NCBI GenBank assembly: GCA_004295245.1
Contig: REAR01000067.1
Coordinates: 1 to 54,898, forward strand
Length of the DNA stretch: 54,898 bases
Direction of reading: 5' to 3'
Source: Sphingobacteriales bacterium
GTDB taxonomy: Bacteria > Bacteroidota > Bacteroidia > Chitinophagales > Chitinophagaceae
The notes beneath the pieces were generated by a model. That model searched no databases, was not told the origin of the DNA, and was given only the letters and a program-made list of their open reading frames with translations. A program made the translations under genes and the position numbers. Below, in pieces: positions 1 through 54,898 of the stretch; positions within the stretch are counted from its first letter, which is position 1; the number at the start of each line of letters is the position of its first letter.

Positions 1-591
1 CTCACCCGCTTTATACCAGGTTTTGGAGAAGTAAAGCTGCCTACCTTAAGCTATGTAAAACCGTTTAGGTTTACCAACCAATATGGTATAGCAATTACAG
101 AGAAAGAGGTTGCCGGAAAAGTGTATGTAGCAGAGTACTTTTTTACCACCTGTAAGGGCATTTGCCCAAAAATGAATAACAATATGAAAACAGTGTATGA
201 ACAGTATAAAAACGAACCGGGGTTTTTAATTCTATCTCATACGGTAGACCCCGAAACAGACAGTGTGGGCAGAATGAAACGATATGCAGACTCCTTAGGT
301 GTGCAACAAACTAATTGGTGGTTTTTAACCGGCACCAAAGATAGTTTGTACAATGCAGCCCGTGTAAGTTATCTATTAGACGATCCCAAAAACAACAACG
401 AAAAAATTGAAGACCAGTTTATACATACCCAGTTTTTTGCACTGGTAGATAAAAACGGCCAGGTAAGAAAAATTTATGATGGGTTAGTAAAAGAAGAAGT
501 AGAGAATTTAAAAAAAGACATTACCACCTTATTAAATGAAAAGCAAAATGCCCGTTTTGTAAACGGCATTTTTAACAACAATCCCAATTAA
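1..591 (+). CDS. SCO1/SenC-family protein, 5' truncated by window edge
   Basis: The reading frame is open from base 1, so the N-terminus lies outside the window. The visible part has a thioredoxin-like fold signature with the copper-binding Cys-x3-Cys (CKGICP) and, about 85 residues later, the conserved His in HTQFFALVDKNG. SCO proteins are membrane- or periplasm-anchored copper chaperones/thiol oxidoreductases that help assemble the CuA site of cytochrome c oxidase. The family match and both metal-ligand motifs are seen directly; the oxidase role is inferred from the family. It ends 23 bp before the Fur-family gene and is probably cotranscribed with it. Confidence 0.85.
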   Translation, partial: LTRFIPGFGEVKLPTLSYVKPFRFTNQYGIAITEKEVAGKVYVAEYFFTTCKGICPKMNNNMKTVYEQYKNEPGFLILSHTVDPETDSVGRMKRYADSLGVQQTNWWFLTGTKDSLYNAARVSYLLDDPKNNNEKIEDQFIHTQFFALVDKNGQVRKIYDGLVKEEVENLKKDITTLLNEKQNARFVNGIFNNNPN

Positions 592-614
592 TGTGTTAAG
601 GAAAAAGAAGTTCT

Positions 615-1037
615 ATGTCTGTTGAAATACAAATACAGTCTTTATTAAAAACAAACCAGCTTAGTGTTACAGATAGCCGCTCTAAAATATTAGAACTGTT
701 TATGGCTACCAGTGGCGCCATAGCACATGGCGATATTGAAAAAAAGACCGGCGAAAAATTTGACCGCGTTACGGTATACAGAACGCTGCAAACTTTTGTA
801 GATAAAGGCATCATACATACCATACCTACGGCTGACAATACGGTGCTGTATGCATTGTGTAAAGATAATTGTACAGAAGGCCACCACCACGATCATCATG
901 TTCATTTTGTATGTGAATTATGCGGCAAAACAAGTTGTTTGGATGCGGTGGTGGTGCCAGAAGTAAACTTACCAAAAGCGTATAAAGTAAAACAGGTAGA
1001 TGTGGTGGTAAACGGTGTTTGTAAAGAATGTAACTAA
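615..1037 (+). CDS. Fur-family metal-responsive transcriptional repressor
   Basis: The 140-aa product has the Fur family layout: an N-terminal winged helix with the recognition segment FDRVTVYRTLQTF, a His-rich metal-sensing hinge (GHHHDHHVHF) and two Cys pairs (CELC and a C-terminal CKEC) that would hold a structural zinc. The family includes Fur, Zur, PerR and Mur, and the sequence alone does not say which metal or peroxide is sensed. It follows the SCO1-like gene by 23 bp, which suggests a link with metal homeostasis. A strong hairpin follows directly (1057-1092). Confidence 0.85.
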   Translation: MSVEIQIQSLLKTNQLSVTDSRSKILELFMATSGAIAHGDIEKKTGEKFDRVTVYRTLQTFVDKGIIHTIPTADNTVLYALCKDNCTEGHHHDHHVHFVCELCGKTSCLDAVVVPEVNLPKAYKVKQVDVVVNGVCKECN

Positions 1038-1056
1038 ACTAGCAATAGACAATTAA

Positions 1057-1092
1057 AAGAAAACGCCGGGAACCATCCGGCGTTTTCTTTTA
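1057..1092. terminator. Bidirectional intrinsic terminator after the Fur-family gene
   Basis: A 13-bp perfect stem (1057-1069 with 1077-1089, centre AACGCCGG/CCGGCGTT) is flanked by A-rich and T-rich tracts on both sides. It can stop transcription of the Fur-family gene and also of the decayed minus-strand gene that converges on it. Confidence 0.85.
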
Positions 1093-1094
1093 AA

Positions 1095-1560
1095 CATACT
1101 ATTTTAATTACTTTTAATGCCCATGGTGGGCACGCCATTGCCACTCTGCGCAACAAATGCTTCTTCCATCATTTGTCGAAATTGTTTATGGGTGTTTTTT
1201 TACCATTGCTGGGCACTTTTTACCACATCTTTATCCAGCGATTTTGTAATTATTTCAGCAGTAAAAGTTATCCATCCTCTGCGAAAATTAAAACAGGTAA
1301 ACCACCAATTGTTTCCGGCTCTGCACTAACAGCTATTTTTCGGTGTACCTCGCAACCAACTCATCGCCATTAAAAAGCAATTGTGCTTTAGATATATTAA
1401 ACTCAAGTATCATTGCTCTCATCTGCTCCACTTCGGGCGGCATTCTTTTCTGCATATTCTTTTTACGTTCGTACATAACTTTACCCTGGCTAACTTGCGT
1501 TGGGGCATTTAATGTATACTAAGAAATTGCCAGTATCATAAACCGTTTTTGCAATAAGGT
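1095..1560 (-). pseudogene. Decayed GLPGLI-family secreted protein gene
   Basis: On the minus strand, one frame reads a signal-peptide-like start interrupted by a TAG (FMILAIS*YTLNAPTQ), then VSQGKVMYERKKNMQKRMPP and EFNISKAQLLFNGDELV before another stop near 1345. A different frame near 1100-1280 reads WITFTAEIITKSLDKDVV and, after a further stop, QFRQMMEEAF. These pieces resemble the N- and C-terminal parts of GLPGLI proteins, a Bacteroidota secreted family of unknown function, but the middle (about 100 residues in intact members) is missing. Two or more stops, a frame change and an internal deletion make a functional product very unlikely. Family assignment is by eye. Confidence 0.6.
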
Positions 1561-1616
1561 TAATTAAGGTTAATAGTAGGTGGCAGCACTGGTATAAAAG
1601 AATATTTTTGTATTGC

Positions 1617-1659
1617 CAGCAGCAACAAAAAGGGCATCATCGTTGCTACGCTCAGTTCA
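1617..1659 (+). repeat. Intergenic repeat, subtype B
   Basis: The 5' arm CCAGCAGCAACA and then CATC lead into core GTTGCTACGCTCAGTTCA at 1642-1659. It ends about 50 bp upstream of the histidine kinase start at 1711. An inverted subtype-B copy lies at 3836-3882, so the two-component genes sit between two facing copies. Confidence 0.75.
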
Positions 1660-1710
1660 GCAGTTGTACTGCTATTTAGAAGTTGGCTTTATAGCGATGT
1701 TGTTATAAGT

Positions 1711-3123
1711 ATGAATAAAAAATTTTACATACCAGTTATATTAATGGCAGTAACCATTGCCATTATAACCCTATTTCAGGGGTATTGGTTGTATAAAAAT
1801 TATAAAGAAGAACAACGCATTCTGCGTATAAAATCAAATTTTCTATTCAGAGAAACGGTGTATAAGCTACAAGCCTCTAAACTCAATTTAGATACTAATA
1901 TTAATTTTCGCTACCAAAACAGGGGTGCTATTATAAACATTACTAATGCCATCCGTCAACGGTTTAAAGATTCTGTAAAGTATGTACCCAAAGACGGGCC
2001 AACAATGGTAATGCAGACAACCCCCGGAAAATTGGCAGGTACAGATACCAATATAAAAATGTTTTTAGGGAGGCGCTCCGGAGACCGGGTATTTGATTTT
2101 TTAACCAGCGTAGACTCTCTGCAAAAGCCCATCAGTGTAAATGAAATAACTGAAAGATACCAGACAGCTCTTTTAAAAGATAAAATTACAGTTCCCTTTA
2201 CTATTTTAATATTAGATACTGTAACCCGCCGCGAGTTTGGCGCACCACCTGACCCCGATAATAACAATGTAACCATTGGCTTTGCAAAGCCTGTAACCTA
2301 CCAGTTAAATTTCAGCAATACGGCCCCTTATATTTTAAAAAAACTATCTATACCAATAGTGGTATCTGTATTACTAATAAGCATTACGCTACTCTCTTTT
2401 TTATTATTGTATAAAAACTTATTGCAGCAGCGCAGGCTGGCAGCAGTTAAAAATGAGTTCATCAGTAATATTACCCATGAATTGAAAACGCCCATTGCCA
2501 CAGTAAGTGTGGCCATTGAAGCCCTTAAAAATTTTAATGCATTACAAGATCCGCAGCGTACTAAAGAATACCTTGATATATCCGGCCAGGAACTACAACG
2601 ACTTTCTTTGCTGGTAGATAAAGTGCTGCGGCTATCTATGTTTGAGAAACACCAGGTAACAGTTAATAAAGAACCGGTGGATATTAAACAGCTTGTAGAG
2701 GAAGTAGCAGCTTCCCTTCGTCTGCAGTTTGAAAAAAACGAAGCTCAGTTTAGTGTGCAAGCAGAAGGCCAACAGTTTATTGTTATGGCAGACCGTATGC
2801 ATATTACCAGCGTAATTTATAACCTGTTGGACAATGCCTTAAAATACAGTGCTAATAACCCAACCATTGAGGTGTTACTTAAAGAAATGAACGACGGTGT
2901 TGAATTAGCCGTAGTTGATAATGGTATTGGCATTGCAGAAGAGTATACACAAAAAATATTTGATAAATTTTTTAGGGTGCCACAAGGAAATACCCACAAT
3001 GTAAAAGGATATGGCCTTGGGCTTAGCTATGTAGCGTATATTGTACAGTTGCATAACGGAATTATAGCGGTGAAAAGCCAACCCGGTATTGGCAGCCACT
3101 TTACTATTAAACTACCCCGATAA
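1711..3123 (+). CDS. Membrane sensor histidine kinase
   Basis: This 470-aa kinase has a membrane helix at about residues 6-27, a ~180-residue extracytoplasmic sensor region without a recognised fold, and a second helix at about 211-234. The HisKA segment follows with phospho-acceptor His256 in ITHELKTPIA. The HATPase domain shows an N box (LLDNALKYS, about 371), G1 (VVDNGIGIA, about 402) and G2 (GYGLGLSYV, about 433). No HAMP or PAS domain is obvious between the second helix and HisKA. It ends 3 bp before its response regulator. The stimulus is unknown. Confidence 0.92.
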   Translation: MNKKFYIPVILMAVTIAIITLFQGYWLYKNYKEEQRILRIKSNFLFRETVYKLQASKLNLDTNINFRYQNRGAIINITNAIRQRFKDSVKYVPKDGPTMVMQTTPGKLAGTDTNIKMFLGRRSGDRVFDFLTSVDSLQKPISVNEITERYQTALLKDKITVPFTILILDTVTRREFGAPPDPDNNNVTIGFAKPVTYQLNFSNTAPYILKKLSIPIVVSVLLISITLLSFLLLYKNLLQQRRLAAVKNEFISNITHELKTPIATVSVAIEALKNFNALQDPQRTKEYLDISGQELQRLSLLVDKVLRLSMFEKHQVTVNKEPVDIKQLVEEVAASLRLQFEKNEAQFSVQAEGQQFIVMADRMHITSVIYNLLDNALKYSANNPTIEVLLKEMNDGVELAVVDNGIGIAEEYTQKIFDKFFRVPQGNTHNVKGYGLGLSYVAYIVQLHNGIIAVKSQPGIGSHFTIKLPR

Positions 3124-3126
3124 TTT

Positions 3127-3813
3127 ATGGCGGTAAAAATTTTATACGTAGAAGACGAAATGTTTTTAGGCAAAATTGTAAAAGAAAGTTTGCAAGCCCG
3201 CCACTTTAATGTACATATGGAAAGTGATGGGGCAAAAGCATTGGATGCTTTTAAACAGTTTCAACCGGATGTTTGCATATTGGATGTTATGTTGCCAAAC
3301 AAAGACGGTTTTGAAATTGCTGAAGCAATACGTAGTATAAACCGCCAGGTGCCTATTTTATTTGTTACTGCTAAAACACAAACCAGCGATGTGGTAAAAG
3401 GCTTTGAACTGGGTGGTAACGATTATATACGAAAGCCGTTTAGTATAGAAGAGTTAATTGTGCGCATAGATAATGTGTTGCGGCTAAACGGAGAAAAATC
3501 GGTTAATGGTAGTAATGAAATTATAATGCTTGGTAAGTTTACCTTTTTTACTAACCGGCAGGTATTACAGGTTCATGGAGATGAAAAAAAATTATCGTAC
3601 AGGGAGTGTGAATTGCTAAAGCTGCTGGTAGAAAATAAAGATGGTATTATTGACCGCAAAGATATTTTAAACCTGCTTTGGGGTAATGATTCTTTTTTTA
3701 ACAGCCGTAACCTGGATGTTTATATTACCAAATTAAGAAGCTATTTAAAAGAAGACCCCAATCTTGAAATTATTACCGTAAAAGGTATTGGTTACCGGTT
3801 TATAATAAGTTAA
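3127..3813 (+). CDS. OmpR/PhoB-family response regulator
   Basis: The 228-aa product has a receiver domain with acidic pair YVEDE near residue 9, phospho-acceptor Asp53 (CILDVMLPNKDG) and the conserved Lys in YIRKPF, followed by a winged-helix DNA-binding domain ending in VKGIGYRF. It is the cognate partner of the kinase immediately upstream (3-bp gap). The gene ends 22 bp before an inverted subtype-B repeat. Target genes cannot be told from the sequence. Confidence 0.93.
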   Translation: MAVKILYVEDEMFLGKIVKESLQARHFNVHMESDGAKALDAFKQFQPDVCILDVMLPNKDGFEIAEAIRSINRQVPILFVTAKTQTSDVVKGFELGGNDYIRKPFSIEELIVRIDNVLRLNGEKSVNGSNEIIMLGKFTFFTNRQVLQVHGDEKKLSYRECELLKLLVENKDGIIDRKDILNLLWGNDSFFNSRNLDVYITKLRSYLKEDPNLEIITVKGIGYRFIIS

Positions 3814-3835
3814 CTGCTGCCACCTGTTTTACAGA

Positions 3836-3882
3836 TGAACTGAGAGTAGCAACGATGCTGCTATACTTGTTGTGGCTGGTTA
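3836..3882 (-). repeat. Intergenic repeat, subtype B, inverted relative to the copy at 1617
   Basis: On the minus strand it reads ACCAGCCACAACA...GCAGCATC, then the core GTTGCTACTCTCAGTTCA (one mismatch to the copy at 1642). It lies between the convergent response regulator and patatin-like genes. Confidence 0.75.
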
Positions 3883-3894
3883 AACTCACATTCT

Positions 3895-5595
3895 TTATTT
3901 TATCAATTCATGTCCATTCAAATCGCGGTGCATCCATTTAATAATGGCCGAAGCAATTTTTTTTCTCAGCAATACTCTGGAGCCCAACCACAATAAAAAA
4001 CGATCTTTTTTGGGTGCCATACTGAGCATTACTTTTTCTATGCGTTGTTTTAGTAATGGGTTAATGTTTTGCAGGTAATTGTGGTTAATGGTGGGCCATG
4101 GCAAATACTGTTCTTCTTTATTATGTGGCTGGCTGGTGTAATATTCCATATCTGGAATAATAGGAAGCGCTTTACCATCTTTGGTAATAAAACGCTCAAT
4201 GCTTTTTGGATTACTGTACCCTGCTTTAAATAAGGGGTTAGAAATGTTGTCGGCTGTTATAGTATTGCCAGTAACATTTTCTAATGGTATAGTAAAGCGC
4301 TGGCGTAAAAAATGCTGGCAGTTACGGCGGCCCAAAAAATAATCGTGCATGCGAAAAGATTTATTTAAAAAACCGCCAAAGCCACCCAGGCAGCCGCAGG
4401 CAATGGCCCTGCTGCCGTGGTAAGCAGTGCCATTGGTAGTTCTTTTAGGGGCAATCATAAACCTGCTGGCATTATTAGGGTCCATCGCTTCTTCAATATC
4501 ATCTGGCCTGAACATTAGCTGGCTGCGCATGGTTTTAATAATGTTGGCAATGCTGGTATCTAAATCAAAAGCAGTATCAAAATTGAAAACCTTTTCTGCT
4601 TCTTCACTGGGAAAGGGGTCTACCATCAGCACACAGCTTCTGAAAAACTTATAATCTTTATTTTCTTTATCGGTTTCTCCGGTACGGTTTAGTAAAAGAC
4701 TACGGGTAACAGAAAATGGCTCGTTGTCTATCATACCACCATCTACATTTACAGTAATGTAGGGGTCGGGTATACTCATCTTTCTGTTTGGAGAGTGATA
4801 GTGTTTGTTGAGGATAGAATTGTTTTCAACAAATAGTTTATTACGGCTTACCTGCCTGGCGGCCAACCCAACCGGAAAGGCACCGGTTGCTTTGGCACAA
4901 TCACGGGCAATATCAATATTTATATTATGTATAAAGCTAAGCGGTATGCGACCTTTTTCTATTATAGCGTCGGCTTCTGCTGCAGAATTGGTAAGAATAA
5001 AATGTCCGTAGTCTCCGTGTGCTTTTGTTTTATAACGACTGCTAACACGGGCATTAGAAATAAACCCAAGCTCGTACGGGATGCCTACAATATTACTGAG
5101 AGAAACCAGCAACTCTAAGTCTGAAGCAAAATAGTTTCTGTTGGTGCCATCATTGTGGCAACACTGTATAGCCTCATCAGCCAGCCTATCAATAAAATCT
5201 GAGTTAAGGAAGGAACGGGCTTTTTTGCCATTTTTTAAGTCAGCATGGCTTAACATTTCTGGTATCATATCATCAGCAACCAGGTTAACCCAAGTATTGT
5301 AAAGCTTGTTTTGTTGCTTATAAGCTTCGTCATTTCTATATGCTGTATTTACAGCAGGCAATTTGTTTTGCAAGGCAGCGGCCGTAATAATAGCCGTCAT
5401 ACCTCCGGCAGAAGCGCCACTTAAAATACTGATGCGTACTTTATGGGTAGGAACGGAAGCATCGTTATTGGTACGGGCCTGCTCCCATTTATCAAGTGTT
5501 TCGATCAGGTAATCCATTACACCGGCTGTATAAGCACCTGCAGAAACGGCGCCAGCCATACAAAGACCAATTTCAAAAAAAGGCTCTTCTTTCAT
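3895..5595 (-). CDS. Patatin-like phospholipase family protein
   Basis: The 566-aa product starts with a patatin fold: the glycine-rich oxyanion segment (CMAGAVSAGAY, residues 12-22), the nucleophile elbow GASAGG with Ser62, and the catalytic Asp in VDGGMIDNEPF (about residue 283). Patatin-like enzymes are Ser-Asp dyad acyl hydrolases acting on phospholipids. The C-terminal ~250 residues are not assigned. I place the start at 5595 (MKEEPFFEIG) because the patatin domain begins right there; 19 further upstream codons are open but unlike the family. No signal peptide is seen, so the protein is probably cytoplasmic or membrane-associated. Confidence 0.8.
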   Translation of the reverse strand: MKEEPFFEIGLCMAGAVSAGAYTAGVMDYLIETLDKWEQARTNNDASVPTHKVRISILSGASAGGMTAIITAAALQNKLPAVNTAYRNDEAYKQQNKLYNTWVNLVADDMIPEMLSHADLKNGKKARSFLNSDFIDRLADEAIQCCHNDGTNRNYFASDLELLVSLSNIVGIPYELGFISNARVSSRYKTKAHGDYGHFILTNSAAEADAIIEKGRIPLSFIHNINIDIARDCAKATGAFPVGLAARQVSRNKLFVENNSILNKHYHSPNRKMSIPDPYITVNVDGGMIDNEPFSVTRSLLLNRTGETDKENKDYKFFRSCVLMVDPFPSEEAEKVFNFDTAFDLDTSIANIIKTMRSQLMFRPDDIEEAMDPNNASRFMIAPKRTTNGTAYHGSRAIACGCLGGFGGFLNKSFRMHDYFLGRRNCQHFLRQRFTIPLENVTGNTITADNISNPLFKAGYSNPKSIERFITKDGKALPIIPDMEYYTSQPHNKEEQYLPWPTINHNYLQNINPLLKQRIEKVMLSMAPKKDRFLLWLGSRVLLRKKIASAIIKWMHRDLNGHELIK

Positions 5596-5767
5596 AAGAA
5601 TAAAGTTTATAGATAAGGTAATCTGAGCCTGGCAGAAAATAGATGCCCACAAAAAAATGGCAGCATTATAAAGTTAGTGTTTTTATACAGTTGCTGTGTT
5701 TAAAGCGTTGTTGGTTTTATAACAGCACATTTAATTACTATATTCGCAGCGGCATAAAACAAAAAAC

Positions 5768-6487
5768 ATGGCACTTAAATACAAACGCATCTTACTTAAA
5801 CTATCTGGTGAAGCATTAATGGGTAAAAGCGATGAAGGATATGAACCTTTAAACACCACCATTATTGCACAATATGCAAAAGATATTAAGCAAGCTGTTG
5901 ATGCGGGTGTTGAAGTGGCAATAGTAATTGGTGGCGGTAATATTTACAGAGGTATGAACGAAGCGGAAACCGGTATTGAAAGAGCCCACGGAGATTATAT
6001 GGGAATGCTGGCTACCGTTATTAACGGCATGGCTTTACAGGCAGGCTTAGAAAAAGCAGGCTTATACACCCGTTTACAAAGCGCTATTAAAATGGAGCAG
6101 ATTGCAGAGCCCTATATTCGCCGCAGAGCCATGCGCCATTTAGAAAAACACCGCGTGGTAATTTTTGGTGCCGGCACCGGTAACCCTTATTTTACAACAG
6201 ATACCGCAGGTTCACTAAGAGCAATAGAAATAAAAGCCGATGTTATTTTAAAAGGCACAAGGGTAGATGGTATTTATACCGCAGACCCCGAGAAAGATGC
6301 CAGCGCTACAAAATATACAACCATCAGCTACAAAGATTGTATTGGTAAAAACCTGAAAGTAATGGATATGACAGCCTTTACACTTTGCATGGAAAACAAT
6401 TTGCCCATTATTGTGTTTGATATGAACAGGACCGGCAACCTAATGAGAGTGGTAAACGGAGAAGAAGTAGGAACCTTGGTACAATAA
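5768..6487 (+). CDS. pyrH: UMP kinase
   Basis: The 239-aa product matches bacterial UMP kinase over its full length. It has the N-terminal [12 protein letters not shown], the glycine loop [22 protein letters not shown] and the C-terminal VDGIYTADP region of the amino-acid-kinase fold. It phosphorylates UMP to UDP in pyrimidine nucleotide synthesis as a cytoplasmic hexamer. It stands as a single transcription unit with its own terminator. Confidence 0.97.
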
Positions 6488-6508
6488 AACATCCAAAAAA
6501 AATAACAG

Positions 6509-6538
6509 GCATTCTCATCAAGAGAATGCTTTTTTTAT
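6509..6538 (+). terminator. Intrinsic terminator after pyrH
   Basis: An 8-bp stem GCATTCTC/GAGAATGC (6509-6516 with 6522-6529) is followed by a run of seven T. Confidence 0.85.
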
Positions 6539-6572
6539 TTCTGCAAAAACATACAACTTTGCAGTGTTATAA

Positions 6573-6620
6573 TACCAGCAGCAGTAACACAGCGCAGCAT
6601 CGTTGCGTCGCAATCACTTA
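6573..6620 (+). repeat. Intergenic repeat, subtype A
   Basis: The arm TACCAGCAGCAGTAACA and GCAGCATC lead to core GTTGCGTCGCA at 6602-6612, followed by ATCACTT. It lies 46 bp upstream of the pdxH start. Translation through it produces a false N-terminal extension of pdxH starting at 6603. Confidence 0.8.
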
Positions 6621-6665
6621 TACGGTAGTTCTGCAAGCAACATTTTTAAAACAACAGCAAAACGT

Positions 6666-7307
6666 ATGAACACCATTGCCGACATCCGGAAAGACTACCG
6701 GTTAAAAACATTATCCGAAGCAGAGGTACAAGCCAACCCCTTTGCACAATTTGGGCTATGGTGGCAAGAGGCACTATCTGCAGCAATTGAAGAAGTAAAC
6801 GCAATGACGCTTTCCACAGCTTCAGCAGATGGTGTGCCCGCAGGCCGTATTGTATTATTGAAAGGGTACGATGAAAAAGGCTTTGTGTTCTTTACCAATT
6901 ATGAAAGCTTCAAAGGAAATCAGCTGGCAGAAAACCCCAGAGCCAGCCTTTTGTTTTTTTGGAAAGAGTTAGAGCGGCAGGTAAGAATAACCGGCATTAG
7001 CCAGCAGCTTTCTGCTGCAGAAAATGATGAATATTATAATAGCCGCCCTGTAGGCAGCCGTATTGGTGCCTGGGCTTCTCCACAAAGCCAGGTAATAGAT
7101 AACCGGCAATGGTTAGAAACAAGGGTAGCAACCCTAACAAAAGAATACGAAGGAAAAGATATTGCCCGTCCGCAACATTGGGGGGGCTACCGTGTAAAAC
7201 CGGTAAGCATAGAGTTTTGGCAGGGCCGCTCCAGCCGCCTGCACGACCGCATACAATATACACTACAACCCAACGGCCTTTGGGCTATTGAACGATTGGC
7301 ACCATAA
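6666..7307 (+). CDS. pdxH: Pyridoxamine/pyridoxine 5'-phosphate oxidase
   Basis: The 213-aa FMN enzyme oxidises pyridoxine or pyridoxamine 5'-phosphate to pyridoxal 5'-phosphate. Recognisable segments are IRKDYRLKTL at the N-terminus, PAGRIVLLKGYDEKGFVFFTNY (FMN binding), RPVGSRIGAWASPQSQ and the C-terminal WGGYRVKP...EFWQGRSSRLHDR substrate/FMN loop. I use the ATG at 6666 because the family normally begins just before IRKDY; the 21 upstream codons run through a dispersed repeat. Confidence 0.95.
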   Translation: MNTIADIRKDYRLKTLSEAEVQANPFAQFGLWWQEALSAAIEEVNAMTLSTASADGVPAGRIVLLKGYDEKGFVFFTNYESFKGNQLAENPRASLLFFWKELERQVRITGISQQLSAAENDEYYNSRPVGSRIGAWASPQSQVIDNRQWLETRVATLTKEYEGKDIARPQHWGGYRVKPVSIEFWQGRSSRLHDRIQYTLQPNGLWAIERLAP

Positions 7308-7346
7308 AAAACAGGAACCAACAGCACCCGGTCTGTTACGTTCCTG
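7303..7346 (-). terminator. Hairpin between pdxH and thx
   Basis: The pair CAGGAAC (7312-7318) / GTTCCTG (7340-7346) is extended by partial inner pairing. Read on the minus strand it ends in a T-rich tract, so it fits a terminator for the small THX gene and possibly also for pdxH. Confidence 0.55.
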
Positions 7347-7369
7347 CAATAAAATGAAGGTAAATAAAA

Positions 7370-7480
7370 TTACTTATCAGCTTTTTTAGCGGTTTTCTTT
7401 GGCGCATTAGCAGGTCTGCTTTTGCCAAAAGAACCTTTAAATATTTTTCCTTTTTTGGTTTTTTTATCACCTCTGCCCAT
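7370..7480 (-). CDS. 30S ribosomal protein THX (bTHX), 36 aa
   Basis: A 36-codon minus-strand gene encodes a very basic peptide beginning MGRGDKKTKKGKIFKGSFGK and ending in an Ala/Lys-rich tail. This is the pattern of THX, a tiny peptide lodged in the head of the 30S subunit in Thermus and annotated widely in Bacteroidota. It is too short for ordinary gene-length cut-offs. The basic composition, the GDKKT-x-KGKI-x-KGS-x-GKSRP pattern and a downstream hairpin support it. Confidence 0.85.
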   Translation of the reverse strand: MGRGDKKTKKGKIFKGSFGKSRPANAPKKTAKKADK

Positions 7481-7601
7481 AATTGAGTTTTTAAAAAATT
7501 AAACAATAATGCTGCAAATATAAGCGCTGCAGGTTAAAACACCAGCCCTGCTTGCGTCACAAATCTGTCTTTTTCATAATAACTTGCAGCTTTATTCTTT
7601 T

Positions 7602-8372
7602 ATGCGCAGCAAACTGAAGGATTTTTTAGATAGCAAGGTAACATTATACAACCAGCCTTCTTTTATAGTTAAAGACCCTGTTTGCATTCCTCATTCATTC
7701 AATATTAAGCAAGACATAGAAATAGCCGGCTTTTTTGCTGCCATATTTGCATGGGGCAACCGCACCACTATAATTAATAAAGCCAAAGAGCTATTGCAAA
7801 GAATGGACAATGCTCCTTATCAGTTTTGCCTGCATCATAAAGAAACCGACTTAAAAAAATTGCTGGGTTTTAAGCACCGCACGTTTAACGATACGGATCT
7901 GCTTTATTTCATTAGCTTTTTGCAACACCATTATCAGCAACACGCAAGTTTAGAAAGCGCTTTTACAAAGGGTTTTTCTGTAAAAGAAGCAACAGTTGAA
8001 AAAGCATTGGCTGGTTTTTATACTTATTTTTTTTCGCTGCCCCATGTGCCTTTGCGTAGCCGCAAGCATATTGCAAACCCGCTTACGCAATCAAGCTGCA
8101 AACGTTTAAATATGTTTTTAAGATGGATGGTGAGAACAGATAACAACGGTGTTGACTTTGGCATTTGGAAAAAAATAAAACCAGCTCAGTTAGTATGCCC
8201 CTTAGATGTGCATGTGGCAAGAGTAGCCCGCGGCTTAAACTTGTTGCATCGCACACAAACAGATTGGGCCGCAGCTTTAGAACTAACCAGCTATCTTAAA
8301 ACATTAGATGCTGCAGATCCGGTAAAATACGACTTTGCATTATTTGGTTTAGGTGTTATGGAAAATTATTAA
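7602..8372 (+). CDS. TIGR02757 family protein (DUF2400)
   Basis: The product is about 256 aa. It shows features of the TIGR02757/DUF2400 family: DPVCIPHSFNIKQDIEIAGF near residue 30, FAAIFAWGNRTTIINKA, RWMVR followed by a VDFGIW segment, and LVCPLDVHVARVARGLNL. The family is widespread in Bacteroidota and has no established function. I prefer the ATG at 7602; an in-frame TTG lies 18 bp upstream. A small hypothetical gene follows after 4 bp, suggesting cotranscription. Confidence 0.8.
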   Translation: MRSKLKDFLDSKVTLYNQPSFIVKDPVCIPHSFNIKQDIEIAGFFAAIFAWGNRTTIINKAKELLQRMDNAPYQFCLHHKETDLKKLLGFKHRTFNDTDLLYFISFLQHHYQQHASLESAFTKGFSVKEATVEKALAGFYTYFFSLPHVPLRSRKHIANPLTQSSCKRLNMFLRWMVRTDNNGVDFGIWKKIKPAQLVCPLDVHVARVARGLNLLHRTQTDWAAALELTSYLKTLDAADPVKYDFALFGLGVMENY

Positions 8373-8376
8373 TTGA

Positions 8377-8712
8377 ATGGAATTATCAGTAAAAGAAATA
8401 ACAGCATTACAGCTTTTTTGTAAAGAAACATTGCAAGCAGAAGTGCCCGCAAACAGCTATGATATTTTACTGACAGGGTTGGCCGCACATATTAACCAGT
8501 TAATACAACACCGGTTTGATAAATTGGTACAACTGCTTTACCAAATAGATGTAGATGAAAAAAAACTTAAAACTATTTTACAAAACAATGCTGCAACAGA
8601 TGCAGGCATGCTTATAGCTGCCATGATTATTAAACGACAGTTACAAAAAATACAAAGTATGCATCAGTTTTCTGCTAATAAAAATAATATTGCTGATGAT
8701 GAGAAATGGTAA
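8377..8712 (+). CDS. Hypothetical protein, 111 aa
   Basis: I do not recognise the family. The product is a small, largely helical, Leu/Gln-rich cytoplasmic protein with no signal peptide or membrane segment. Residues 28-75 (ILLTGLAAHINQLIQHRFDKLVQLLYQIDVDEKKLKTIL, shown here only as part of LLTGLAAHINQLIQ) could form amphipathic helices. It starts 4 bp after the TIGR02757 gene, so it is probably translated from the same message. A paired repeat element follows its stop codon directly. Confidence 0.7.
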   Translation: MELSVKEITALQLFCKETLQAEVPANSYDILLTGLAAHINQLIQHRFDKLVQLLYQIDVDEKKLKTILQNNAATDAGMLIAAMIIKRQLQKIQSMHQFSANKNNIADDEKW

Positions 8713-8867
8713 ACCGTTGTAGCAAGCAATAGTGCAAAGCCGGACTGCGGTTGCGTCGCACACTTGTGCAATTGAGGGCTAATGGGCCATTAACTATAAA
8801 CCATAGACATACATTAGCACAAGTGTGCGACGCAACGATGCTGAATGAAGTTATTACTGCTGGTAAC
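8713..8867. repeat. Paired subtype-A repeat forming a long hairpin
   Basis: Core GTTGCGTCGCA at 8750-8760 and its inverse at 8826-8836. The inner arms 8750-8769 and 8817-8836 are a perfect 20-bp inverted repeat with a 47-base loop. The right half ends in GCTGGTAAC, the complement of the usual outer arm. The element lies between two convergent genes, next to a terminator. Confidence 0.9.
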
Positions 8868-8872
8868 GTAAT

Positions 8873-8903
8873 AAAAAACCCCGCAATAATGCGGGGCTTT
8901 TTA
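8873..8903. terminator. Bidirectional intrinsic terminator
   Basis: Stem CCCCGCA/TGCGGGG (8879-8885 with 8890-8896), flanked by A-rich and T-rich tracts. It serves both convergent units. Confidence 0.85.
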
Positions 8904-9606
8904 TTATTTAAACATTAGTTCTTTTACTTTTTCTTTGTCTTCTTTTTCTTTCTTAAGATCAAACATAGTTCCAAACAATCTATCCCAAATGGTGGTGCTT
9001 ACGCCAAAACCCTGGTGCTCATTTTTATAATGATGCAGGTGATGGTTGCGCCATAATGGTTTCATCCATTTAAAAGGAGGGTTCCAGGCATGTATGGCAT
9101 AGTGCATGGTGCCATACATAAGATAGCCTATTAAAAAGCCGGGAAAAAACATAAAAGCACCTTTGCCAGCCACCAAATACATAATTGAAAAAATAGCTGA
9201 GGCAAGAATAAGACTGGGCACTGGCGGCATAAAAAGGCGCTCTTTATCTCTAGGAAAATGATGGTGGTTGCCATGAAAGGCGCTCTTTATCTCTAGGAAA
9301 ATGATGGTGGTTGCCATGCAATACATATGCTATTTTCTGAATGCGGGGGTTCTCGCTTACCCAGTGAAAAACAAAGCGGTGAAAAAGATATTCAAATAAG
9401 GTCCAAAAAAGCATGCCCCCAAAAAAGGTAGCTGCCATTCTGCTGTAAGAATATAAAAACGTGTTACTGCTGTAGTATAGCAGAAAAAAAATAATTGGCA
9501 GGTACATACCCCAAATTACCAATGGGTGTGTTTTGGTAAGCATTTCAAGATAATTGCTCTTAAACAAACGAGCCTGACCTTTATTATTAATTTTTTCAAA
9601 ATGCAT
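8904..9606 (-). pseudogene. Fatty-acid hydroxylase/sterol desaturase family gene, frameshifted by a 43-bp tandem duplication
   Basis: The N-terminal half (9606 down to about 9250) has membrane helices and the histidine motifs HRFVFH and HGNHHHFPRDKERL. The C-terminal half (about 9300 down to 8904) repeats HGNHHHFPRDKERL in another frame, then carries HYAIH and HHLHH. Together these are the eight-His diiron motifs of the membrane fatty-acid 2-hydroxylase family. The frame is broken by an exact 43-bp tandem duplication (9233-9275 and 9276-9318). Removing one copy leaves 660 bp, an uninterrupted 219-aa protein of normal length. As given, no full-length product can be made. The enzyme would hydroxylate fatty acids or sphingolipid acyl chains. 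Confidence 0.88.
9233..9318. repeat. Perfect 43-bp tandem duplication inside a coding region
   Basis: Copy 1 is 9233-9275 and copy 2 is 9276-9318. They are identical and directly abutting, both starting AAAGGCGCTC and ending GGTTGCCATG. Forty-three is not a multiple of three, so the duplication shifts the frame of the hydroxylase gene. Confidence 0.97.
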
Positions 9607-9751
9607 ATTGCCTCTTTTTTGCACTGCAAAGATAAACTGAAATTGCTAAAAATATTTTTACTGCAGGTATTTAACAAACAGAATCTGTATCAATTTTGTT
9701 TACAAGTAAACTTTGTAAGTGATAAGTGTAAGGTATTGGGTGTGCTTTGTG

Positions 9752-9787
9752 CAAAAAATAAGCCCCGATGTGGAAACAACGGGACTT
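9752..9787 (-). terminator. Probable terminator after the M3 peptidase gene
   Basis: On the minus strand AGTCCCG...CGGGGCT (9780-9786 with 9761-9767) forms a stem with a 12-base loop, followed by TTATTTTTTG. The 273-bp interval between the peptidase and the hydroxylase holds nothing else I can support. Confidence 0.55.
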
Positions 9788-9897
9788 TTGGTTAAGGCTC
9801 TGATTAGTAGCTATTTTGAATTTCTTAATTGCTGACCCAAATTTAAACGCCTGTTTTATAATCACCAATTAAGAGGCATACCACTTTGTGGGTATTT

Positions 9898-11631
9898 TTA
9901 TAGATTTTTATACACTTCTTTCATTTCTAAGCCAACAAAATCCATTAACTGTTTTATGTTGTTGCCAGAAAAGCTAAATGTTAAACCGGCGCTTTTATAA
10001 AGTTCTGGTAGTGTTTTAGTGCCACCAAGGCTTAAGGCTTGCATATACTTATCAAGTGTATCTTCTTTATTTACCTTATACTGCCGCCAAAGGCCAATAG
10101 CACCCAATTGGGCAATACCATATTCTATATAATAAAAAGGCACTTCAAAAAGATGTAATTGGCGTTGCCAGTTGTATTTGCGGTAAGTTTCTAAGTTTGA
10201 AAAATCAATGGCGGTGGTGGCAAATTCATTCAATATTTCCATCCATCGGCTGGCTCTCTCTTCTTTAGTATGTGTTGGGTTTTCGTACACCCAATGCTGA
10301 AACTTATCAATTGTTGCTATCCAGGGAAAAATAGTGATTACTCTTTCCAACTGATGTTCTTTTGCACGGGTTAGCTCTTCATTATTATTAAAAAATACAT
10401 CCCAATAATCCATACTAAATAACTCCATTGCCATACTGGCAACTTCTGCAACTTCCATTGGGTATTCTTTAAAAGAACTTAATTCTAATGGGTGCGCTAA
10501 AAAAGAGTGCACTGCATGCCCACCTTCGTGTACCATGGTAGTAACATCGCACATTTGACCTGCGGCGTTCATAAAAATAAATGGGGCACCGCTTTCTGCC
10601 AATGGACAGTTATAACCACCGGGGGCCTTGCCTTTGCGGCTTTCTAAATCAAAATGTCCCATCTGGCTCATGGTGCGCAGGCAGTCTGCAAAGAAGGGGC
10701 GTATTTTTTGAAAGCAGGCAATACTTTTTTCTAACAACTCATTGCCGTTGGTAAAAGGGCGTAGCGGGTTGGTGCCAGCGGGCTCTGCTTCAGTATCCCA
10801 TGGGCGCAGTGTAGCTAATTGCAGTTTTTGTTTTTTTTGCTCGTAAATTTTATTTACCAGCGGTACTACATATTCTTTTACTGCTTCATGAAACTGGTAG
10901 CAATCTTCTTTGCTATAATCAAAACGTCCCAGTTCTTTAAATTTATAGTCTCTGTAATTTTCAAATCCAGCATTAAGGGCAACCTGATGGCGTTTGGCTA
11001 TGAGCTGAGAATATAAATCATCTAAGGTTTCATTATCCTGCAGGCGGCGGTCGTTTATTTTTCGGTATACTTCTTCTCTTAATGTACGGTCGTGGCTTTC
11101 TAAAAATTTTGCAGCCTGCTGCAGGGTGTATTCTTTTTGGTTAAGCGTAATCGTCATTTTACCAGAAACAACACCAAACTGCTGGCCCAGCACACTTAGT
11201 TCTGATAATAACGGAATATTTTCTTCTCTGAATAGTTCAATGCTTTTTTTTACACTGCGCAGGTAGGTAAAGTATTTATCAGTATTTAACTGATTGGTGA
11301 AAGGGCAATCTATCAGTTTTCGGTTAAGTGCATCTGCATAGGGTTGTATTTGTGGTTGTATTTGAGTAACAAAATAAATGAAAGCTTCTTCCAAGGTTTT
11401 ATTTTCAGTATCGCAAGTCATTTTTATTTGCCGCCAGCAAGCGTCTTCACTTATTGCGGCCTCTAACTCACTACTGTCTTTTAACCATTGCTCCAAGTCT
11501 TCCAGGCTGGTAATCGGTCGTTCTGCGAGGTCTTTAAAAAAAGGAGCTATCGCATCCCAATTTGTAAGTGCAAATGTTTGAGGTAGGTAATTGCGGGGTA
11601 ATTTTTCTATTGAGGCATTGGCCTGTATCAT
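9898..11631 (-). CDS. M3-family oligoendopeptidase (PepF/M3-like)
   Basis: The 577-aa zinc metallopeptidase has the motif HEGGH (in MVHEGGHAVHSF, about residue 368), followed about 28 residues later by the third zinc ligand region EVASMAMELFS. M3 oligoendopeptidases are cytosolic and cut short peptides. Typical M3 features also include the C-terminal segment FYYIEYGIAQLGAIGLW. I prefer the ATG at 11631; the open frame extends 7 codons further but through a hairpin region. No signal peptide is present. Confidence 0.92.
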   Translation of the reverse strand: MIQANASIEKLPRNYLPQTFALTNWDAIAPFFKDLAERPITSLEDLEQWLKDSSELEAAISEDACWRQIKMTCDTENKTLEEAFIYFVTQIQPQIQPYADALNRKLIDCPFTNQLNTDKYFTYLRSVKKSIELFREENIPLLSELSVLGQQFGVVSGKMTITLNQKEYTLQQAAKFLESHDRTLREEVYRKINDRRLQDNETLDDLYSQLIAKRHQVALNAGFENYRDYKFKELGRFDYSKEDCYQFHEAVKEYVVPLVNKIYEQKKQKLQLATLRPWDTEAEPAGTNPLRPFTNGNELLEKSIACFQKIRPFFADCLRTMSQMGHFDLESRKGKAPGGYNCPLAESGAPFIFMNAAGQMCDVTTMVHEGGHAVHSFLAHPLELSSFKEYPMEVAEVASMAMELFSMDYWDVFFNNNEELTRAKEHQLERVITIFPWIATIDKFQHWVYENPTHTKEERASRWMEILNEFATTAIDFSNLETYRKYNWQRQLHLFEVPFYYIEYGIAQLGAIGLWRQYKVNKEDTLDKYMQALSLGGTKTLPELYKSAGLTFSFSGNNIKQLMDFVGLEMKEVYKNL

Positions 11632-11650
11632 ACAGTATGTTTTAAATAAC

Positions 11651-11698
11651 ACAAGCTACAAACTTCCGCAATAAAATTTACGGATGGTTGTAGCTTGT
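11651..11698 (-). terminator. Hairpin between the DUF5606 gene and the M3 peptidase
   Basis: An 11-bp perfect stem ACAAGCTACAA/TTGTAGCTTGT (11651-11661 with 11688-11698) with a long loop. It probably stops the DUF5606 transcript. No strong T tract follows, so some read-through is likely. Confidence 0.5.
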
Positions 11699-11715
11699 AA
11701 TAATAGATTAATGGC

Positions 11716-12312
11716 TTATTTCTTTTTTGCCGGAGCTTTCTTTTTTGGGGTTTCTTCTTCAGTAGCAGTTTCTTCTTTCTTAGCACGGGTAGTCTTCTTT
11801 TTGGGTGCTTCTTCTGCGGCAGCATCTGTAACTTCTTCTTTTTTCTTAGCTGCTTTAGCTTTTGGTGCAGGCTTTGTTGCTTCTATTGCCGGTTCTGCTG
11901 CCGGTTCTTCTATTGTTTCTGCTTCGTACTCGGTTAATTTAATTTCTACGTTATTGGCTTTTAGTACAACATACCATTTTACCATTTTCTTCATATCGCT
12001 GTTGTATACTCTTTCAAAATCCATATCGGGGTATACTTTTTCAAAATAGGCTTTTATGGCTTTAGCGTCTTTTTCATCGGGCAGGGTAGCGCTATTTTTT
12101 TCCATAGCGTTAAATATGTCTACCAGGTTTACATTATCTCTTACGGTGAAAATTTCTATAGTTTCCAGATGTGAGAAATTGTGTACACGGCTGGCTACAA
12201 AACGGGTGCTGCTATCGTCTAACGACTTTACAATAGCGCCATCTGATTTGCTGCTTAATAACTCATACAAGCCGGGTAAACCGGTTACTGCAATTATTTT
12301 GTTGTATTCCAT
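11716..12312 (-). CDS. DUF5606 family protein with Lys/Ala-rich tail
   Basis: The 198-aa protein has an N-terminal part (residues 1 to about 130, starting MEYNKIIAVTGLPGLYELL) that matches a Bacteroidota family annotated DUF5606, function unknown. It is followed by a low-complexity C-terminal tail of about 55 residues built from repeats such as PKKKTTRAKKEE and ending KKKAPAKKK, resembling a histone H1-like nucleic-acid-binding tail. No signal peptide or membrane segment is visible. Nucleic-acid binding is an inference from tail composition only. Confidence 0.8.
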   Translation of the reverse strand: MEYNKIIAVTGLPGLYELLSSKSDGAIVKSLDDSSTRFVASRVHNFSHLETIEIFTVRDNVNLVDIFNAMEKNSATLPDEKDAKAIKAYFEKVYPDMDFERVYNSDMKKMVKWYVVLKANNVEIKLTEYEAETIEEPAAEPAIEATKPAPKAKAAKKKEEVTDAAAEEAPKKKTTRAKKEETATEEETPKKKAPAKKK

Positions 12313-12429
12313 ACAAATTATACTTAGTTAAACTTTGGGGGTGCAAGATAATCCTAAAAACTAAAACGCACCAAAGCTGGCAGTACTATTTATAGAAACA
12401 CCAAGAAAGCCCCTTTTAGAACAACTGCT

Positions 12430-12477
12430 GAAGTGTGCGACGCAACGGCTGCCGGGCTTTGAACGGCTGATGGCAAC
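12430..12477 (-). repeat. Intergenic repeat, subtype A
   Basis: Core TGCGACGCAAC at 12436-12446 (preceded by GAAGTG), followed by GGCTGCCGGG. It lies just past the stop codon of the ABC membrane protein gene. The rest of 12313-12486 holds nothing I can assign. Confidence 0.75.
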
Positions 12478-12486
12478 AAAAAAATA

Positions 12487-13410
12487 TCAGGCAGTTGCTT
12501 CAAGGGCTGCTGGTGGTATAACCGGCAGGTCTGTACCGGGTGTTTCGGGCAAATCATCATGATGCAGTTCGATGCGCCGGGTAATATCTTGTAAGGAGCT
12601 TAAACGCTGAACGGTATAAGGTATGGTATCTAACCCTGAAACAAACTTGAGGATGTAGTAATAAATGCCAATGAGGTCTCCGGCTAAAATAGCTGTGCTG
12701 TTTTGTTGGGTGCTTATTAATAAGGAAATACCAATGACCACCATTACAATAATTTCCATGGCTCCAAAATTCCATGCTTCGCGGTCTGAGATTTTTATTT
12801 GCCATTTACGCAGGTTATTGTAGTGCTGGCGTATTAAGTGTGTATTGCCGGTGGTAATGATATCTACCTGTTTTTCCAATTCATCGTTTTTTACTCTATT
12901 CAGCAGTTTCATTTTTCTGCCATATAAAAAACTGAGCACGGCAACCGGTAGCAGCATTATTAAACAAATACTTACTACAGCGCTATCGTAAAAAAATAAT
13001 AATATCAGCGAGCCGAATAGGTTGTAAACGGCCTCAATAATGTATACAAGATCGTATTCTAAAAAATCTACAAACTCTCGTGCCAGTGTAGAATGTGCAC
13101 TTAGTTTAGAAACCTCGGCCTGTTTATAGCGTCTGCTAAGAAAGCGGGTTACCAGTGATGTGTAAATAGAAGAATAAGTGCGGGTATCATACATATGGCG
13201 CAGGGTGCCTATTACTAACCATACAATATGTATTATGCTAAGTATAATTAAGCCCTTGTAACTGCCTTTTATAAGATCATTTACTGCATTGCCTAAAAAG
13301 AAGGGGCGCAAAAGTGTGCCCAGCATTTCTAATGCAAATAGGGTATAAGTAAGTATTAGTTTACTTCTGTGTTGTAGTACCAGCTTTTTTAAAATATCAA
13401 ATCTCGACAT
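12487..13410 (-). CDS. Stand-alone ABC transporter six-helix membrane domain protein
   Basis: The 307-aa protein has an exporter-type ABC transmembrane domain. Helices are visible near residues 16-36, 52-72, 134-155, 157-173 and 238-258, with TLARE and the intracellular-loop style segment VDIITTGNTHLIRQ. There is no nucleotide-binding domain: no Walker A, signature or Walker B motif appears here or downstream before the repeat at 12430. This resembles the ABC_membrane_3 type family rather than a truncated exporter, because the frame ends naturally after a Pro-rich tail. It lies 95 bp downstream of the ATP-grasp-SET fusion on the same strand and is probably in its operon. Transport, partner ATPase and substrate are unknown. 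Confidence 0.8.
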   Translation of the reverse strand: MSRFDILKKLVLQHRSKLILTYTLFALEMLGTLLRPFFLGNAVNDLIKGSYKGLIILSIIHIVWLVIGTLRHMYDTRTYSSIYTSLVTRFLSRRYKQAEVSKLSAHSTLAREFVDFLEYDLVYIIEAVYNLFGSLILLFFYDSAVVSICLIMLLPVAVLSFLYGRKMKLLNRVKNDELEKQVDIITTGNTHLIRQHYNNLRKWQIKISDREAWNFGAMEIIVMVVIGISLLISTQQNSTAILAGDLIGIYYYILKFVSGLDTIPYTVQRLSSLQDITRRIELHHDDLPETPGTDLPVIPPAALEATA

Positions 13411-13505
13411 AGCCTTTCGTTTTCAAAACATTCAAAAAAATAGGGTTCCTCAGCAACTGTTGTTACTGTTTTTTTTGAATTAATGGGCTTGTAAGACCGG
13501 GATTA

Positions 13506-14948
13506 TTACTCGCCGTTTAACACCCGTGCTTGTTTTTCTCTTTTGGTTATAGAGTTTTTAGCACTACCTGTTACCAGGCCACGGCATTTACGGCTTCCAC
13601 ACCGGCATTCGAAAGGCTCCATATTCTCATCATCCAGCATAGATGCGTAATCGAGGGTTAGCTCTTCGCCTTTTTTGATATTTCTGAGGGCTATTACATT
13701 AAGCCCATCGTAGGCTGTATTGGGTTGGCAACTGTGGTTCTGAGGCGCCCATCCGGTGGGATCTTCATCCCAGAGCAAAAATACTTCATTGCTTACAGGA
13801 TAAGCATAACGCCTGAAAATTTCTTTTTCTTCTTCGTTCCAGTTAAGGTCTACATAGCGGCGGGTAACCAAGCGTTGAGAACGCTCTTCTCCCCTGAAAA
13901 TCAACTCTCCGGAACGAATGATGCGGTTGGCATAAATGCCATAACCAGCTATTGAATTGCCTTTTACGGCGTAATTTTTTAGTTTGCGCCTATGGCGGGC
14001 AATGCCTTCATTAATGATATGTTCTAAAAAGCCAGCCTGACCAATGCCATCAAATTTTAAAATAAAATCAGCAGATCCTTCATAGCCATCGGTATAAAAA
14101 ACGGAGCAGGTAAAGTTTATTTCAAGAAAATAGATTGTTCCTTTATCGTTTACTCTAAAGTCTAAACGGGCATAACCCACGCCATTAAACCCTTTAAATA
14201 TTCTTTCTGCGGCAGCTTTTAATTCTTTTTCCAAAGCAGGGTCTTCGCAAGGAAAATTACAGTCCGGATGCAGTTCAGATGTTTTTAAAGCATAGGTTTT
14301 AAAACTACGACCGGCCGGAAATTTATACTCAACTGGCTTAAACACCGTACAGCTTCTTTCTTCTTCATTAGCTGCCAGTAAAACAGTAAACTCGCGGCCG
14401 GCAATATATTCTTCTACTAATAAGGGGCCGTATTCATCCAATATTTCGGCAATCTTACTTTTCAGCTCTTCTTTATTCTGTACTAATGAGCGATCATCCA
14501 CACCCAAACTATCACCTGCTTTTGCTGGCTTCACAAACAAAGGATACTGCAGTTGCTTTTCTACTATTTCTGCATCGGTTAATTTTTCTACCAGCACATA
14601 ACCCGGTGTGTTTACGCCTTCACAAAAAGCAACATATTTCATTAATTCTTTGGTGGGGTCGTATAACTTGGCGCTGGGGCCGGTGTGTGGCAGGTCTAGT
14701 AAATCAAAACTGTGTATTACGTCAATTGAGGGAACTTCCCATTCTAAATAACCTTCGCAAAGGTTTACAAAACAATCGTAATTTTTTTTCTTTAACTCCT
14801 TTAACTGTCTATAAGTGGTAAGCTTGTTTAAGAATACGTGGTCTACAATATGCCCCGGTAAAAGCGGAGACAGGTTTCTTGGCGGATCATAATTTTTATA
14901 ATCAACACCTGTGGTAGAATAGTCTGGTTGCAGTACACAAATCTTCAT
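13506..14948 (-). CDS. ATP-grasp ligase fused to a SET methyltransferase domain
   Basis: The 480-aa protein has two domains. Residues 1 to about 310 form an ATP-grasp ligase related to D-Ala-D-Ala ligase. It has ATP-lysine segment PLFVKPAKAGDSLGV, VEEYIAGREFTVLLAA and the metal-binding ARLDFRV...YFLEINFTC with the E-x-N pair. Residues about 325-470 form a SET domain: SIAGYGIYA (S-adenosylmethionine site), NHSCQPN, GEELTLDYA with the catalytic Tyr, and a post-SET Cys cluster CRCGSRKC. ATP-grasp enzymes join a carboxylate to an amine via acyl phosphate; SET enzymes methylate lysine side chains. One chain carrying both suggests ligation and N-methylation of the same small molecule or peptide. 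The start at 14948 (MKICVLQPDYS) suits the fold. Confidence 0.85.
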   Translation of the reverse strand: MKICVLQPDYSTTGVDYKNYDPPRNLSPLLPGHIVDHVFLNKLTTYRQLKELKKKNYDCFVNLCEGYLEWEVPSIDVIHSFDLLDLPHTGPSAKLYDPTKELMKYVAFCEGVNTPGYVLVEKLTDAEIVEKQLQYPLFVKPAKAGDSLGVDDRSLVQNKEELKSKIAEILDEYGPLLVEEYIAGREFTVLLAANEEERSCTVFKPVEYKFPAGRSFKTYALKTSELHPDCNFPCEDPALEKELKAAAERIFKGFNGVGYARLDFRVNDKGTIYFLEINFTCSVFYTDGYEGSADFILKFDGIGQAGFLEHIINEGIARHRRKLKNYAVKGNSIAGYGIYANRIIRSGELIFRGEERSQRLVTRRYVDLNWNEEEKEIFRRYAYPVSNEVFLLWDEDPTGWAPQNHSCQPNTAYDGLNVIALRNIKKGEELTLDYASMLDDENMEPFECRCGSRKCRGLVTGSAKNSITKREKQARVLNGE

Positions 14949-15052
14949 AAATAACAAACGGGCTCACTACTAATTTAAAGTAGTAATGAAGTTAAAAGAA
15001 TATGATTGAATAATAAATTTATAAAGCGCTTTTATTGTAATTAATTTTTGTT

Positions 15053-15108
15053 GTAACCAGCTATATAACCCTAATGTACTACTGTTGCGTCGCACCCTGC
15101 AACTGCAG
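15053..15108 (+). repeat. Intergenic repeat, subtype A
   Basis: Arm GTAACCAGC at 15053-15061, then core GTTGCGTCGCA at 15084-15094 followed by CCCTGCAACTGCAG. It lies between the two ATP-grasp genes. Confidence 0.8.
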
Positions 15109-15120
15109 CACACTAATCAG

Positions 15121-16218
15121 CTACTTTAAAGAATGCCGTTGCCATGCATCTGTTAATATTTCAATTACTAAACTGCTAAAGCTTTTGCCTGCAAAGCGTA
15201 AAATAGCACCAATAGAAGTATAATCTTCATCATCACTTAAACCACACTGTGCATTTACTTCTAAAATATATAGTTGGCCTGTTTTACTATCCATGCGAAT
15301 ATCTAACCTGCCGTAGCCAGTACCCTTTACAGCAATATAAGCTTGCAGGCTAATGGTATGTAAAGCACTTACAAGTGTAGCTGCTGGCTGATGATACTCA
15401 TAAAAATTGCCATTGCCAGGCATGGGTGTTTCTTGTTCATATATTTCCCACAACCGGTCGAAGGATAAAAATTTTTCTGTTTCTGGTAACGATGCATGAA
15501 AGATGCGTTCTACCGGCGGGTATACTATACATTCATCTGGTTGCTGGTAAGAGCCTACAATAAAAGTGGTAAACTCCGGACCGCTTATAAATTGTTCTGC
15601 AAATAAACCACCGGTGGTTAATTGCCAGCCCCGGTATCCTTCATTCAATTCTTTAATGCGGTCAACCAGCTCTTCATTTGTATGCACTACGTTTTTTACA
15701 GATACCCCCATACTGCCCCCAGAAATTGCAGGTTTAATAATAATGGGGGCACCTAACTTTTCACAAACACCAGTAACATCTTTCTCATTACCTGTCAAAA
15801 CAGTCCATGCAGCATTGGTAACCCCGTGTGCATCAAAAGCCTGCTTCATTGGTATTTTAGAAGTAGTAATGTCGTAGAAATAGGCAGAAGCACCGGTATA
15901 AGCCAATTGCTGTTTTTCCAGTTCATAAATAACTGAAATGCCAGGCGTGCTATTAATTTCATCTCCATCGCAAAGGTTTAATACCAATGGAATCAAACCA
16001 TCGCTTTTGGTTTTTATAGTGCCAATAACTTCTTTAAAATTTTGCAGGGTTACTGGTTGCCATTGCCAGTTTGCGTGTAACTCATTAAATACAGCGGTGT
16101 ATTCTTTCAGGCTTTGAGAGAAGTCATAATAGTACTGCAGGTTGGGGTCTTCTGTTTCCAGATAGGGAACCAATACCCAAATCTTCAGCCGCGATAATGG
16201 TAATGTAAAATCAGTCAT
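15121..16218 (-). CDS. ATP-grasp ligase (D-Ala-D-Ala ligase-like)
   Basis: The 365-aa ATP-grasp protein has APIIIKPAISGGSMGVSV (ATP-binding Lys), FAEQFISGPEFTTFIVG, and GYGRLDIRMDS...LYILEVNAQCG with the metal-binding E-x-N. The early part contains VLNLCDGDE and TGASAYFYDITTSKIPMKQ, as in D-Ala-D-Ala ligases. The substrate is unknown. I choose ATG 16218 (MTDFTLPLSRLKIWVL), which begins 10 bp after the SET gene's stop; the longer frame from 16260 would overlap that gene by 32 bp. It is the separate-gene counterpart of the ligase half of the fusion 170 bp downstream. Confidence 0.82.
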   Translation of the reverse strand: MTDFTLPLSRLKIWVLVPYLETEDPNLQYYYDFSQSLKEYTAVFNELHANWQWQPVTLQNFKEVIGTIKTKSDGLIPLVLNLCDGDEINSTPGISVIYELEKQQLAYTGASAYFYDITTSKIPMKQAFDAHGVTNAAWTVLTGNEKDVTGVCEKLGAPIIIKPAISGGSMGVSVKNVVHTNEELVDRIKELNEGYRGWQLTTGGLFAEQFISGPEFTTFIVGSYQQPDECIVYPPVERIFHASLPETEKFLSFDRLWEIYEQETPMPGNGNFYEYHQPAATLVSALHTISLQAYIAVKGTGYGRLDIRMDSKTGQLYILEVNAQCGLSDDEDYTSIGAILRFAGKSFSSLVIEILTDAWQRHSLK

Positions 16219-16228
16219 CGTTTCGGGC

Positions 16229-16744
16229 TCACACTCTTTGCTGGTTGTTGCTGCGTGCATGCAGTTGGCTTTGTATAAAATGGGTTAATTTATAGGTGTT
16301 AATTTGTGCGGGGGTAAGATAAGCGGCTCCTTTAATTTCTCCCAAACAATGAATGCTGCCGCAAAAGCATTTAAAAGATTGAACCATGTCCCACTCGGTT
16401 GATGGATAGAAGAAAGTTAATTCGTCGCCTTCTTCCACATCTTGTAATGCGGTTAGTTGGTAGAGGTGTGTATCAAAGAAAACATTGGGGCTGCAACTGT
16501 GGTTAATAAATTGAAGAAAAGTAGGTTCAAGAGTTATATGGGTATTTGTGCCTACCTGAACTGTTAAATAAGTGGGATGATTTTGTGTTTGCCCCGGATA
16601 AAATGGGGCTATTACTTCACCCGACTTAACAAACCGGTTAGCGAATAATGCCTTTTGCCGGGTTATTTCATTAAGTTTTACTGTTACGATGCCGTGGTTG
16701 CTTACAGGGCTGTAAACGGCATCAATGGGCGGGTTAGTATTCAT
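16229..16744 (-). CDS. SET-domain protein (putative protein-lysine methyltransferase)
   Basis: The 171-aa SET protein has KALFANRFVKSGEVI in place of the usual GxG segment, INHSCSPN for cofactor/pseudoknot binding, and GDELTFFYPSTEW, where the common D-Y pair is replaced by F-Y, keeping the Tyr. A post-SET cluster CFCGSIHC follows. Its downstream neighbour begins 10 bp after its stop and encodes an ATP-grasp ligase, so the pair reproduces, as two genes, the domain content of the fusion protein at 13506-14948 in the opposite order. The methyl acceptor is unknown; histones are absent, so a small molecule, peptide or another protein is the target. Confidence 0.82.
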   Translation of the reverse strand: MNTNPPIDAVYSPVSNHGIVTVKLNEITRQKALFANRFVKSGEVIAPFYPGQTQNHPTYLTVQVGTNTHITLEPTFLQFINHSCSPNVFFDTHLYQLTALQDVEEGDELTFFYPSTEWDMVQSFKCFCGSIHCLGEIKGAAYLTPAQINTYKLTHFIQSQLHARSNNQQRV

Positions 16745-16927
16745 ACTGTAATTTGAATGAAAAGATAGATAAAAAGATGCTTGTAATTGTTCTATTAAAA
16801 CACCACTATGATAGATGTTAATAAAAAGAGTTTAATTGTTGATTAATGAAAGTATAAAAATTGAAATGACAGTTATTATACTGGGATAGTATGTATGCTA
16901 AAGAAGCTGAAAATGGTTATAGTGTAA

Positions 16928-16972
16928 AAGTGTGCGACGCAACCGGAGTTGCTACTTATACTGAGGCTGGCT
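16928..16972 (-). repeat. Intergenic repeat, subtype A
   Basis: Core TGCGACGCAAC at 16933-16943 (preceded by AAAGTG), followed by CGGAGTTGC...GGCTGGC. It lies between the stop of the small lipoprotein gene and the SET gene start. The rest of 16745-16979 is AT-rich with nothing else assigned. Confidence 0.75.
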
Positions 16973-16979
16973 TAAAAAA

Positions 16980-17396
16980 TTACATTTTCATGATGTGCAG
17001 CTCTTTGGTACTATTACTATCGGGATCTTTTAATTGTACAAATGTGCCGCTGGTTACGCTAATAACCTTCCAGTTATTATTTAGTAATTGTATTGTAGTG
17101 AGGGAGGCAATATTGATTAAGAGCCGTTCTGTGCCATCATTGTCTTTAGTTACCGACCAGCCACCGTTAAAAGCCTCGTTGCCATTTGAGATAGAGAGGG
17201 TGTTATTATTATTAAAGGTTAATTGAACAGTGGAATATTGTCTGGTAAGATCTGTGTTATTATCAAAGAAGTAATGTACCATCCATTGGCCAGATTTTAA
17301 CTGGTTGGCCAGGTCTGAAGCCGGTGATGTATTTGTTTTGGTGCCACAGGCATACACGCTAAAAATGGTTGCTATTATAATAAAACGATAGAACAT
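16980..17396 (-). CDS. Small lipoprotein, possibly lipocalin-like
   Basis: The 138-aa product has a hydrophobic leader and a lipobox-like Cys (IFSVYACGTKT, Cys17), so it is predicted to be a lipoprotein. The mature part has alternating beta-type segments (WMVHYFFDNNTD, VQLTFNNNNTLSI, GGWSVTKDNDG) of the kind seen in lipocalin-like domains. The family is not certain. It starts 14 bp after the DMT transporter gene and is the last gene of a likely three-gene operon. Confidence 0.65.
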   Translation of the reverse strand: MFYRFIIIATIFSVYACGTKTNTSPASDLANQLKSGQWMVHYFFDNNTDLTRQYSTVQLTFNNNNTLSISNGNEAFNGGWSVTKDNDGTERLLINIASLTTIQLLNNNWKVISVTSGTFVQLKDPDSNSTKELHIMKM

Positions 17397-17410
17397 ATTA
17401 CCTGTTTAAG

Positions 17411-18298
17411 CTATTGATTTTTCTTTTTACTTACCAAAATTACGCCAGTTACTATAAAAGCTGCGGCAATACATTTATAAATAGTTAAAGATTCATTGAG
17501 AAAGCTTACCGCAATAATGCTTGCAAAAATGGGCTGGGTATAAATATATGCACCGGTTACAGAGGCGCCTAATTTAGAAATGCCATAAAGATTAAAGAGA
17601 TAGGCAAAAAAAGTGGCCCCTAATACAATTAATAATAGCGCCATCCAGTTGATAAACTCAAAGGCTGCCCAGTTAATTTGTGTAAATTCTGAATAACCGA
17701 TTATAATAATAAAAGGCAGGCCAAATGTAAAGACCCAGCGGATTACATGTAGCGGTGTATAAGCAACCATCAGTTGCTTTACCATTATAAAGTAAAATGT
17801 GTATGAGATGGAGTTAATGATTATGAAGATATCGCCCAGTAAAATGTTTTGCCCGCTGCCATGGCTTTCTTTATGCAATGCCAGCATAGCAGCGCCGCCA
17901 ATACCAGCCATTAACCCAGCTATTTTTAGTGCTGATAAGCTTTCTTTTGCCAGAAAACTTGCAGCAATAGTAATTAAAATTGGGGTTACCAGGATGAGTA
18001 ATGAAGCATGAATACTTAAAGTAAGCGATAGCCCTTTTATAAAAAGAGCCTGATTGATTACTACACCTGTAATGGCACAAAGAATAAAGCGGCTTATATG
18101 TTTTTTTTGGATGCTGGCTTTTTGTGGGTATACAGCTAGTAACAGCCAAAACAAAAGAGTGCACACGCCTACCCTGATTACATTAAGAGCAAAAGGACCT
18201 ATAAGACTTTTTGTAATATGCTGTACGGCGCTAAAGTTTACACCAAAGAAAAGATTAGTGGCTAATAATGCCAGATGTGGTTTTAGTTGTTTACTCAA
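17411..18298 (-). CDS. EamA/DMT-family transporter
   Basis: The 295-aa product has about ten membrane helices in two EamA-type repeats, each opening with a pattern like LLATNLFFGVNFSAV and ending near LVSKKK. DMT carriers move metabolites or amino acids across the inner membrane; the substrate is not deducible. The start is a TTG at 18298 that overlaps the last 8 bp of the upstream glycosyltransferase gene, which suggests translational coupling. No ATG lies near the beginning. Confidence 0.85.
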   Translation of the reverse strand: MSKQLKPHLALLATNLFFGVNFSAVQHITKSLIGPFALNVIRVGVCTLLFWLLLAVYPQKASIQKKHISRFILCAITGVVINQALFIKGLSLTLSIHASLLILVTPILITIAASFLAKESLSALKIAGLMAGIGGAAMLALHKESHGSGQNILLGDIFIIINSISYTFYFIMVKQLMVAYTPLHVIRWVFTFGLPFIIIIGYSEFTQINWAAFEFINWMALLLIVLGATFFAYLFNLYGISKLGASVTGAYIYTQPIFASIIAVSFLNESLTIYKCIAAAFIVTGVILVSKKKNQ

Positions 18299-19421
18299 TT
18301 GGTTCTTTTTTGCCCGCTATAATATTTTTAATATCCAGTATTGCTTCTTTTAAACTGTTTTCTTGCAAGCTATGCAAATGTATTTTTTCAGCTGCTGGTA
18401 TTAATGATGAAAGTGCAAAATTATGTTGCAAACCCATGCATACATAACCTTTATCTGAAAGGTATGCCGCCAGGTACTCTTGTTCTGTTTGGCCTGGCGT
18501 GGGTATAAGAATGCATTTTTTTTGTAGCAGCAAGTAGTCCATTATACTGGTGTAGCCAGCGCGGCAAATAACAATATACGCTTGCTGCAACAGCTTTTCA
18601 AGCTGTTTGCTGTTACAATAGTTGTAAACTTGAATACTGCCTGGCGTTTTTGGTAGTATTACTTCTTCTGGCAAGCCCCGTATTAAAACGGCCGGCATAT
18701 TGATATTGGTTAATTGTTTTATCATTTCACACTCTAAAATACTACGTTGTGGTTCTGGCCCCGACAAAACAACCAATATATTTTCTTTGCGGGTTGTAGT
18801 AAGCACAGGTTTTAATCTGGAAAGTGCACCAATATACTTTACAGGAATTGCCGGCTTTTTAATTGGGTGCGATAAAGCTCCTGCTAAATTTTTTTCTGAT
18901 GCAAAATCGGGAACCCAACAATAATTAAAACGATTTATAAAAGAATAATTAATGCGCTGTAAAATTTGTTCTGAAAAAAACCCAAATCCAGTTTTGATGA
19001 GTAGCTGATGTGTAATAAAAATGCTGGCTATTTGGTTGTGAGAAAGGCCATACCGATTATCGCTTATTAAAAGATCTAAGTGTTTACTTTTAATAAAAGA
19101 ATTTAACCAGCTTTTTTCTTCCTTGATTGCCGTCAATATTTTTGGAATTGAAAACAATAGTCTTAATATAGTTTGCCACTTGTTTTTGCCATAGGTTAAC
19201 CCATATCCCTTCAAATAATAATATGTTAAAAAAGGAAAATGATTTTTTAAAATCCGCTCCTGTTGGGCATTACAAGCAATAACAACCTCAAAACCATTGG
19301 CTAATAATTCTTGTATAATTGGTATGCACCGGGTAGTGTGGCCAAGGCCCCAATCTAATGGCGCAACAAGTACAATAGGTTTTACGTTATTAATTTGAAT
19401 TATGTTTTCAGAAAATGTCAA
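18291..19421 (-). CDS. Glycosyltransferase, GT28/MurG-like
   Basis: The 376-aa product begins with VLVAPLDWGLGHTTRCIPI, the nucleotide-sugar transferase N-terminal signature with GxGH, and has a C-terminal donor-binding region (ILVVLSGPEPQRS, ICRAGYTSIMDYLLLQKKCI, IPTPGQTEQEYLA) typical of the GT-B fold of MurG and related enzymes. The acceptor is unknown. It is the first gene of a run with the DMT transporter and the lipoprotein, and is divergent from a tiny lipoprotein gene. Confidence 0.8.
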   Translation of the reverse strand: MTFSENIIQINNVKPIVLVAPLDWGLGHTTRCIPIIQELLANGFEVVIACNAQQERILKNHFPFLTYYYLKGYGLTYGKNKWQTILRLLFSIPKILTAIKEEKSWLNSFIKSKHLDLLISDNRYGLSHNQIASIFITHQLLIKTGFGFFSEQILQRINYSFINRFNYCWVPDFASEKNLAGALSHPIKKPAIPVKYIGALSRLKPVLTTTRKENILVVLSGPEPQRSILECEMIKQLTNINMPAVLIRGLPEEVILPKTPGSIQVYNYCNSKQLEKLLQQAYIVICRAGYTSIMDYLLLQKKCILIPTPGQTEQEYLAAYLSDKGYVCMGLQHNFALSSLIPAAEKIHLHSLQENSLKEAILDIKNIIAGKKEPIE

Positions 19422-19473
19422 AATTTGGCATTATTATTTCAGCAATTTATTTTACTTTTCAATTACCAAATCT

Positions 19474-19614
19474 ATGAAGAAGGTGAACTATTTACGTCTT
19501 TTATTGGTTATTGCTGTTTTAGCTATCACATTGGCCAGTTGCAGTAGTGAACGCAAAGCTTCTGGTGGAAAAGGATGTGGTTGTGCAGCACGCAAAGGTT
19601 TTGTTGGTTATTAA
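19474..19614 (+). CDS. Tiny Cys/Gly-rich lipoprotein, 46 aa
   Basis: The start at 19474 gives MKKVNYLRLLLVIAVLAITL followed by lipobox ASCSS, so the mature peptide is only about 24 residues: acylated Cys, then a Gly/Lys/Cys-rich segment GGKGCGCAARKGF. The function is unknown. A 24-codon upstream extension from 19402 lacks a leader-like start. It lies 12 bp before the next small gene on the same strand. Confidence 0.65.
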   Translation: MKKVNYLRLLLVIAVLAITLASCSSERKASGGKGCGCAARKGFVGY

Positions 19615-19626
19615 AATCTGATTAAA

Positions 19627-19875
19627 ATGAAAAATGCGAACCGCGATTTGCTTGTATTGCTAAAGGATGATAACACCGATCAACAATTAATTGGAGCACA
19701 GCTAGCCCAATTAAACAGGCTTCTTATTCGATTAGAAACGGAAAATAATTTTTGTAACGCACATGAACTGATTGATGTGAACCGATATGAGATTGTGCAG
19801 AAAAAAAGTAAAATGATTAAGCTACTGCAGCAAGATAAGTTGAAGCCCTTTCAATTTTTACTAAATAAAAATTAA
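19627..19875 (+). CDS. Hypothetical protein, 82 aa
   Basis: A small helical protein with charged and Leu-rich segments (QLIGAQLAQLNRLLIRLETE) and no signal peptide or membrane helix. I do not recognise it. The 12-bp spacing from the lipoprotein gene and the terminator downstream suggest a two-gene unit. Confidence 0.6.
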   Translation: MKNANRDLLVLLKDDNTDQQLIGAQLAQLNRLLIRLETENNFCNAHELIDVNRYEIVQKKSKMIKLLQQDKLKPFQFLLNKN

Positions 19876-19895
19876 ACATATAACCTACTATCTAT

Positions 19896-19930
19896 AAAAA
19901 GCCCTGCCTAAACAGGGCTTACTTTTTTTT
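19896..19930. terminator. Intrinsic terminator between convergent genes
   Basis: Stem AAGCCCTG/CAGGGCTT (19899-19906 with 19913-19920) with a T-rich 3' side and an A-rich 5' side. It overlaps the corA stop region. Confidence 0.85.
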
Positions 19931-21056
19931 AAAACCAGCCTCGTTTTCTAAACATCCACAACATCCACATAGGTACCAGCAACATTAAACCCACTGCCAG
20001 AAAAAAGCCCCACTTATGATGTGCATAGGGTATTGCTTCGAAGTTCATTCCAAAAATACCCCCTATCACCGTTGCAGGTGCCAGTAGGCAAGTAACAATG
20101 GTCATCACCTTCATTACCTCATTCATCTTCATATTTACGTTGTTTATGTATAAGTCTTGCAGGCTTACCATAATATCCCGGTAGTTTTCACTTAAATCAT
20201 AGGCCTGCATAATATGGTCGTATACATCTTTAAAGTACTTGGTAGTCCGGTCATCCAGCAAATCGTTTTCGCTTCTTATAATATTATTTAGTAAGTCTCT
20301 TACGGGTGCAATATTTCTTTTTAAAACAATCATCTCTTTGCGCAGCTGGTTTATTTTGGCAAGGCTGCGGGTACTGCTTTTTCGCACCAATTCATCTTCT
20401 AATAACTCTATTTGTTCGCCCAGTTGCTCCATTACCAAAAAGTAGTTATCTACAATAAGATCCAACATTGCATAGCATAAATAATCTGCACTGCGTTGGC
20501 GTATCTGGCTTTTATTTAGTTTTAGCTTTTGGCGCAGCGGGTTAAATACATCTCTTTCAGGGTCTTCCTGAAAACTGATTACAAAATCTCGGCCCAATAC
20601 AATACTAATCTGTTCGGTTTCCACCGTTTTCTTATCTGCATTAAAATACAGCATATTTAAAAGGCAAAAAAGCACGCCCTCCACTTCATCCATCTTTGGG
20701 CGCTGATTAACGCTTAAAATATCTTCTACCAGCAAATAGTGAATGCCGTAATGCGTGCAAACCAATTCTACATCGGCTTTTCTAAGACCATCAATATTAA
20801 TCCAGCTAACGCGGTTACTGTCTTTATAATTTAAACAATCTTCTACCTTATCTGCTTCATGTTCTTTTAATGCGTCTGCATCAAAGTCGTATACAAATAC
20901 GTGAATGTTTTCTGGTTCAATACGATGGGGCAAAACAGTAGGGTTAACGTGCAAAATTTCTTTTGTGCGTTCTGTGCCAAACAAAACAGGCAGTACTAAA
21001 TATTTCAGGTATTTGTTTTGAGCCATACTTTTAAAGATTAATTTTTTTGTTTCCGG
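19929..21056 (-). CDS. corA: CorA-family magnesium/cobalt transporter
   Basis: The 375-aa channel has a large cytoplasmic N-terminal domain and two C-terminal membrane helices. The first ends in the CorA selectivity motif GMN (GGIFGMNFEAIPYA); the second is LAVGLMLLVPMWMLWMF, followed by a basic tail. CorA forms pentamers that import Mg2+ and Co2+. The longest frame starts at 21119, but its first residues are translated from a dispersed repeat, so I use 21056 (MPETKKLIFK); 21026 (MAQNKYLKYL) is equally possible. Confidence 0.9.
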   Translation of the reverse strand, partial: PETKKLIFKSMAQNKYLKYLVLPVLFGTERTKEILHVNPTVLPHRIEPENIHVFVYDFDADALKEHEADKVEDCLNYKDSNRVSWINIDGLRKADVELVCTHYGIHYLLVEDILSVNQRPKMDEVEGVLFCLLNMLYFNADKKTVETEQISIVLGRDFVISFQEDPERDVFNPLRQKLKLNKSQIRQRSADYLCYAMLDLIVDNYFLVMEQLGEQIELLEDELVRKSSTRSLAKINQLRKEMIVLKRNIAPVRDLLNNIIRSENDLLDDRTTKYFKDVYDHIMQAYDLSENYRDIMVSLQDLYINNVNMKMNEVMKVMTIVTCLLAPATVIGGIFGMNFEAIPYAHHKWGFFLAVGLMLLVPMWMLWMFRKRGWF

Positions 21057-21071
21057 CATTGTCACAAACTT

Positions 21072-21101
21072 CAACATTGGTTGCGTCGCACCCGTTAACG
21101 G
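21072..21101 (+). repeat. Intergenic repeat, subtype A, incomplete
   Basis: Core GTTGCGTCGCA at 21080-21090 followed by CCCGTTAACGGT. The usual GTAACCAGC arm is not recognisable. It causes the false N-terminal extension of the corA frame. Confidence 0.75.
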
Positions 21102-21146
21102 TAAAGCCCTGTTCAGCAAAACACTTACCGCATAATGTCAGTTACA

Positions 21147-21887
21147 TCAACCCTCATTTTGAGAAAGTATTTGCTTCGCCCTTTCCAGATCTTCTGGGGT
21201 ATCAATTGCCACGGCTTCAAAATCTACAATGGCCATTTTTAAGTGTATCCCATTTTCAAGGTAGCGCAGCTGCTCCAGCTTTTCTATATTTTCCAATACG
21301 CCCATAGGCCATTGTATAAACTGTAACAAAGCTTTTTTTCTAAAACCGTATACGCCAATATGTTTATAATAAGTAACATTCACTTCTGTATTACGCTGAA
21401 AGGGTATTACAGAACGGCTAAAGTATAAGGCGTAGTTATTTTTATTAACAACCACTTTTACAACAGACGGATTATTTAATTGCGCTGCATCGTGTAAGGG
21501 TTGCATTAAAGACCCCACTTGTACACTGCCACCATCTGTATTTTTAAATAAATTAATTAAAGCTTGCAGGGGTTCTTTTCTTATAAATGGTTCATCGCCC
21601 TGTACGTTTACCACCACATCAATATCCATGGCCTCAATTACTTCTGCTATGCGGTCGCTGCCGCTTTCATGCGCTTTACTACTCATTACCACATTACCGC
21701 CATTGGTGGCTATTTCCTGGTAAATAATATCACTATCGGTTACCACCCATACTTCGTTAAACAAACCGGTGGCAACTGTATTATCATACGTGTGACGAAT
21801 AACAGTTTTGCTGCCCAGTTTTTGCATCAGCTTGGCCGGAAAACGCGTGGCGGCATAGCGGGCCGGTATCATGGCTATTATCTTCAT
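21147..21887 (-). CDS. kdsB: 3-deoxy-manno-octulosonate cytidylyltransferase
   Basis: The 246-aa product activates Kdo with CTP to CMP-Kdo for lipopolysaccharide inner core synthesis. It has the N-terminal nucleotide-binding IPARYAATRFPAKLM, the TDSDIIYQEI and VVVNVQGDEPFI motifs, and HIGVYGFRKKALLQF. It is cytoplasmic and shows that the organism makes a Kdo-containing outer membrane. It lies upstream of corA on the same strand. Confidence 0.95.
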   Translation of the reverse strand: MKIIAMIPARYAATRFPAKLMQKLGSKTVIRHTYDNTVATGLFNEVWVVTDSDIIYQEIATNGGNVVMSSKAHESGSDRIAEVIEAMDIDVVVNVQGDEPFIRKEPLQALINLFKNTDGGSVQVGSLMQPLHDAAQLNNPSVVKVVVNKNNYALYFSRSVIPFQRNTEVNVTYYKHIGVYGFRKKALLQFIQWPMGVLENIEKLEQLRYLENGIHLKMAIVDFEAVAIDTPEDLERAKQILSQNEG

Positions 21888-21954
21888 ACAACAATTGCAA
21901 ATTTTAATAAGGGTGCCATAAATATTATATGGCCCATCAAATATACTATAGTTG

Positions 21955-22003
21955 ACGGGTGCGACGCAACGGCTGTTGCTATGAAATACAACGGCTGGTT
22001 ACC
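21955..22003 (-). repeat. Intergenic repeat, subtype A
   Basis: Core TGCGACGCAAC at 21960-21970, followed by GGCTGTTGC and the arm GGCTGGTTACC, whose last base abuts the stop codon of the serine hydrolase-like gene. Confidence 0.8.
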
Positions 22004-23094
22004 TATTTTATGTATACTTGGCGTAAGAGGCGGGCTAAATTAAGGCAGGCGCCTTTTGCTGCATTGTCTCCGCTGTTGCACATTACAATTACTGCAATAT
22101 TTTTTTCTTTAATAACAGCAACATGGCTGTAAAAAGAGCCCACAGTGCCATCGCTTTCTGAAATATGCAGATTGTTAACCTGTAGATTGGTCCAACCAAA
22201 AGCATAATCTTTATAGCCATAATGCATCAACTCGTAAGCCCTGTTGGGTAGTTTTGCTTTTTGCGCTTGCAGGCCTTTTAGATGATCTTGAATAAACTTA
22301 GCATAATCAATAATGCTCACATTGGCATCTGCGGCACCTGTAAAATACCCCGGCACTCTAAACCAGTATTGCGGATCGAGGCTGCGAAAATTATCACCTC
22401 CTTCCATCCAATGTCCCCATGGTTCTGTAGCTGCAACACGGTTGGGCCATTCGGTTTTAATAGTTAGGCCAAGTGGGGTATTTATATATTCTTGTAACAA
22501 TTCTTCCCAAGGTTTGCCGGCTGCTTTTTCTAACATAGCTGCTGCCACAGCTGTATTGGCATTGGTAAACTGATAGTTTCGTTTTGCAACGGTGTCTTTT
22601 GAATTTTTTTGTTGCACTATCCATTCTACAAAACGTTGGCGGCTTTGTATAGGTGTGCCTCCAAGGTTAGGTAGTGTTGAAAAATCTATATAATTATTAA
22701 ATACTTTAAAGCCGGCTCTCTGAGAAAGACAATCGGCCAATGTAATACCACGATACTCAGCCCGGCATTTTGCTGCAAAGGATGGGAAACTTTTTTCTAT
22801 AGTGGTATTATAAAGAATTTTTCCTTTGGCTACCAAATGGGCAGCAATATAACTGGTAAGGCTGGCCGTGGCAGTGCCTATATGAAAGCGACTATTTAAC
22901 TGAATAGTGTCTTTGGTGCGAAATACTTTATAACCCACGCCGCCAACAGTTAAGATACTATCTGCACTTAGTACGGCATACACCAGGGCGGGCACTCTTC
23001 TGCGCAGGCGTACAGAATCTGCCATACGCCTTAGGTCTTGTGCAGTGGCGCCAAGGGTTATTAATAAGCAAAGAAAAAGAATCGTTCTTTTCAT
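22003..23094 (-). CDS. Secreted beta-lactamase-fold protein lacking the catalytic motifs
   Basis: The 363-aa product starts with a signal peptide (MKRTILFLCLLITLGATAQ). Its length and layout match serine beta-lactamase/class C-like hydrolases (peptidase S12 fold). The catalytic motifs are altered. The usual S-x-x-K segment after FxIG reads FHIGTATASLTSY, so both Ser and Lys are gone. The Y-x-N position reads FTN in YQFTNANTAV, and the third motif region reads SESDGTVGSFYSH instead of a H-x-G pattern. The fold is inferred from spacing and the surrounding pattern (LEKAAGKPWEELLQEYI, GLTIKTEW). It is likely a pseudoenzyme with a binding or regulatory role. The start at 23094 is set by the signal peptide. 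Confidence 0.8.
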   Translation of the reverse strand: MKRTILFLCLLITLGATAQDLRRMADSVRLRRRVPALVYAVLSADSILTVGGVGYKVFRTKDTIQLNSRFHIGTATASLTSYIAAHLVAKGKILYNTTIEKSFPSFAAKCRAEYRGITLADCLSQRAGFKVFNNYIDFSTLPNLGGTPIQSRQRFVEWIVQQKNSKDTVAKRNYQFTNANTAVAAAMLEKAAGKPWEELLQEYINTPLGLTIKTEWPNRVAATEPWGHWMEGGDNFRSLDPQYWFRVPGYFTGAADANVSIIDYAKFIQDHLKGLQAQKAKLPNRAYELMHYGYKDYAFGWTNLQVNNLHISESDGTVGSFYSHVAVIKEKNIAVIVMCNSGDNAAKGACLNLARLLRQVYIK

Positions 23095-23148
23095 ACAGAA
23101 ACAAGGCCTTTTATTAAGGGGCTGCAAGATAGTTTTTTAGTGCAACGC

Positions 23149-23967
23149 TCAATAATCGGTTTTAATGGTTTTGTCAAACGGAATTTTGAATTGGTAGCCG
23201 GTGTCTTCATCGGTCGTATCATCCAGCACATCTAAACCATAACGTAGTTTGCTGGGGTCATCGTATGCAAAAGTGCCAAAGAGCCGGTCCCACAAAGAAA
23301 ATATGTTGCTGTAATTGGTATCTGTATAAGGTCTTTTGTAATGATGGTGCACTTTATGCATGTTGGGCGATACAAAAATCCATGAAATAGGTTTGTCTAA
23401 CCAAACCGGTACCCTAATATTGGCATGGTTAAAATGCGTAAACAGCGCAGCGCAGCTACGGTATAAAAAATATAAACTAACCGGCACACCAATAAGTACA
23501 ATACCAATAATAGTAGAAAATTCTCTAAACAGCCATTCTCCCGGGTGGTGACGGGTGCCGGTGGTAACATCCACTTTTGTATCGCTGTGGTGTACCATGT
23601 GAAATTTCCACATCCATTTAATTTTATGCATGGTAAAATGCGGGGCATACTGGCCAAAAAAATCCATAAAGAACAGCGTAACCACAATACGAATGGACAG
23701 TGGCAACGTAACCAGGTTTAACAATCCAATTTTTTCTGCCATTACCCATTGGCAAATTTTAATAGTAGTAAAGCCAAAAATTAAATTAAGAATAAGTGTG
23801 GTGGCTAAAAAAATAAGATTAACTCCAGCATGTTTGTACCGCTTAAAAGAAAATTTAAATAGGGGGTAATAACCTTCTATCAACCAAAAAACCACCATTC
23901 CGCCCATTAAAATTAATACACGGTGCAGGCTGGGTATATGTTCCCAGTAGTTTAAAAAATTTTGCAT
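23149..23967 (-). CDS. Sterol desaturase/fatty acid hydroxylase family membrane protein
   Basis: The 272-aa membrane protein has about four helices and the diiron histidine clusters HFTMH, HMVHH and NMHKVHHHY. This family hydroxylates or desaturates lipid substrates at the membrane. The substrate is unknown. It is intact, unlike the hydroxylase gene at 8904-9606, which belongs to a related but different branch. Confidence 0.85.
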   Translation of the reverse strand: MQNFLNYWEHIPSLHRVLILMGGMVVFWLIEGYYPLFKFSFKRYKHAGVNLIFLATTLILNLIFGFTTIKICQWVMAEKIGLLNLVTLPLSIRIVVTLFFMDFFGQYAPHFTMHKIKWMWKFHMVHHSDTKVDVTTGTRHHPGEWLFREFSTIIGIVLIGVPVSLYFLYRSCAALFTHFNHANIRVPVWLDKPISWIFVSPNMHKVHHHYKRPYTDTNYSNIFSLWDRLFGTFAYDDPSKLRYGLDVLDDTTDEDTGYQFKIPFDKTIKTDY

Positions 23968-24026
23968 ATGGCTAAAATATCTGTAACGAAAAGTTACGAA
24001 AGAAAGTAAAGCAGTTGTATTTTTTT

Positions 24027-24080
24027 GGTACCAGCTATAGCCCGTTGTTCAGCAGTGCTTGCGTCGCACCCTTCAACGGT
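24027..24080 (+). repeat. Intergenic repeat, subtype A
   Basis: Arm GGTACCAGC and CCGTTGTTCAGCAG lead to core TTGCGTCGCA at 24059-24068 (first base C instead of G), followed by CCCTTCAACGGT. It lies between the divergent sterol desaturase and BatD genes. The rest of 23968-24197 has nothing else I can assign. Confidence 0.75.
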
Positions 24081-24197
24081 CGCACTTCTATGAGCCGTAT
24101 TTATTTGCTTTCATCACAATTAAAAACCATTTAACCGCAACAGGTACAATACAGATGGCTTTGCGCTGCTATATTTGCAGGCATGTAAGAAATTATT

Positions 24198-25982
24198 ATG
24201 AGGCTATCTGCAATTATGGTTTTGTGCTGCTGCTGTATTGGGTCTTTAACGGCACAGGTAAAATTTACCACCCTGGTAAACGAAACCACTATTGGCAAAA
24301 ATGAATATGTACAAGTGCAATATGTTATTGAAAATGCCAATGCCATCAGAGATCTTACGCCGCCTGTATTTAAGGGGTTTAATATTGTAGCAGGCCCCAT
24401 ACAACAAACTGGCATGAGTACTATTAATGGTAGCCTTACCCGATACGAAGGAATAGCCTATACCTTAAGACCATTGAGTGTGGGCAAACACATTATTAGT
24501 GGCGCCACTGCTATAATTGATAATAAGCCCATGCGCTCTAATTATATAACGGTTAATGTTATTAATGCCAGCACTAACAACCAACCCCCTAATGGTTTTT
24601 TTGAACCCGATGAACAGCCAGCATTGCCACAGATGAATGAAGACTATATTTTAAAGCCCGGCGAAAATGCAGTACAGAAAATTAAAAATAACCTGTTTGT
24701 AAAGTTGGAAGTAAATAAAACCAATTGTTACGAAGGACAGCCCATTATTGCTACCTATAAATTGTATTCCCGGCTAAAATCAGAATCAAGGGTGGTGCGT
24801 CGCCCATCGCTGGATGGGTTTAGTGTGTATGATATGGTACAACCTGATAATTACTCTCCAGCAATAGAACGGCTGAATGGAAAGCCATTTAATGTGCACA
24901 TCATTCGTAAAGTACAACTCTATCCACTACAGGCCGGAACCTATGTGTTAGACCCCGTTGAAGTTGCCAATAAAGTAAGTTTTGTAAAAGCCAATGCCAG
25001 CAATAATAGTATGCAGGGTTTGCTAGATAGCTATATGGATGGGGAAATAGAAACGCATGAAGTAACATTAAGTGCTTTGCCAGTTTCCATTACAGTTAAG
25101 CCATTACCATTGCCCGCTAAGCCAGCCAACTATGATGGAGCCGTTGGTGCTTTTACTATTAGTGCTGCTGTAAATACTTTAAGCCTTGCAGTCGGCGAAA
25201 CAGGGCAGCTTAAGATTACCATTAACGGCGAAGGAAACCTGCCTTTAATAAACGCCCCTGCTATAAACTGGCCAAAAGAAGTAGAAGGCTATGAAGCCAA
25301 TATTAAAGAAGATATTGATAAAACAATTGCGCCTATTAAAGGAAGCAAACTATTTGAGTATGGCTTTACAGCACAAAAAGAAGGGGTAATTCATATACCG
25401 CCAGTATGGTTTAGTTATTTTGATGTAACTGCTAATAGTTACCGCCAATTAAAAACCGACTCTTTTACAGTAACTATTACAAAAGCAATTAATAAGCAGC
25501 AGGCAGCCCCAACAGCAGGTGCAAAAAAAAGCACAGTGTATACTCCCTGGTTAATAGCACTACTTGTAATAGTGGGTGGTATTGTTTTGTTATGGCTGAT
25601 AAAAAAAACGGGGAGGAATAAACCACAGCCACTCTCTGAAAAGTCTATAGCTATTGAAGTGCCGCAACCACAAAAAGATATTTTTGCAGAAGCCCGCAAA
25701 GCACTGCATGCTAATAATAGCAACTTATTTTATAAAGAAACCGGCATTGCATTATGGAATTTGTTTGCAAAAAAATTAATACTAACAGGCAGCACTTTAA
25801 ATAAACAACAAGTAATTGATAAACTTCAGCAAAAAGGATTTACCGCTACCCAATTGTTACTTGTAGAAAATTGTTTAAAAGAATGCGAAGTAGCGCTGTA
25901 CACCCCGGCACAAAACACACACAAAATGACAGATTTGCTTGCACAGGCTGAAATGGTAGCGCAGGCATTAGAAAAGAAATAA
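24198..25982 (+). CDS. BatD-family protein
   Basis: The 594-aa product has a signal peptide (residues 1-19, cleaved near TAQ), then a long Ig-like beta region with typical BatD phrases (VNKTNCYEGQPIIATYKLYS, YPLQAGTYVLDPVEV, IKGSKLFEYGFTAQKEG). A membrane helix sits near residues 450-468 (TPWLIALLVIVGGIVLLWLI), with a cytoplasmic C-terminal tail. BatD belongs to the Bat (Bacteroides aerotolerance) group, usually encoded with MoxR, BatA and BatB. None of those genes is here; it stands alone next to a convergent two-component system. Confidence 0.88.
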   Translation: MRLSAIMVLCCCCIGSLTAQVKFTTLVNETTIGKNEYVQVQYVIENANAIRDLTPPVFKGFNIVAGPIQQTGMSTINGSLTRYEGIAYTLRPLSVGKHIISGATAIIDNKPMRSNYITVNVINASTNNQPPNGFFEPDEQPALPQMNEDYILKPGENAVQKIKNNLFVKLEVNKTNCYEGQPIIATYKLYSRLKSESRVVRRPSLDGFSVYDMVQPDNYSPAIERLNGKPFNVHIIRKVQLYPLQAGTYVLDPVEVANKVSFVKANASNNSMQGLLDSYMDGEIETHEVTLSALPVSITVKPLPLPAKPANYDGAVGAFTISAAVNTLSLAVGETGQLKITINGEGNLPLINAPAINWPKEVEGYEANIKEDIDKTIAPIKGSKLFEYGFTAQKEGVIHIPPVWFSYFDVTANSYRQLKTDSFTVTITKAINKQQAAPTAGAKKSTVYTPWLIALLVIVGGIVLLWLIKKTGRNKPQPLSEKSIAIEVPQPQKDIFAEARKALHANNSNLFYKETGIALWNLFAKKLILTGSTLNKQQVIDKLQQKGFTATQLLLVENCLKECEVALYTPAQNTHKMTDLLAQAEMVAQALEKK

Positions 25983-25984
25983 AC

Positions 25985-26689
25985 TTACTCGCTGTATTTA
26001 TACCCCACGCCTCTTACTGAATGAAAATATTTAGGGTTGCGGCTGTCTTCTTCAAAATATTTACGAAAGCTGAGAATGAAATTATCTATTGTGCGGGTGG
26101 TAGGGTATACATTATAGCCCCATACGGTTTGCAAAATTTTTTCACGGGGTACCACTTCGTTTTTATTTTCTATTAATAGCTTTAGCAACATTGCTTCTTT
26201 TTTGCTGAGCTGTATTTTTTCACCGCTTTTGGTAATGGCTTCCTGTGCTTTAAAATCAATACTGCATTTACCCAGCTGGTATATTTCTGCCACAGTTTCT
26301 TTCTCGTGCATTTTCTTGTTCTTTTCTATCAGCTTTTGCACTCTTAACAATAGTTCTTCCAGGTTAAAGGGTTTGGCTAAATAATCATCAGCCCCTTTTT
26401 TAAGGCCCAGCACCCTGTCGGCAGAATTATTTTTTGCACTTAGTATCAGCACAGGGGTATCGTTGTTTTGAACACGCAGGCTTTCTAAAACTTCTATGCC
26501 ATCAATTTCAGGCAGCATTATATCTAATATCACCACATCAAAATATTGTTCCTGCATTAGCTTTATAGCCTGTGTGCCATTCATAGCAGAGGTAACAACA
26601 TAGGCTTCCAGCTCTAAATTAAGTTTTAATGCTTCGTGCAGGTTTTCTTCATCTTCAACCAATAATATAGAAGCGTGTTGTATAATCAT
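25985..26689 (-). CDS. OmpR/PhoB-family response regulator
   Basis: The 234-aa regulator has a receiver domain with acidic pair VEDEE near residue 12, phospho-acceptor Asp56 (VVILDIMLPEIDG) and LAKPFN, plus a winged-helix domain ending VRGVGYKY. It starts directly after the TAA stop of its kinase (TAA then ATG without a gap). It ends 2 bp before the convergent BatD stop. Confidence 0.93.
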   Translation of the reverse strand: MIIQHASILLVEDEENLHEALKLNLELEAYVVTSAMNGTQAIKLMQEQYFDVVILDIMLPEIDGIEVLESLRVQNNDTPVLILSAKNNSADRVLGLKKGADDYLAKPFNLEELLLRVQKLIEKNKKMHEKETVAEIYQLGKCSIDFKAQEAITKSGEKIQLSKKEAMLLKLLIENKNEVVPREKILQTVWGYNVYPTTRTIDNFILSFRKYFEEDSRNPKYFHSVRGVGYKYSE

Positions 26690-27664
26690 TTATCTGCTGA
26701 ATTGAATTGTAAAAATACTACCCACTGGGTTATTCTCCGTCACCTGAATGTCTCCATTATGGTCTAATGCTATTTTTTTGCAAAGATATAAGCCTAGGCC
26801 AGTGCCTTTAGTGTTTCTTACCTGCTCGTTACCTACCCTGTAAAAGCGATCAAACACTTTTGTACGTTCTTCTTTTGAAAGGCCAATACCATGATCGGCT
26901 ACTTGCAGCTGTATGGTATTGCCCAGTTGCCGCAGGCTAAAATGAATGATGGTGTTTTTAGCAGAGTATTTAACGGCATTCTCTAACAGGTTGTTAATTA
27001 GTATTTCTAATAAGAGGGTGTCTCCGCTAATATCAATTTCGTCTTCTATCAGTTCTTCCAACGTTCTGTCTGTAAACCGGCTTTTAAAAGCAGTAATGGT
27101 TTGCGTTGCCAGCAGCGATAAGTTCAGCTCTTCTTTTGTAAGTGTATAACCGCCACCATCCAGCTGCGAAGAGATAAGAATATTGTTGGCTAGTGTATTG
27201 AGGCGATTGGTTTCCTGCAACGATGAGTGAATTAATTTTTGCTGCCGGGGTTCATCCAGCTTGTGTTTTTGCAGTGTTTCTAAATTTAAACGGGTAATGG
27301 CAATTGGTGTTTTTAACTCATGCGTTACGGCCATCATAAAATTTTGCTGTTGCTGGGTAGCTTTTAGTTGCCTTTTAACGGCGCGGTAAACAAATATGGC
27401 CCCCACAAAAATGAGAAACAGAAAGGTTAACCCTTCTCCAATATATTGGGCCTGCTTTCTTTTTTCTGCTGTTGTTATGGCGCTGGCTTTTTGTAAATAG
27501 GCGGGGTCTGCAAGTACCAGTTCTTGTAATTTGTATTGTGCCATTTGGCGATTTTGCTGAAATAGTGCAATAAACCACCACACCAGTGCGGCTACTATAT
27601 ACACCAGCAAAAACCAATAAACAATGGTTATAACAGTCAACTTCTTTTTATTAAACGCCCCCAT
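26690..27664 (-). CDS. Membrane sensor histidine kinase
   Basis: The 324-aa kinase has two membrane helices (about residues 10-33 and 74-93) enclosing a short extracytoplasmic loop of about 40 residues, so it probably senses a membrane or small periplasmic cue. HisKA: VTHELKTPIAITRL. HATPase: NNLLENAVKYS, VADHGIGLS, GTGLGLYLCKK. It is the first gene of a two-gene unit with the regulator. A subtype-B repeat lies about 115 bp upstream. Confidence 0.92.
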   Translation of the reverse strand: MGAFNKKKLTVITIVYWFLLVYIVAALVWWFIALFQQNRQMAQYKLQELVLADPAYLQKASAITTAEKRKQAQYIGEGLTFLFLIFVGAIFVYRAVKRQLKATQQQQNFMMAVTHELKTPIAITRLNLETLQKHKLDEPRQQKLIHSSLQETNRLNTLANNILISSQLDGGGYTLTKEELNLSLLATQTITAFKSRFTDRTLEELIEDEIDISGDTLLLEILINNLLENAVKYSAKNTIIHFSLRQLGNTIQLQVADHGIGLSKEERTKVFDRFYRVGNEQVRNTKGTGLGLYLCKKIALDHNGDIQVTENNPVGSIFTIQFSR

Positions 27665-27778
27665 GAAACATATTTAATGTACCTAAAAGTACAGAAGCCT
27701 AGTGAGCTTTTTGTATTTGTGTAAACAGAAGTACTGGTAGCGGCGGCAAAAAACCTGCAACAAAATTGGTTTGTTGTT

Positions 27779-27827
27779 GAACTGAGCGTAGCAAGGATGA
27801 CGCCATGGAAAACGGCCGCTGACAACA
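27779..27827 (-). repeat. Intergenic repeat, subtype B
   Basis: Minus-strand core TTGCTACGCTCAGTTCA at 27779-27795, with the arm running to about 27827 (TTGTCAGCGGCC...GGCGTCATC). It lies between gldH and the histidine kinase gene. Confidence 0.7.
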
Positions 27828-27831
27828 AAAA

Positions 27832-28296
27832 TTATTGGGCTTTTTCTATGCGAATGCCTGCGTTTAGCACATGTTGCAACGGATCTTGCCGCATTAATTG
27901 TTTAAGTGTAAAACTATAATTTCCTTTTGCTGGTAATGCAATTGCCTGCCGGGTAATGCGGATGCGATGTTCAAAAATATCATCCATACCGGTGCCCAGC
28001 CAGCCTTTATTGTTTTTGGCTAGTTCTACATTCAGTTGCTGATTAAGCACGGTGTTTTGCGGCGTTTTGGTAGTAATATTTACCCATATATTATTGTAAT
28101 TGTAGGCATCAGTGTGGCGCAATACCAGGTAAACATTATAGAGAGAACTGGTATCTGTAACGGTAAAATTAATAATAGGTGTATCAACAGCTGCCCATTG
28201 CTGATTGCTGAAATGGTTGCTTTTTTCAAAAACATCAATTGTGGTGCAGCTGGCAACGGTAATAGCTAATAACAATAGCAGGGTTATTTTATTCAT
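27832..28296 (-). CDS. gldH: Gliding motility lipoprotein GldH
   Basis: The 154-aa product starts MNKITLLLLLAITVASC with the lipobox Cys at residue 17. The mature part (HTDAYNYNNIWVNITTKTP, WLGTGMDDIFEHRIRI) fits the GldH family. GldH is an outer-membrane-associated lipoprotein needed for gliding in Flavobacterium. In non-gliding relatives the gene is retained and its role is less clear. I place the start at 28296 so that the lipoprotein signal starts the protein; 12 upstream codons are not leader-like. Confidence 0.88.
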   Translation of the reverse strand: MNKITLLLLLAITVASCTTIDVFEKSNHFSNQQWAAVDTPIINFTVTDTSSLYNVYLVLRHTDAYNYNNIWVNITTKTPQNTVLNQQLNVELAKNNKGWLGTGMDDIFEHRIRITRQAIALPAKGNYSFTLKQLMRQDPLQHVLNAGIRIEKAQ

Positions 28297-28321
28297 ACAT
28301 CTCATACTACAAAAATAAAAC

Positions 28322-29197
28322 TTACAATACATTTAGCACTTGTTCTTTGGCTTTTTCCAGTTCGTCTTTCATTTTTACCACACAACGTTGTATGGCTGCG
28401 TTATATGCTTTGGCACCTGTGGTATTTATTTCCCGGCCAATTTCCTGCAGTATAAAAGAAAGCTTCTTGCCTTTTTCAGAACCGGCTTCATTTAATATAG
28501 ACCTAAAATAATCGCAATGGTTTTTTAACCGTACCTGTTCCTCGCTAATGTCAATTTTTTCTATGTAAAAAATAAGTTCTTGCTCCAGCCGGTTGCCATC
28601 GTAGTTTTCTTTACCCACATGTTCTTCCAGTAGCTTTATTAAACCCTCTTTTATTTTTTGTTTGCGGGTGGGTTCCAGCAAAATCACTTCCTGCTGTTCT
28701 TTTTCAATATTACTGATGCGGGTTAATAAATCTTCTTCCAGCACCCGGCCTTCTTCCATCCGATGTTGGTTTAATTCATCGGCTGCTGTTTCAATCAGTT
28801 TTTTAAACTGATTCCACTCGTCATCGGTAAGGGTTTCTCCGGTTGGGGTAATAACTTCTGGTAATTTTAATAAGGTGCTTAAGATGGCAGAAGGGTCTAA
28901 TTGTAAAGAAGCAGAAAGTTCTGCAATAGGTTGATAATACGCTTTTGCCAAATCTGTATTAATAGTAACAGGTTTTGCAGCGCCGGTTTCTTTCAGGTTA
29001 ATAGTACAATCCACACTGCCACGGCCCAGGTTTTCAGATAATACTTTTCTGATGTCAAATTCAAAAGGCTTTAAAAATGCAGGCATGCGCAGGTTTAGCT
29101 CAAACTGTTTTCCGTTCAGCGATTTTATATCTATCAGAAACGTTTTATCTCCTACAGCTTTTTCCATTCTGCCAAAGCCGGTCATTGATTTAAGCAT
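28322..29197 (-). CDS. yicC: YicC/YloC-family endoribonuclease
   Basis: The 291-aa product begins with the signature MLKSMTGFGRMEK and has a C-terminal DUF1732-type region (FIEKIDISEEQVRLKNHCDYF shortened here to IDISEEQVRLKNHCDYF) ending GREINTTGAKA. YicC proteins are endoribonucleases involved in small-RNA turnover in Escherichia coli and Bacillus. The longest frame starts at 29341 but its N-terminus is translated from a repeat (29273-29320); the family start at 29197 is clear. It precedes gldH on the same strand by 25 bp. Confidence 0.93.
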   Translation of the reverse strand: MLKSMTGFGRMEKAVGDKTFLIDIKSLNGKQFELNLRMPAFLKPFEFDIRKVLSENLGRGSVDCTINLKETGAAKPVTINTDLAKAYYQPIAELSASLQLDPSAILSTLLKLPEVITPTGETLTDDEWNQFKKLIETAADELNQHRMEEGRVLEEDLLTRISNIEKEQQEVILLEPTRKQKIKEGLIKLLEEHVGKENYDGNRLEQELIFYIEKIDISEEQVRLKNHCDYFRSILNEAGSEKGKKLSFILQEIGREINTTGAKAYNAAIQRCVVKMKDELEKAKEQVLNVL

Positions 29198-29272
29198 ATA
29201 CCTTAGTTTGTGGCAAGGTAATAAATAAGTTTTCAGCAGCCCGTTTATTTTAAGTTCATTTTTTATACTGCT

Positions 29273-29320
29273 GCCAGCAGCTAATTGGCTATTGGGCATT
29301 GGTTGCGTCGCACACTGCAG
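29273..29320 (+). repeat. Intergenic repeat, subtype A
   Basis: GCCAGCAGCTAATTGGC...GCATTG and core GTTGCGTCGCA at 29302-29312 followed by CACTGCAG. It lies upstream of yicC. Confidence 0.75.
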
Positions 29321-29347
29321 CCGCAACACAATGGGCAACAAAATATA

Positions 29348-29372
29348 AGCCGTTACTTTTTTGGTAACGGCT
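29348..29372. terminator. Hairpin downstream of selD, first of two
   Basis: Stem AGCCGTTAC/GTAACGGCT (29348-29356 with 29364-29372) with an A/T-rich loop. It fits a terminator or processing site for minus-strand transcripts arriving from selD. Confidence 0.55.
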
Positions 29373-29411
29373 ATAAATTAAAGTATCAAAAAATGGTGCG
29401 GTGGCTATAAA

Positions 29412-29442
29412 CTAAAAGCTCCCGGAGAACCGGGAGCTTTAT
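29412..29442 (-). terminator. Intrinsic terminator downstream of selD
   Basis: Stem AAAGCTCCCGG/CCGGGAGCTTT (29415-29425 with 29430-29440). On the minus strand it is followed by TTTAGTTT. Confidence 0.75.
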
Positions 29443-29823
29443 TATTTGGATGGGTTAGTAAGTACTGGGAATTAAATTCCCATCACAATATTAAAAATTA
29501 TTTTTTCATACAAAAAAAATTTTAGTAAAAATTTTATACACAATTTCTTTATTCGTTGTGGATATTGGCAAACTTTCATTACTTAAACTTGCCATTATTA
29601 TTACCTTATAACAATAAAAGCATTCATTTTTTTTATGCAGTAACAGTTTATAAAATTGTTTTGTAATGCTTGCCTGTATTGTATTTCATAAGATTACTGT
29701 AGTACAACAAAAAATATGAACACTTTAAAAACAGTAAAAAATTAATACACATTGAATGAGCAACAAATGGTTAAATACGGCATAAAAAAGGGGCAAAAAA
29801 TATTTTTAAAAAAGGTAAGCGTA
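29443..29823. other. AT-rich non-coding stretch with two DnaA-box-like sequences
   Basis: About 380 bp of strongly AT-rich DNA without a supportable gene, the longest such stretch here. It contains TTATACACA (29534-29542, matching the DnaA box TTATNCACA) and, 14 bp on in inverse orientation, TTGTGGATA (29556-29564, one mismatch over the nine-base box). A perfect TGGGAATTAAATTCCCA palindrome lies at 29466-29482. Two very short plus-strand open frames of 9 and 9 codons near 29715 and 29755 are not claimed as genes. The stretch could be a replication origin, a promoter region or simple spacer. Confidence 0.35.
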
Positions 29824-30873
29824 TTACTGTATTATCACCTGTTTTTCCTTTTTGGCGGTCATTACACCAATAGCCTCGCAATAGTTTTCCAATCCGTTTA
29901 CTGCTAATAAAGATTGAATAACCGCTACTTGGTTTGGGGCAACTGTAAATAATAAGCCACCATTTGTTTGCGGGTCGGGTAGCAAACTAAATACATCACT
30001 AACCGGTATTCCTTTACTTAATTGAATACTGTTGCCATAGCTGTTCCAGTTACGGTAAGTAGCATCCGGAAAAATTCTTTGCTGCAAATAATAAGATAAG
30101 TCTGTAACCAGTGGTACTTTGTTCCAATTAATAACTGCGGTTAAACCATGGTTGGTCATTTCTACCAGATGACCTCCTAAACCAAAACCTGTTACATCAG
30201 TAATAGCTGTTACTGCAGTTTCTTTGCCCAGTAATGCGCCAATGCTATTTAATTGTATCATTTGCTTTGCGGCCAAACCTATATGTGCTTCTTGTAGTTT
30301 TTCTTTTTTTTCTGCAGTGGTTAATATGCCTACTCCAATAGGTTTGGTTAAAAAAATAAGGTCTCCTTCTTTGGCAGTGCTGTTCTGCTTAATGTTTTCT
30401 ACAGGTACAATTCCATTTACAGCTAACCCAAAAATGGGTTCAGGTATATCAATACTGTGGCCACCAGCTAGTGGTATGCCTGCTGCTTTACAAATACTTC
30501 TGCCACCTTCAATAACTTTTTGAGCAATTGTTGCAGGCAGCTTATCAACCGGCCAACCCAAAATTGCAATGGCTAGTAAAGGGTTACCCCCCATTGCATA
30601 CACATCACTAATAGCATTGGCTGCTGCAATTTGGCCAAATGTAAAAGCATCATCAACTATAGGAGTAAAAAAATCTGTAGTACTAATAAGGGCGGTGCCA
30701 TTATTCAAATTGTAAACAGCCGCATCATCTTTTGTGTTATTGCCAACAATTAATTGCTGGCTGGGCTCTGTCCACTGTGTGCTTAAAATTTCTTCTAAAA
30801 CTTTGGGGGCAATTTTACAGCCACAACCCGCACCATGAGAAAATTGCGTTAATCGTATATTTTCTGAACTCAT
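29824..30873 (-). CDS. selD: Selenophosphate synthetase
   Basis: The 349-aa product makes monoselenophosphate from selenide and ATP. Its N-terminus has the catalytic segment FSHGAGCGCKIAPKVLEE, with Cys (not selenocysteine) at the active position and the essential Lys after it. Further motifs are ALISTTDFFTPIVDD and ITDVTGFGLGGHLVEM, typical of the PurM-like fold. It lies immediately downstream of mnmH (3 bp), so selenium here serves tRNA 2-selenouridine; no selA, selB or selenocysteine UGA is seen in the window. Confidence 0.96.
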   Translation of the reverse strand: MSSENIRLTQFSHGAGCGCKIAPKVLEEILSTQWTEPSQQLIVGNNTKDDAAVYNLNNGTALISTTDFFTPIVDDAFTFGQIAAANAISDVYAMGGNPLLAIAILGWPVDKLPATIAQKVIEGGRSICKAAGIPLAGGHSIDIPEPIFGLAVNGIVPVENIKQNSTAKEGDLIFLTKPIGVGILTTAEKKEKLQEAHIGLAAKQMIQLNSIGALLGKETAVTAITDVTGFGLGGHLVEMTNHGLTAVINWNKVPLVTDLSYYLQQRIFPDATYRNWNSYGNSIQLSKGIPVSDVFSLLPDPQTNGGLLFTVAPNQVAVIQSLLAVNGLENYCEAIGVMTAKKEKQVIIQ

Positions 30874-30876
30874 TTT

Positions 30877-31926
30877 TTATAATTGTTTTTGTAAAGCTTG
30901 GTTTAATACAGCCTGGCAGTTTTGTGCAGCATCCACTGTTGTTAATACAATGCGGTTAATTACCGCATCAGTATCTGGCCTGTTTTGAAGGCTTTTATTA
31001 TAGTACTTATCATAATACTTTAATAGTATTCTAAAACTTTCTTTAATATTTCCATCCTGTATCAGTTGGATGGCAGTTTTGGTTTCCAGCCCGCCCAGCC
31101 TTTTTTGTATGCGTACAATGGCTTCAATCATTTTTTGTATATCCTGCTTTCCGTACCAGTGGCAAATATTATCCAACCGTTGTTCAAACGGAATATCAAC
31201 AAAGTATAAAGGGGCATTTCGCATTTGTGTCCAAACGGGTATAGGTAAATTAATACTACCTATACGTTGGCTCTCATCTTCTAACCATATGGGGTCGGTC
31301 TGTTTTTTTACAGCAGTTATTTTATATAACTCCATTCCCAGCAAATTTTCAAAATGCTCCTGACTGGGTTGTGGGGGCATGCCCAGGTTGCCAAATGCAG
31401 AGCCCTTATGATTTGCCAATGCTTCCAGATCTATAAAAGAATTACCTTTTTGTTGCATGGCCTGCAACAATTCTGTTTTACCAGAACCGGTATAACCGCC
31501 TACAATATTAAAAGAGTAAGACTGCGAAAAGGTATTAATTACAAAATGCCTGAATTTTTTATAACCACCAGCCAATGTAAGCACTTTAAATCCGTATAAA
31601 TCCAGCAACCATGCAACTGCAGCACTGCGCATGCCACCACGCCAGCAATGCACAATTATAGTTTTACTATTTAACTGCTCAGCAAATTCAACCATGCCAC
31701 GCATTTTAGGTCCAAAAAAATCAAGCCCAATTTTAATAGCTGTTTCGCGGCTTTGCTGTTTGTAAGCAGTGCCCACAATTTTTCTTTCGTCATTGGTAAA
31801 AAGCGGCAGGCTATAAGCGCCGGGTATATGCGCTTGTTCAAATTCGCCGGGGCTTCTAACATCAATAATGGGATATTTGCCTGTGGTGGCCAATAACTCT
31901 TCTATATTTATTTTTTCAGCTGCCAT
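30877..31926 (-). CDS. mnmH: tRNA 2-selenouridine synthase
   Basis: The 349-aa product converts 2-thiouridine at the tRNA wobble position to 2-selenouridine using selenophosphate from SelD. It has an N-terminal rhodanese domain (IIDVRSPGEFEQAHIPGA, catalytic Cys in IVHCWRGGMRS) and a C-terminal P-loop domain (GGYTGSGKTELL). The longer frame from 32022 passes through the terminator at 31946-31977, so the start is the ATG at 31926 (MAAEKINIEELL). It is the first gene of a two-gene selenium operon. Confidence 0.95.
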   Translation of the reverse strand: MAAEKINIEELLATTGKYPIIDVRSPGEFEQAHIPGAYSLPLFTNDERKIVGTAYKQQSRETAIKIGLDFFGPKMRGMVEFAEQLNSKTIIVHCWRGGMRSAAVAWLLDLYGFKVLTLAGGYKKFRHFVINTFSQSYSFNIVGGYTGSGKTELLQAMQQKGNSFIDLEALANHKGSAFGNLGMPPQPSQEHFENLLGMELYKITAVKKQTDPIWLEDESQRIGSINLPIPVWTQMRNAPLYFVDIPFEQRLDNICHWYGKQDIQKMIEAIVRIQKRLGGLETKTAIQLIQDGNIKESFRILLKYYDKYYNKSLQNRPDTDAVINRIVLTTVDAAQNCQAVLNQALQKQL

Positions 31927-31945
31927 TTGCGCAAATGTAGTTATA

Positions 31946-31977
31946 AAAAAAGCCACCTGCTTAAGCGGTGGCTTTAG
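31946..31977 (-). terminator. Intrinsic terminator after the DUF4920 gene
   Basis: Stem AAGCCACC/GGTGGCTT (31949-31956 with 31967-31974), followed on the minus strand by TTTTTTATAAC. It separates the DUF4920 gene from mnmH. Confidence 0.8.
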
Positions 31978-31993
31978 TAAGAAATTTGTTAGC

Positions 31994-32458
31994 TTATTGT
32001 ACCAAAACGCCTTTAGCAACAAAGATTAATTCTTTTTTAGGCTCTTTTATTTTAGCAATTTCTTCTTTGCTTTTACCGGCATCTTCTGCATAATGCTTCA
32101 GTTGTTTTACAGAAGTTTCTTTTATACTAGCCTCACCGTCTAATACCACTTCTTTACCTATAATGTTCTTTGGCATAAAGAAACCGTAGTCTTTAAACTT
32201 TACCATTACTATTTCGCCATTAGTTTTTTCAACCTTCATCCAGCACCCTTTTTCCTGACAAACAGAAACTACTTTGCCGGTTGCTTTACCGGTAAATTTT
32301 CCGTCTTTCATTTTACTTTCCATATCATTTACAGATACGGCACCTTCTGCGGTAGTACCAGCACCATAGGTTACTCCTTTTTCAGCATCTGCTGGTGATT
32401 GGGCTATAGATGCAACAGCCATTAACAGGCAGCATCCTAATACAAGTAATTTTTTCAT
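31994..32458 (-). CDS. DUF4920 domain secreted protein
   Basis: The 154-aa product has a signal peptide (MKKLLVLGCCLLMAVASIAQ) and then a domain of the DUF4920 family, with VVSVCQEKGCWMKVEKTNG containing a Cys-x4-Cys pair and FKDYGFFMPKNIIGKEVVL. An OB-fold-like, metal-binding periplasmic role has been suggested for such domains but is not established. It is divergent from the GT2 gene. Confidence 0.85.
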   Translation of the reverse strand: MKKLLVLGCCLLMAVASIAQSPADAEKGVTYGAGTTAEGAVSVNDMESKMKDGKFTGKATGKVVSVCQEKGCWMKVEKTNGEIVMVKFKDYGFFMPKNIIGKEVVLDGEASIKETSVKQLKHYAEDAGKSKEEIAKIKEPKKELIFVAKGVLVQ

Positions 32459-32580
32459 GTGTAAGATTTTTTACAAAAATGCTGCAAAACTGCCAATTGG
32501 GCAAACCGTTCTTAACAAACCAATGCCCGGCACCAGTAAGAAAGGCTAAAACAACAAAAGCATCTTGTTTTAGCATATTT

Positions 32581-33789
32581 TTGAAAGACCTTTTTCTTTC
32601 ATTTAATACAGCACCCTTGTTATCGGTAATTATTGTAAGCTACAACGTAAAGTATTTTTTAGAACAGTGTTTATGGGCACTGCAACCAGCATTAAAAGAA
32701 ACAGATGCAGAAATTATAGTTGTTGACAATGCCTCTTCTGACAACAGCGTGGCTTATTTAGCCGCTCATTTTCAAAGCGTAATATTTATTGCCAATAAAG
32801 AAAATTTAGGGTATGCCCGTGCCAATAATATAGGGTGGCAAGCGGCGCAGGGAGAATGGGTGCTGTTTTTAAACCCCGATACATTGGTGGCTGAAGACAG
32901 CATTACCCAATGCCTGTCTTTTGTAAAAGAAACAGCTAATGCTGGTGCTTGTGGCATTAGAATGATTGATGGAGCTGGAGTTTTTCTGCCTGAAAGTAAA
33001 AGAGGATTGCCAACGCTGGCGGCTTCTTTTTTTAAATTAACTGGCTTCACTAAATTATTTCCAACCAATAAACGTATTGGGGCTTATTATGCGGGCCATT
33101 TAGGTGCATATAAAAACAACCCCGTGCCAATACTTTCTGGCGCTTTTATGATGGTTAAAAAAACAGTGCTGCAGCAAACCGGTGGTTTTGATGAAGCTTT
33201 TTTTATGTACGGAGAGGATGTTGACCTGAGTTACCGGATTACACAACTAGGGTATTCTAATTATTATATAGCAGATAGTGCCATTATTCATTTTAAAGGA
33301 GAAAGCACCAGAAAAGATAGCAAGTATGTGAAGGTGTTTTATAAAGCCATGAAGATTTTTGTAAAAAAGCACTATAAAAACCAACCCGCCTTTCTATTTT
33401 TTATAAATCTGGCTATTGGTGCTGCCACAGTAATGGCTTTATTGGGTAAATGGGTTAAACCAAAGGGTGTGCCGGTAGCTAAAACAAATTTAAACAGTTT
33501 AATAGTGGCAACGCCAACAGAAGCAGAGGGTATAATGCGCTTATTAAATAATAATAACATTATTCAAAGAACCATACACCGTTGCAATCCGGGTGATGAC
33601 GTTACTGCCCTATTAAATGTAACCCCGGTAGATGAAGTTTTTTTTTGTGCGGGTATGCAAGGGTATAAAAAAATTATTGCAACCTTGCAGGCTTGTTGCG
33701 GCCGCAGCAATTTTAAATTTCATAGTGCTGGCAGCAATAGCATTGTTAGCAGTACCAGTAAAAATACCAGTGGAGAAGTTATTTATTGA
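32581..33789 (+). CDS. GT2-family glycosyltransferase
   Basis: The product is about 402 aa from a TTG at 32581, or longer from the ATG at 32479. GT-A fold motifs: LLSVIIVSYNVKYFLEQCL, IIVVDNASSDNSVAYL, LGYARANNIGW, the metal-site segment LFLNPDTLVAED, and ISGAFMMVKK-like LSGAFMMVKKTVL with GGFDEAFFMYGEDVDLS. These resemble rhamnosyl- or galactofuranosyl-type transferases; the sugar is unknown. The C-terminal ~100 residues (from about VATPTEAEGI) form an additional domain of unknown role. The start is uncertain because the ATG at 32479 leaves only 21 bp to the divergent DUF4920 gene. Confidence 0.85.
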   Translation: MKDLFLSFNTAPLLSVIIVSYNVKYFLEQCLWALQPALKETDAEIIVVDNASSDNSVAYLAAHFQSVIFIANKENLGYARANNIGWQAAQGEWVLFLNPDTLVAEDSITQCLSFVKETANAGACGIRMIDGAGVFLPESKRGLPTLAASFFKLTGFTKLFPTNKRIGAYYAGHLGAYKNNPVPILSGAFMMVKKTVLQQTGGFDEAFFMYGEDVDLSYRITQLGYSNYYIADSAIIHFKGESTRKDSKYVKVFYKAMKIFVKKHYKNQPAFLFFINLAIGAATVMALLGKWVKPKGVPVAKTNLNSLIVATPTEAEGIMRLLNNNNIIQRTIHRCNPGDDVTALLNVTPVDEVFFCAGMQGYKKIIATLQACCGRSNFKFHSAGSNSIVSSTSKNTSGEVIY

Positions 33790-33815
33790 TCAGCGCTGCT
33801 TTATTATAGCTGCAG

Positions 33816-33865
33816 ATGAACTGAGCGTAGCAACGGTGTTGCCATGAAACAATACCGCTGGTAAC
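33816..33865 (-). repeat. Intergenic repeat, subtype B
   Basis: Minus-strand arm GTTACCAGCGGTATTGTTTC and GGCAACACC lead to core GTTGCTACGCTCAGTTCA at 33817-33834. It lies 27 bp after the GT2 stop. Confidence 0.8.
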
Positions 33866-33940
33866 ATAAAACATAAGTGCAACCAACTTTCTAAATATAT
33901 AACCCTTAATTTTGGCACTTTACCAAACCTTGCTTTTTCA

Positions 33941-35470
33941 ATGGCGCTGATTGATATTCATTTACCCAAAACGATTGCAAAAGCATTACGCTTGCCTGCC
34001 AATTCTCCGAAACGGCAACAAATACGTGTATTAAAAAAATTGTTGAAAAAAGCACGGTTTACAGAGTTTGGCCAGCAATACCAATTTGATAAAATTTTAT
34101 TTAGCAAACACCCGGGCAAAAAATTTCAAGAGCTGGTACCCACCTTTAATTACAATAAAATTTATAACGAGTGGTGGCATAAAACTGTAGAAGGTGTATC
34201 AGATGTTTGCTGGCCGGGTAAAATAAAATATTACGCATTAAGCTCTGGAACTTCTGAAGCAGCCAGTAAGTATATACCCATTACCAACGATTTACTGAAG
34301 GGCAATCGCATTGTAATGATTAAGCAATTGCTTACGTTGCGCACTTATCAGCACATTCCGTTAAAAAGTATTGGTAAGGGTGGTTTAATGTTGGGCGGCA
34401 GTACCGATTTACAAAAAGGCGATGGATATTACGCTGGCGATTTAAGTGGTATTACTGCAAAAAAAGTTCCGTTTTGGTTTGCGCCTTTTTATAAACCCGG
34501 AAAAAAAATTGCTAAAGAAAAAGATTGGAATAGAAAGCTGGAAGAAATTGTAGAGCAGGCACCTAATTGGGATATTGGTTATTTAACAGGCGTACCTGCA
34601 TGGATTCAACTATGTCTTGAAAAAATAATTGAACGCTACAAACTCAATACTATTCATGATTTATGGCCCAACCTTGAATTTTTTATTTGGGGTGGTGTTG
34701 CTTTTGAGCCCTACAAAAAAGGCTTTGAAAAATTGCTGGCGCACCCGTTAACTTATATAGAAACTTATTTAGCGTCTGAAGGTTTTATTGCTTACCAGGA
34801 CAATCAATATGCAAAGGGCATGCGCTTGGTTACCAATGATCATATCTTTTTAGAGTTTACACCTTTTAATGAAGATAATTTTGATGCAGATGGTAATATG
34901 GTTGAAAACCCAGAGGCTTTAATGATACACGAAGTAGAGGAAGGAAAAGATTATGCTATTTTATTAAGTACTTCTGCCGGAGCCTGGCGGTATCTTATTG
35001 GAGATACCGTTCGCTTTCTGGATAAAGAAAAATGCGAAATAGTAATTACAGGCCGCACCAAGCATTTTTTAAGCCTGGTAGGAGAGCACCTGAGTGTAGA
35101 AAACATGACCCGTGCCGTTCAATTAGCTTCAGAAGAACTCAATATTTCAATACCAGAATTTACAGTGGCCGGTGTGCCACATGATAATTTTTTTGCCCAC
35201 CATTGGTTTGTTGCAACTAACGATGCGGTGGCAGACCCCCATCTTTTAAAAACTAAAATTGACGAATATATTAAAGCATTGAACGATGATTATGCTGTTG
35301 AACGGCGCAGTGCTTTAAAAGATGTAATGATAACCGTGCTTAAAGAAGAACAGTTCTTAGAGTTTATGCGGCAAAAAGGCAAAGTGGGCGGGCAGCATAA
35401 ATTTCCACGCGTTATAAAAGGGCAAATGCTGGCCGATTGGCAACGATTTTTAGCAACCGGGTCTATTTAA
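33941..35470 (+). CDS. GH3 auxin-responsive promoter family protein (acyl-adenylating enzyme fold)
   Basis: The 509-aa product belongs to the GH3 superfamily. Visible motifs are ALSSGTSEAASKYIPIT (ATP-binding, like the plant GH3 SSGTS loop), IETYLASEGFIAYQ, and WRYLIGDTVRFLD followed by ITGRTKHFLSLVGEHLS. Plant members adenylate jasmonate or auxin and conjugate them to amino acids. Bacterial members are common in Bacteroidota and lack a known function; an acid-amino acid ligase role is inferred. No signal peptide is present. Confidence 0.88.
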   Translation: MALIDIHLPKTIAKALRLPANSPKRQQIRVLKKLLKKARFTEFGQQYQFDKILFSKHPGKKFQELVPTFNYNKIYNEWWHKTVEGVSDVCWPGKIKYYALSSGTSEAASKYIPITNDLLKGNRIVMIKQLLTLRTYQHIPLKSIGKGGLMLGGSTDLQKGDGYYAGDLSGITAKKVPFWFAPFYKPGKKIAKEKDWNRKLEEIVEQAPNWDIGYLTGVPAWIQLCLEKIIERYKLNTIHDLWPNLEFFIWGGVAFEPYKKGFEKLLAHPLTYIETYLASEGFIAYQDNQYAKGMRLVTNDHIFLEFTPFNEDNFDADGNMVENPEALMIHEVEEGKDYAILLSTSAGAWRYLIGDTVRFLDKEKCEIVITGRTKHFLSLVGEHLSVENMTRAVQLASEELNISIPEFTVAGVPHDNFFAHHWFVATNDAVADPHLLKTKIDEYIKALNDDYAVERRSALKDVMITVLKEEQFLEFMRQKGKVGGQHKFPRVIKGQMLADWQRFLATGSI

Positions 35471-35479
35471 TAATTTTAT

Positions 35480-35530
35480 GGTAACCAGCATTGGTAGTAC
35501 TATTAAGCATTGTTGCGTCGCACCCTTCAG
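35480..35530 (+). repeat. Intergenic repeat, subtype A
   Basis: Arm GGTAACCAGC, GTAGTACTATTAAGCATT and core GTTGCGTCGCA at 35512-35522 followed by CCCTTCAG. It lies between the GH3 and trehalase genes. Confidence 0.8.
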
Positions 35531-35609
35531 CAATTTGTTATCAATGTAACTTTTTTGCAAATCAATTTTGTTTTGCAACCCAATCTATAGCCTCACCCAT
35601 CTTTTATTT

Positions 35610-37241
35610 ATGAAACAAATAATAAGTCTTGCCACAGTATTGGTACTAATCAATACGCAACTAATAGCGCAGCAACCAGCTACCCCCGATAAAATTTACG
35701 GGGCACTTTTTCATGAAATACAAATGCAAAAAGTATATCCCGATGGAAAAACATTTGTAGACTGTCTGCCCAAAAGAAAGCCATCAGATATTATGTATGA
35801 TTATGGGTTAATGAAGGGCCCTTCATTTGATGTAAAAAAGTTTGCTGAAGCCAATTTTATAATGCCAGTTGCGCCACAGCTTAATTATATAACGCAAGAG
35901 AAAAATGTTGAGGAGCATATTAAAAATCTGTGGAGTGTTTTAAAAAGAGATGCAGACCAACCTAAGGAAGGCAGTTCTTTAATACCCTTGCCAAACCCAT
36001 ATATTGTACCCGGTGGCCGTTTCAGAGAAATTTATTATTGGGATTCTTATTTTACCATGCTTGGTTTAAAAGAAAGCGGAGAAACTGCCATTATTGAAAG
36101 CATGATTAAAAATTTTGCCTACCTGGTAGATACCTATGGCCATATACCTAACGGCAATAGAACGTATTATGTTAGCCGCTCACAACCGCCTTTTTTTGCA
36201 ATGATGGTTGAGTTATTAGCAAGCATTAAAGGCAGTACTGCGTACACTACTTTTTTACCACAATTAGAGAAGGAATATAATTACTGGATGGAAGGAGCCA
36301 CTAAAACAACAGTTGGTAAAACATATAAAAGAGTGGTACGATTAAAAGATGGTACAGTTTTAAACCGTTATTGGGATGAAAGCAATTTACCCCGCCAGGA
36401 AAGCTACCGGGAAGATGTGGAAACAGCAGAGGCCGCAGCTATGGAATTAGCTTCCCGCATCAGAATGAGCTCACCTGAAGCATTAAATAAGTTGTTAGAA
36501 GAAAAAAGAAAAACAATATATCATCATTTAAGAGCAGGCGCCGCCAGTGGTTGGGACTTTAGCAGCCGCTGGTTTGCTGATGGAAAAACAATAGCTACCA
36601 TACAAACTACGGCTATTGCACCGGTAGATTTAAACTGCCTGTTGTATAAAATGGAAATGGTAATAGCAACGGCAAAACAATTAAAGAAAGATGCTGCCGG
36701 TGCTGCCCTTTTTAAAAAGAAAGCAACAATAAGAGCCGCCGCAATTAATAAATACTGTTGGAGCAAGCAATTAGGTTTTTATACAGATTATAATTTTGAA
36801 ACGCGGCAGCAAATACTTCAGATAACTGCAGCAGGTGCATTTCCATTCTTTGTTTTTGAAACTAATAATGCTGTTTTGAAGTTGCAGGCTAAACAAGCAG
36901 CGGCAGTAATAAAAGAACATTTATTAAAAGATGGAGGCATTTTAACCACAACCATTAAAACCGGCCAACAGTGGGATGCGCCTAATGGATGGGCTCCTTT
37001 ACAGTGGGTTACTATTACTGCAATGGAAAGGTTTGGGCAAAACGTTTTTGCAAAAGATATTGCCACCCGCTGGATTAATTTGAATACTGCCGTTTATCAA
37101 CGCACCGGCAAATTAATGGAGAAGTATAATGTAGTTGACATTCATTTGGATGCCGGCGGTGGCGAATACCCCAGCCAGGATGGTTTTGGTTGGACTAATG
37201 GTGTTTTACTGGCACTTATTAAAAAGTATGGGGCACAGTAA
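35610..37241 (+). CDS. treA: Periplasmic trehalase, GH37
   Basis: The 543-aa product has a signal peptide (MKQIISLATVLVLINTQLIAQ). The two GH37 signatures are visible: PGGRFREIYYWDSYFTMLGL (near residue 140) and QWDAPNGWAPLQW (about residue 455). GH37 enzymes hydrolyse trehalose to two glucose molecules by inversion. The start at 35610 is set by the signal peptide; upstream codons from 35568 are not leader-like. No transporter or regulator for trehalose is adjacent. Confidence 0.93.
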   Translation: MKQIISLATVLVLINTQLIAQQPATPDKIYGALFHEIQMQKVYPDGKTFVDCLPKRKPSDIMYDYGLMKGPSFDVKKFAEANFIMPVAPQLNYITQEKNVEEHIKNLWSVLKRDADQPKEGSSLIPLPNPYIVPGGRFREIYYWDSYFTMLGLKESGETAIIESMIKNFAYLVDTYGHIPNGNRTYYVSRSQPPFFAMMVELLASIKGSTAYTTFLPQLEKEYNYWMEGATKTTVGKTYKRVVRLKDGTVLNRYWDESNLPRQESYREDVETAEAAAMELASRIRMSSPEALNKLLEEKRKTIYHHLRAGAASGWDFSSRWFADGKTIATIQTTAIAPVDLNCLLYKMEMVIATAKQLKKDAAGAALFKKKATIRAAAINKYCWSKQLGFYTDYNFETRQQILQITAAGAFPFFVFETNNAVLKLQAKQAAAVIKEHLLKDGGILTTTIKTGQQWDAPNGWAPLQWVTITAMERFGQNVFAKDIATRWINLNTAVYQRTGKLMEKYNVVDIHLDAGGGEYPSQDGFGWTNGVLLALIKKYGAQ

Positions 37242-37345
37242 TAACTTAGGCAACAGGTAATTAAGTTAGCTTGCCTAATTACTTCATTAAACAATGCTGC
37301 AAAAATTTTGATGCTTAGATTTTGCAAAAAAGGGTACCGAAAAAT

Positions 37346-37870
37346 ATGCGTGTATTATTAATAGCATGTATGTTGCTTTTGTTGCAACAAATAAAAAGCC
37401 AGTCACTCTCCTTTCCTCAAAGCTTTGTTGGAAACTGGAAGGGTGTTTTGCAATTGTATAAAGCGGGAAAAGATACAGTGCAATCAGTAGCTATGGAATT
37501 GAGAGTACAAGCTATTGGTACAACACCTGGCCAATATACCTGGAACCTGATTTATGGTAAACCTACTGAAGACAATAGGCCCTATCTTCTAAAACCGGTA
37601 AACATTACCAAAGGGCACTGGATAATTGATGAAATAAACGGTATTGTATTAGACCAATACTGGATGGCAAACAGGTTTACTGGCGTTTTTGCGGTGCAGG
37701 GTACAACAATTGTAAACTCATACTGGATTGAAAATGAAGAATTGCATATTGAATTCATAAGTTTTAGTACCAAGCCAAGAGTAACAACGGGCGGCAATAG
37801 TGCTGAAATTCCACCAGTTGATAGCTACGATACCAGGGGATACCAAAAAGCGGTATTAAAAAAGCAATAA
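37346..37870 (+). CDS. Secreted hypothetical protein, 174 aa
   Basis: A signal peptide (MRVLLIACMLLLLQQIKSQS) precedes a single small beta-rich domain with FVGNWKGVLQLYKAGKD and WNLIYGKPTEDNRPY. The family is not certain, though the SFVGNWKG-type opening is common in lipocalin-like secreted proteins. The ATG at 37346 is chosen for the leader. It follows the trehalase gene by 104 bp on the same strand. Confidence 0.65.
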   Translation: MRVLLIACMLLLLQQIKSQSLSFPQSFVGNWKGVLQLYKAGKDTVQSVAMELRVQAIGTTPGQYTWNLIYGKPTEDNRPYLLKPVNITKGHWIIDEINGIVLDQYWMANRFTGVFAVQGTTIVNSYWIENEELHIEFISFSTKPRVTTGGNSAEIPPVDSYDTRGYQKAVLKKQ

Positions 37871-38048
37871 CAGCGCTTTACGTTTTACTTGCCTTCAATC
37901 AATAAGTTTAAGGAAATCGACGAATGGAAAAAATTATTAGGCTTAAAAATCAACGGTTTATAAAAAAATAGCCACTACTTTTTTTATAAGCGTCCTTGAT
38001 TACAATAAATAACCGCAATATTGTACCCAAACACCCGTTTATATAATC

Positions 38049-38074
38049 GGACGCTCCGAAGCTGGACCCTTCGG
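38049..38074 (+). promoter_or_regulatory. Possible structured leader upstream of the 74-aa gene
   Basis: A small hairpin CCGAAG/CTTCGG (38056-38061 with 38069-38074) sits 33 bp before the start codon. Just before it GGACGC (38049-38054) can pair with GCGTCC at 37990-37995. No known RNA class is recognised. Confidence 0.3.
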
Positions 38075-38106
38075 AAAATTTAATTGGACATAAAATGGTT
38101 TAGCCT

Positions 38107-38331
38107 ATGACAATCTTTACACCAGAAGATTTAATTCAGTTTGCCTACAAGGAAACTACTCAACTTCAGACAAGCGCAATTCAACAAGCTGTCGCCAGCG
38201 ATTGGAACCTTTACGAGGAATTAGAATCCATTCAAGAAGTAATGCAACAGTTAGACGGAGAGTTATTCGCTCCCCGCCAACAGTCAGTTACACGTGTATT
38301 AAACTATGCACGTCAAACAGCTGTTATATAA
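38107..38331 (+). CDS. Small hypothetical protein, 74 aa
   Basis: An acidic, helical protein beginning MTIFTPEDLIQFAYKETT and rich in Glu/Gln (LYEELESIQEVMQQLDGEL). Small proteins of this length and pattern occur across Chitinophagaceae, as far as I recall, without a function. It has no signal peptide and no membrane helix. Its 5' region has a hairpin (38056-38074). The gene stands alone, 81 bp before nth. Confidence 0.65.
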   Translation: MTIFTPEDLIQFAYKETTQLQTSAIQQAVASDWNLYEELESIQEVMQQLDGELFAPRQQSVTRVLNYARQTAVI

Positions 38332-38411
38332 TATTATAGCATCATTTCTAAAAATGGCAACTGCTTTTCTGTTACTACTTTCAGGTTTATTACATTCGTG
38401 CCTGAATAGTT

Positions 38412-39062
38412 ATGACACGTAAAGAACGTTACCAGTTTGTGATAGATTTTTTTTCTGAGCATGCACCCAATGCAGAAACAGAATTGCTATATGATAACCC
38501 CTTTCAGTTATTAGTAGCTGTTATTTTATCTGCTCAATGCACCGATAAGCGGGTGAATCTTACAACACCGGCTATTTTTGAGAAATACCCCAATGCCACA
38601 AGCATGGCAGGTGCCAGTTTTGAAGAATTATTTCCGCTTATTAAAAGCATTTCCTATCCTAATAATAAAACCCGACACCTGATAGGGATGGCCAATAAAC
38701 TTATAACAGCGTTTAATGGTGCAGTACCTATGACGGTAAATGAATTGGTGCAATTACCCGGCGTTGGCCGCAAAACGGCCAATGTAATTACATCTGTAAT
38801 TGATGCGCAACCCAATATGGCGGTGGATACGCATGTGTTTAGGGTATCTGCACGTATTGGTTTAACAAGTAATGCCACCACACCGCTTGCTGCTGAAAAG
38901 CAATTGATAAAATACATACCCAAGGAGTTGGTACATAAAGCCCATCACTGGCTTATACTGCATGGTCGCTATACCTGCATGGCCAGAAACCCTAAATGTA
39001 AAGAGTGTGGGTTGCAGCCTGCATGTGTTTATTTTAACAAGCAGGTGGTTAATAAAAAATAA
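38412..39062 (+). CDS. nth: Endonuclease III (DNA glycosylase/AP lyase)
   Basis: The 216-aa base-excision repair enzyme has helix-hairpin-helix LPGVGRKTANVI with the catalytic Lys (GRKTA) and the catalytic Asp in VDTHVFRVSARIG. A [4Fe-4S] cluster motif lies at the C-terminus: C-x6-C-x2-C-x5-C in CMARNPKCKECGLQPAC. It removes oxidised pyrimidines and nicks the abasic site. All catalytic residues are present. Confidence 0.96.
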   Translation: MTRKERYQFVIDFFSEHAPNAETELLYDNPFQLLVAVILSAQCTDKRVNLTTPAIFEKYPNATSMAGASFEELFPLIKSISYPNNKTRHLIGMANKLITAFNGAVPMTVNELVQLPGVGRKTANVITSVIDAQPNMAVDTHVFRVSARIGLTSNATTPLAAEKQLIKYIPKELVHKAHHWLILHGRYTCMARNPKCKECGLQPACVYFNKQVVNKK

Positions 39063-39137
39063 TTATATTTAAATACTATTCCAACATCTTCATAAAACCA
39101 GTTAAGCTGCGATTAGTACAGTCTTTATTTTTTTGCC

Positions 39138-40034
39138 ATGCAGTTAAAACTGGGTACTATCTTATTTACACTCTTATTTCTTTTACTGGTACAATTTACC
39201 CGTGCGCAGTTTTATTTTTATAATAACAAACACCTGGAGGAGGACTGGGTTTGGGAAACCGGTTTTACAACAGGTTTAGCCAATTGTTTAACAGATGTAG
39301 GTGGCAAGAAAGGCATTGGCAAAAAATTTATTAAGGATATTAACTGGAACCAGAGCCGTATTGTTGTTGGGCTTTTTGTTGCGGCTAATTGGCAATCTGT
39401 AATAACTGCAAGAATTGATATTAATTTTTTACAGCTCAGTGGCAATGATGCGGTATTAAAAAACACCCCTGGTATTGCACAAGGCCGTTACCAACGTAAC
39501 CTGTCTTTTAAAACCAACGTAACGGAATTAATAGGGCTGCTAGAATTACACCCATTATTTATTAATACAAACGTACAAGCTCCTGCATTTTCACCCTATA
39601 TAACAGCAGGGGCAGGTATTTTTTTTTATCAACCGCAAGCCAATATTAATAATGTATGGTATAGTTTAAGAGAGCTGCATACAGAAGGGCAAGGCTTTAA
39701 AGAATATAGCGGCAGAGATGAGTATAAAAAATTTTCTTATGCATTTCCGGTAGGCATGGGCCTAAAATACGATGCAGGATACTGGTTAAGTTTTCGCCTA
39801 GAAATTTTACACCGTTTTACCACTACAGACTATTTAGATGATGTGAGTACGAATTATATTGATCCGCTCATTTTTGAAAAATATCTTTCACAAACATTAT
39901 TGCCGGTTGCCATTCAGTTGGCCAACCCATCTGGTAGTGCAGTAAATAGCCAGCGCGGCAACCCACGCAATAAGGATGGATATTTTACCGGAGCTCTTAA
40001 AATAGCTATTGTGGTAAATAGAAAAAATAAGTAA
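39138..40034 (+). CDS. Putative outer-membrane beta-barrel protein, 298 aa
   Basis: A signal peptide (MQLKLGTILFTLLFLLLVQF, cleaved after RAQ) precedes repeated aromatic, alternating beta-strand segments such as WQSVITARIDINFLQL, FSPYITAGAGIFFYQP and GYWLSFRLEILHRFTTT. These suggest a barrel of 8-12 strands in the outer membrane. No family is assigned with certainty. Confidence 0.6.
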   Translation: MQLKLGTILFTLLFLLLVQFTRAQFYFYNNKHLEEDWVWETGFTTGLANCLTDVGGKKGIGKKFIKDINWNQSRIVVGLFVAANWQSVITARIDINFLQLSGNDAVLKNTPGIAQGRYQRNLSFKTNVTELIGLLELHPLFINTNVQAPAFSPYITAGAGIFFYQPQANINNVWYSLRELHTEGQGFKEYSGRDEYKKFSYAFPVGMGLKYDAGYWLSFRLEILHRFTTTDYLDDVSTNYIDPLIFEKYLSQTLLPVAIQLANPSGSAVNSQRGNPRNKDGYFTGALKIAIVVNRKNK

Positions 40035-40040
40035 AAAAAG

Positions 40041-40140
40041 TGGTAGCCAGCTGTTACTATGCTATTTAGCATCGTTGCGTCGCACCCTTCAGCTGAAGGG
40101 TGCGACGCAACGGCCGTTGACCAAGGTTACTAAAGCTGGC
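40041..40140. repeat. Paired subtype-A repeat with a perfect 40-bp palindrome
   Basis: Cores at 40074-40084 (plus) and 40101-40111 (minus) with no loop: 40073-40112 is a perfect 40-bp palindrome centred on AGCT. Outer arms GTAGCCAGC (40043 on) and AAAGCTGGC (to 40140) are also related but not perfectly complementary. Confidence 0.92.
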
Positions 40141-40193
40141 AAAACCTACAAAAAATGGCATAAACAACCAGTTATTTATACAGATTTAGTAAC

Positions 40194-40248
40194 ACGGCTG
40201 ATTAGTAAGCCTTTGGATTTAAAAGCTATAAGTTGTTAGCCGTTTTTT
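40194..40248 (+). terminator. Weak terminator candidate after the barrel protein
   Basis: ACGGCT (40194-40199) pairs with AGCCGT (40238-40243) across a long loop, followed by a T7 tract. The stem is short, so confidence is low. The remaining 40249-40480 holds nothing I can assign. Confidence 0.3.
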
Positions 40249-40480
40249 TGCATGTCGGTTGATTGATTTTGATCAGTAACCTATTAGCAGCAACCAGTAT
40301 TATTTTTTTTGAGGCCGTAAGCTTGCAAATATTAAAGCTGCTAACTATATTTGTTTGATGTAGCAGCAACACGTTGCACATCACACCTAATACCTTATCG
40401 TACTAAAAAAAGTTCCCGCCCTTTAAACCTCGCCGCAAACTATTTGCCCAAGAATTTCGTATTCTAAGAAAACGTCTTGT

Positions 40481-40555
40481 CATAATATCCTGTCAATCTC
40501 CTTTTTTAATTCAGCTTTTTGCTTTACGCTTACCACTAAAACAGGATATGTTATG
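40481..40555 (+). promoter_or_regulatory. Inverted repeat that could mask the start codon of the T9SS esterase gene
   Basis: CATAATATCCTGT (40481-40493) is complementary to ACAGGATATGTTATG (40541-40555), apart from a two-base bulge. The right arm contains the ATG at 40553. If both arms are in the message, the start codon is in a stem. Confidence 0.35.
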
Positions 40556-42736
40556 TTTAAGAAATGTTTACCTCTATTAGCATTGCTAGTAATAGCTATG
40601 CTGCAAACCACCGCACAAAATGTATTTGATCCTAACGACAGTGTTTATACTTACAACCCCGCTGCTCCCTTAGGTACCCCTTCCAATCCTAATGTGCCAG
40701 CAAACAATGTAATGGCCAAGTGGATCAGAACTCCAGATCGCATTACATGGAATACCAATAAATTTAAATCGTATATCTGGAATGGGGTACAATTCCGGTT
40801 ACGGTACCCCAATAACTACAACCCCAACCAGAAATACCCGGTAATGGTGTTTTTTCATGGTGGCGGAGAGCGGGGAGATATTTATGACAATGAAGATCAG
40901 TTATATTGGGGTGCTTCTAATTTTGAAGAGCGCATCAATTATAATTATTGGAATGGTTTTTTGTTGTTTCCGCAGCAAGATGTTATTTTTTGGGATAATA
41001 ATGTATTTCCTAAAATTAATGCTATCGTAGATACTTTAACTAAATACACCAGTGCAGATGTTGACCGTTTAATGGCTATTGGTCTTAGTGCCGGAGGCTA
41101 CGGTTCTGTGGCTTATATGTCTGCCTTCCCTCAAAGAGTGGCGGCTACTGCGCCAGCATCACCCAGTTTTGTTAGAACACTTAATTATAATGTACAAGAT
41201 TATAAACACATTCCTATCTGGATTACGCATGGTGCATCTGATTATAACCCCACCGCATATGATGCGAATGGTTTTTGCGATGATGTAAGATCTATTGGGG
41301 GAAATATATATCAACAATTTTTAGGTACTGAAGGGCATTTTACCTGGTATTATCAGTGGAATCATTTTGATGCCAACAACCAGTATATTCTTAACAATTT
41401 TTGGATGAATGCGCATAAAGCGCAACCATTACTATTTTACAATAACGGGCAGTTTTGCCCGGGCAGCCCTATTGCTGCAAAAATGGGTATTACTGCCGGC
41501 TTTAACACATATGAGTGGCAAAGAAATGGAGGTAGTGGCTATACTACAATTGGCGGTGCCACCAGTAATGAATATACGGCCACACAAGCCGGATTGTATA
41601 GAGTGCGTTTTAAGAGAACAGCAACCGGCAATTGGAGCGATTGGACGCCCAATCCTATTTCAATTACCGTAAAAGCTTCCTGCTCTGCGGATACTGCGTT
41701 TGCAGAGCATTTTGAGACAGTACCTGTTACCTACAGTGCTACTACGCCCTATGCAAAAAGCCAATTTGATTGTGTGAACGGAGTGGTGCCTAATGCAACA
41801 GAATTATTCAGTCATGATGGAACGGGAAGACAAGGGGGTGGTTTTTTAGTACACTATACCATGGCACACCCTAATTATACCTATACCTCTAACGATAAGG
41901 TTTGGGGTACCTCTAATTTGGTAACCGTATTGCCTAATACTAACTATGTGTTTAGTTTTTATTTAGCCAACCAATCCACCACAAGCCCAGCGCAAATTGT
42001 GCCTAAAATTAACGGCACTGCTTTAACCAGTTTTGTACAGGCAAGTGGACAGGGCAATGCCAGCTGGACGAAGTTTAGTTTTAACTGGAACTCTGGTGCT
42101 GCAACCACTGCAGATTTATCGCTACATAATCTGCTTGCAGTTACAACCGGAAATGATTTTGCGTTAGATGAAATTGCTTTTGTAAAACTAGCCGCATCAT
42201 TACCTGCACAATGGGTAGATTTTACTGTGGCTAAACAAAACGAAACCGCTTCTTTAAAATGGGTAACCACCAACGAAATAAACAGCCACCATTACGAGGT
42301 TGAGCACAGTACCGATGGGGCCAATTGGGTAAAGGCCGGAACGGTGAATAGTGCAAACGGAATTGGTAATAATAATTATGCGTTTATACACAGTGTGCCT
42401 GCAAAAGGTATTAATTACTATCGCATCAAACAGGTAGATGTTGATGGCCGTTACCAGTATTCTGTTATTAAGCGTATTGTATTTGGAAAAACAAGCAGCT
42501 TATTGGTTTACCCTAACCCAACAAAAGATAAAGTAAGCATACAAACAAATGGGGTATTAAAAGCTGTAACAGTTTATAATACTGCCGGGCAACTAATGTT
42601 GCAGCAAACCTTTAGCAACAGTACTGCTGGCCGCGTACATGATGTTTCTGTTAGCCAGTTACAAAAAGGCATCTATATTTTACAAATAACTGCAGCTAAC
42701 GGAACTATTGAGAATTTAAAACTGGTAAAAGAATAA
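40553..42736 (+). CDS. Secreted alpha/beta-hydrolase (esterase) with T9SS type A sorting domain
   Basis: The 727-aa product starts with a signal peptide (MFKKCLPLLALLVIAMLQTTAQ), then a PHB-depolymerase/feruloyl-esterase-like hydrolase domain with oxyanion HGGGERGD (about residue 101) and nucleophile elbow GLSAGGYGS (about 177-185). A candidate acid lies in THGASDYNP (about 227) and His in GTEGHFTWY (about 264). A beta-rich region follows. The C-terminal sorting domain has VYPNPTKDKVSIQTNG and ends GIYILQITAANG...LKLVKE. The sorting domain directs export by the type IX system and surface attachment. The target is likely an ester-linked polysaccharide; this is inference. Confidence 0.88.
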   Translation: MFKKCLPLLALLVIAMLQTTAQNVFDPNDSVYTYNPAAPLGTPSNPNVPANNVMAKWIRTPDRITWNTNKFKSYIWNGVQFRLRYPNNYNPNQKYPVMVFFHGGGERGDIYDNEDQLYWGASNFEERINYNYWNGFLLFPQQDVIFWDNNVFPKINAIVDTLTKYTSADVDRLMAIGLSAGGYGSVAYMSAFPQRVAATAPASPSFVRTLNYNVQDYKHIPIWITHGASDYNPTAYDANGFCDDVRSIGGNIYQQFLGTEGHFTWYYQWNHFDANNQYILNNFWMNAHKAQPLLFYNNGQFCPGSPIAAKMGITAGFNTYEWQRNGGSGYTTIGGATSNEYTATQAGLYRVRFKRTATGNWSDWTPNPISITVKASCSADTAFAEHFETVPVTYSATTPYAKSQFDCVNGVVPNATELFSHDGTGRQGGGFLVHYTMAHPNYTYTSNDKVWGTSNLVTVLPNTNYVFSFYLANQSTTSPAQIVPKINGTALTSFVQASGQGNASWTKFSFNWNSGAATTADLSLHNLLAVTTGNDFALDEIAFVKLAASLPAQWVDFTVAKQNETASLKWVTTNEINSHHYEVEHSTDGANWVKAGTVNSANGIGNNNYAFIHSVPAKGINYYRIKQVDVDGRYQYSVIKRIVFGKTSSLLVYPNPTKDKVSIQTNGVLKAVTVYNTAGQLMLQQTFSNSTAGRVHDVSVSQLQKGIYILQITAANGTIENLKLVKE

Positions 42737-42757
42737 TTAAAGCAGTTTAAATTATAG

Positions 42758-42788
42758 CAAAAGGGCTTCTTTAAAGAAGCCCTTTTAT
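42758..42788 (+). terminator. Intrinsic terminator after the T9SS esterase
   Basis: Perfect stem AAAGGGCTTCTTT/AAAGAAGCCCTTT within 42760-42785, with flanking A and T tracts. Confidence 0.8.
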
Positions 42789-42794
42789 ATTTAT

Positions 42795-42930
42795 GTAACC
42801 AGCTGTAAAGCTTTACCAGGCATTGTTGCGTCGCACACTTCAGCTTACGTATTTTAAATGGGCACAACCTAAACCAAATGTTGAAGGGTGCGACGCAACG
42901 GCTGTTGCTAGTAGCACTATGGCTGGTAAC
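42795..42930. repeat. Complete paired subtype-A repeat element, 136 bp
   Basis: The clearest full unit: outer arm GTAACCAGC (42795-42803) and its inverse GCTGGTAAC (42922-42930) enclose cores GTTGCGTCGCA (42825-42835) and TGCGACGCAAC (42889-42899). The two arms can form one long stem. It sits between two terminators in a convergent gene pair. Confidence 0.92.
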
Positions 42931-42935
42931 AACAT

Positions 42936-42963
42936 AAAAAAACCGCATTGTGCGGTTTTTTTA
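42936..42963. terminator. Bidirectional intrinsic terminator after cvpA-like gene
   Basis: Stem AAAAACCGCA/TGCGGTTTTT with a 2-base loop region around 42949, overlapping the CvpA stop. A and T tracts on both sides. Confidence 0.85.
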
Positions 42964-43503
42964 TTTAACAGGAATTTCTTTAGAAAGCGTTTCAAAGAAA
43001 TGCTCCAGCTGCTGGAACATATCTTTAAACCAGGGTATTACTACACCCAGTGTATTTATAACTTTTGGCCCCCATGGCTGAATGAAATTATAGGTTTTAG
43101 ATGCGGCAATGGTTTGAGGTGTTATAAAATTTATCTGAATTGCATAAAATAACAACACACTAAAAACAATAGTATATAAAGCTATATAAAGTACAATACC
43201 ACCAATTCTATTGGCCCAGCCAAGCATAGCAAGCTCTGCAGTTTTTTGTACAGCAGCGCTGGCCAGGCGCACCAACAACACTACCACAATAAATACTGCT
43301 GCAAAAGAAACAACAGGTAACCATTGTGCTGTAATGTGTACACTGTCTTTTAAATAACTGGCTGCAACTGCACTTAATTTAATAGCTGCTGCAAGCCCAA
43401 CAATAATAGCTATGATAGAAAAGATAGCTACTATTAAGCCTTTTGTATAGCCTTTGTAAACAGCTATAGCCAGTAAGACAATGTAAATGATATCTATAAG
43501 CAT
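42961..43503 (-). CDS. CvpA-family membrane protein
   Basis: The 180-aa product has four predicted membrane helices (IDIIYIVLLAIAVYKGYTKG, IVAIFSIIAIIVGLAAAIK, WLPVVSFAAVFIVVVLLV, GIVLYIALYTIVFSVLLFY). The first loop with YKGYTKGLIVA is typical of the CvpA family, named for colicin V production. It probably affects membrane integrity or secretion. It starts 3 bp after the YqeY-like gene's stop and is the last gene of a four-gene unit. Confidence 0.85.
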   Translation of the reverse strand: MLIDIIYIVLLAIAVYKGYTKGLIVAIFSIIAIIVGLAAAIKLSAVAASYLKDSVHITAQWLPVVSFAAVFIVVVLLVRLASAAVQKTAELAMLGWANRIGGIVLYIALYTIVFSVLLFYAIQINFITPQTIAASKTYNFIQPWGPKVINTLGVVIPWFKDMFQQLEHFFETLSKEIPVK

Positions 43504-43506
43504 ACA

Positions 43507-43959
43507 TTATTTTGTAAGCAGCTCTTTTACCACGGCGCTAATGGTTTTACCATCGGCCTGGCCTGCCAGTTGTTTTGATGCAACACCCATAACCTTACCC
43601 ATCTCTGCAGCACTAACTGCGCCGGTTTCAGCAATTATTTTTTCAATAATGGGTTTTAAAGCAGCGGCATCTAATTGCTGGGGTAAAAATTTTTCTATTA
43701 CAGCAATTTCTTCTTCTTCTTTTTGTGCCAGGTCTGCACGGTTTTGCTGCTGATAAATGGTTAAAGAATCTTTACGCTGCTTTACCAGTTTTTGCAATAA
43801 TTTAATTTCATCTTCTTCTTTAATTTCTCCGCCAGCACCTTCTGCAGTTTTAGCTATAATAATAGCGGCTTTAATAGCACGCAAGCCCCTCAGGCCTGCT
43901 TCGTCTTTTGCTTTCATAGCATCTTTCATTGATGCCATTATTTTTTGTTCTAAACTCAT
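43507..43959 (-). CDS. GatB/YqeY-domain protein
   Basis: The 150-aa product matches the stand-alone YqeY family: MSLEQKIMASMKDAMKAKD, KQRKDSLTIYQQQNR, EEEIAVIEKFLPQQL and AEMGKVMGVASKQLAGQADG. The domain is the tRNA-binding tail of the GatB amidotransferase subunit. Whether YqeY proteins modify aminoacyl-tRNA is unknown. It lies 25 bp after gldC and 3 bp before the cvpA-like gene. Confidence 0.92.
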   Translation of the reverse strand: MSLEQKIMASMKDAMKAKDEAGLRGLRAIKAAIIIAKTAEGAGGEIKEEDEIKLLQKLVKQRKDSLTIYQQQNRADLAQKEEEEIAVIEKFLPQQLDAAALKPIIEKIIAETGAVSAAEMGKVMGVASKQLAGQADGKTISAVVKELLTK

Positions 43960-43984
43960 ACTATAAATAATTACTATTTTAAAG

Positions 43985-44332
43985 TTAGGCCTTGTTTTCT
44001 TTTACCTGCTGTTCTCTAAACTTATTATAAAAGGTTTTAGCAAAGTTTTTAAGATCGTTGGTAAGCTCATCGTTTTTAGTGGCCCGGTGAAAAGTGTCGG
44101 CCATGGTTACCATGGTTTGATAATAAAAATCAGCCATTTCGTCAACCATCATTTGTTTGGTCCATAAGTCTATGCGCATGGCGGTTTTGTCGGCGCCATC
44201 CCAAAAAGAAATCATCATGGCTTTGCATTGCTGGGCCATATCTGCATTGCTGTCGCTGGCATTCCAGCTTATTTGTTCAGGCACTTTATCGGTATCCAAA
44301 AAAACATCAATTGTAATGGTAGATTTATTCAT
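43985..44332 (-). CDS. gldC: Gliding motility protein GldC
   Basis: The 115-aa product begins MNKSTITIDVFLDTDKVPEQ and contains WNASDSNADMAQQCKAMM, SFWDGADKTAMRIDLWTKQM and DEMADFYYQTMV, as in GldC. GldC is a soluble protein that improves gliding in Flavobacterium johnsoniae; its molecular role is unsettled. The start at 44332 fits the family; seven upstream codons are open but unlikely. Confidence 0.88.
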   Translation of the reverse strand: MNKSTITIDVFLDTDKVPEQISWNASDSNADMAQQCKAMMISFWDGADKTAMRIDLWTKQMMVDEMADFYYQTMVTMADTFHRATKNDELTNDLKNFAKTFYNKFREQQVKENKA

Positions 44333-44386
44333 AACGTTTAAATAAGTGGGCAAAGTTAGCAGAATTAAAAAAAATGTGCTTAATTA

Positions 44387-45376
44387 TTACACTTGGCTAA
44401 CTATAAAATCTCTTAGCTCTTGCAGCATTGTATTGGCATTAATCTTACAGGCTTCTTTATTACGGCTGGCAAGGGTATTCTTTAGGTTTTCATCTTTATA
44501 TAATAAACTAATGGCGTCATAGAGCTCCTCCTGAATATTATCCTTTGAAAAATAGGAAGCAGCGGGTGCCAGTTGTTTGCTTGCTGCGGTATCTATAGCA
44601 ATAACAGCGGTATCTGTTTGTGCGGCCATTAAAATGGGAAAGCTAAGCTCATTATTGGTATTAACGTCAATATATGCATACGCACAATGCATCAGCTTTT
44701 CAAACGCTTCTGGTTCTGGCTGCTCTATTACCGCTACATCGTGCCGGTACTTATAAGTTTTTAATTTTTCTTCTAATTCTTCAGTAAGCGGATTTTGTTC
44801 AGTTATCAGTAGCAACTTCATATCGCTTAATTGCCGCTTTTTAAATTGTGAGAAGGCTTTTAAAATAGCAATATAAACGGTTAGCGTATCTACATTGCCA
44901 GCCATTAGAAAGTATTCTCTGCCTGCCGTGTAAGAAATTTTCAAACTCTCTTTTTCAGACCAAGTAAGAGTTTCAGAACTACTATTAACAACCGGCGGTA
45001 AAATCTTTTTGGTATGTATTGATTTATTGATGAACAGCCCATAGTGGTGGTTGGTAAAAGCAACACTTGCAACCGGCTTATTTTTTTTGCGTTTAAAAAT
45101 AAGCACCTGTTCTTTTTCAAACCTAATTATTGCATCTGGGTTTTGTTGTTGTACAATATTATTAAGCCGGCTTGTTTTAAGCCAGTTAAACCCGGTTGCT
45201 TTTGTATATATAGTTTGGCTGTTATCTGGCAAGGCTTGGTTTTGTTGCATACTGGTTACAATTACCAGTTCATCGCCCGTAAACTGCTTTGCATAAAGCA
45301 GCATCAAATGCTCAAAAAAAGCGGCTCCCGGCTCACTTAATTCAATTGTAAAGGCAAAATCTACTAAAATCTTCAT
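44387..45376 (-). CDS. Glycosyltransferase-like protein (GT4-type), divergent
   Basis: The 329-aa product has an N-terminal Rossmann-like segment (EHLMLLYAKQFTGDELVIVTS) and a C-terminal GT4-like donor region (YFLMAGNVDTLTVYIAILKAF, MKLLLITEQNPLTEELEEKL, HCAYAYIDVNTNNELSFPIL). The usual E-x7-E motif is not obvious, so the match is weak and the enzyme may be inactive or specialised. It is the first gene of the unit with gldC, yqeY and cvpA. Confidence 0.65.
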   Translation of the reverse strand: MKILVDFAFTIELSEPGAAFFEHLMLLYAKQFTGDELVIVTSMQQNQALPDNSQTIYTKATGFNWLKTSRLNNIVQQQNPDAIIRFEKEQVLIFKRKKNKPVASVAFTNHHYGLFINKSIHTKKILPPVVNSSSETLTWSEKESLKISYTAGREYFLMAGNVDTLTVYIAILKAFSQFKKRQLSDMKLLLITEQNPLTEELEEKLKTYKYRHDVAVIEQPEPEAFEKLMHCAYAYIDVNTNNELSFPILMAAQTDTAVIAIDTAASKQLAPAASYFSKDNIQEELYDAISLLYKDENLKNTLASRNKEACKINANTMLQELRDFIVSQV

Positions 45377-45601
45377 AAGTAATAATACCAGTAAAAAAAC
45401 GTTTTAAATGTGTACCCTTAGTTGGATTTCTTTTAAAAACCTGAAAACCAATACTCGTTGCACAATTGTGCAGCACAAAGATGCATCCTGTTTCGGAATT
45501 TACGGTTCGTCGAAATTAGGTACTAACCCTTTGTAGTGGCATTGTTTTTGGGATACATTTGATTGATAATCCACATCCCGATTCACCAAAATACTGTACC
45601 T

Positions 45602-46795
45602 ATGAAACAACATTACACTAAAATCCCTTTATTCCTGTTGTTCTTTACATTTTTAATTTATCATTCAAATGTAAAAGCACAGTGTAGCTGCTCTGGTGGA
45701 GCCGCACCGCTTACGGTGGTGTATGATACTTCAGGCCTTATTCCACCTGCTAACGATTCTACTATTTACAATTTTCCTCAATTCAACCCATCTACGGGCA
45801 CATTAGTATGTGTTAATCTGGAAGCTTGGGTAACTGCCATTGTAAGAATGCGGTTGGAGAACGATGAAATTTATCCCATTGAGTACCGCATCCGTTACAA
45901 CAGAACAGATAGAATTACTGGTACCGGATTGAGTACTGCCATGCAAAACTCTTTAACCAAAAACTATGGTCCTTACTCGCTAACAGAATCTGATGGAAAT
46001 TATTTTTCTGGTACCGACTTTAAAGCAATCGGTCCGGATACAGTATTGAACAATAAGCTTATTTCAACTACCATTTCAAGTAACGTAGCACCTTTTTTGG
46101 GTAATGGAGTGGTATCTTATTCTTACCGCGTTTCCGGTACCACACAGGTTACCGGCAGTACTAATTATATTTTTTCTATTAATTCAATAGACCGTTTACG
46201 GTTTCGCTTAACCTATCAATATTGCCCAAACAACCTGTTAGCGGCTTCAATAAAAGAATTTGCAGCAGTTAAAAAATCCGCTGATGCAGTTCAGTTAAGT
46301 TGGATAACAGAAAACGAGGAGAAAACAAATAGTTACGATATAGAAGTAAGCAAAGATGGCCGCAATTATAAAAGTGTAATTACCAAAATTGCCGTTGCAG
46401 CCAATGCTGCCGCTAACTACCAGCATATTTATAACCTTGCTGCAACAGATGGTGGCAAACTTTTCTTTCGCATAAAACAAAAAACCATACAAGGCACAAG
46501 AGTGTCTCCAGTTCAAATATTGGTTTTAGATGAGGCAACACAAAGCTTTACCGTGTATCCCAACCCTGCTCATAAACACTTTAATATAGAATGGAGCCAG
46601 CCACAAACCGGCCCTATACAGGTAGAGGTTGTAAACAGCATGGGCCAGCAGGTATTTAGTAAAAATTATAACCTTAACGGCAATACCCTTATGAGTGTAG
46701 ATTTGCCCAATACCATTGGTCCGGGTTTATATTATATTAAAACCAAAGACCCTCAAACCAAAATACAACAGTTAACAAAATTGGTTATAAACTAA
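45602..46795 (+). CDS. Secreted protein with T9SS type A sorting domain
   Basis: The 397-aa product starts with a signal peptide (MKQHYTKIPLFLLFFTFLIY, cleaved near KAQ), followed by CSCSGG and a beta-rich region without a recognised fold. From about residue 220 it has a fibronectin-like stretch (AVQLSWITENEEKTNSYDIE) and the C-terminal sorting signal FTVYPNPAHKHFNIEW...LYYIKTKDPQTK. The N-terminal region has no recognised catalytic motif. The start at 45602 is set by the leader. Confidence 0.85.
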   Translation: MKQHYTKIPLFLLFFTFLIYHSNVKAQCSCSGGAAPLTVVYDTSGLIPPANDSTIYNFPQFNPSTGTLVCVNLEAWVTAIVRMRLENDEIYPIEYRIRYNRTDRITGTGLSTAMQNSLTKNYGPYSLTESDGNYFSGTDFKAIGPDTVLNNKLISTTISSNVAPFLGNGVVSYSYRVSGTTQVTGSTNYIFSINSIDRLRFRLTYQYCPNNLLAASIKEFAAVKKSADAVQLSWITENEEKTNSYDIEVSKDGRNYKSVITKIAVAANAAANYQHIYNLAATDGGKLFFRIKQKTIQGTRVSPVQILVLDEATQSFTVYPNPAHKHFNIEWSQPQTGPIQVEVVNSMGQQVFSKNYNLNGNTLMSVDLPNTIGPGLYYIKTKDPQTKIQQLTKLVIN

Positions 46796-46813
46796 AAAGC
46801 TATTATAAACAGC

Positions 46814-46844
46814 AAAACTGCCCCGGCAACGGGGCAGTTTTTTT
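46814..46844 (+). terminator. Intrinsic terminator after the T9SS protein
   Basis: Stem AAACTGCCCC/GGGGCAGTTT with loop GGCAAC-like GGCAA, then a T-rich tract. Confidence 0.88.
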
Positions 46845-46926
46845 ATGCAATAGGGGCTTGCATTTAGCGTTTCTTTACTACTTTTGATTTTTCAAGCTAT
46901 TTAAACAGTATTTTTGAATCTGGCAT

Positions 46927-46972
46927 TTGTAACTCCATTGGGGCATCGTTGCGTCGCACACTTGTGCTGCAA
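46927..46972 (+). repeat. Intergenic repeat, subtype A
   Basis: Arm TTTGTAACTCCATTGG, GGGCATC and core GTTGCGTCGCA at 46948-46958 followed by CACTTGTGCTGCAAC. It lies upstream of the DUF4290 gene; the rest of 46845-47082 holds nothing else. Confidence 0.8.
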
Positions 46973-47082
46973 CTCTTTGAGCAACGCCTTTTTTATAAAA
47001 ACTCGCAAAAGAAAATAATTTATACCTTTTTGTGGTCCACTTAGCCAGTAAAACAAATAGAATAAACTGCATTTAAAATTTT

Positions 47083-47817
47083 ATGGAATATAATACCACC
47101 CGCAACCGGCTTATTATGCGTGAATATGGCAGGCATATTCAAAAAATGATTGAATACCTGTTAACCATTGAGGATAAAGAAAAGCGCCAAAAAAATGCGC
47201 ATACCTTAATAGAGCTGATGGGATTTTTAAACCCACACCTCAAAAATGTAGAGGACTTTCGCCATAAACTATGGGATCATTTGTTCTTAATATCAGATTT
47301 TAATCTGGTGGTAGAATCACCCTATCCCATTCCAACAGAAGAAACATTAAAAGCAAGGCCAGCGCCACTGCCTTATCCCAAGCGCTACCCTAAATTCTCT
47401 CACCTGGGTAAAAACCTTGAAATTGTAATTAACAAAGCACTAAAAGAAGAAAACCCTGACAAGAAATTAGGCTTTGCCAACGCCATAGCTTATTATATGA
47501 AGCTGGCCTATAACAACTGGCATAAAGAACTGGTACATGATGATGGCATTCAATCTGAATTAACCAATTTAACTGAAGGGCAGCTTACATTTACTAATAC
47601 CCCATTTGTAAAAGCTAACCGGTATAATGAAGAGAGCCGTGAAAACCGGGGCGGCTATGGAGATTACCGGAATAAACGCAATCAAAAATTTCAGCCCCGT
47701 GGCGGTAGTAACGACCGCAGAGATAACCGGGGAGGTAATAACGACCGCCGCGATAATAGAAACGGTGGCGGCGGTAACAACCCTAATAATAAGTTTAATA
47801 AAAAACGCTTTAAATAA
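47083..47817 (+). CDS. DUF4290 family protein with Arg/Gly/Asn-rich tail
   Basis: The 244-aa product has an N-terminal ~180 residues matching the Bacteroidota family DUF4290 (MREYGRHIQKMIEYLLTIED, HLKNVEDFRHKLWDHLFLIS, FANAIAYYMKLAYNNWHKEL). It ends in a ~60-residue low-complexity tail with repeated N-D-R-R-D-N-R-G-G and QPRGG motifs, like RNA-binding RGG tails. Its function is unknown; the tail suggests RNA or ribonucleoprotein binding. murA follows 165 bp downstream on the same strand, but a terminator and a repeat separate them. Confidence 0.88.
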   Translation: MEYNTTRNRLIMREYGRHIQKMIEYLLTIEDKEKRQKNAHTLIELMGFLNPHLKNVEDFRHKLWDHLFLISDFNLVVESPYPIPTEETLKARPAPLPYPKRYPKFSHLGKNLEIVINKALKEENPDKKLGFANAIAYYMKLAYNNWHKELVHDDGIQSELTNLTEGQLTFTNTPFVKANRYNEESRENRGGYGDYRNKRNQKFQPRGGSNDRRDNRGGNNDRRDNRNGGGGNNPNNKFNKKRFK

Positions 47818-47824
47818 AACCATT

Positions 47825-47856
47825 AAAAACCCTCTTTCTTTAAAGAGGGTTTTTTG
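47825..47856 (+). terminator. Intrinsic terminator after the DUF4290 gene
   Basis: Stem AAAACCCTCTTT/AAAGAGGGTTTT with a short CTT-type loop followed by a T-rich tract. Confidence 0.85.
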
Positions 47857-47863
47857 TTTTAGA

Positions 47864-47871
47864 TATATTTG
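47864..47871 (+). promoter_or_regulatory. Possible Bacteroidota-type -7 box before murA
   Basis: TATATTTG fits the TAnnTTTG -7 consensus of Bacteroidota and lies about 110 bp before murA. No clear -33 TTTG at the normal distance is seen. If it is the promoter, the repeat at 47921-47968 is in the 5' untranslated region. Confidence 0.3.
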
Positions 47872-47920
47872 CGCTAATTAAAGTAACAACAACCAAAAAA
47901 GTTGCTGCAACTACTGCCGT

Positions 47921-47968
47921 TGAAGTGCTTGCGACGCAACGATGCTCACCGGAGTGCTAAGGCCGGTA
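47921..47968 (-). repeat. Intergenic repeat, subtype A
   Basis: Core TGCGACGCAAC at 47930-47940, followed by GATGCTCACCGG and GGCCGGTAA. It ends 14 bp before the murA start codon. Confidence 0.78.
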
Positions 47969-47981
47969 AAAACAAAATTCT

Positions 47982-49292
47982 ATGAATGCATTTGAAGTAA
48001 CCGGCGGAGTAAAATTGCAAGGTGCCATTACCCCGCAAGGCGCAAAAAACGAAGCATTGCAAATTATTAGTGCTGTATTGCTTTCGCCAGAACCTATTAC
48101 TATTAGCAATATTCCAGATATTTTAGATGTTAATCTGTTAATAGAATTGCTGGGCGATATGGGCGTGAGTATTGAAAGACCGTTGCGGGACACCTGTATT
48201 TTTAAAGCCGATAATGTAAATATTGATTATCTGCACAGTGAAGCTTTTAAAAAGAAAAGCGGCCGTTTACGTGGCTCGGTAATGTTGGCAGGGCCTATGC
48301 TGGCACGTTTTAAAAAAGCATTTATACCAAAACCCGGTGGCGATAAAATTGGCCGCCGAAGGTTAGATACACATATTATTGGCTTTGAAAAATTGGGAGC
48401 CAGTTTTACCTATCATGCAGATGAAGGTTTTTTTCACTTAGATGGTAGTGGGTTAAAAGGTACTTACATTTTATTGGATGAGCCCTCTGTTACCGGTACT
48501 GCCAATATTGTAATGGCAGCCGCAATGGCTAAAGGCATTACTACAATTTACAATGCAGCTTGCGAGCCTTACTTACAACAACTATGTAATATGCTGGTGC
48601 GTATGGGTGCAAAAATCAGCGGCATTGGCAGTAATCTTTTGTCAATTGAAGGGGTAGATTATTTAGGCGGCACACAACACCGCATGCTGCCAGATATGAT
48701 TGAAGTAGGCTCTTTTATTGGCTTAGCTGCAATGACACAAAGCGCTATTACCATAAAAAATGCGGGCCTTGATTACCTGGGTGTAATACCAGAAAAATTT
48801 AAGCAGTTGGGTATTACTATGAATTTTGTAGGAGATGATATTGTAATACCCGAACAAGAGGTATATGAAATTCAAACCTTTTTAGATGGCTCTGTGCTTA
48901 CAATCTATGATCATCCGTGGCCGGGCTTTACGCCAGATTTGCTAAGCATTGTATTGGTGGTGGCAACCCAAGCCCGTGGTTCTGTATTGGTACATCAGAA
49001 AATGTTTGAGAGCCGTTTGTTTTTTGTAGACAAGCTGATTGATATGGGGGCACAAATTATTTTATGCGATCCCCACCGTGCAGCTGTTATTGGCCTTGGC
49101 AGAGAGCAACCCTTACGCGGCATAACCATGAGCAGTCCGGATATAAGAGCTGGTGTGTCTTTATTAATTGCTGCATTAAGTGCAGAAGGGAAAAGTATCA
49201 TTCAAAACATAGAACAAATAGACCGTGGCTATCAATATATAGACGAACGCCTTAAAAATTTAGGTGCACAAATAAAACGTATTCAAAATTAA
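47982..49292 (+). CDS. murA: UDP-N-acetylglucosamine 1-carboxyvinyltransferase, Cys-to-Asp variant
   Basis: The 436-aa product adds enolpyruvate to UDP-GlcNAc, the first committed step of peptidoglycan synthesis. Family motifs: GAITPQGAKNEALQII with the active-site Lys, SGRLRGSVMLAGPMLARF and RGYQYIDERLKNLGA. The loop with the catalytic Cys115 of Escherichia coli (GGCTIGxRP) here reads PGGDKIGRRRLDTHI, so Cys is replaced by Asp. Cys-to-Asp MurA enzymes are active and insensitive to fosfomycin. It is followed by gmk with 2 bp between stop and start, so they are cotranscribed. Confidence 0.95.
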   Translation: MNAFEVTGGVKLQGAITPQGAKNEALQIISAVLLSPEPITISNIPDILDVNLLIELLGDMGVSIERPLRDTCIFKADNVNIDYLHSEAFKKKSGRLRGSVMLAGPMLARFKKAFIPKPGGDKIGRRRLDTHIIGFEKLGASFTYHADEGFFHLDGSGLKGTYILLDEPSVTGTANIVMAAAMAKGITTIYNAACEPYLQQLCNMLVRMGAKISGIGSNLLSIEGVDYLGGTQHRMLPDMIEVGSFIGLAAMTQSAITIKNAGLDYLGVIPEKFKQLGITMNFVGDDIVIPEQEVYEIQTFLDGSVLTIYDHPWPGFTPDLLSIVLVVATQARGSVLVHQKMFESRLFFVDKLIDMGAQIILCDPHRAAVIGLGREQPLRGITMSSPDIRAGVSLLIAALSAEGKSIIQNIEQIDRGYQYIDERLKNLGAQIKRIQN

Positions 49293-49294
49293 TA

Positions 49295-49873
49295 ATGAGT
49301 TTTACTGCAGGCAATAAAATTATCATCATAACAGCTCCTTCAGGGGCAGGTAAAACTTCTATTACCCAATATTTACTAAAGCTGTATCCGCAGTTGGCTT
49401 TTTCTGTATCTGCTGCTACAAGAAAGGCAAGGGGTAGTGAAGTGCATGGTAAAGACTATTATTTTTTAACTGCAGCAGATTTTAAGCAACGCATACAGGC
49501 CAATGCGTTTATAGAATGGGAGATGGTGTATGAAGGCAAATATTATGGAACGTTGAAAAGCGAGCTGCAACGTATTTGGCAAAACAACCAGGTGCCAATG
49601 CTAGATATAGATGTGAAAGGTGCTATACATGTGCAACAGCAGTTTCCGGGTGCTGCCATGTCTTTATTTATACAACCCCCTTCAGTAGAAGAATTGAAAC
49701 GCCGGCTGGAAAGCCGCGGTACTGAAACAGCAGAAAGCCTGCAAGACCGCGTTAATAAAGCGGCGTATGAAATTTCTTTTAAACACCATTTTGATTATGT
49801 AATTGTAAACGACGATCTTGCCAAAGCCTGTGCTGTTGCAGCGCAACTAATAGATAAGTTTTTAGAATTATAG
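49295..49873 (+). CDS. gmk: Guanylate kinase
   Basis: The 192-aa product has Walker A ITAPSGAGKTSITQYLL, the GMP-binding region AATRKARGSEVHGKDYYFL and EWEMVYEGKYYGT, and the lid RLESRGTETAESLQDR. It phosphorylates GMP to GDP in the cytoplasm. It follows murA by 2 bp. Confidence 0.95.
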   Translation: MSFTAGNKIIIITAPSGAGKTSITQYLLKLYPQLAFSVSAATRKARGSEVHGKDYYFLTAADFKQRIQANAFIEWEMVYEGKYYGTLKSELQRIWQNNQVPMLDIDVKGAIHVQQQFPGAAMSLFIQPPSVEELKRRLESRGTETAESLQDRVNKAAYEISFKHHFDYVIVNDDLAKACAVAAQLIDKFLEL

Positions 49874-49922
49874 CCAGACTAATACTGGTAAGAGCCGCTT
49901 TTTTTATTTACTTTAGTGATAT

Positions 49923-51221
49923 ATGTTGATTACCGTAAATCTCATTTTTATTGTTGTTGTATTATCCATTTTACTTATCGGATTCTTTTCTGGTATTGAA
50001 GTAGCTTTTGTAAGCGTTAACCGGCTTACTGTAGAATTAAAAAGAAAGCAGGGTAAGAGCGGCGGTGTATTAATTGCAAAACTTTTAGAACAACCCTCTG
50101 GCTTTATTGGAATTACTTTGGTAGGCTTTAATATCTTTCTGGTTATTTATGGGTTATTAGTGGGTGAAACATTAAAGCCGCTTACGCCTTGGTTAAATAA
50201 AATTATCAATACACTACATGTGCCGGCTGCGGCTGTTTATATAGTGTTGTTGTTGTTAGAAATTTTAGTAGCCTCCATCATTATTATAGTATTAGCAGAA
50301 TTTTTGCCCAAAGCAGTTTGGCGGGCTAAAAATGAATGGATTATTAGTTCAGTAATTGCTGCTATTATTGGCTTTTTTTACCGCATTTTTAACCCGGTGG
50401 CTAATATGTTTGTTGAAATTGCCAACTGGATTTTAAAATATGGCTTTAATGTTAGGGTTAATGAAAAAAAAGATGCTTTTACCCGTGCCGATCTGGAACA
50501 TTTTTTTCAACAGAGCCGGGAAGAAGATGAAGCAAGCCAGGAGTTGAATACAGAGCTTTTTGAAAATGCATTAACCCTTTCTTCTACTAAAGTGCGGCAG
50601 TGCCTGGTGCCCCGCAAAGAAATTATTGGTATAGACAGCAAAGCCAGTATGGATGATTTAAGAAACAAACTGGTAGAAACCAAACTGAGTAAGTTGGTGG
50701 TTTTTGAGCAGAGCATTGATCATATTATTGGTTATATACACCAACTGGATTTGTTTAAAAAGCCGGCTGCTATTAAAGATATTCTTTTACCCATTCCTGC
50801 TGTGCCCGAAAGCATGAGTGCTTCTGACCTTATTAATAAATTTACTAAAGAACGAAAAAGCATTGCATGGGTGGTAGATGAGTTTGGTGGCACTGCCGGT
50901 ATTGTTACCATGGAAGATTTACTAGAGGAAATTTTTGGTGAGATACAGGATGAGTATGATATGGATGAATTTGAAGAAAAGCAATTGAACGAGGAAGAAT
51001 ATCTTTTTGCCGGCCGGTTGGAACTTGATTACCTGAAAGAGAAATACAACCTTGAGTTTAATGATGAGGCGGGTGCAGAAACCTTATCTGGCTACATTAT
51101 TGAACAATACGAAAGAATACCCCGCCGTAAAGAACGTATTATAATTAACAACTACGAGTTTGAAGTGCTTAATGTAAGTGACACCCGCATAGAAATGGTG
51201 AAACTGAAAATACTAAAATAA
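49923..51221 (+). CDS. CNNM/CBS-domain membrane protein (hemolysin/CorC family)
   Basis: The 432-aa product has a membrane CNNM domain (about residues 1-195; helices LIFIVVVLSILLIGFFSG, GFIGITLVGFNIFLVIYGL and AAVYIVLLLLEILVASIIII), a CBS pair (CLVPRKEIIGIDSKASMDD and WVVDEFGGTAGIVTMEDLLE, ending EEIFGEIQDEY) and a C-terminal CorC/HlyC domain (EYLFAGRLELDYLKEK). The family transports or regulates divalent cations. In Bacteroidota the gliding protein GldE has this layout, but I see no reason to choose that name here. It follows gmk by 49 bp. Confidence 0.88.
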   Translation: MLITVNLIFIVVVLSILLIGFFSGIEVAFVSVNRLTVELKRKQGKSGGVLIAKLLEQPSGFIGITLVGFNIFLVIYGLLVGETLKPLTPWLNKIINTLHVPAAAVYIVLLLLEILVASIIIIVLAEFLPKAVWRAKNEWIISSVIAAIIGFFYRIFNPVANMFVEIANWILKYGFNVRVNEKKDAFTRADLEHFFQQSREEDEASQELNTELFENALTLSSTKVRQCLVPRKEIIGIDSKASMDDLRNKLVETKLSKLVVFEQSIDHIIGYIHQLDLFKKPAAIKDILLPIPAVPESMSASDLINKFTKERKSIAWVVDEFGGTAGIVTMEDLLEEIFGEIQDEYDMDEFEEKQLNEEEYLFAGRLELDYLKEKYNLEFNDEAGAETLSGYIIEQYERIPRRKERIIINNYEFEVLNVSDTRIEMVKLKILK

Positions 51222-51231
51222 TTTTCCTTCT

Positions 51232-52311
51232 TTAGCGTACATCAAAATCTATAACCACTTCATCTGTTAAAGGGTGGCTTTGGCAGGTTAATATAAAGCC
51301 CTGTGCTACTTCCTCTGGTTCTAAAGCCCAATTTACATCCATTGCTACCTGGCCGCTAATTAGTTTTGCCCGGCAGGTACAACAAACACCGCCTTTGCAG
51401 GCATATGGTAAATCTAACCCCTGCTGCAACGCGGCTTCTAATACGGGTATGCCCTGTTGAGATAGGTTGAACGAAGTGCTGCGGCCATCTAATTTAATGG
51501 TTACCGTGCTGGTGTTATTGTTTGCGGCAGTGCTTAGGTTGTTTGAGGCAACTGTTGTTTTAATACCCGGTGTAGTAAACAATTCAAAATGTATTGCTTT
51601 TTTTGAAACACCACTTTGCTGCAGCCAGTTGCTTACATCAAAAATCATGGCTTCTGGCCCGCAGATGAATGCTTCATCTATGGCACCAAGGTTCAGCAGT
51701 TTTTCACTTAATAGATGGCACTTGTCAATATCAATTCTGCCATGGTTAATAGCAGCGTCTGTTTTTTCGCGGCTTAGTATGTGTATTAAATGAAAGCGAT
51801 TGATGTATTTGTTTTTTAACCCTTCCAGCGCTTCAAAAAAAATAATACTGTTGCGGCTTTGATTACCATACACCAACGTAAACTGGCTTTGCGGCTCTTG
51901 CTGCAGTGTTGCTTTGATAATAGAAAGAATAGGCGTAATACCGCTGCCTGCAGCAAAAGCCAGGTAGTTTTTTTTGTGTTGCCCATTAAGCGGGGTAAAA
52001 AATTTACCGGTGGGGGGCAGCACTTCAATAATATCTCCGGCTTTTAATGTTTCGTTGGCGTAAGTTGAAAACAAACCCTGCGCTACTTTTTTTATAGCTA
52101 CTCTTAATTCTTTTTCATGCGGTGCTGTACAGATAGAATACGAACGCCGCTGCTCCTGTCCGTTTATAATGGCTTTAAGGGTTATGTTTTGCCCTTGTGT
52201 AAATGAAAACTTATTGGTTAATTCTGGCGGAACGATAAAAGATACGGAGACACAAGAAGGTGTTTCTGTGCGTACTTCTTTTACCACTAATGGATGGAAA
52301 TGAATTGACAT
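51232..52311 (-). CDS. Ferredoxin-NAD(P)H reductase, PaaE-like (FAD + NAD + 2Fe-2S)
   Basis: The 359-aa product has an FAD-binding RRSYSICTAP, an NAD-binding AGSGITPILSIIKA, and a C-terminal plant-type 2Fe-2S domain with LPYACKGGVCCTCRAKL and the fourth Cys in ILTCQSHP. It transfers electrons from NAD(P)H to an oxygenase; the PaaE subunit of phenylacetyl-CoA epoxidase has this layout, as do other reductases. No Paa oxygenase is in this window, so the pathway is open. The start at 52311 (MSIHFHPLVVKEV) is preferred over 52320. A TetR gene lies upstream on the same strand. Confidence 0.88.
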   Translation of the reverse strand: MSIHFHPLVVKEVRTETPSCVSVSFIVPPELTNKFSFTQGQNITLKAIINGQEQRRSYSICTAPHEKELRVAIKKVAQGLFSTYANETLKAGDIIEVLPPTGKFFTPLNGQHKKNYLAFAAGSGITPILSIIKATLQQEPQSQFTLVYGNQSRNSIIFFEALEGLKNKYINRFHLIHILSREKTDAAINHGRIDIDKCHLLSEKLLNLGAIDEAFICGPEAMIFDVSNWLQQSGVSKKAIHFELFTTPGIKTTVASNNLSTAANNNTSTVTIKLDGRSTSFNLSQQGIPVLEAALQQGLDLPYACKGGVCCTCRAKLISGQVAMDVNWALEPEEVAQGFILTCQSHPLTDEVVIDFDVR

Positions 52312-52428
52312 AGCAAGCAAATTTACCTGACCTTAGTAAACGCTGCCAAGATAAGTACAAATAATTGAACAGTGGCCATGGTAATGATGAACAAAATGTT
52401 TTACCTGCCGGGTAAACTACTGCCGCCG

Positions 52429-52461
52429 AAGAGTGCGACGCAATCCCGAAGTTTCGGGACT
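52429..52461 (-). repeat. Intergenic repeat, subtype A, with a small hairpin attached
   Basis: Core TGCGACGCAA at 52434-52443 (last base T instead of C), followed by the small perfect hairpin CCCGAA/TTCGGG (52446-52459). It lies between the TetR gene and the PaaE-like gene. Confidence 0.65.
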
Positions 52462-52486
52462 GAATAAACACTACACAGCGGGCTCA

Positions 52487-53077
52487 TTATTTTTTTAAAC
52501 CCTCTACCAATATCAACACCATATTTTCTTCCAGTTCTTCTCCGCTAATACGTTTGGTGCTGCGGTGCCAGCTTTCTATACCGCTTACTGCATGCAATAA
52601 AATGAGTACTGCTGTTGGGGCATCAATTTTTTTAATATCTCCGGTTTGTATGCCAGCTTCTATAATATTAGCCAAACGCTGGCGATATGTGCGGCGTTGT
52701 GTTTGAAAATTTGATAGATAAGGATCGGTCAGGTGTTTCCATTCACGGTCGCTTACATACACTTCTTCGTAATGGTTTACCATTTGTTGAATATGAAAGC
52801 GTAAAATAGCTTCTACTTTACTGATAGCAGATTGGTTACTGGCTTCTACCTTATCTAAATGAGTGGTAAATTTATTGGCAACATCAAAACAAATTTCCTG
52901 TAAAATTTCTGCTTTAGAGGTAATATGGTTATACAAGCTGGCAGCTTCTACGCCTACCTGCTCTGCCAAATCTCTCATAGAGGCGGCTGCAAATCCCTTC
53001 TCTCTGAAAAGGCGGGCTGCAATTTCAATGATAGTGTCTTTGCGGGTGCTGTTTTTACGTTGTCTGATCTTTGCCAT
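52487..53077 (-). CDS. TetR/AcrR-family transcriptional regulator
   Basis: The 196-aa product has an N-terminal TetR DNA-binding domain: TIIEIAARLFREKGFAAASM, DLAEQVGVEAASLYNHITSK, then AEIL. The C-terminal ligand-binding domain is divergent, so the inducer cannot be named. It lies upstream of the PaaE-like reductase on the same strand and may control it. Confidence 0.92.
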   Translation of the reverse strand: MAKIRQRKNSTRKDTIIEIAARLFREKGFAAASMRDLAEQVGVEAASLYNHITSKAEILQEICFDVANKFTTHLDKVEASNQSAISKVEAILRFHIQQMVNHYEEVYVSDREWKHLTDPYLSNFQTQRRTYRQRLANIIEAGIQTGDIKKIDAPTAVLILLHAVSGIESWHRSTKRISGEELEENMVLILVEGLKK

Positions 53078-53161
53078 AGTGCCAAAGATAAACTAAGATT
53101 AAAATAAGAATAAAATATGATGTAGATTTTTTGAGCCAATCAGCAGAACTTTTTGCAACAG

Positions 53162-53190
53162 CCTTGCGTCGCACACTTGTACTGTACGGC
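53162..53190 (+). repeat. Intergenic repeat, subtype A, without recognisable arm
   Basis: Core TTGCGTCGCA at 53164-53173 (first base C), followed by CACTTGTACTGTACGGC. It is in the divergent interval between the TetR and PfkB genes (53078-53362), which otherwise holds nothing I can assign. Confidence 0.65.
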
Positions 53191-53362
53191 TTTATTCAGC
53201 TTTTTGCGTCTTTGTGCGTTTATATAGCAGGTTAATAATGCAGCCATCTTGCAATCACCATTAAAATGCAGTAGGTTTGCACGCCGAAAGCCCCACCCCT
53301 TGGGCTATACATAAGTATTAAAACTTCCCGGCAGGGGCGGGAATTTTGTAAAAATCTAACAC

Positions 53363-54286
53363 ATGTCTTTAATTGTTGTAGGCTCTATGGCTTTTGATGC
53401 TATAGAAACACCGTTTGGTAAAAGCGATAAAATTATTGGTGGCGCCGCCACATACATTGCCTGGAGTGCCAGCAATTTTACACGCCCCATTAAACAAATT
53501 TCTGTAGTTGGTGGAGATTTTCCGGAAGAAGAATTATCCTCTTTAAATGCAAGGGGTGTTGAGTTAGAAGGTGTGCAAATAAAGAAAGATGAAAAGTCTT
53601 TTTTCTGGAGTGGTAAATACCACCTGGATATGAACAGCCGCGATACCTTGGTTACAGAGCTTAACGTACTGGCTAATTTTGACCCCGTAGTACCAGAAAG
53701 CTATCAGGGTGCAGAATACCTGATGCTGGGTAACCTGGTGCCTGCTGTGCAGCTAAGCGTTATTAAACAACTAAAGCAACGCCCCAAGCTGATTGTAATG
53801 GACACCATGAACTTTTGGATGGAAGTGGCGATGGATGATTTAAAGAAAACCATTGCAGAAGTAGATGTGTTGTTGGTAAATGATAGTGAAGCCCGCCAGT
53901 TAAGCGAAGAGTTTTCTTTAGTAAAAGCAGCCCGTAAGATTATGGCAATGGGCCCCAAATATTTAATTATAAAAAAGGGTGAGCATGGTGCTTTGCTGTT
54001 TCATGGCAACGAAGTGTTTTTTGCACCTGCCTTACCGTTAGAAGAAGTATTTGACCCCACCGGCGCCGGAGATACTTTTGCAGGTGGTTTTATTGGCCAT
54101 ATTGCCCGCACCCGAGATATCTCTTTCAGCAATATGAAAACAGCCATTATTGTCGGCTCTGCCATGGCCAGTTTTTGTGTAGAAAAATTTGGTACGCACC
54201 GTTTAAAAGAAATAAGCCGTGCAGATATTGACCAGCGCATACAGCAGTTTGTGCAACTGGTAAATTTTGATATTGAGTTGGTATAA
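53363..54286 (+). CDS. PfkB-family carbohydrate kinase
   Basis: The 307-aa product belongs to the ribokinase/PfkB family: IGGAATYIAWSASNF near the N-terminus and the C-terminal signature DPTGAGDTFAGGFIGHI with the catalytic Asp. The sugar or nucleoside substrate is not recognisable. No signal peptide; the enzyme is cytoplasmic. It is transcribed alone with its own terminator. Confidence 0.92.
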   Translation: MSLIVVGSMAFDAIETPFGKSDKIIGGAATYIAWSASNFTRPIKQISVVGGDFPEEELSSLNARGVELEGVQIKKDEKSFFWSGKYHLDMNSRDTLVTELNVLANFDPVVPESYQGAEYLMLGNLVPAVQLSVIKQLKQRPKLIVMDTMNFWMEVAMDDLKKTIAEVDVLLVNDSEARQLSEEFSLVKAARKIMAMGPKYLIIKKGEHGALLFHGNEVFFAPALPLEEVFDPTGAGDTFAGGFIGHIARTRDISFSNMKTAIIVGSAMASFCVEKFGTHRLKEISRADIDQRIQQFVQLVNFDIELV

Positions 54287-54306
54287 ACTAAAGCAGACAG
54301 ATAAAT

Positions 54307-54338
54307 AAAAACCCGGTTCAAAAAAACCGGGTTTTTTA
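54307..54338. terminator. Bidirectional intrinsic terminator
   Basis: Stem AAAAACCCGG/CCGGGTTTTT around loop TTCAAAAAAA, with A and T tracts on either side. It serves the PfkB gene and the convergent S46 gene. Confidence 0.88.
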
Positions 54339-54378
54339 TTGGTGATACTAGCTGTTTTACATGCTAAAAAAAATTCAT

Positions 54379-54898
54379 TTATTTCACCAGCTTCAGCTCG
54401 TTTATAATATTGGTGGCACCGCCCAATTTATCAATACACCAAAGCACATAACGCACATCCACACAAATGGTCCGGTTCAGTTCTTTATTAAAAGAAATTT
54501 TATGGCCAATGGCTTCATAGTTACCATCAAAAGCCAAACCAATTAAATTACCATTGGCATCTATAACAGGGCTGCCGCTGTTGCCCCCTGTTATATCGTT
54601 GGTGGTTATAAAAGATATCACCAAATCGTTGCGGCTTTTATCAATGTATTGTCCAAAGTCTTTTTTATTAGCTGCTTCAATTAAATTATCCGGCAGGTCA
54701 AACTCATAATCTCCGGGTTTGTATTTTTCTAGTACGCCTTTCATGGTGCACACATAATCATATTTAACCGCATCGCGGGGCTCGTAACTTTTTATGTTAC
54801 CAAAACTAACCCGCATGGTAAAAGTAGCATCGGGGTACATTTTTTTTGCTTTAACCGTATCCATTTGCAGAATGCCTTTTAAATACAACCGGCCCAAA
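54379..54898 (-). CDS. S46-family peptidase (DPP7/DPP11-like), 5' truncated by window edge
   Basis: Only the C-terminal 172 residues are in the window; the frame runs off at the end. The catalytic Ser is in TGGNSGSPVIDANGNLIGLAFDG (shown shortened: GGNSGSPV), the classical S46 context. The sequence ends at GATNIINELKLVK. S46 peptidases are periplasmic dipeptidyl-peptidases of Bacteroidota, cutting dipeptides from the N-terminus. DPP7 and DPP11 cannot be separated without the full protein. Confidence 0.9.
   Translation of the reverse strand, partial: LGRLYLKGILQMDTVKAKKMYPDATFTMRVSFGNIKSYEPRDAVKYDYVCTMKGVLEKYKPGDYEFDLPDNLIEAANKKDFGQYIDKSRNDLVISFITTNDITGGNSGSPVIDANGNLIGLAFDGNYEAIGHKISFNKELNRTICVDVRYVLWCIDKLGGATNIINELKLVK

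Follow-up and report, generated by a model that had tools for sequence, protein, structure and literature searches.

SET-domain proteins and ATP-grasp ligases form a conserved gene set in Bacteroidota that may make a small amino-acid-derived product

A compact SET-domain protein, an ATP-grasp ligase and a protein that fuses both kinds of domain make up a gene set that is conserved across many genera of Bacteroidota, and we consider it rather more probable than the alternatives taken together that this set is a pathway in which a small product derived from amino acids is ligated, methylated and, at least in some lineages, exported. A small-molecule product is probable because the compact SET protein, here called the split SET, stands nearer to a methyltransferase acting on free methionine than to histone enzymes. 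The set was found in a window of 54,898 nucleotides, the whole stretch of DNA analysed, which is one contig (C60) of a 3.37-Mb Bacteroidota assembly (G000). On the minus strand, the gene order is split SET, separate ATP-grasp, ATP-grasp-SET fusion and a membrane gene of the PF13748 family:

16744-16229, minus strand: split SET, 171 aa (PF00856, Pfam E 1e-9), a compact SET domain with post-SET cysteines and without a SET-I insert
16218-15121, minus strand: separate ATP-grasp ligase, 365 aa (PF07478 Dala_Dala_lig_C, Pfam E 8e-16)
14948/14957-13506, minus strand: ATP-grasp-SET fusion, about 480 aa (PF07478, E 2e-23; SET, E 2.5e-11)
13410-12487, minus strand: ABC six-helix membrane protein, 307 aa (PF13748 ABC_membrane_3, E 1.5e-46)

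Gene calls and Pfam matches confirm these four same-strand genes, which had been proposed earlier in a sequence-only reading of the window. The ATG of the separate ATP-grasp is at 16218, exactly 10 bp past the stop of the split SET, just as that reading had it. The fusion carries a Ddl-like ligase at its N-terminus (ATG 14948), and a SET domain with a SET-I insert and post-SET cysteines at its C-terminus. The view that the same domain pair occurs here in a split and a fused form is correct at the level of Pfam families, but does not extend to descent, as the tree assigns the two SETs to different lineages. Elsewhere in the window (8904-9624, minus strand), a perfect 43-bp tandem duplication causes a frameshift in a fatty-acid-hydroxylase-like gene, which as a consequence appears as two overlapping ORFs; the duplication is either a real lesion or an assembly error.

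Of 99 genomes sampled from the family of the window (98 genera), 34 encode all three of the split SET, the separate ATP-grasp and the fusion, and none of the three turns up in any of the other genomes. Most of the set-bearing relatives go under the label Chitinophagaceae or Bacteroidetes bacterium. Fusion orthologues within the family share 62-77% identity, compared to 37-57% in other families. The separate ligase lies no more than about 1 kb from the fusion in all 34, and the split SET is part of the same cluster in 31. In the remaining three (G022, G054 and G094) it is displaced to a position next to ordinary genes, leuS and ruvB among them, with leuS as the neighbour in the G022 and G054 lineages; no extra pathway genes were found near these displaced copies. 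Since the displaced SET genes still co-occur with the other two, the association rests on more than linkage. Fourteen of the 99 genomes, each of which belongs to the 34, have the PF13748 gene; it adjoins the fusion in 13 and is unlinked in one. Nesting of this kind has a chance of 3.7e-8 assuming independent genomes, a figure that is made optimistic by their relatedness. The arrangement is well above chance. As such, the notion that the four genes might not be conserved together falls away, because the neighbourhoods in relatives do keep the set together, with PF13748 as an accessory.

Other families carry distant versions of the set. In one of these (G304), the SET-ATP-grasp pair and the fusion are on different contigs, yet they co-occur. 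In a distant genus of another family, with a fusion 38% identical to the one in the window, the split SET is followed by the fusion, then by an ABC exporter and lastly by another small SET, and the separate ligase is absent. This exporter is complete (PF00664 and PF00005) and is present in five of the 61 genomes of its family, all of them fusion-bearing; in the sixth genome with a fusion, the contig stops just past that gene. Two further families (G303 and G428) have the fusion without split SET and separate ligase. Among the relatives searched, no fusion was found on a plasmid.

What do these versions tell about export? The membrane protein of the window was matched by PF13748 and PF00664 only, and no nucleotide-binding domain (PF00005) was detected by Pfam, which agrees with its initial description as an ABC six-helix membrane domain without an ATPase. 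The accompanying suggestion that this domain moves the product can be retained in part: a link with transport is supported because the distant version bears a complete ABC exporter, but the PF13748 gene itself is not a fixed fourth member, being present in 14 of the 34 genomes. The distant full exporter is therefore better evidence for export than the PF13748 gene. Proteins of the latter family that lack an ATPase also adjoin TetR regulators in Cronobacter, Pantoea and Embleya (L103, L107 and L102), neighbours that suggest small-molecule handling. These enterobacterial and actinomycete proteins resemble the one in the window in family, in length and in having no ATPase domain, but they stand alone beside TetR, whereas the copy in the window's family follows the fusion gene. 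The lack of an ATPase, and the occurrence of PF13748 alone beside TetR in other phyla, count against export of a small molecule by this protein. No described function for PF13748 was found.

SET enzymes are usually regarded as protein-lysine methyltransferases, and the sequence-only reading had accordingly assumed lysine N-methylation. For the split SET this was not borne out. When it was searched with phmmer against solved structures, BurB was the best match (E 5e-13, with the next at 3e-6), and a profile of 37 split SET orthologues matched BurB with an E of 2.5e-20 over profile positions 18-146, the next match reaching 6.4e-9 over the C-terminal part only. The AF2 model of the split SET (mean pLDDT 80) aligns to BurB with a Z of 13.5 and an rmsd of 3.7 over 129 aligned residues, with 28% identity over the structural alignment, compared to a Z of 10.7 for ASH1L, the best histone-type enzyme. 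In the tree, the split SETs are united in a single clade (99/96), whether they come from near or from distant clusters, and this clade is grouped with BurB-like and further bacterial SETs (96/77), apart from the fusion SETs (100/98). Judged by both sequence and predicted structure, the split SET belongs to a BurB-type clade and is nearest to BurB, not to the histone methyltransferases. BurB of Burkholderia thailandensis (2020; structure 2025, PDB 9L4T/9L4V) is a bacterial SET acting on a free amino acid, a methionine S-methyltransferase that turns free methionine into S-methylmethionine (PMC7496086; PMC12542666). With such an enzyme as the closest relative, lysine-amine chemistry is not to be assumed for the split SET.

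Both proteins are compact SETs without a SET-I insert, and both have the active-site Tyr, the post-SET cysteines and a Q-x(5)-H and Y-x-x-T-E signature. The three signature residues (Q63, H69 and E117 in window numbering) are present in all 20 split SETs compared, in BurB and in six bacterial relatives, and each of them in none of 18 fusion SETs; three further SET proteins encoded elsewhere in the window genome likewise have none of the three. The SAM-type active site is intact, with H82, C84, Y113, C126, C128 and C133 invariant in the 20 split SETs. The absence of the D from the D-Y pair, already noticed in the window protein, is real: an F replaces it in all 20, while the Y is invariant, so that its loss is a trait of the family and not decay. 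There are differences as well. The split SET shows the canonical NHSC (in all 20) and FY, to which LHSC and DY correspond in BurB. The partners of BurB in the bur pathway are BurI, BurD and BurE, compared to ATP-grasp ligases for the split SET; across about 50 neighbourhoods of the set, no gene of the BurI, BurD or BurE type was conserved. Furthermore, BurB binds methionine through main-chain atoms (PMC12542666), and kinship with it therefore suggests a small substrate without naming one. This mode of binding, together with the difference between LHSC and NHSC, argues against reading the substrate from sequence.

S-methylmethionine made by BurB leads on to DMSP (PMC7496086, PMC12542666), and the grouping of the split SET with BurB brings up an osmolyte or stress compound derived from S-methylmethionine along a similar route, which the ligases would conjugate or store. 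We consider this improbable: the decarboxylase, aminotransferase and aldehyde dehydrogenase of bur have no conserved counterpart near the set, the motif is NHSC and not LHSC, and methionine as the substrate is not readable from the sequence.

The SET domain of the fusion is of a different kind. It aligns with the histone-type lysine methyltransferases KMT2A/MLL, NSD1 and ASH1L in having a SET-I insert, NHSC, DY and the post-SET CxC...C, and in profile comparison it matches KMT2A over the full length. Unlike these enzymes it is bacterial and forms one chain with a ligase; the split SET does not belong to this type. Because the fusion SET comes from this different, histone-type lineage, the two SETs did not arise by a recent duplication. 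Their different lineages in the tree also led us to reject, for the SET halves, that a single ligase-SET pair was simply duplicated.

The SET-I insert and the histone-type nearest kin of the fusion fit a peptide or protein substrate, and as such speak against a small molecule. They give rise to the reading that a cellular protein receives an amino acid from one or both ATP-grasps, and that the SETs methylate the added residue or a lysine of the protein, the whole being an analogue of a tubulin-ligase-type (TTL) enzyme that carries a SET domain. Such an analogue exists in eukaryotes, where TTLL12 unites a SET-like and a TTL (ATP-grasp-type) domain in one chain (PMC3520985). The domain order of TTLL12 is the opposite, however, its ligase is TTL-type and not Ddl-type, and its authors report that it is without critical residues and showed no methylation or tyrosination activity in vitro (PMC3520985); TTLL12 is treated here as an analogue, homology having appeared in no test that was run. 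Moreover, the ATP-grasps of the set are Ddl-type, joiners of small amino acids, the split SET is BurB-type, and linkage to a full ABC exporter is ill-suited to an intracellular protein mark. Modification of a protein stays the chief rival due to the histone-type fusion SET and the analogy with TTLL12, but we find it unlikely.

One arrangement bears on this rival from the side of the neighbours. In one of the families without split SET (G303:C3, L095, 3662-9413), the fusion lies about 0.4 kb from genes for an FGase (N-formylglutamate amidohydrolase), a MATCAP-type peptidase and a glutathione-synthetase-like ATP-grasp. MATCAP proteins are peptidases of the tubulin tyrosine carboxypeptidase type. 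This combination would suit protein modification, but it was seen once.

Both ligases are nearest to D-Ala-D-Ala and Van-type ligases in sequence, and for the fusion this also holds in fold. Residues 1-320 of its AF2 model align to DdlB with a Z of 26.8 and an rmsd of 3.0 over 282 aligned residues at 22% identity; the fold matches listed for the fusion were all Ddl, so the comparison speaks to the ligase half. The ATP/Mg2+ site (Lys, Lys, Glu, Glu, Arg, Asp, Glu, Asn) is kept residue by residue in both ligases, the sole exception being one lysine of the fusion, at which the distant rows show a K/R change. Conversely, the D-Ala-binding motif PG[TS]xxS is replaced in both, with an altered substrate motif N-x-x-C-G in the separate ligase, and both have an invariant Cys at the position of the Ddl Pro. 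Of the catalytic triad, the Glu has disappeared from the fusion, and its position varies in the separate ligase. In the tree the two ligases group with each other (98/92), apart from Ddl and from rhizobial relatives, which supports a shared origin of the ligase halves, albeit one resting on long branches. They thus share the ATP/Mg2+ residues with Ddl and Van ligases, and differ from these in the Cys at Pro, in the triad Glu, in forming separate clades, and in being fused to or paired with a SET. Since the ATP/Mg2+ residues are kept, but the triad Glu and PG[TS]xxS are not, both appear to be active amino-acid ligases with a changed substrate site, and not cell-wall Ddl.

These features also weigh on peptidoglycan tailoring, in which the ligases would supply cell-wall precursors with a changed dipeptide end and the stem peptide would be methylated. 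The kinship with Ddl and Van ligases fits this, but the genome of the window carries its own ordinary Ddl, the substrate motif and triad Glu are gone or not conserved, and the neighbourhoods have neither a conserved van-type regulator nor a conserved carboxypeptidase. We regard this reading as very improbable. The presence of the ordinary Ddl also led us to reject a replacement of the cell's Ddl by either ligase.

A precursor peptide had not been seen between the genes, and this holds more widely. Small ORFs near the fusion were compared in 53 loci, and no family occurred in more than three; those reaching three were an acylphosphatase-like gene, its antisense reading and a short AT-rich ORF. 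A graspetide-type RiPP cluster was rejected, no conserved precursor-peptide gene being found beside the ATP-grasp in these 53 loci. Near the genes we found no SAM riboswitch or other Rfam element, and a promoter and terminator scan gave no more hits than shuffles. About 50 neighbourhoods contained no conserved decarboxylase, aminotransferase, NRPS or other biosynthetic gene, which counts against a small-molecule pathway.

On the other side, the identical co-occurrence in 34 of 99 genomes, the distant exporter, the kinship with BurB, the small-molecule contexts of relatives and the kept ATP/Mg2+ sites argue for a small molecule. For its substrates, order of steps, product and export we infer the following. 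With SAM, the split SET would transfer a methyl group to a free amino acid at its side chain; conversion of methionine to S-methylmethionine is the sole chemistry demonstrated in its clade. The separate ATP-grasp would convert a carboxylate to an acyl phosphate and join it to an amine, resulting in an amide or dipeptide-like product, and the fusion would perform a second ligation and a second methylation on this same product, with two active sites in one chain. Export would be carried out by the full ABC exporter in the distant genus, for which the ATPase-less PF13748 protein may be the counterpart in the window's family. A stronger version, which we put forward tentatively, is that the fusion acts as ligase and methyltransferase in a single chain on the same small molecule, within a widespread Bacteroidota pathway leading to an exported metabolite. 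If true, the fusion would extend small-molecule methylation by SET domains well past BurB.

The literature supports the initial impression that no characterised pathway has this set: nothing was found in the papers searched on ATP-grasp with SET in Bacteroidetes or in a biosynthetic cluster, although Iyer et al. 2009 (on ATP-grasp amidoligases) might mention it, and a combined query returned TTLL12 as the sole relevant match. While each enzyme family is known, their combination, and the association of a BurB-type SET with ligases across many Bacteroidota, appear to be new. These findings suggest that BurB-type SETs are a wider clade with a recognisable signature, standing beside amino-acid ligases in a conserved pathway of many genera. 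They also put in question the true methylation targets of bacterial SETs annotated as 'protein-lysine N-methyltransferase', and indicate an unknown metabolite.

Relatives of these proteins were also encountered in other bacteria. A SET with the BurB signature on a Tabrizicola plasmid (L106, 1124-6128) is in a row with genes for a GHMP kinase, a PLP-dependent enzyme, a DMT transporter and an alanine racemase, possibly another small-molecule pathway involving a SET. On plasmid p7 of Rhizobium bangladeshense (L109, 3871-5783), a BurB-like SET annotated as hypothetical is located between asparagine-synthase-like and S-adenosylmethionine decarboxylase genes, and on a plasmid of Sphingomonas paeninsulae (L114, 3399-5137) one overlaps a diaminopimelate-decarboxylase-type gene. 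A SET relative in Eleftheria is part of a PKS/aminotransferase cluster. Distant relatives of the ATP-grasps adjoin lysine 2,3-aminomutase genes in Thioflavicoccus and Mesorhizobium (L112 and L117), and the one in Thioflavicoccus is also beside diaminopropionate biosynthesis genes.
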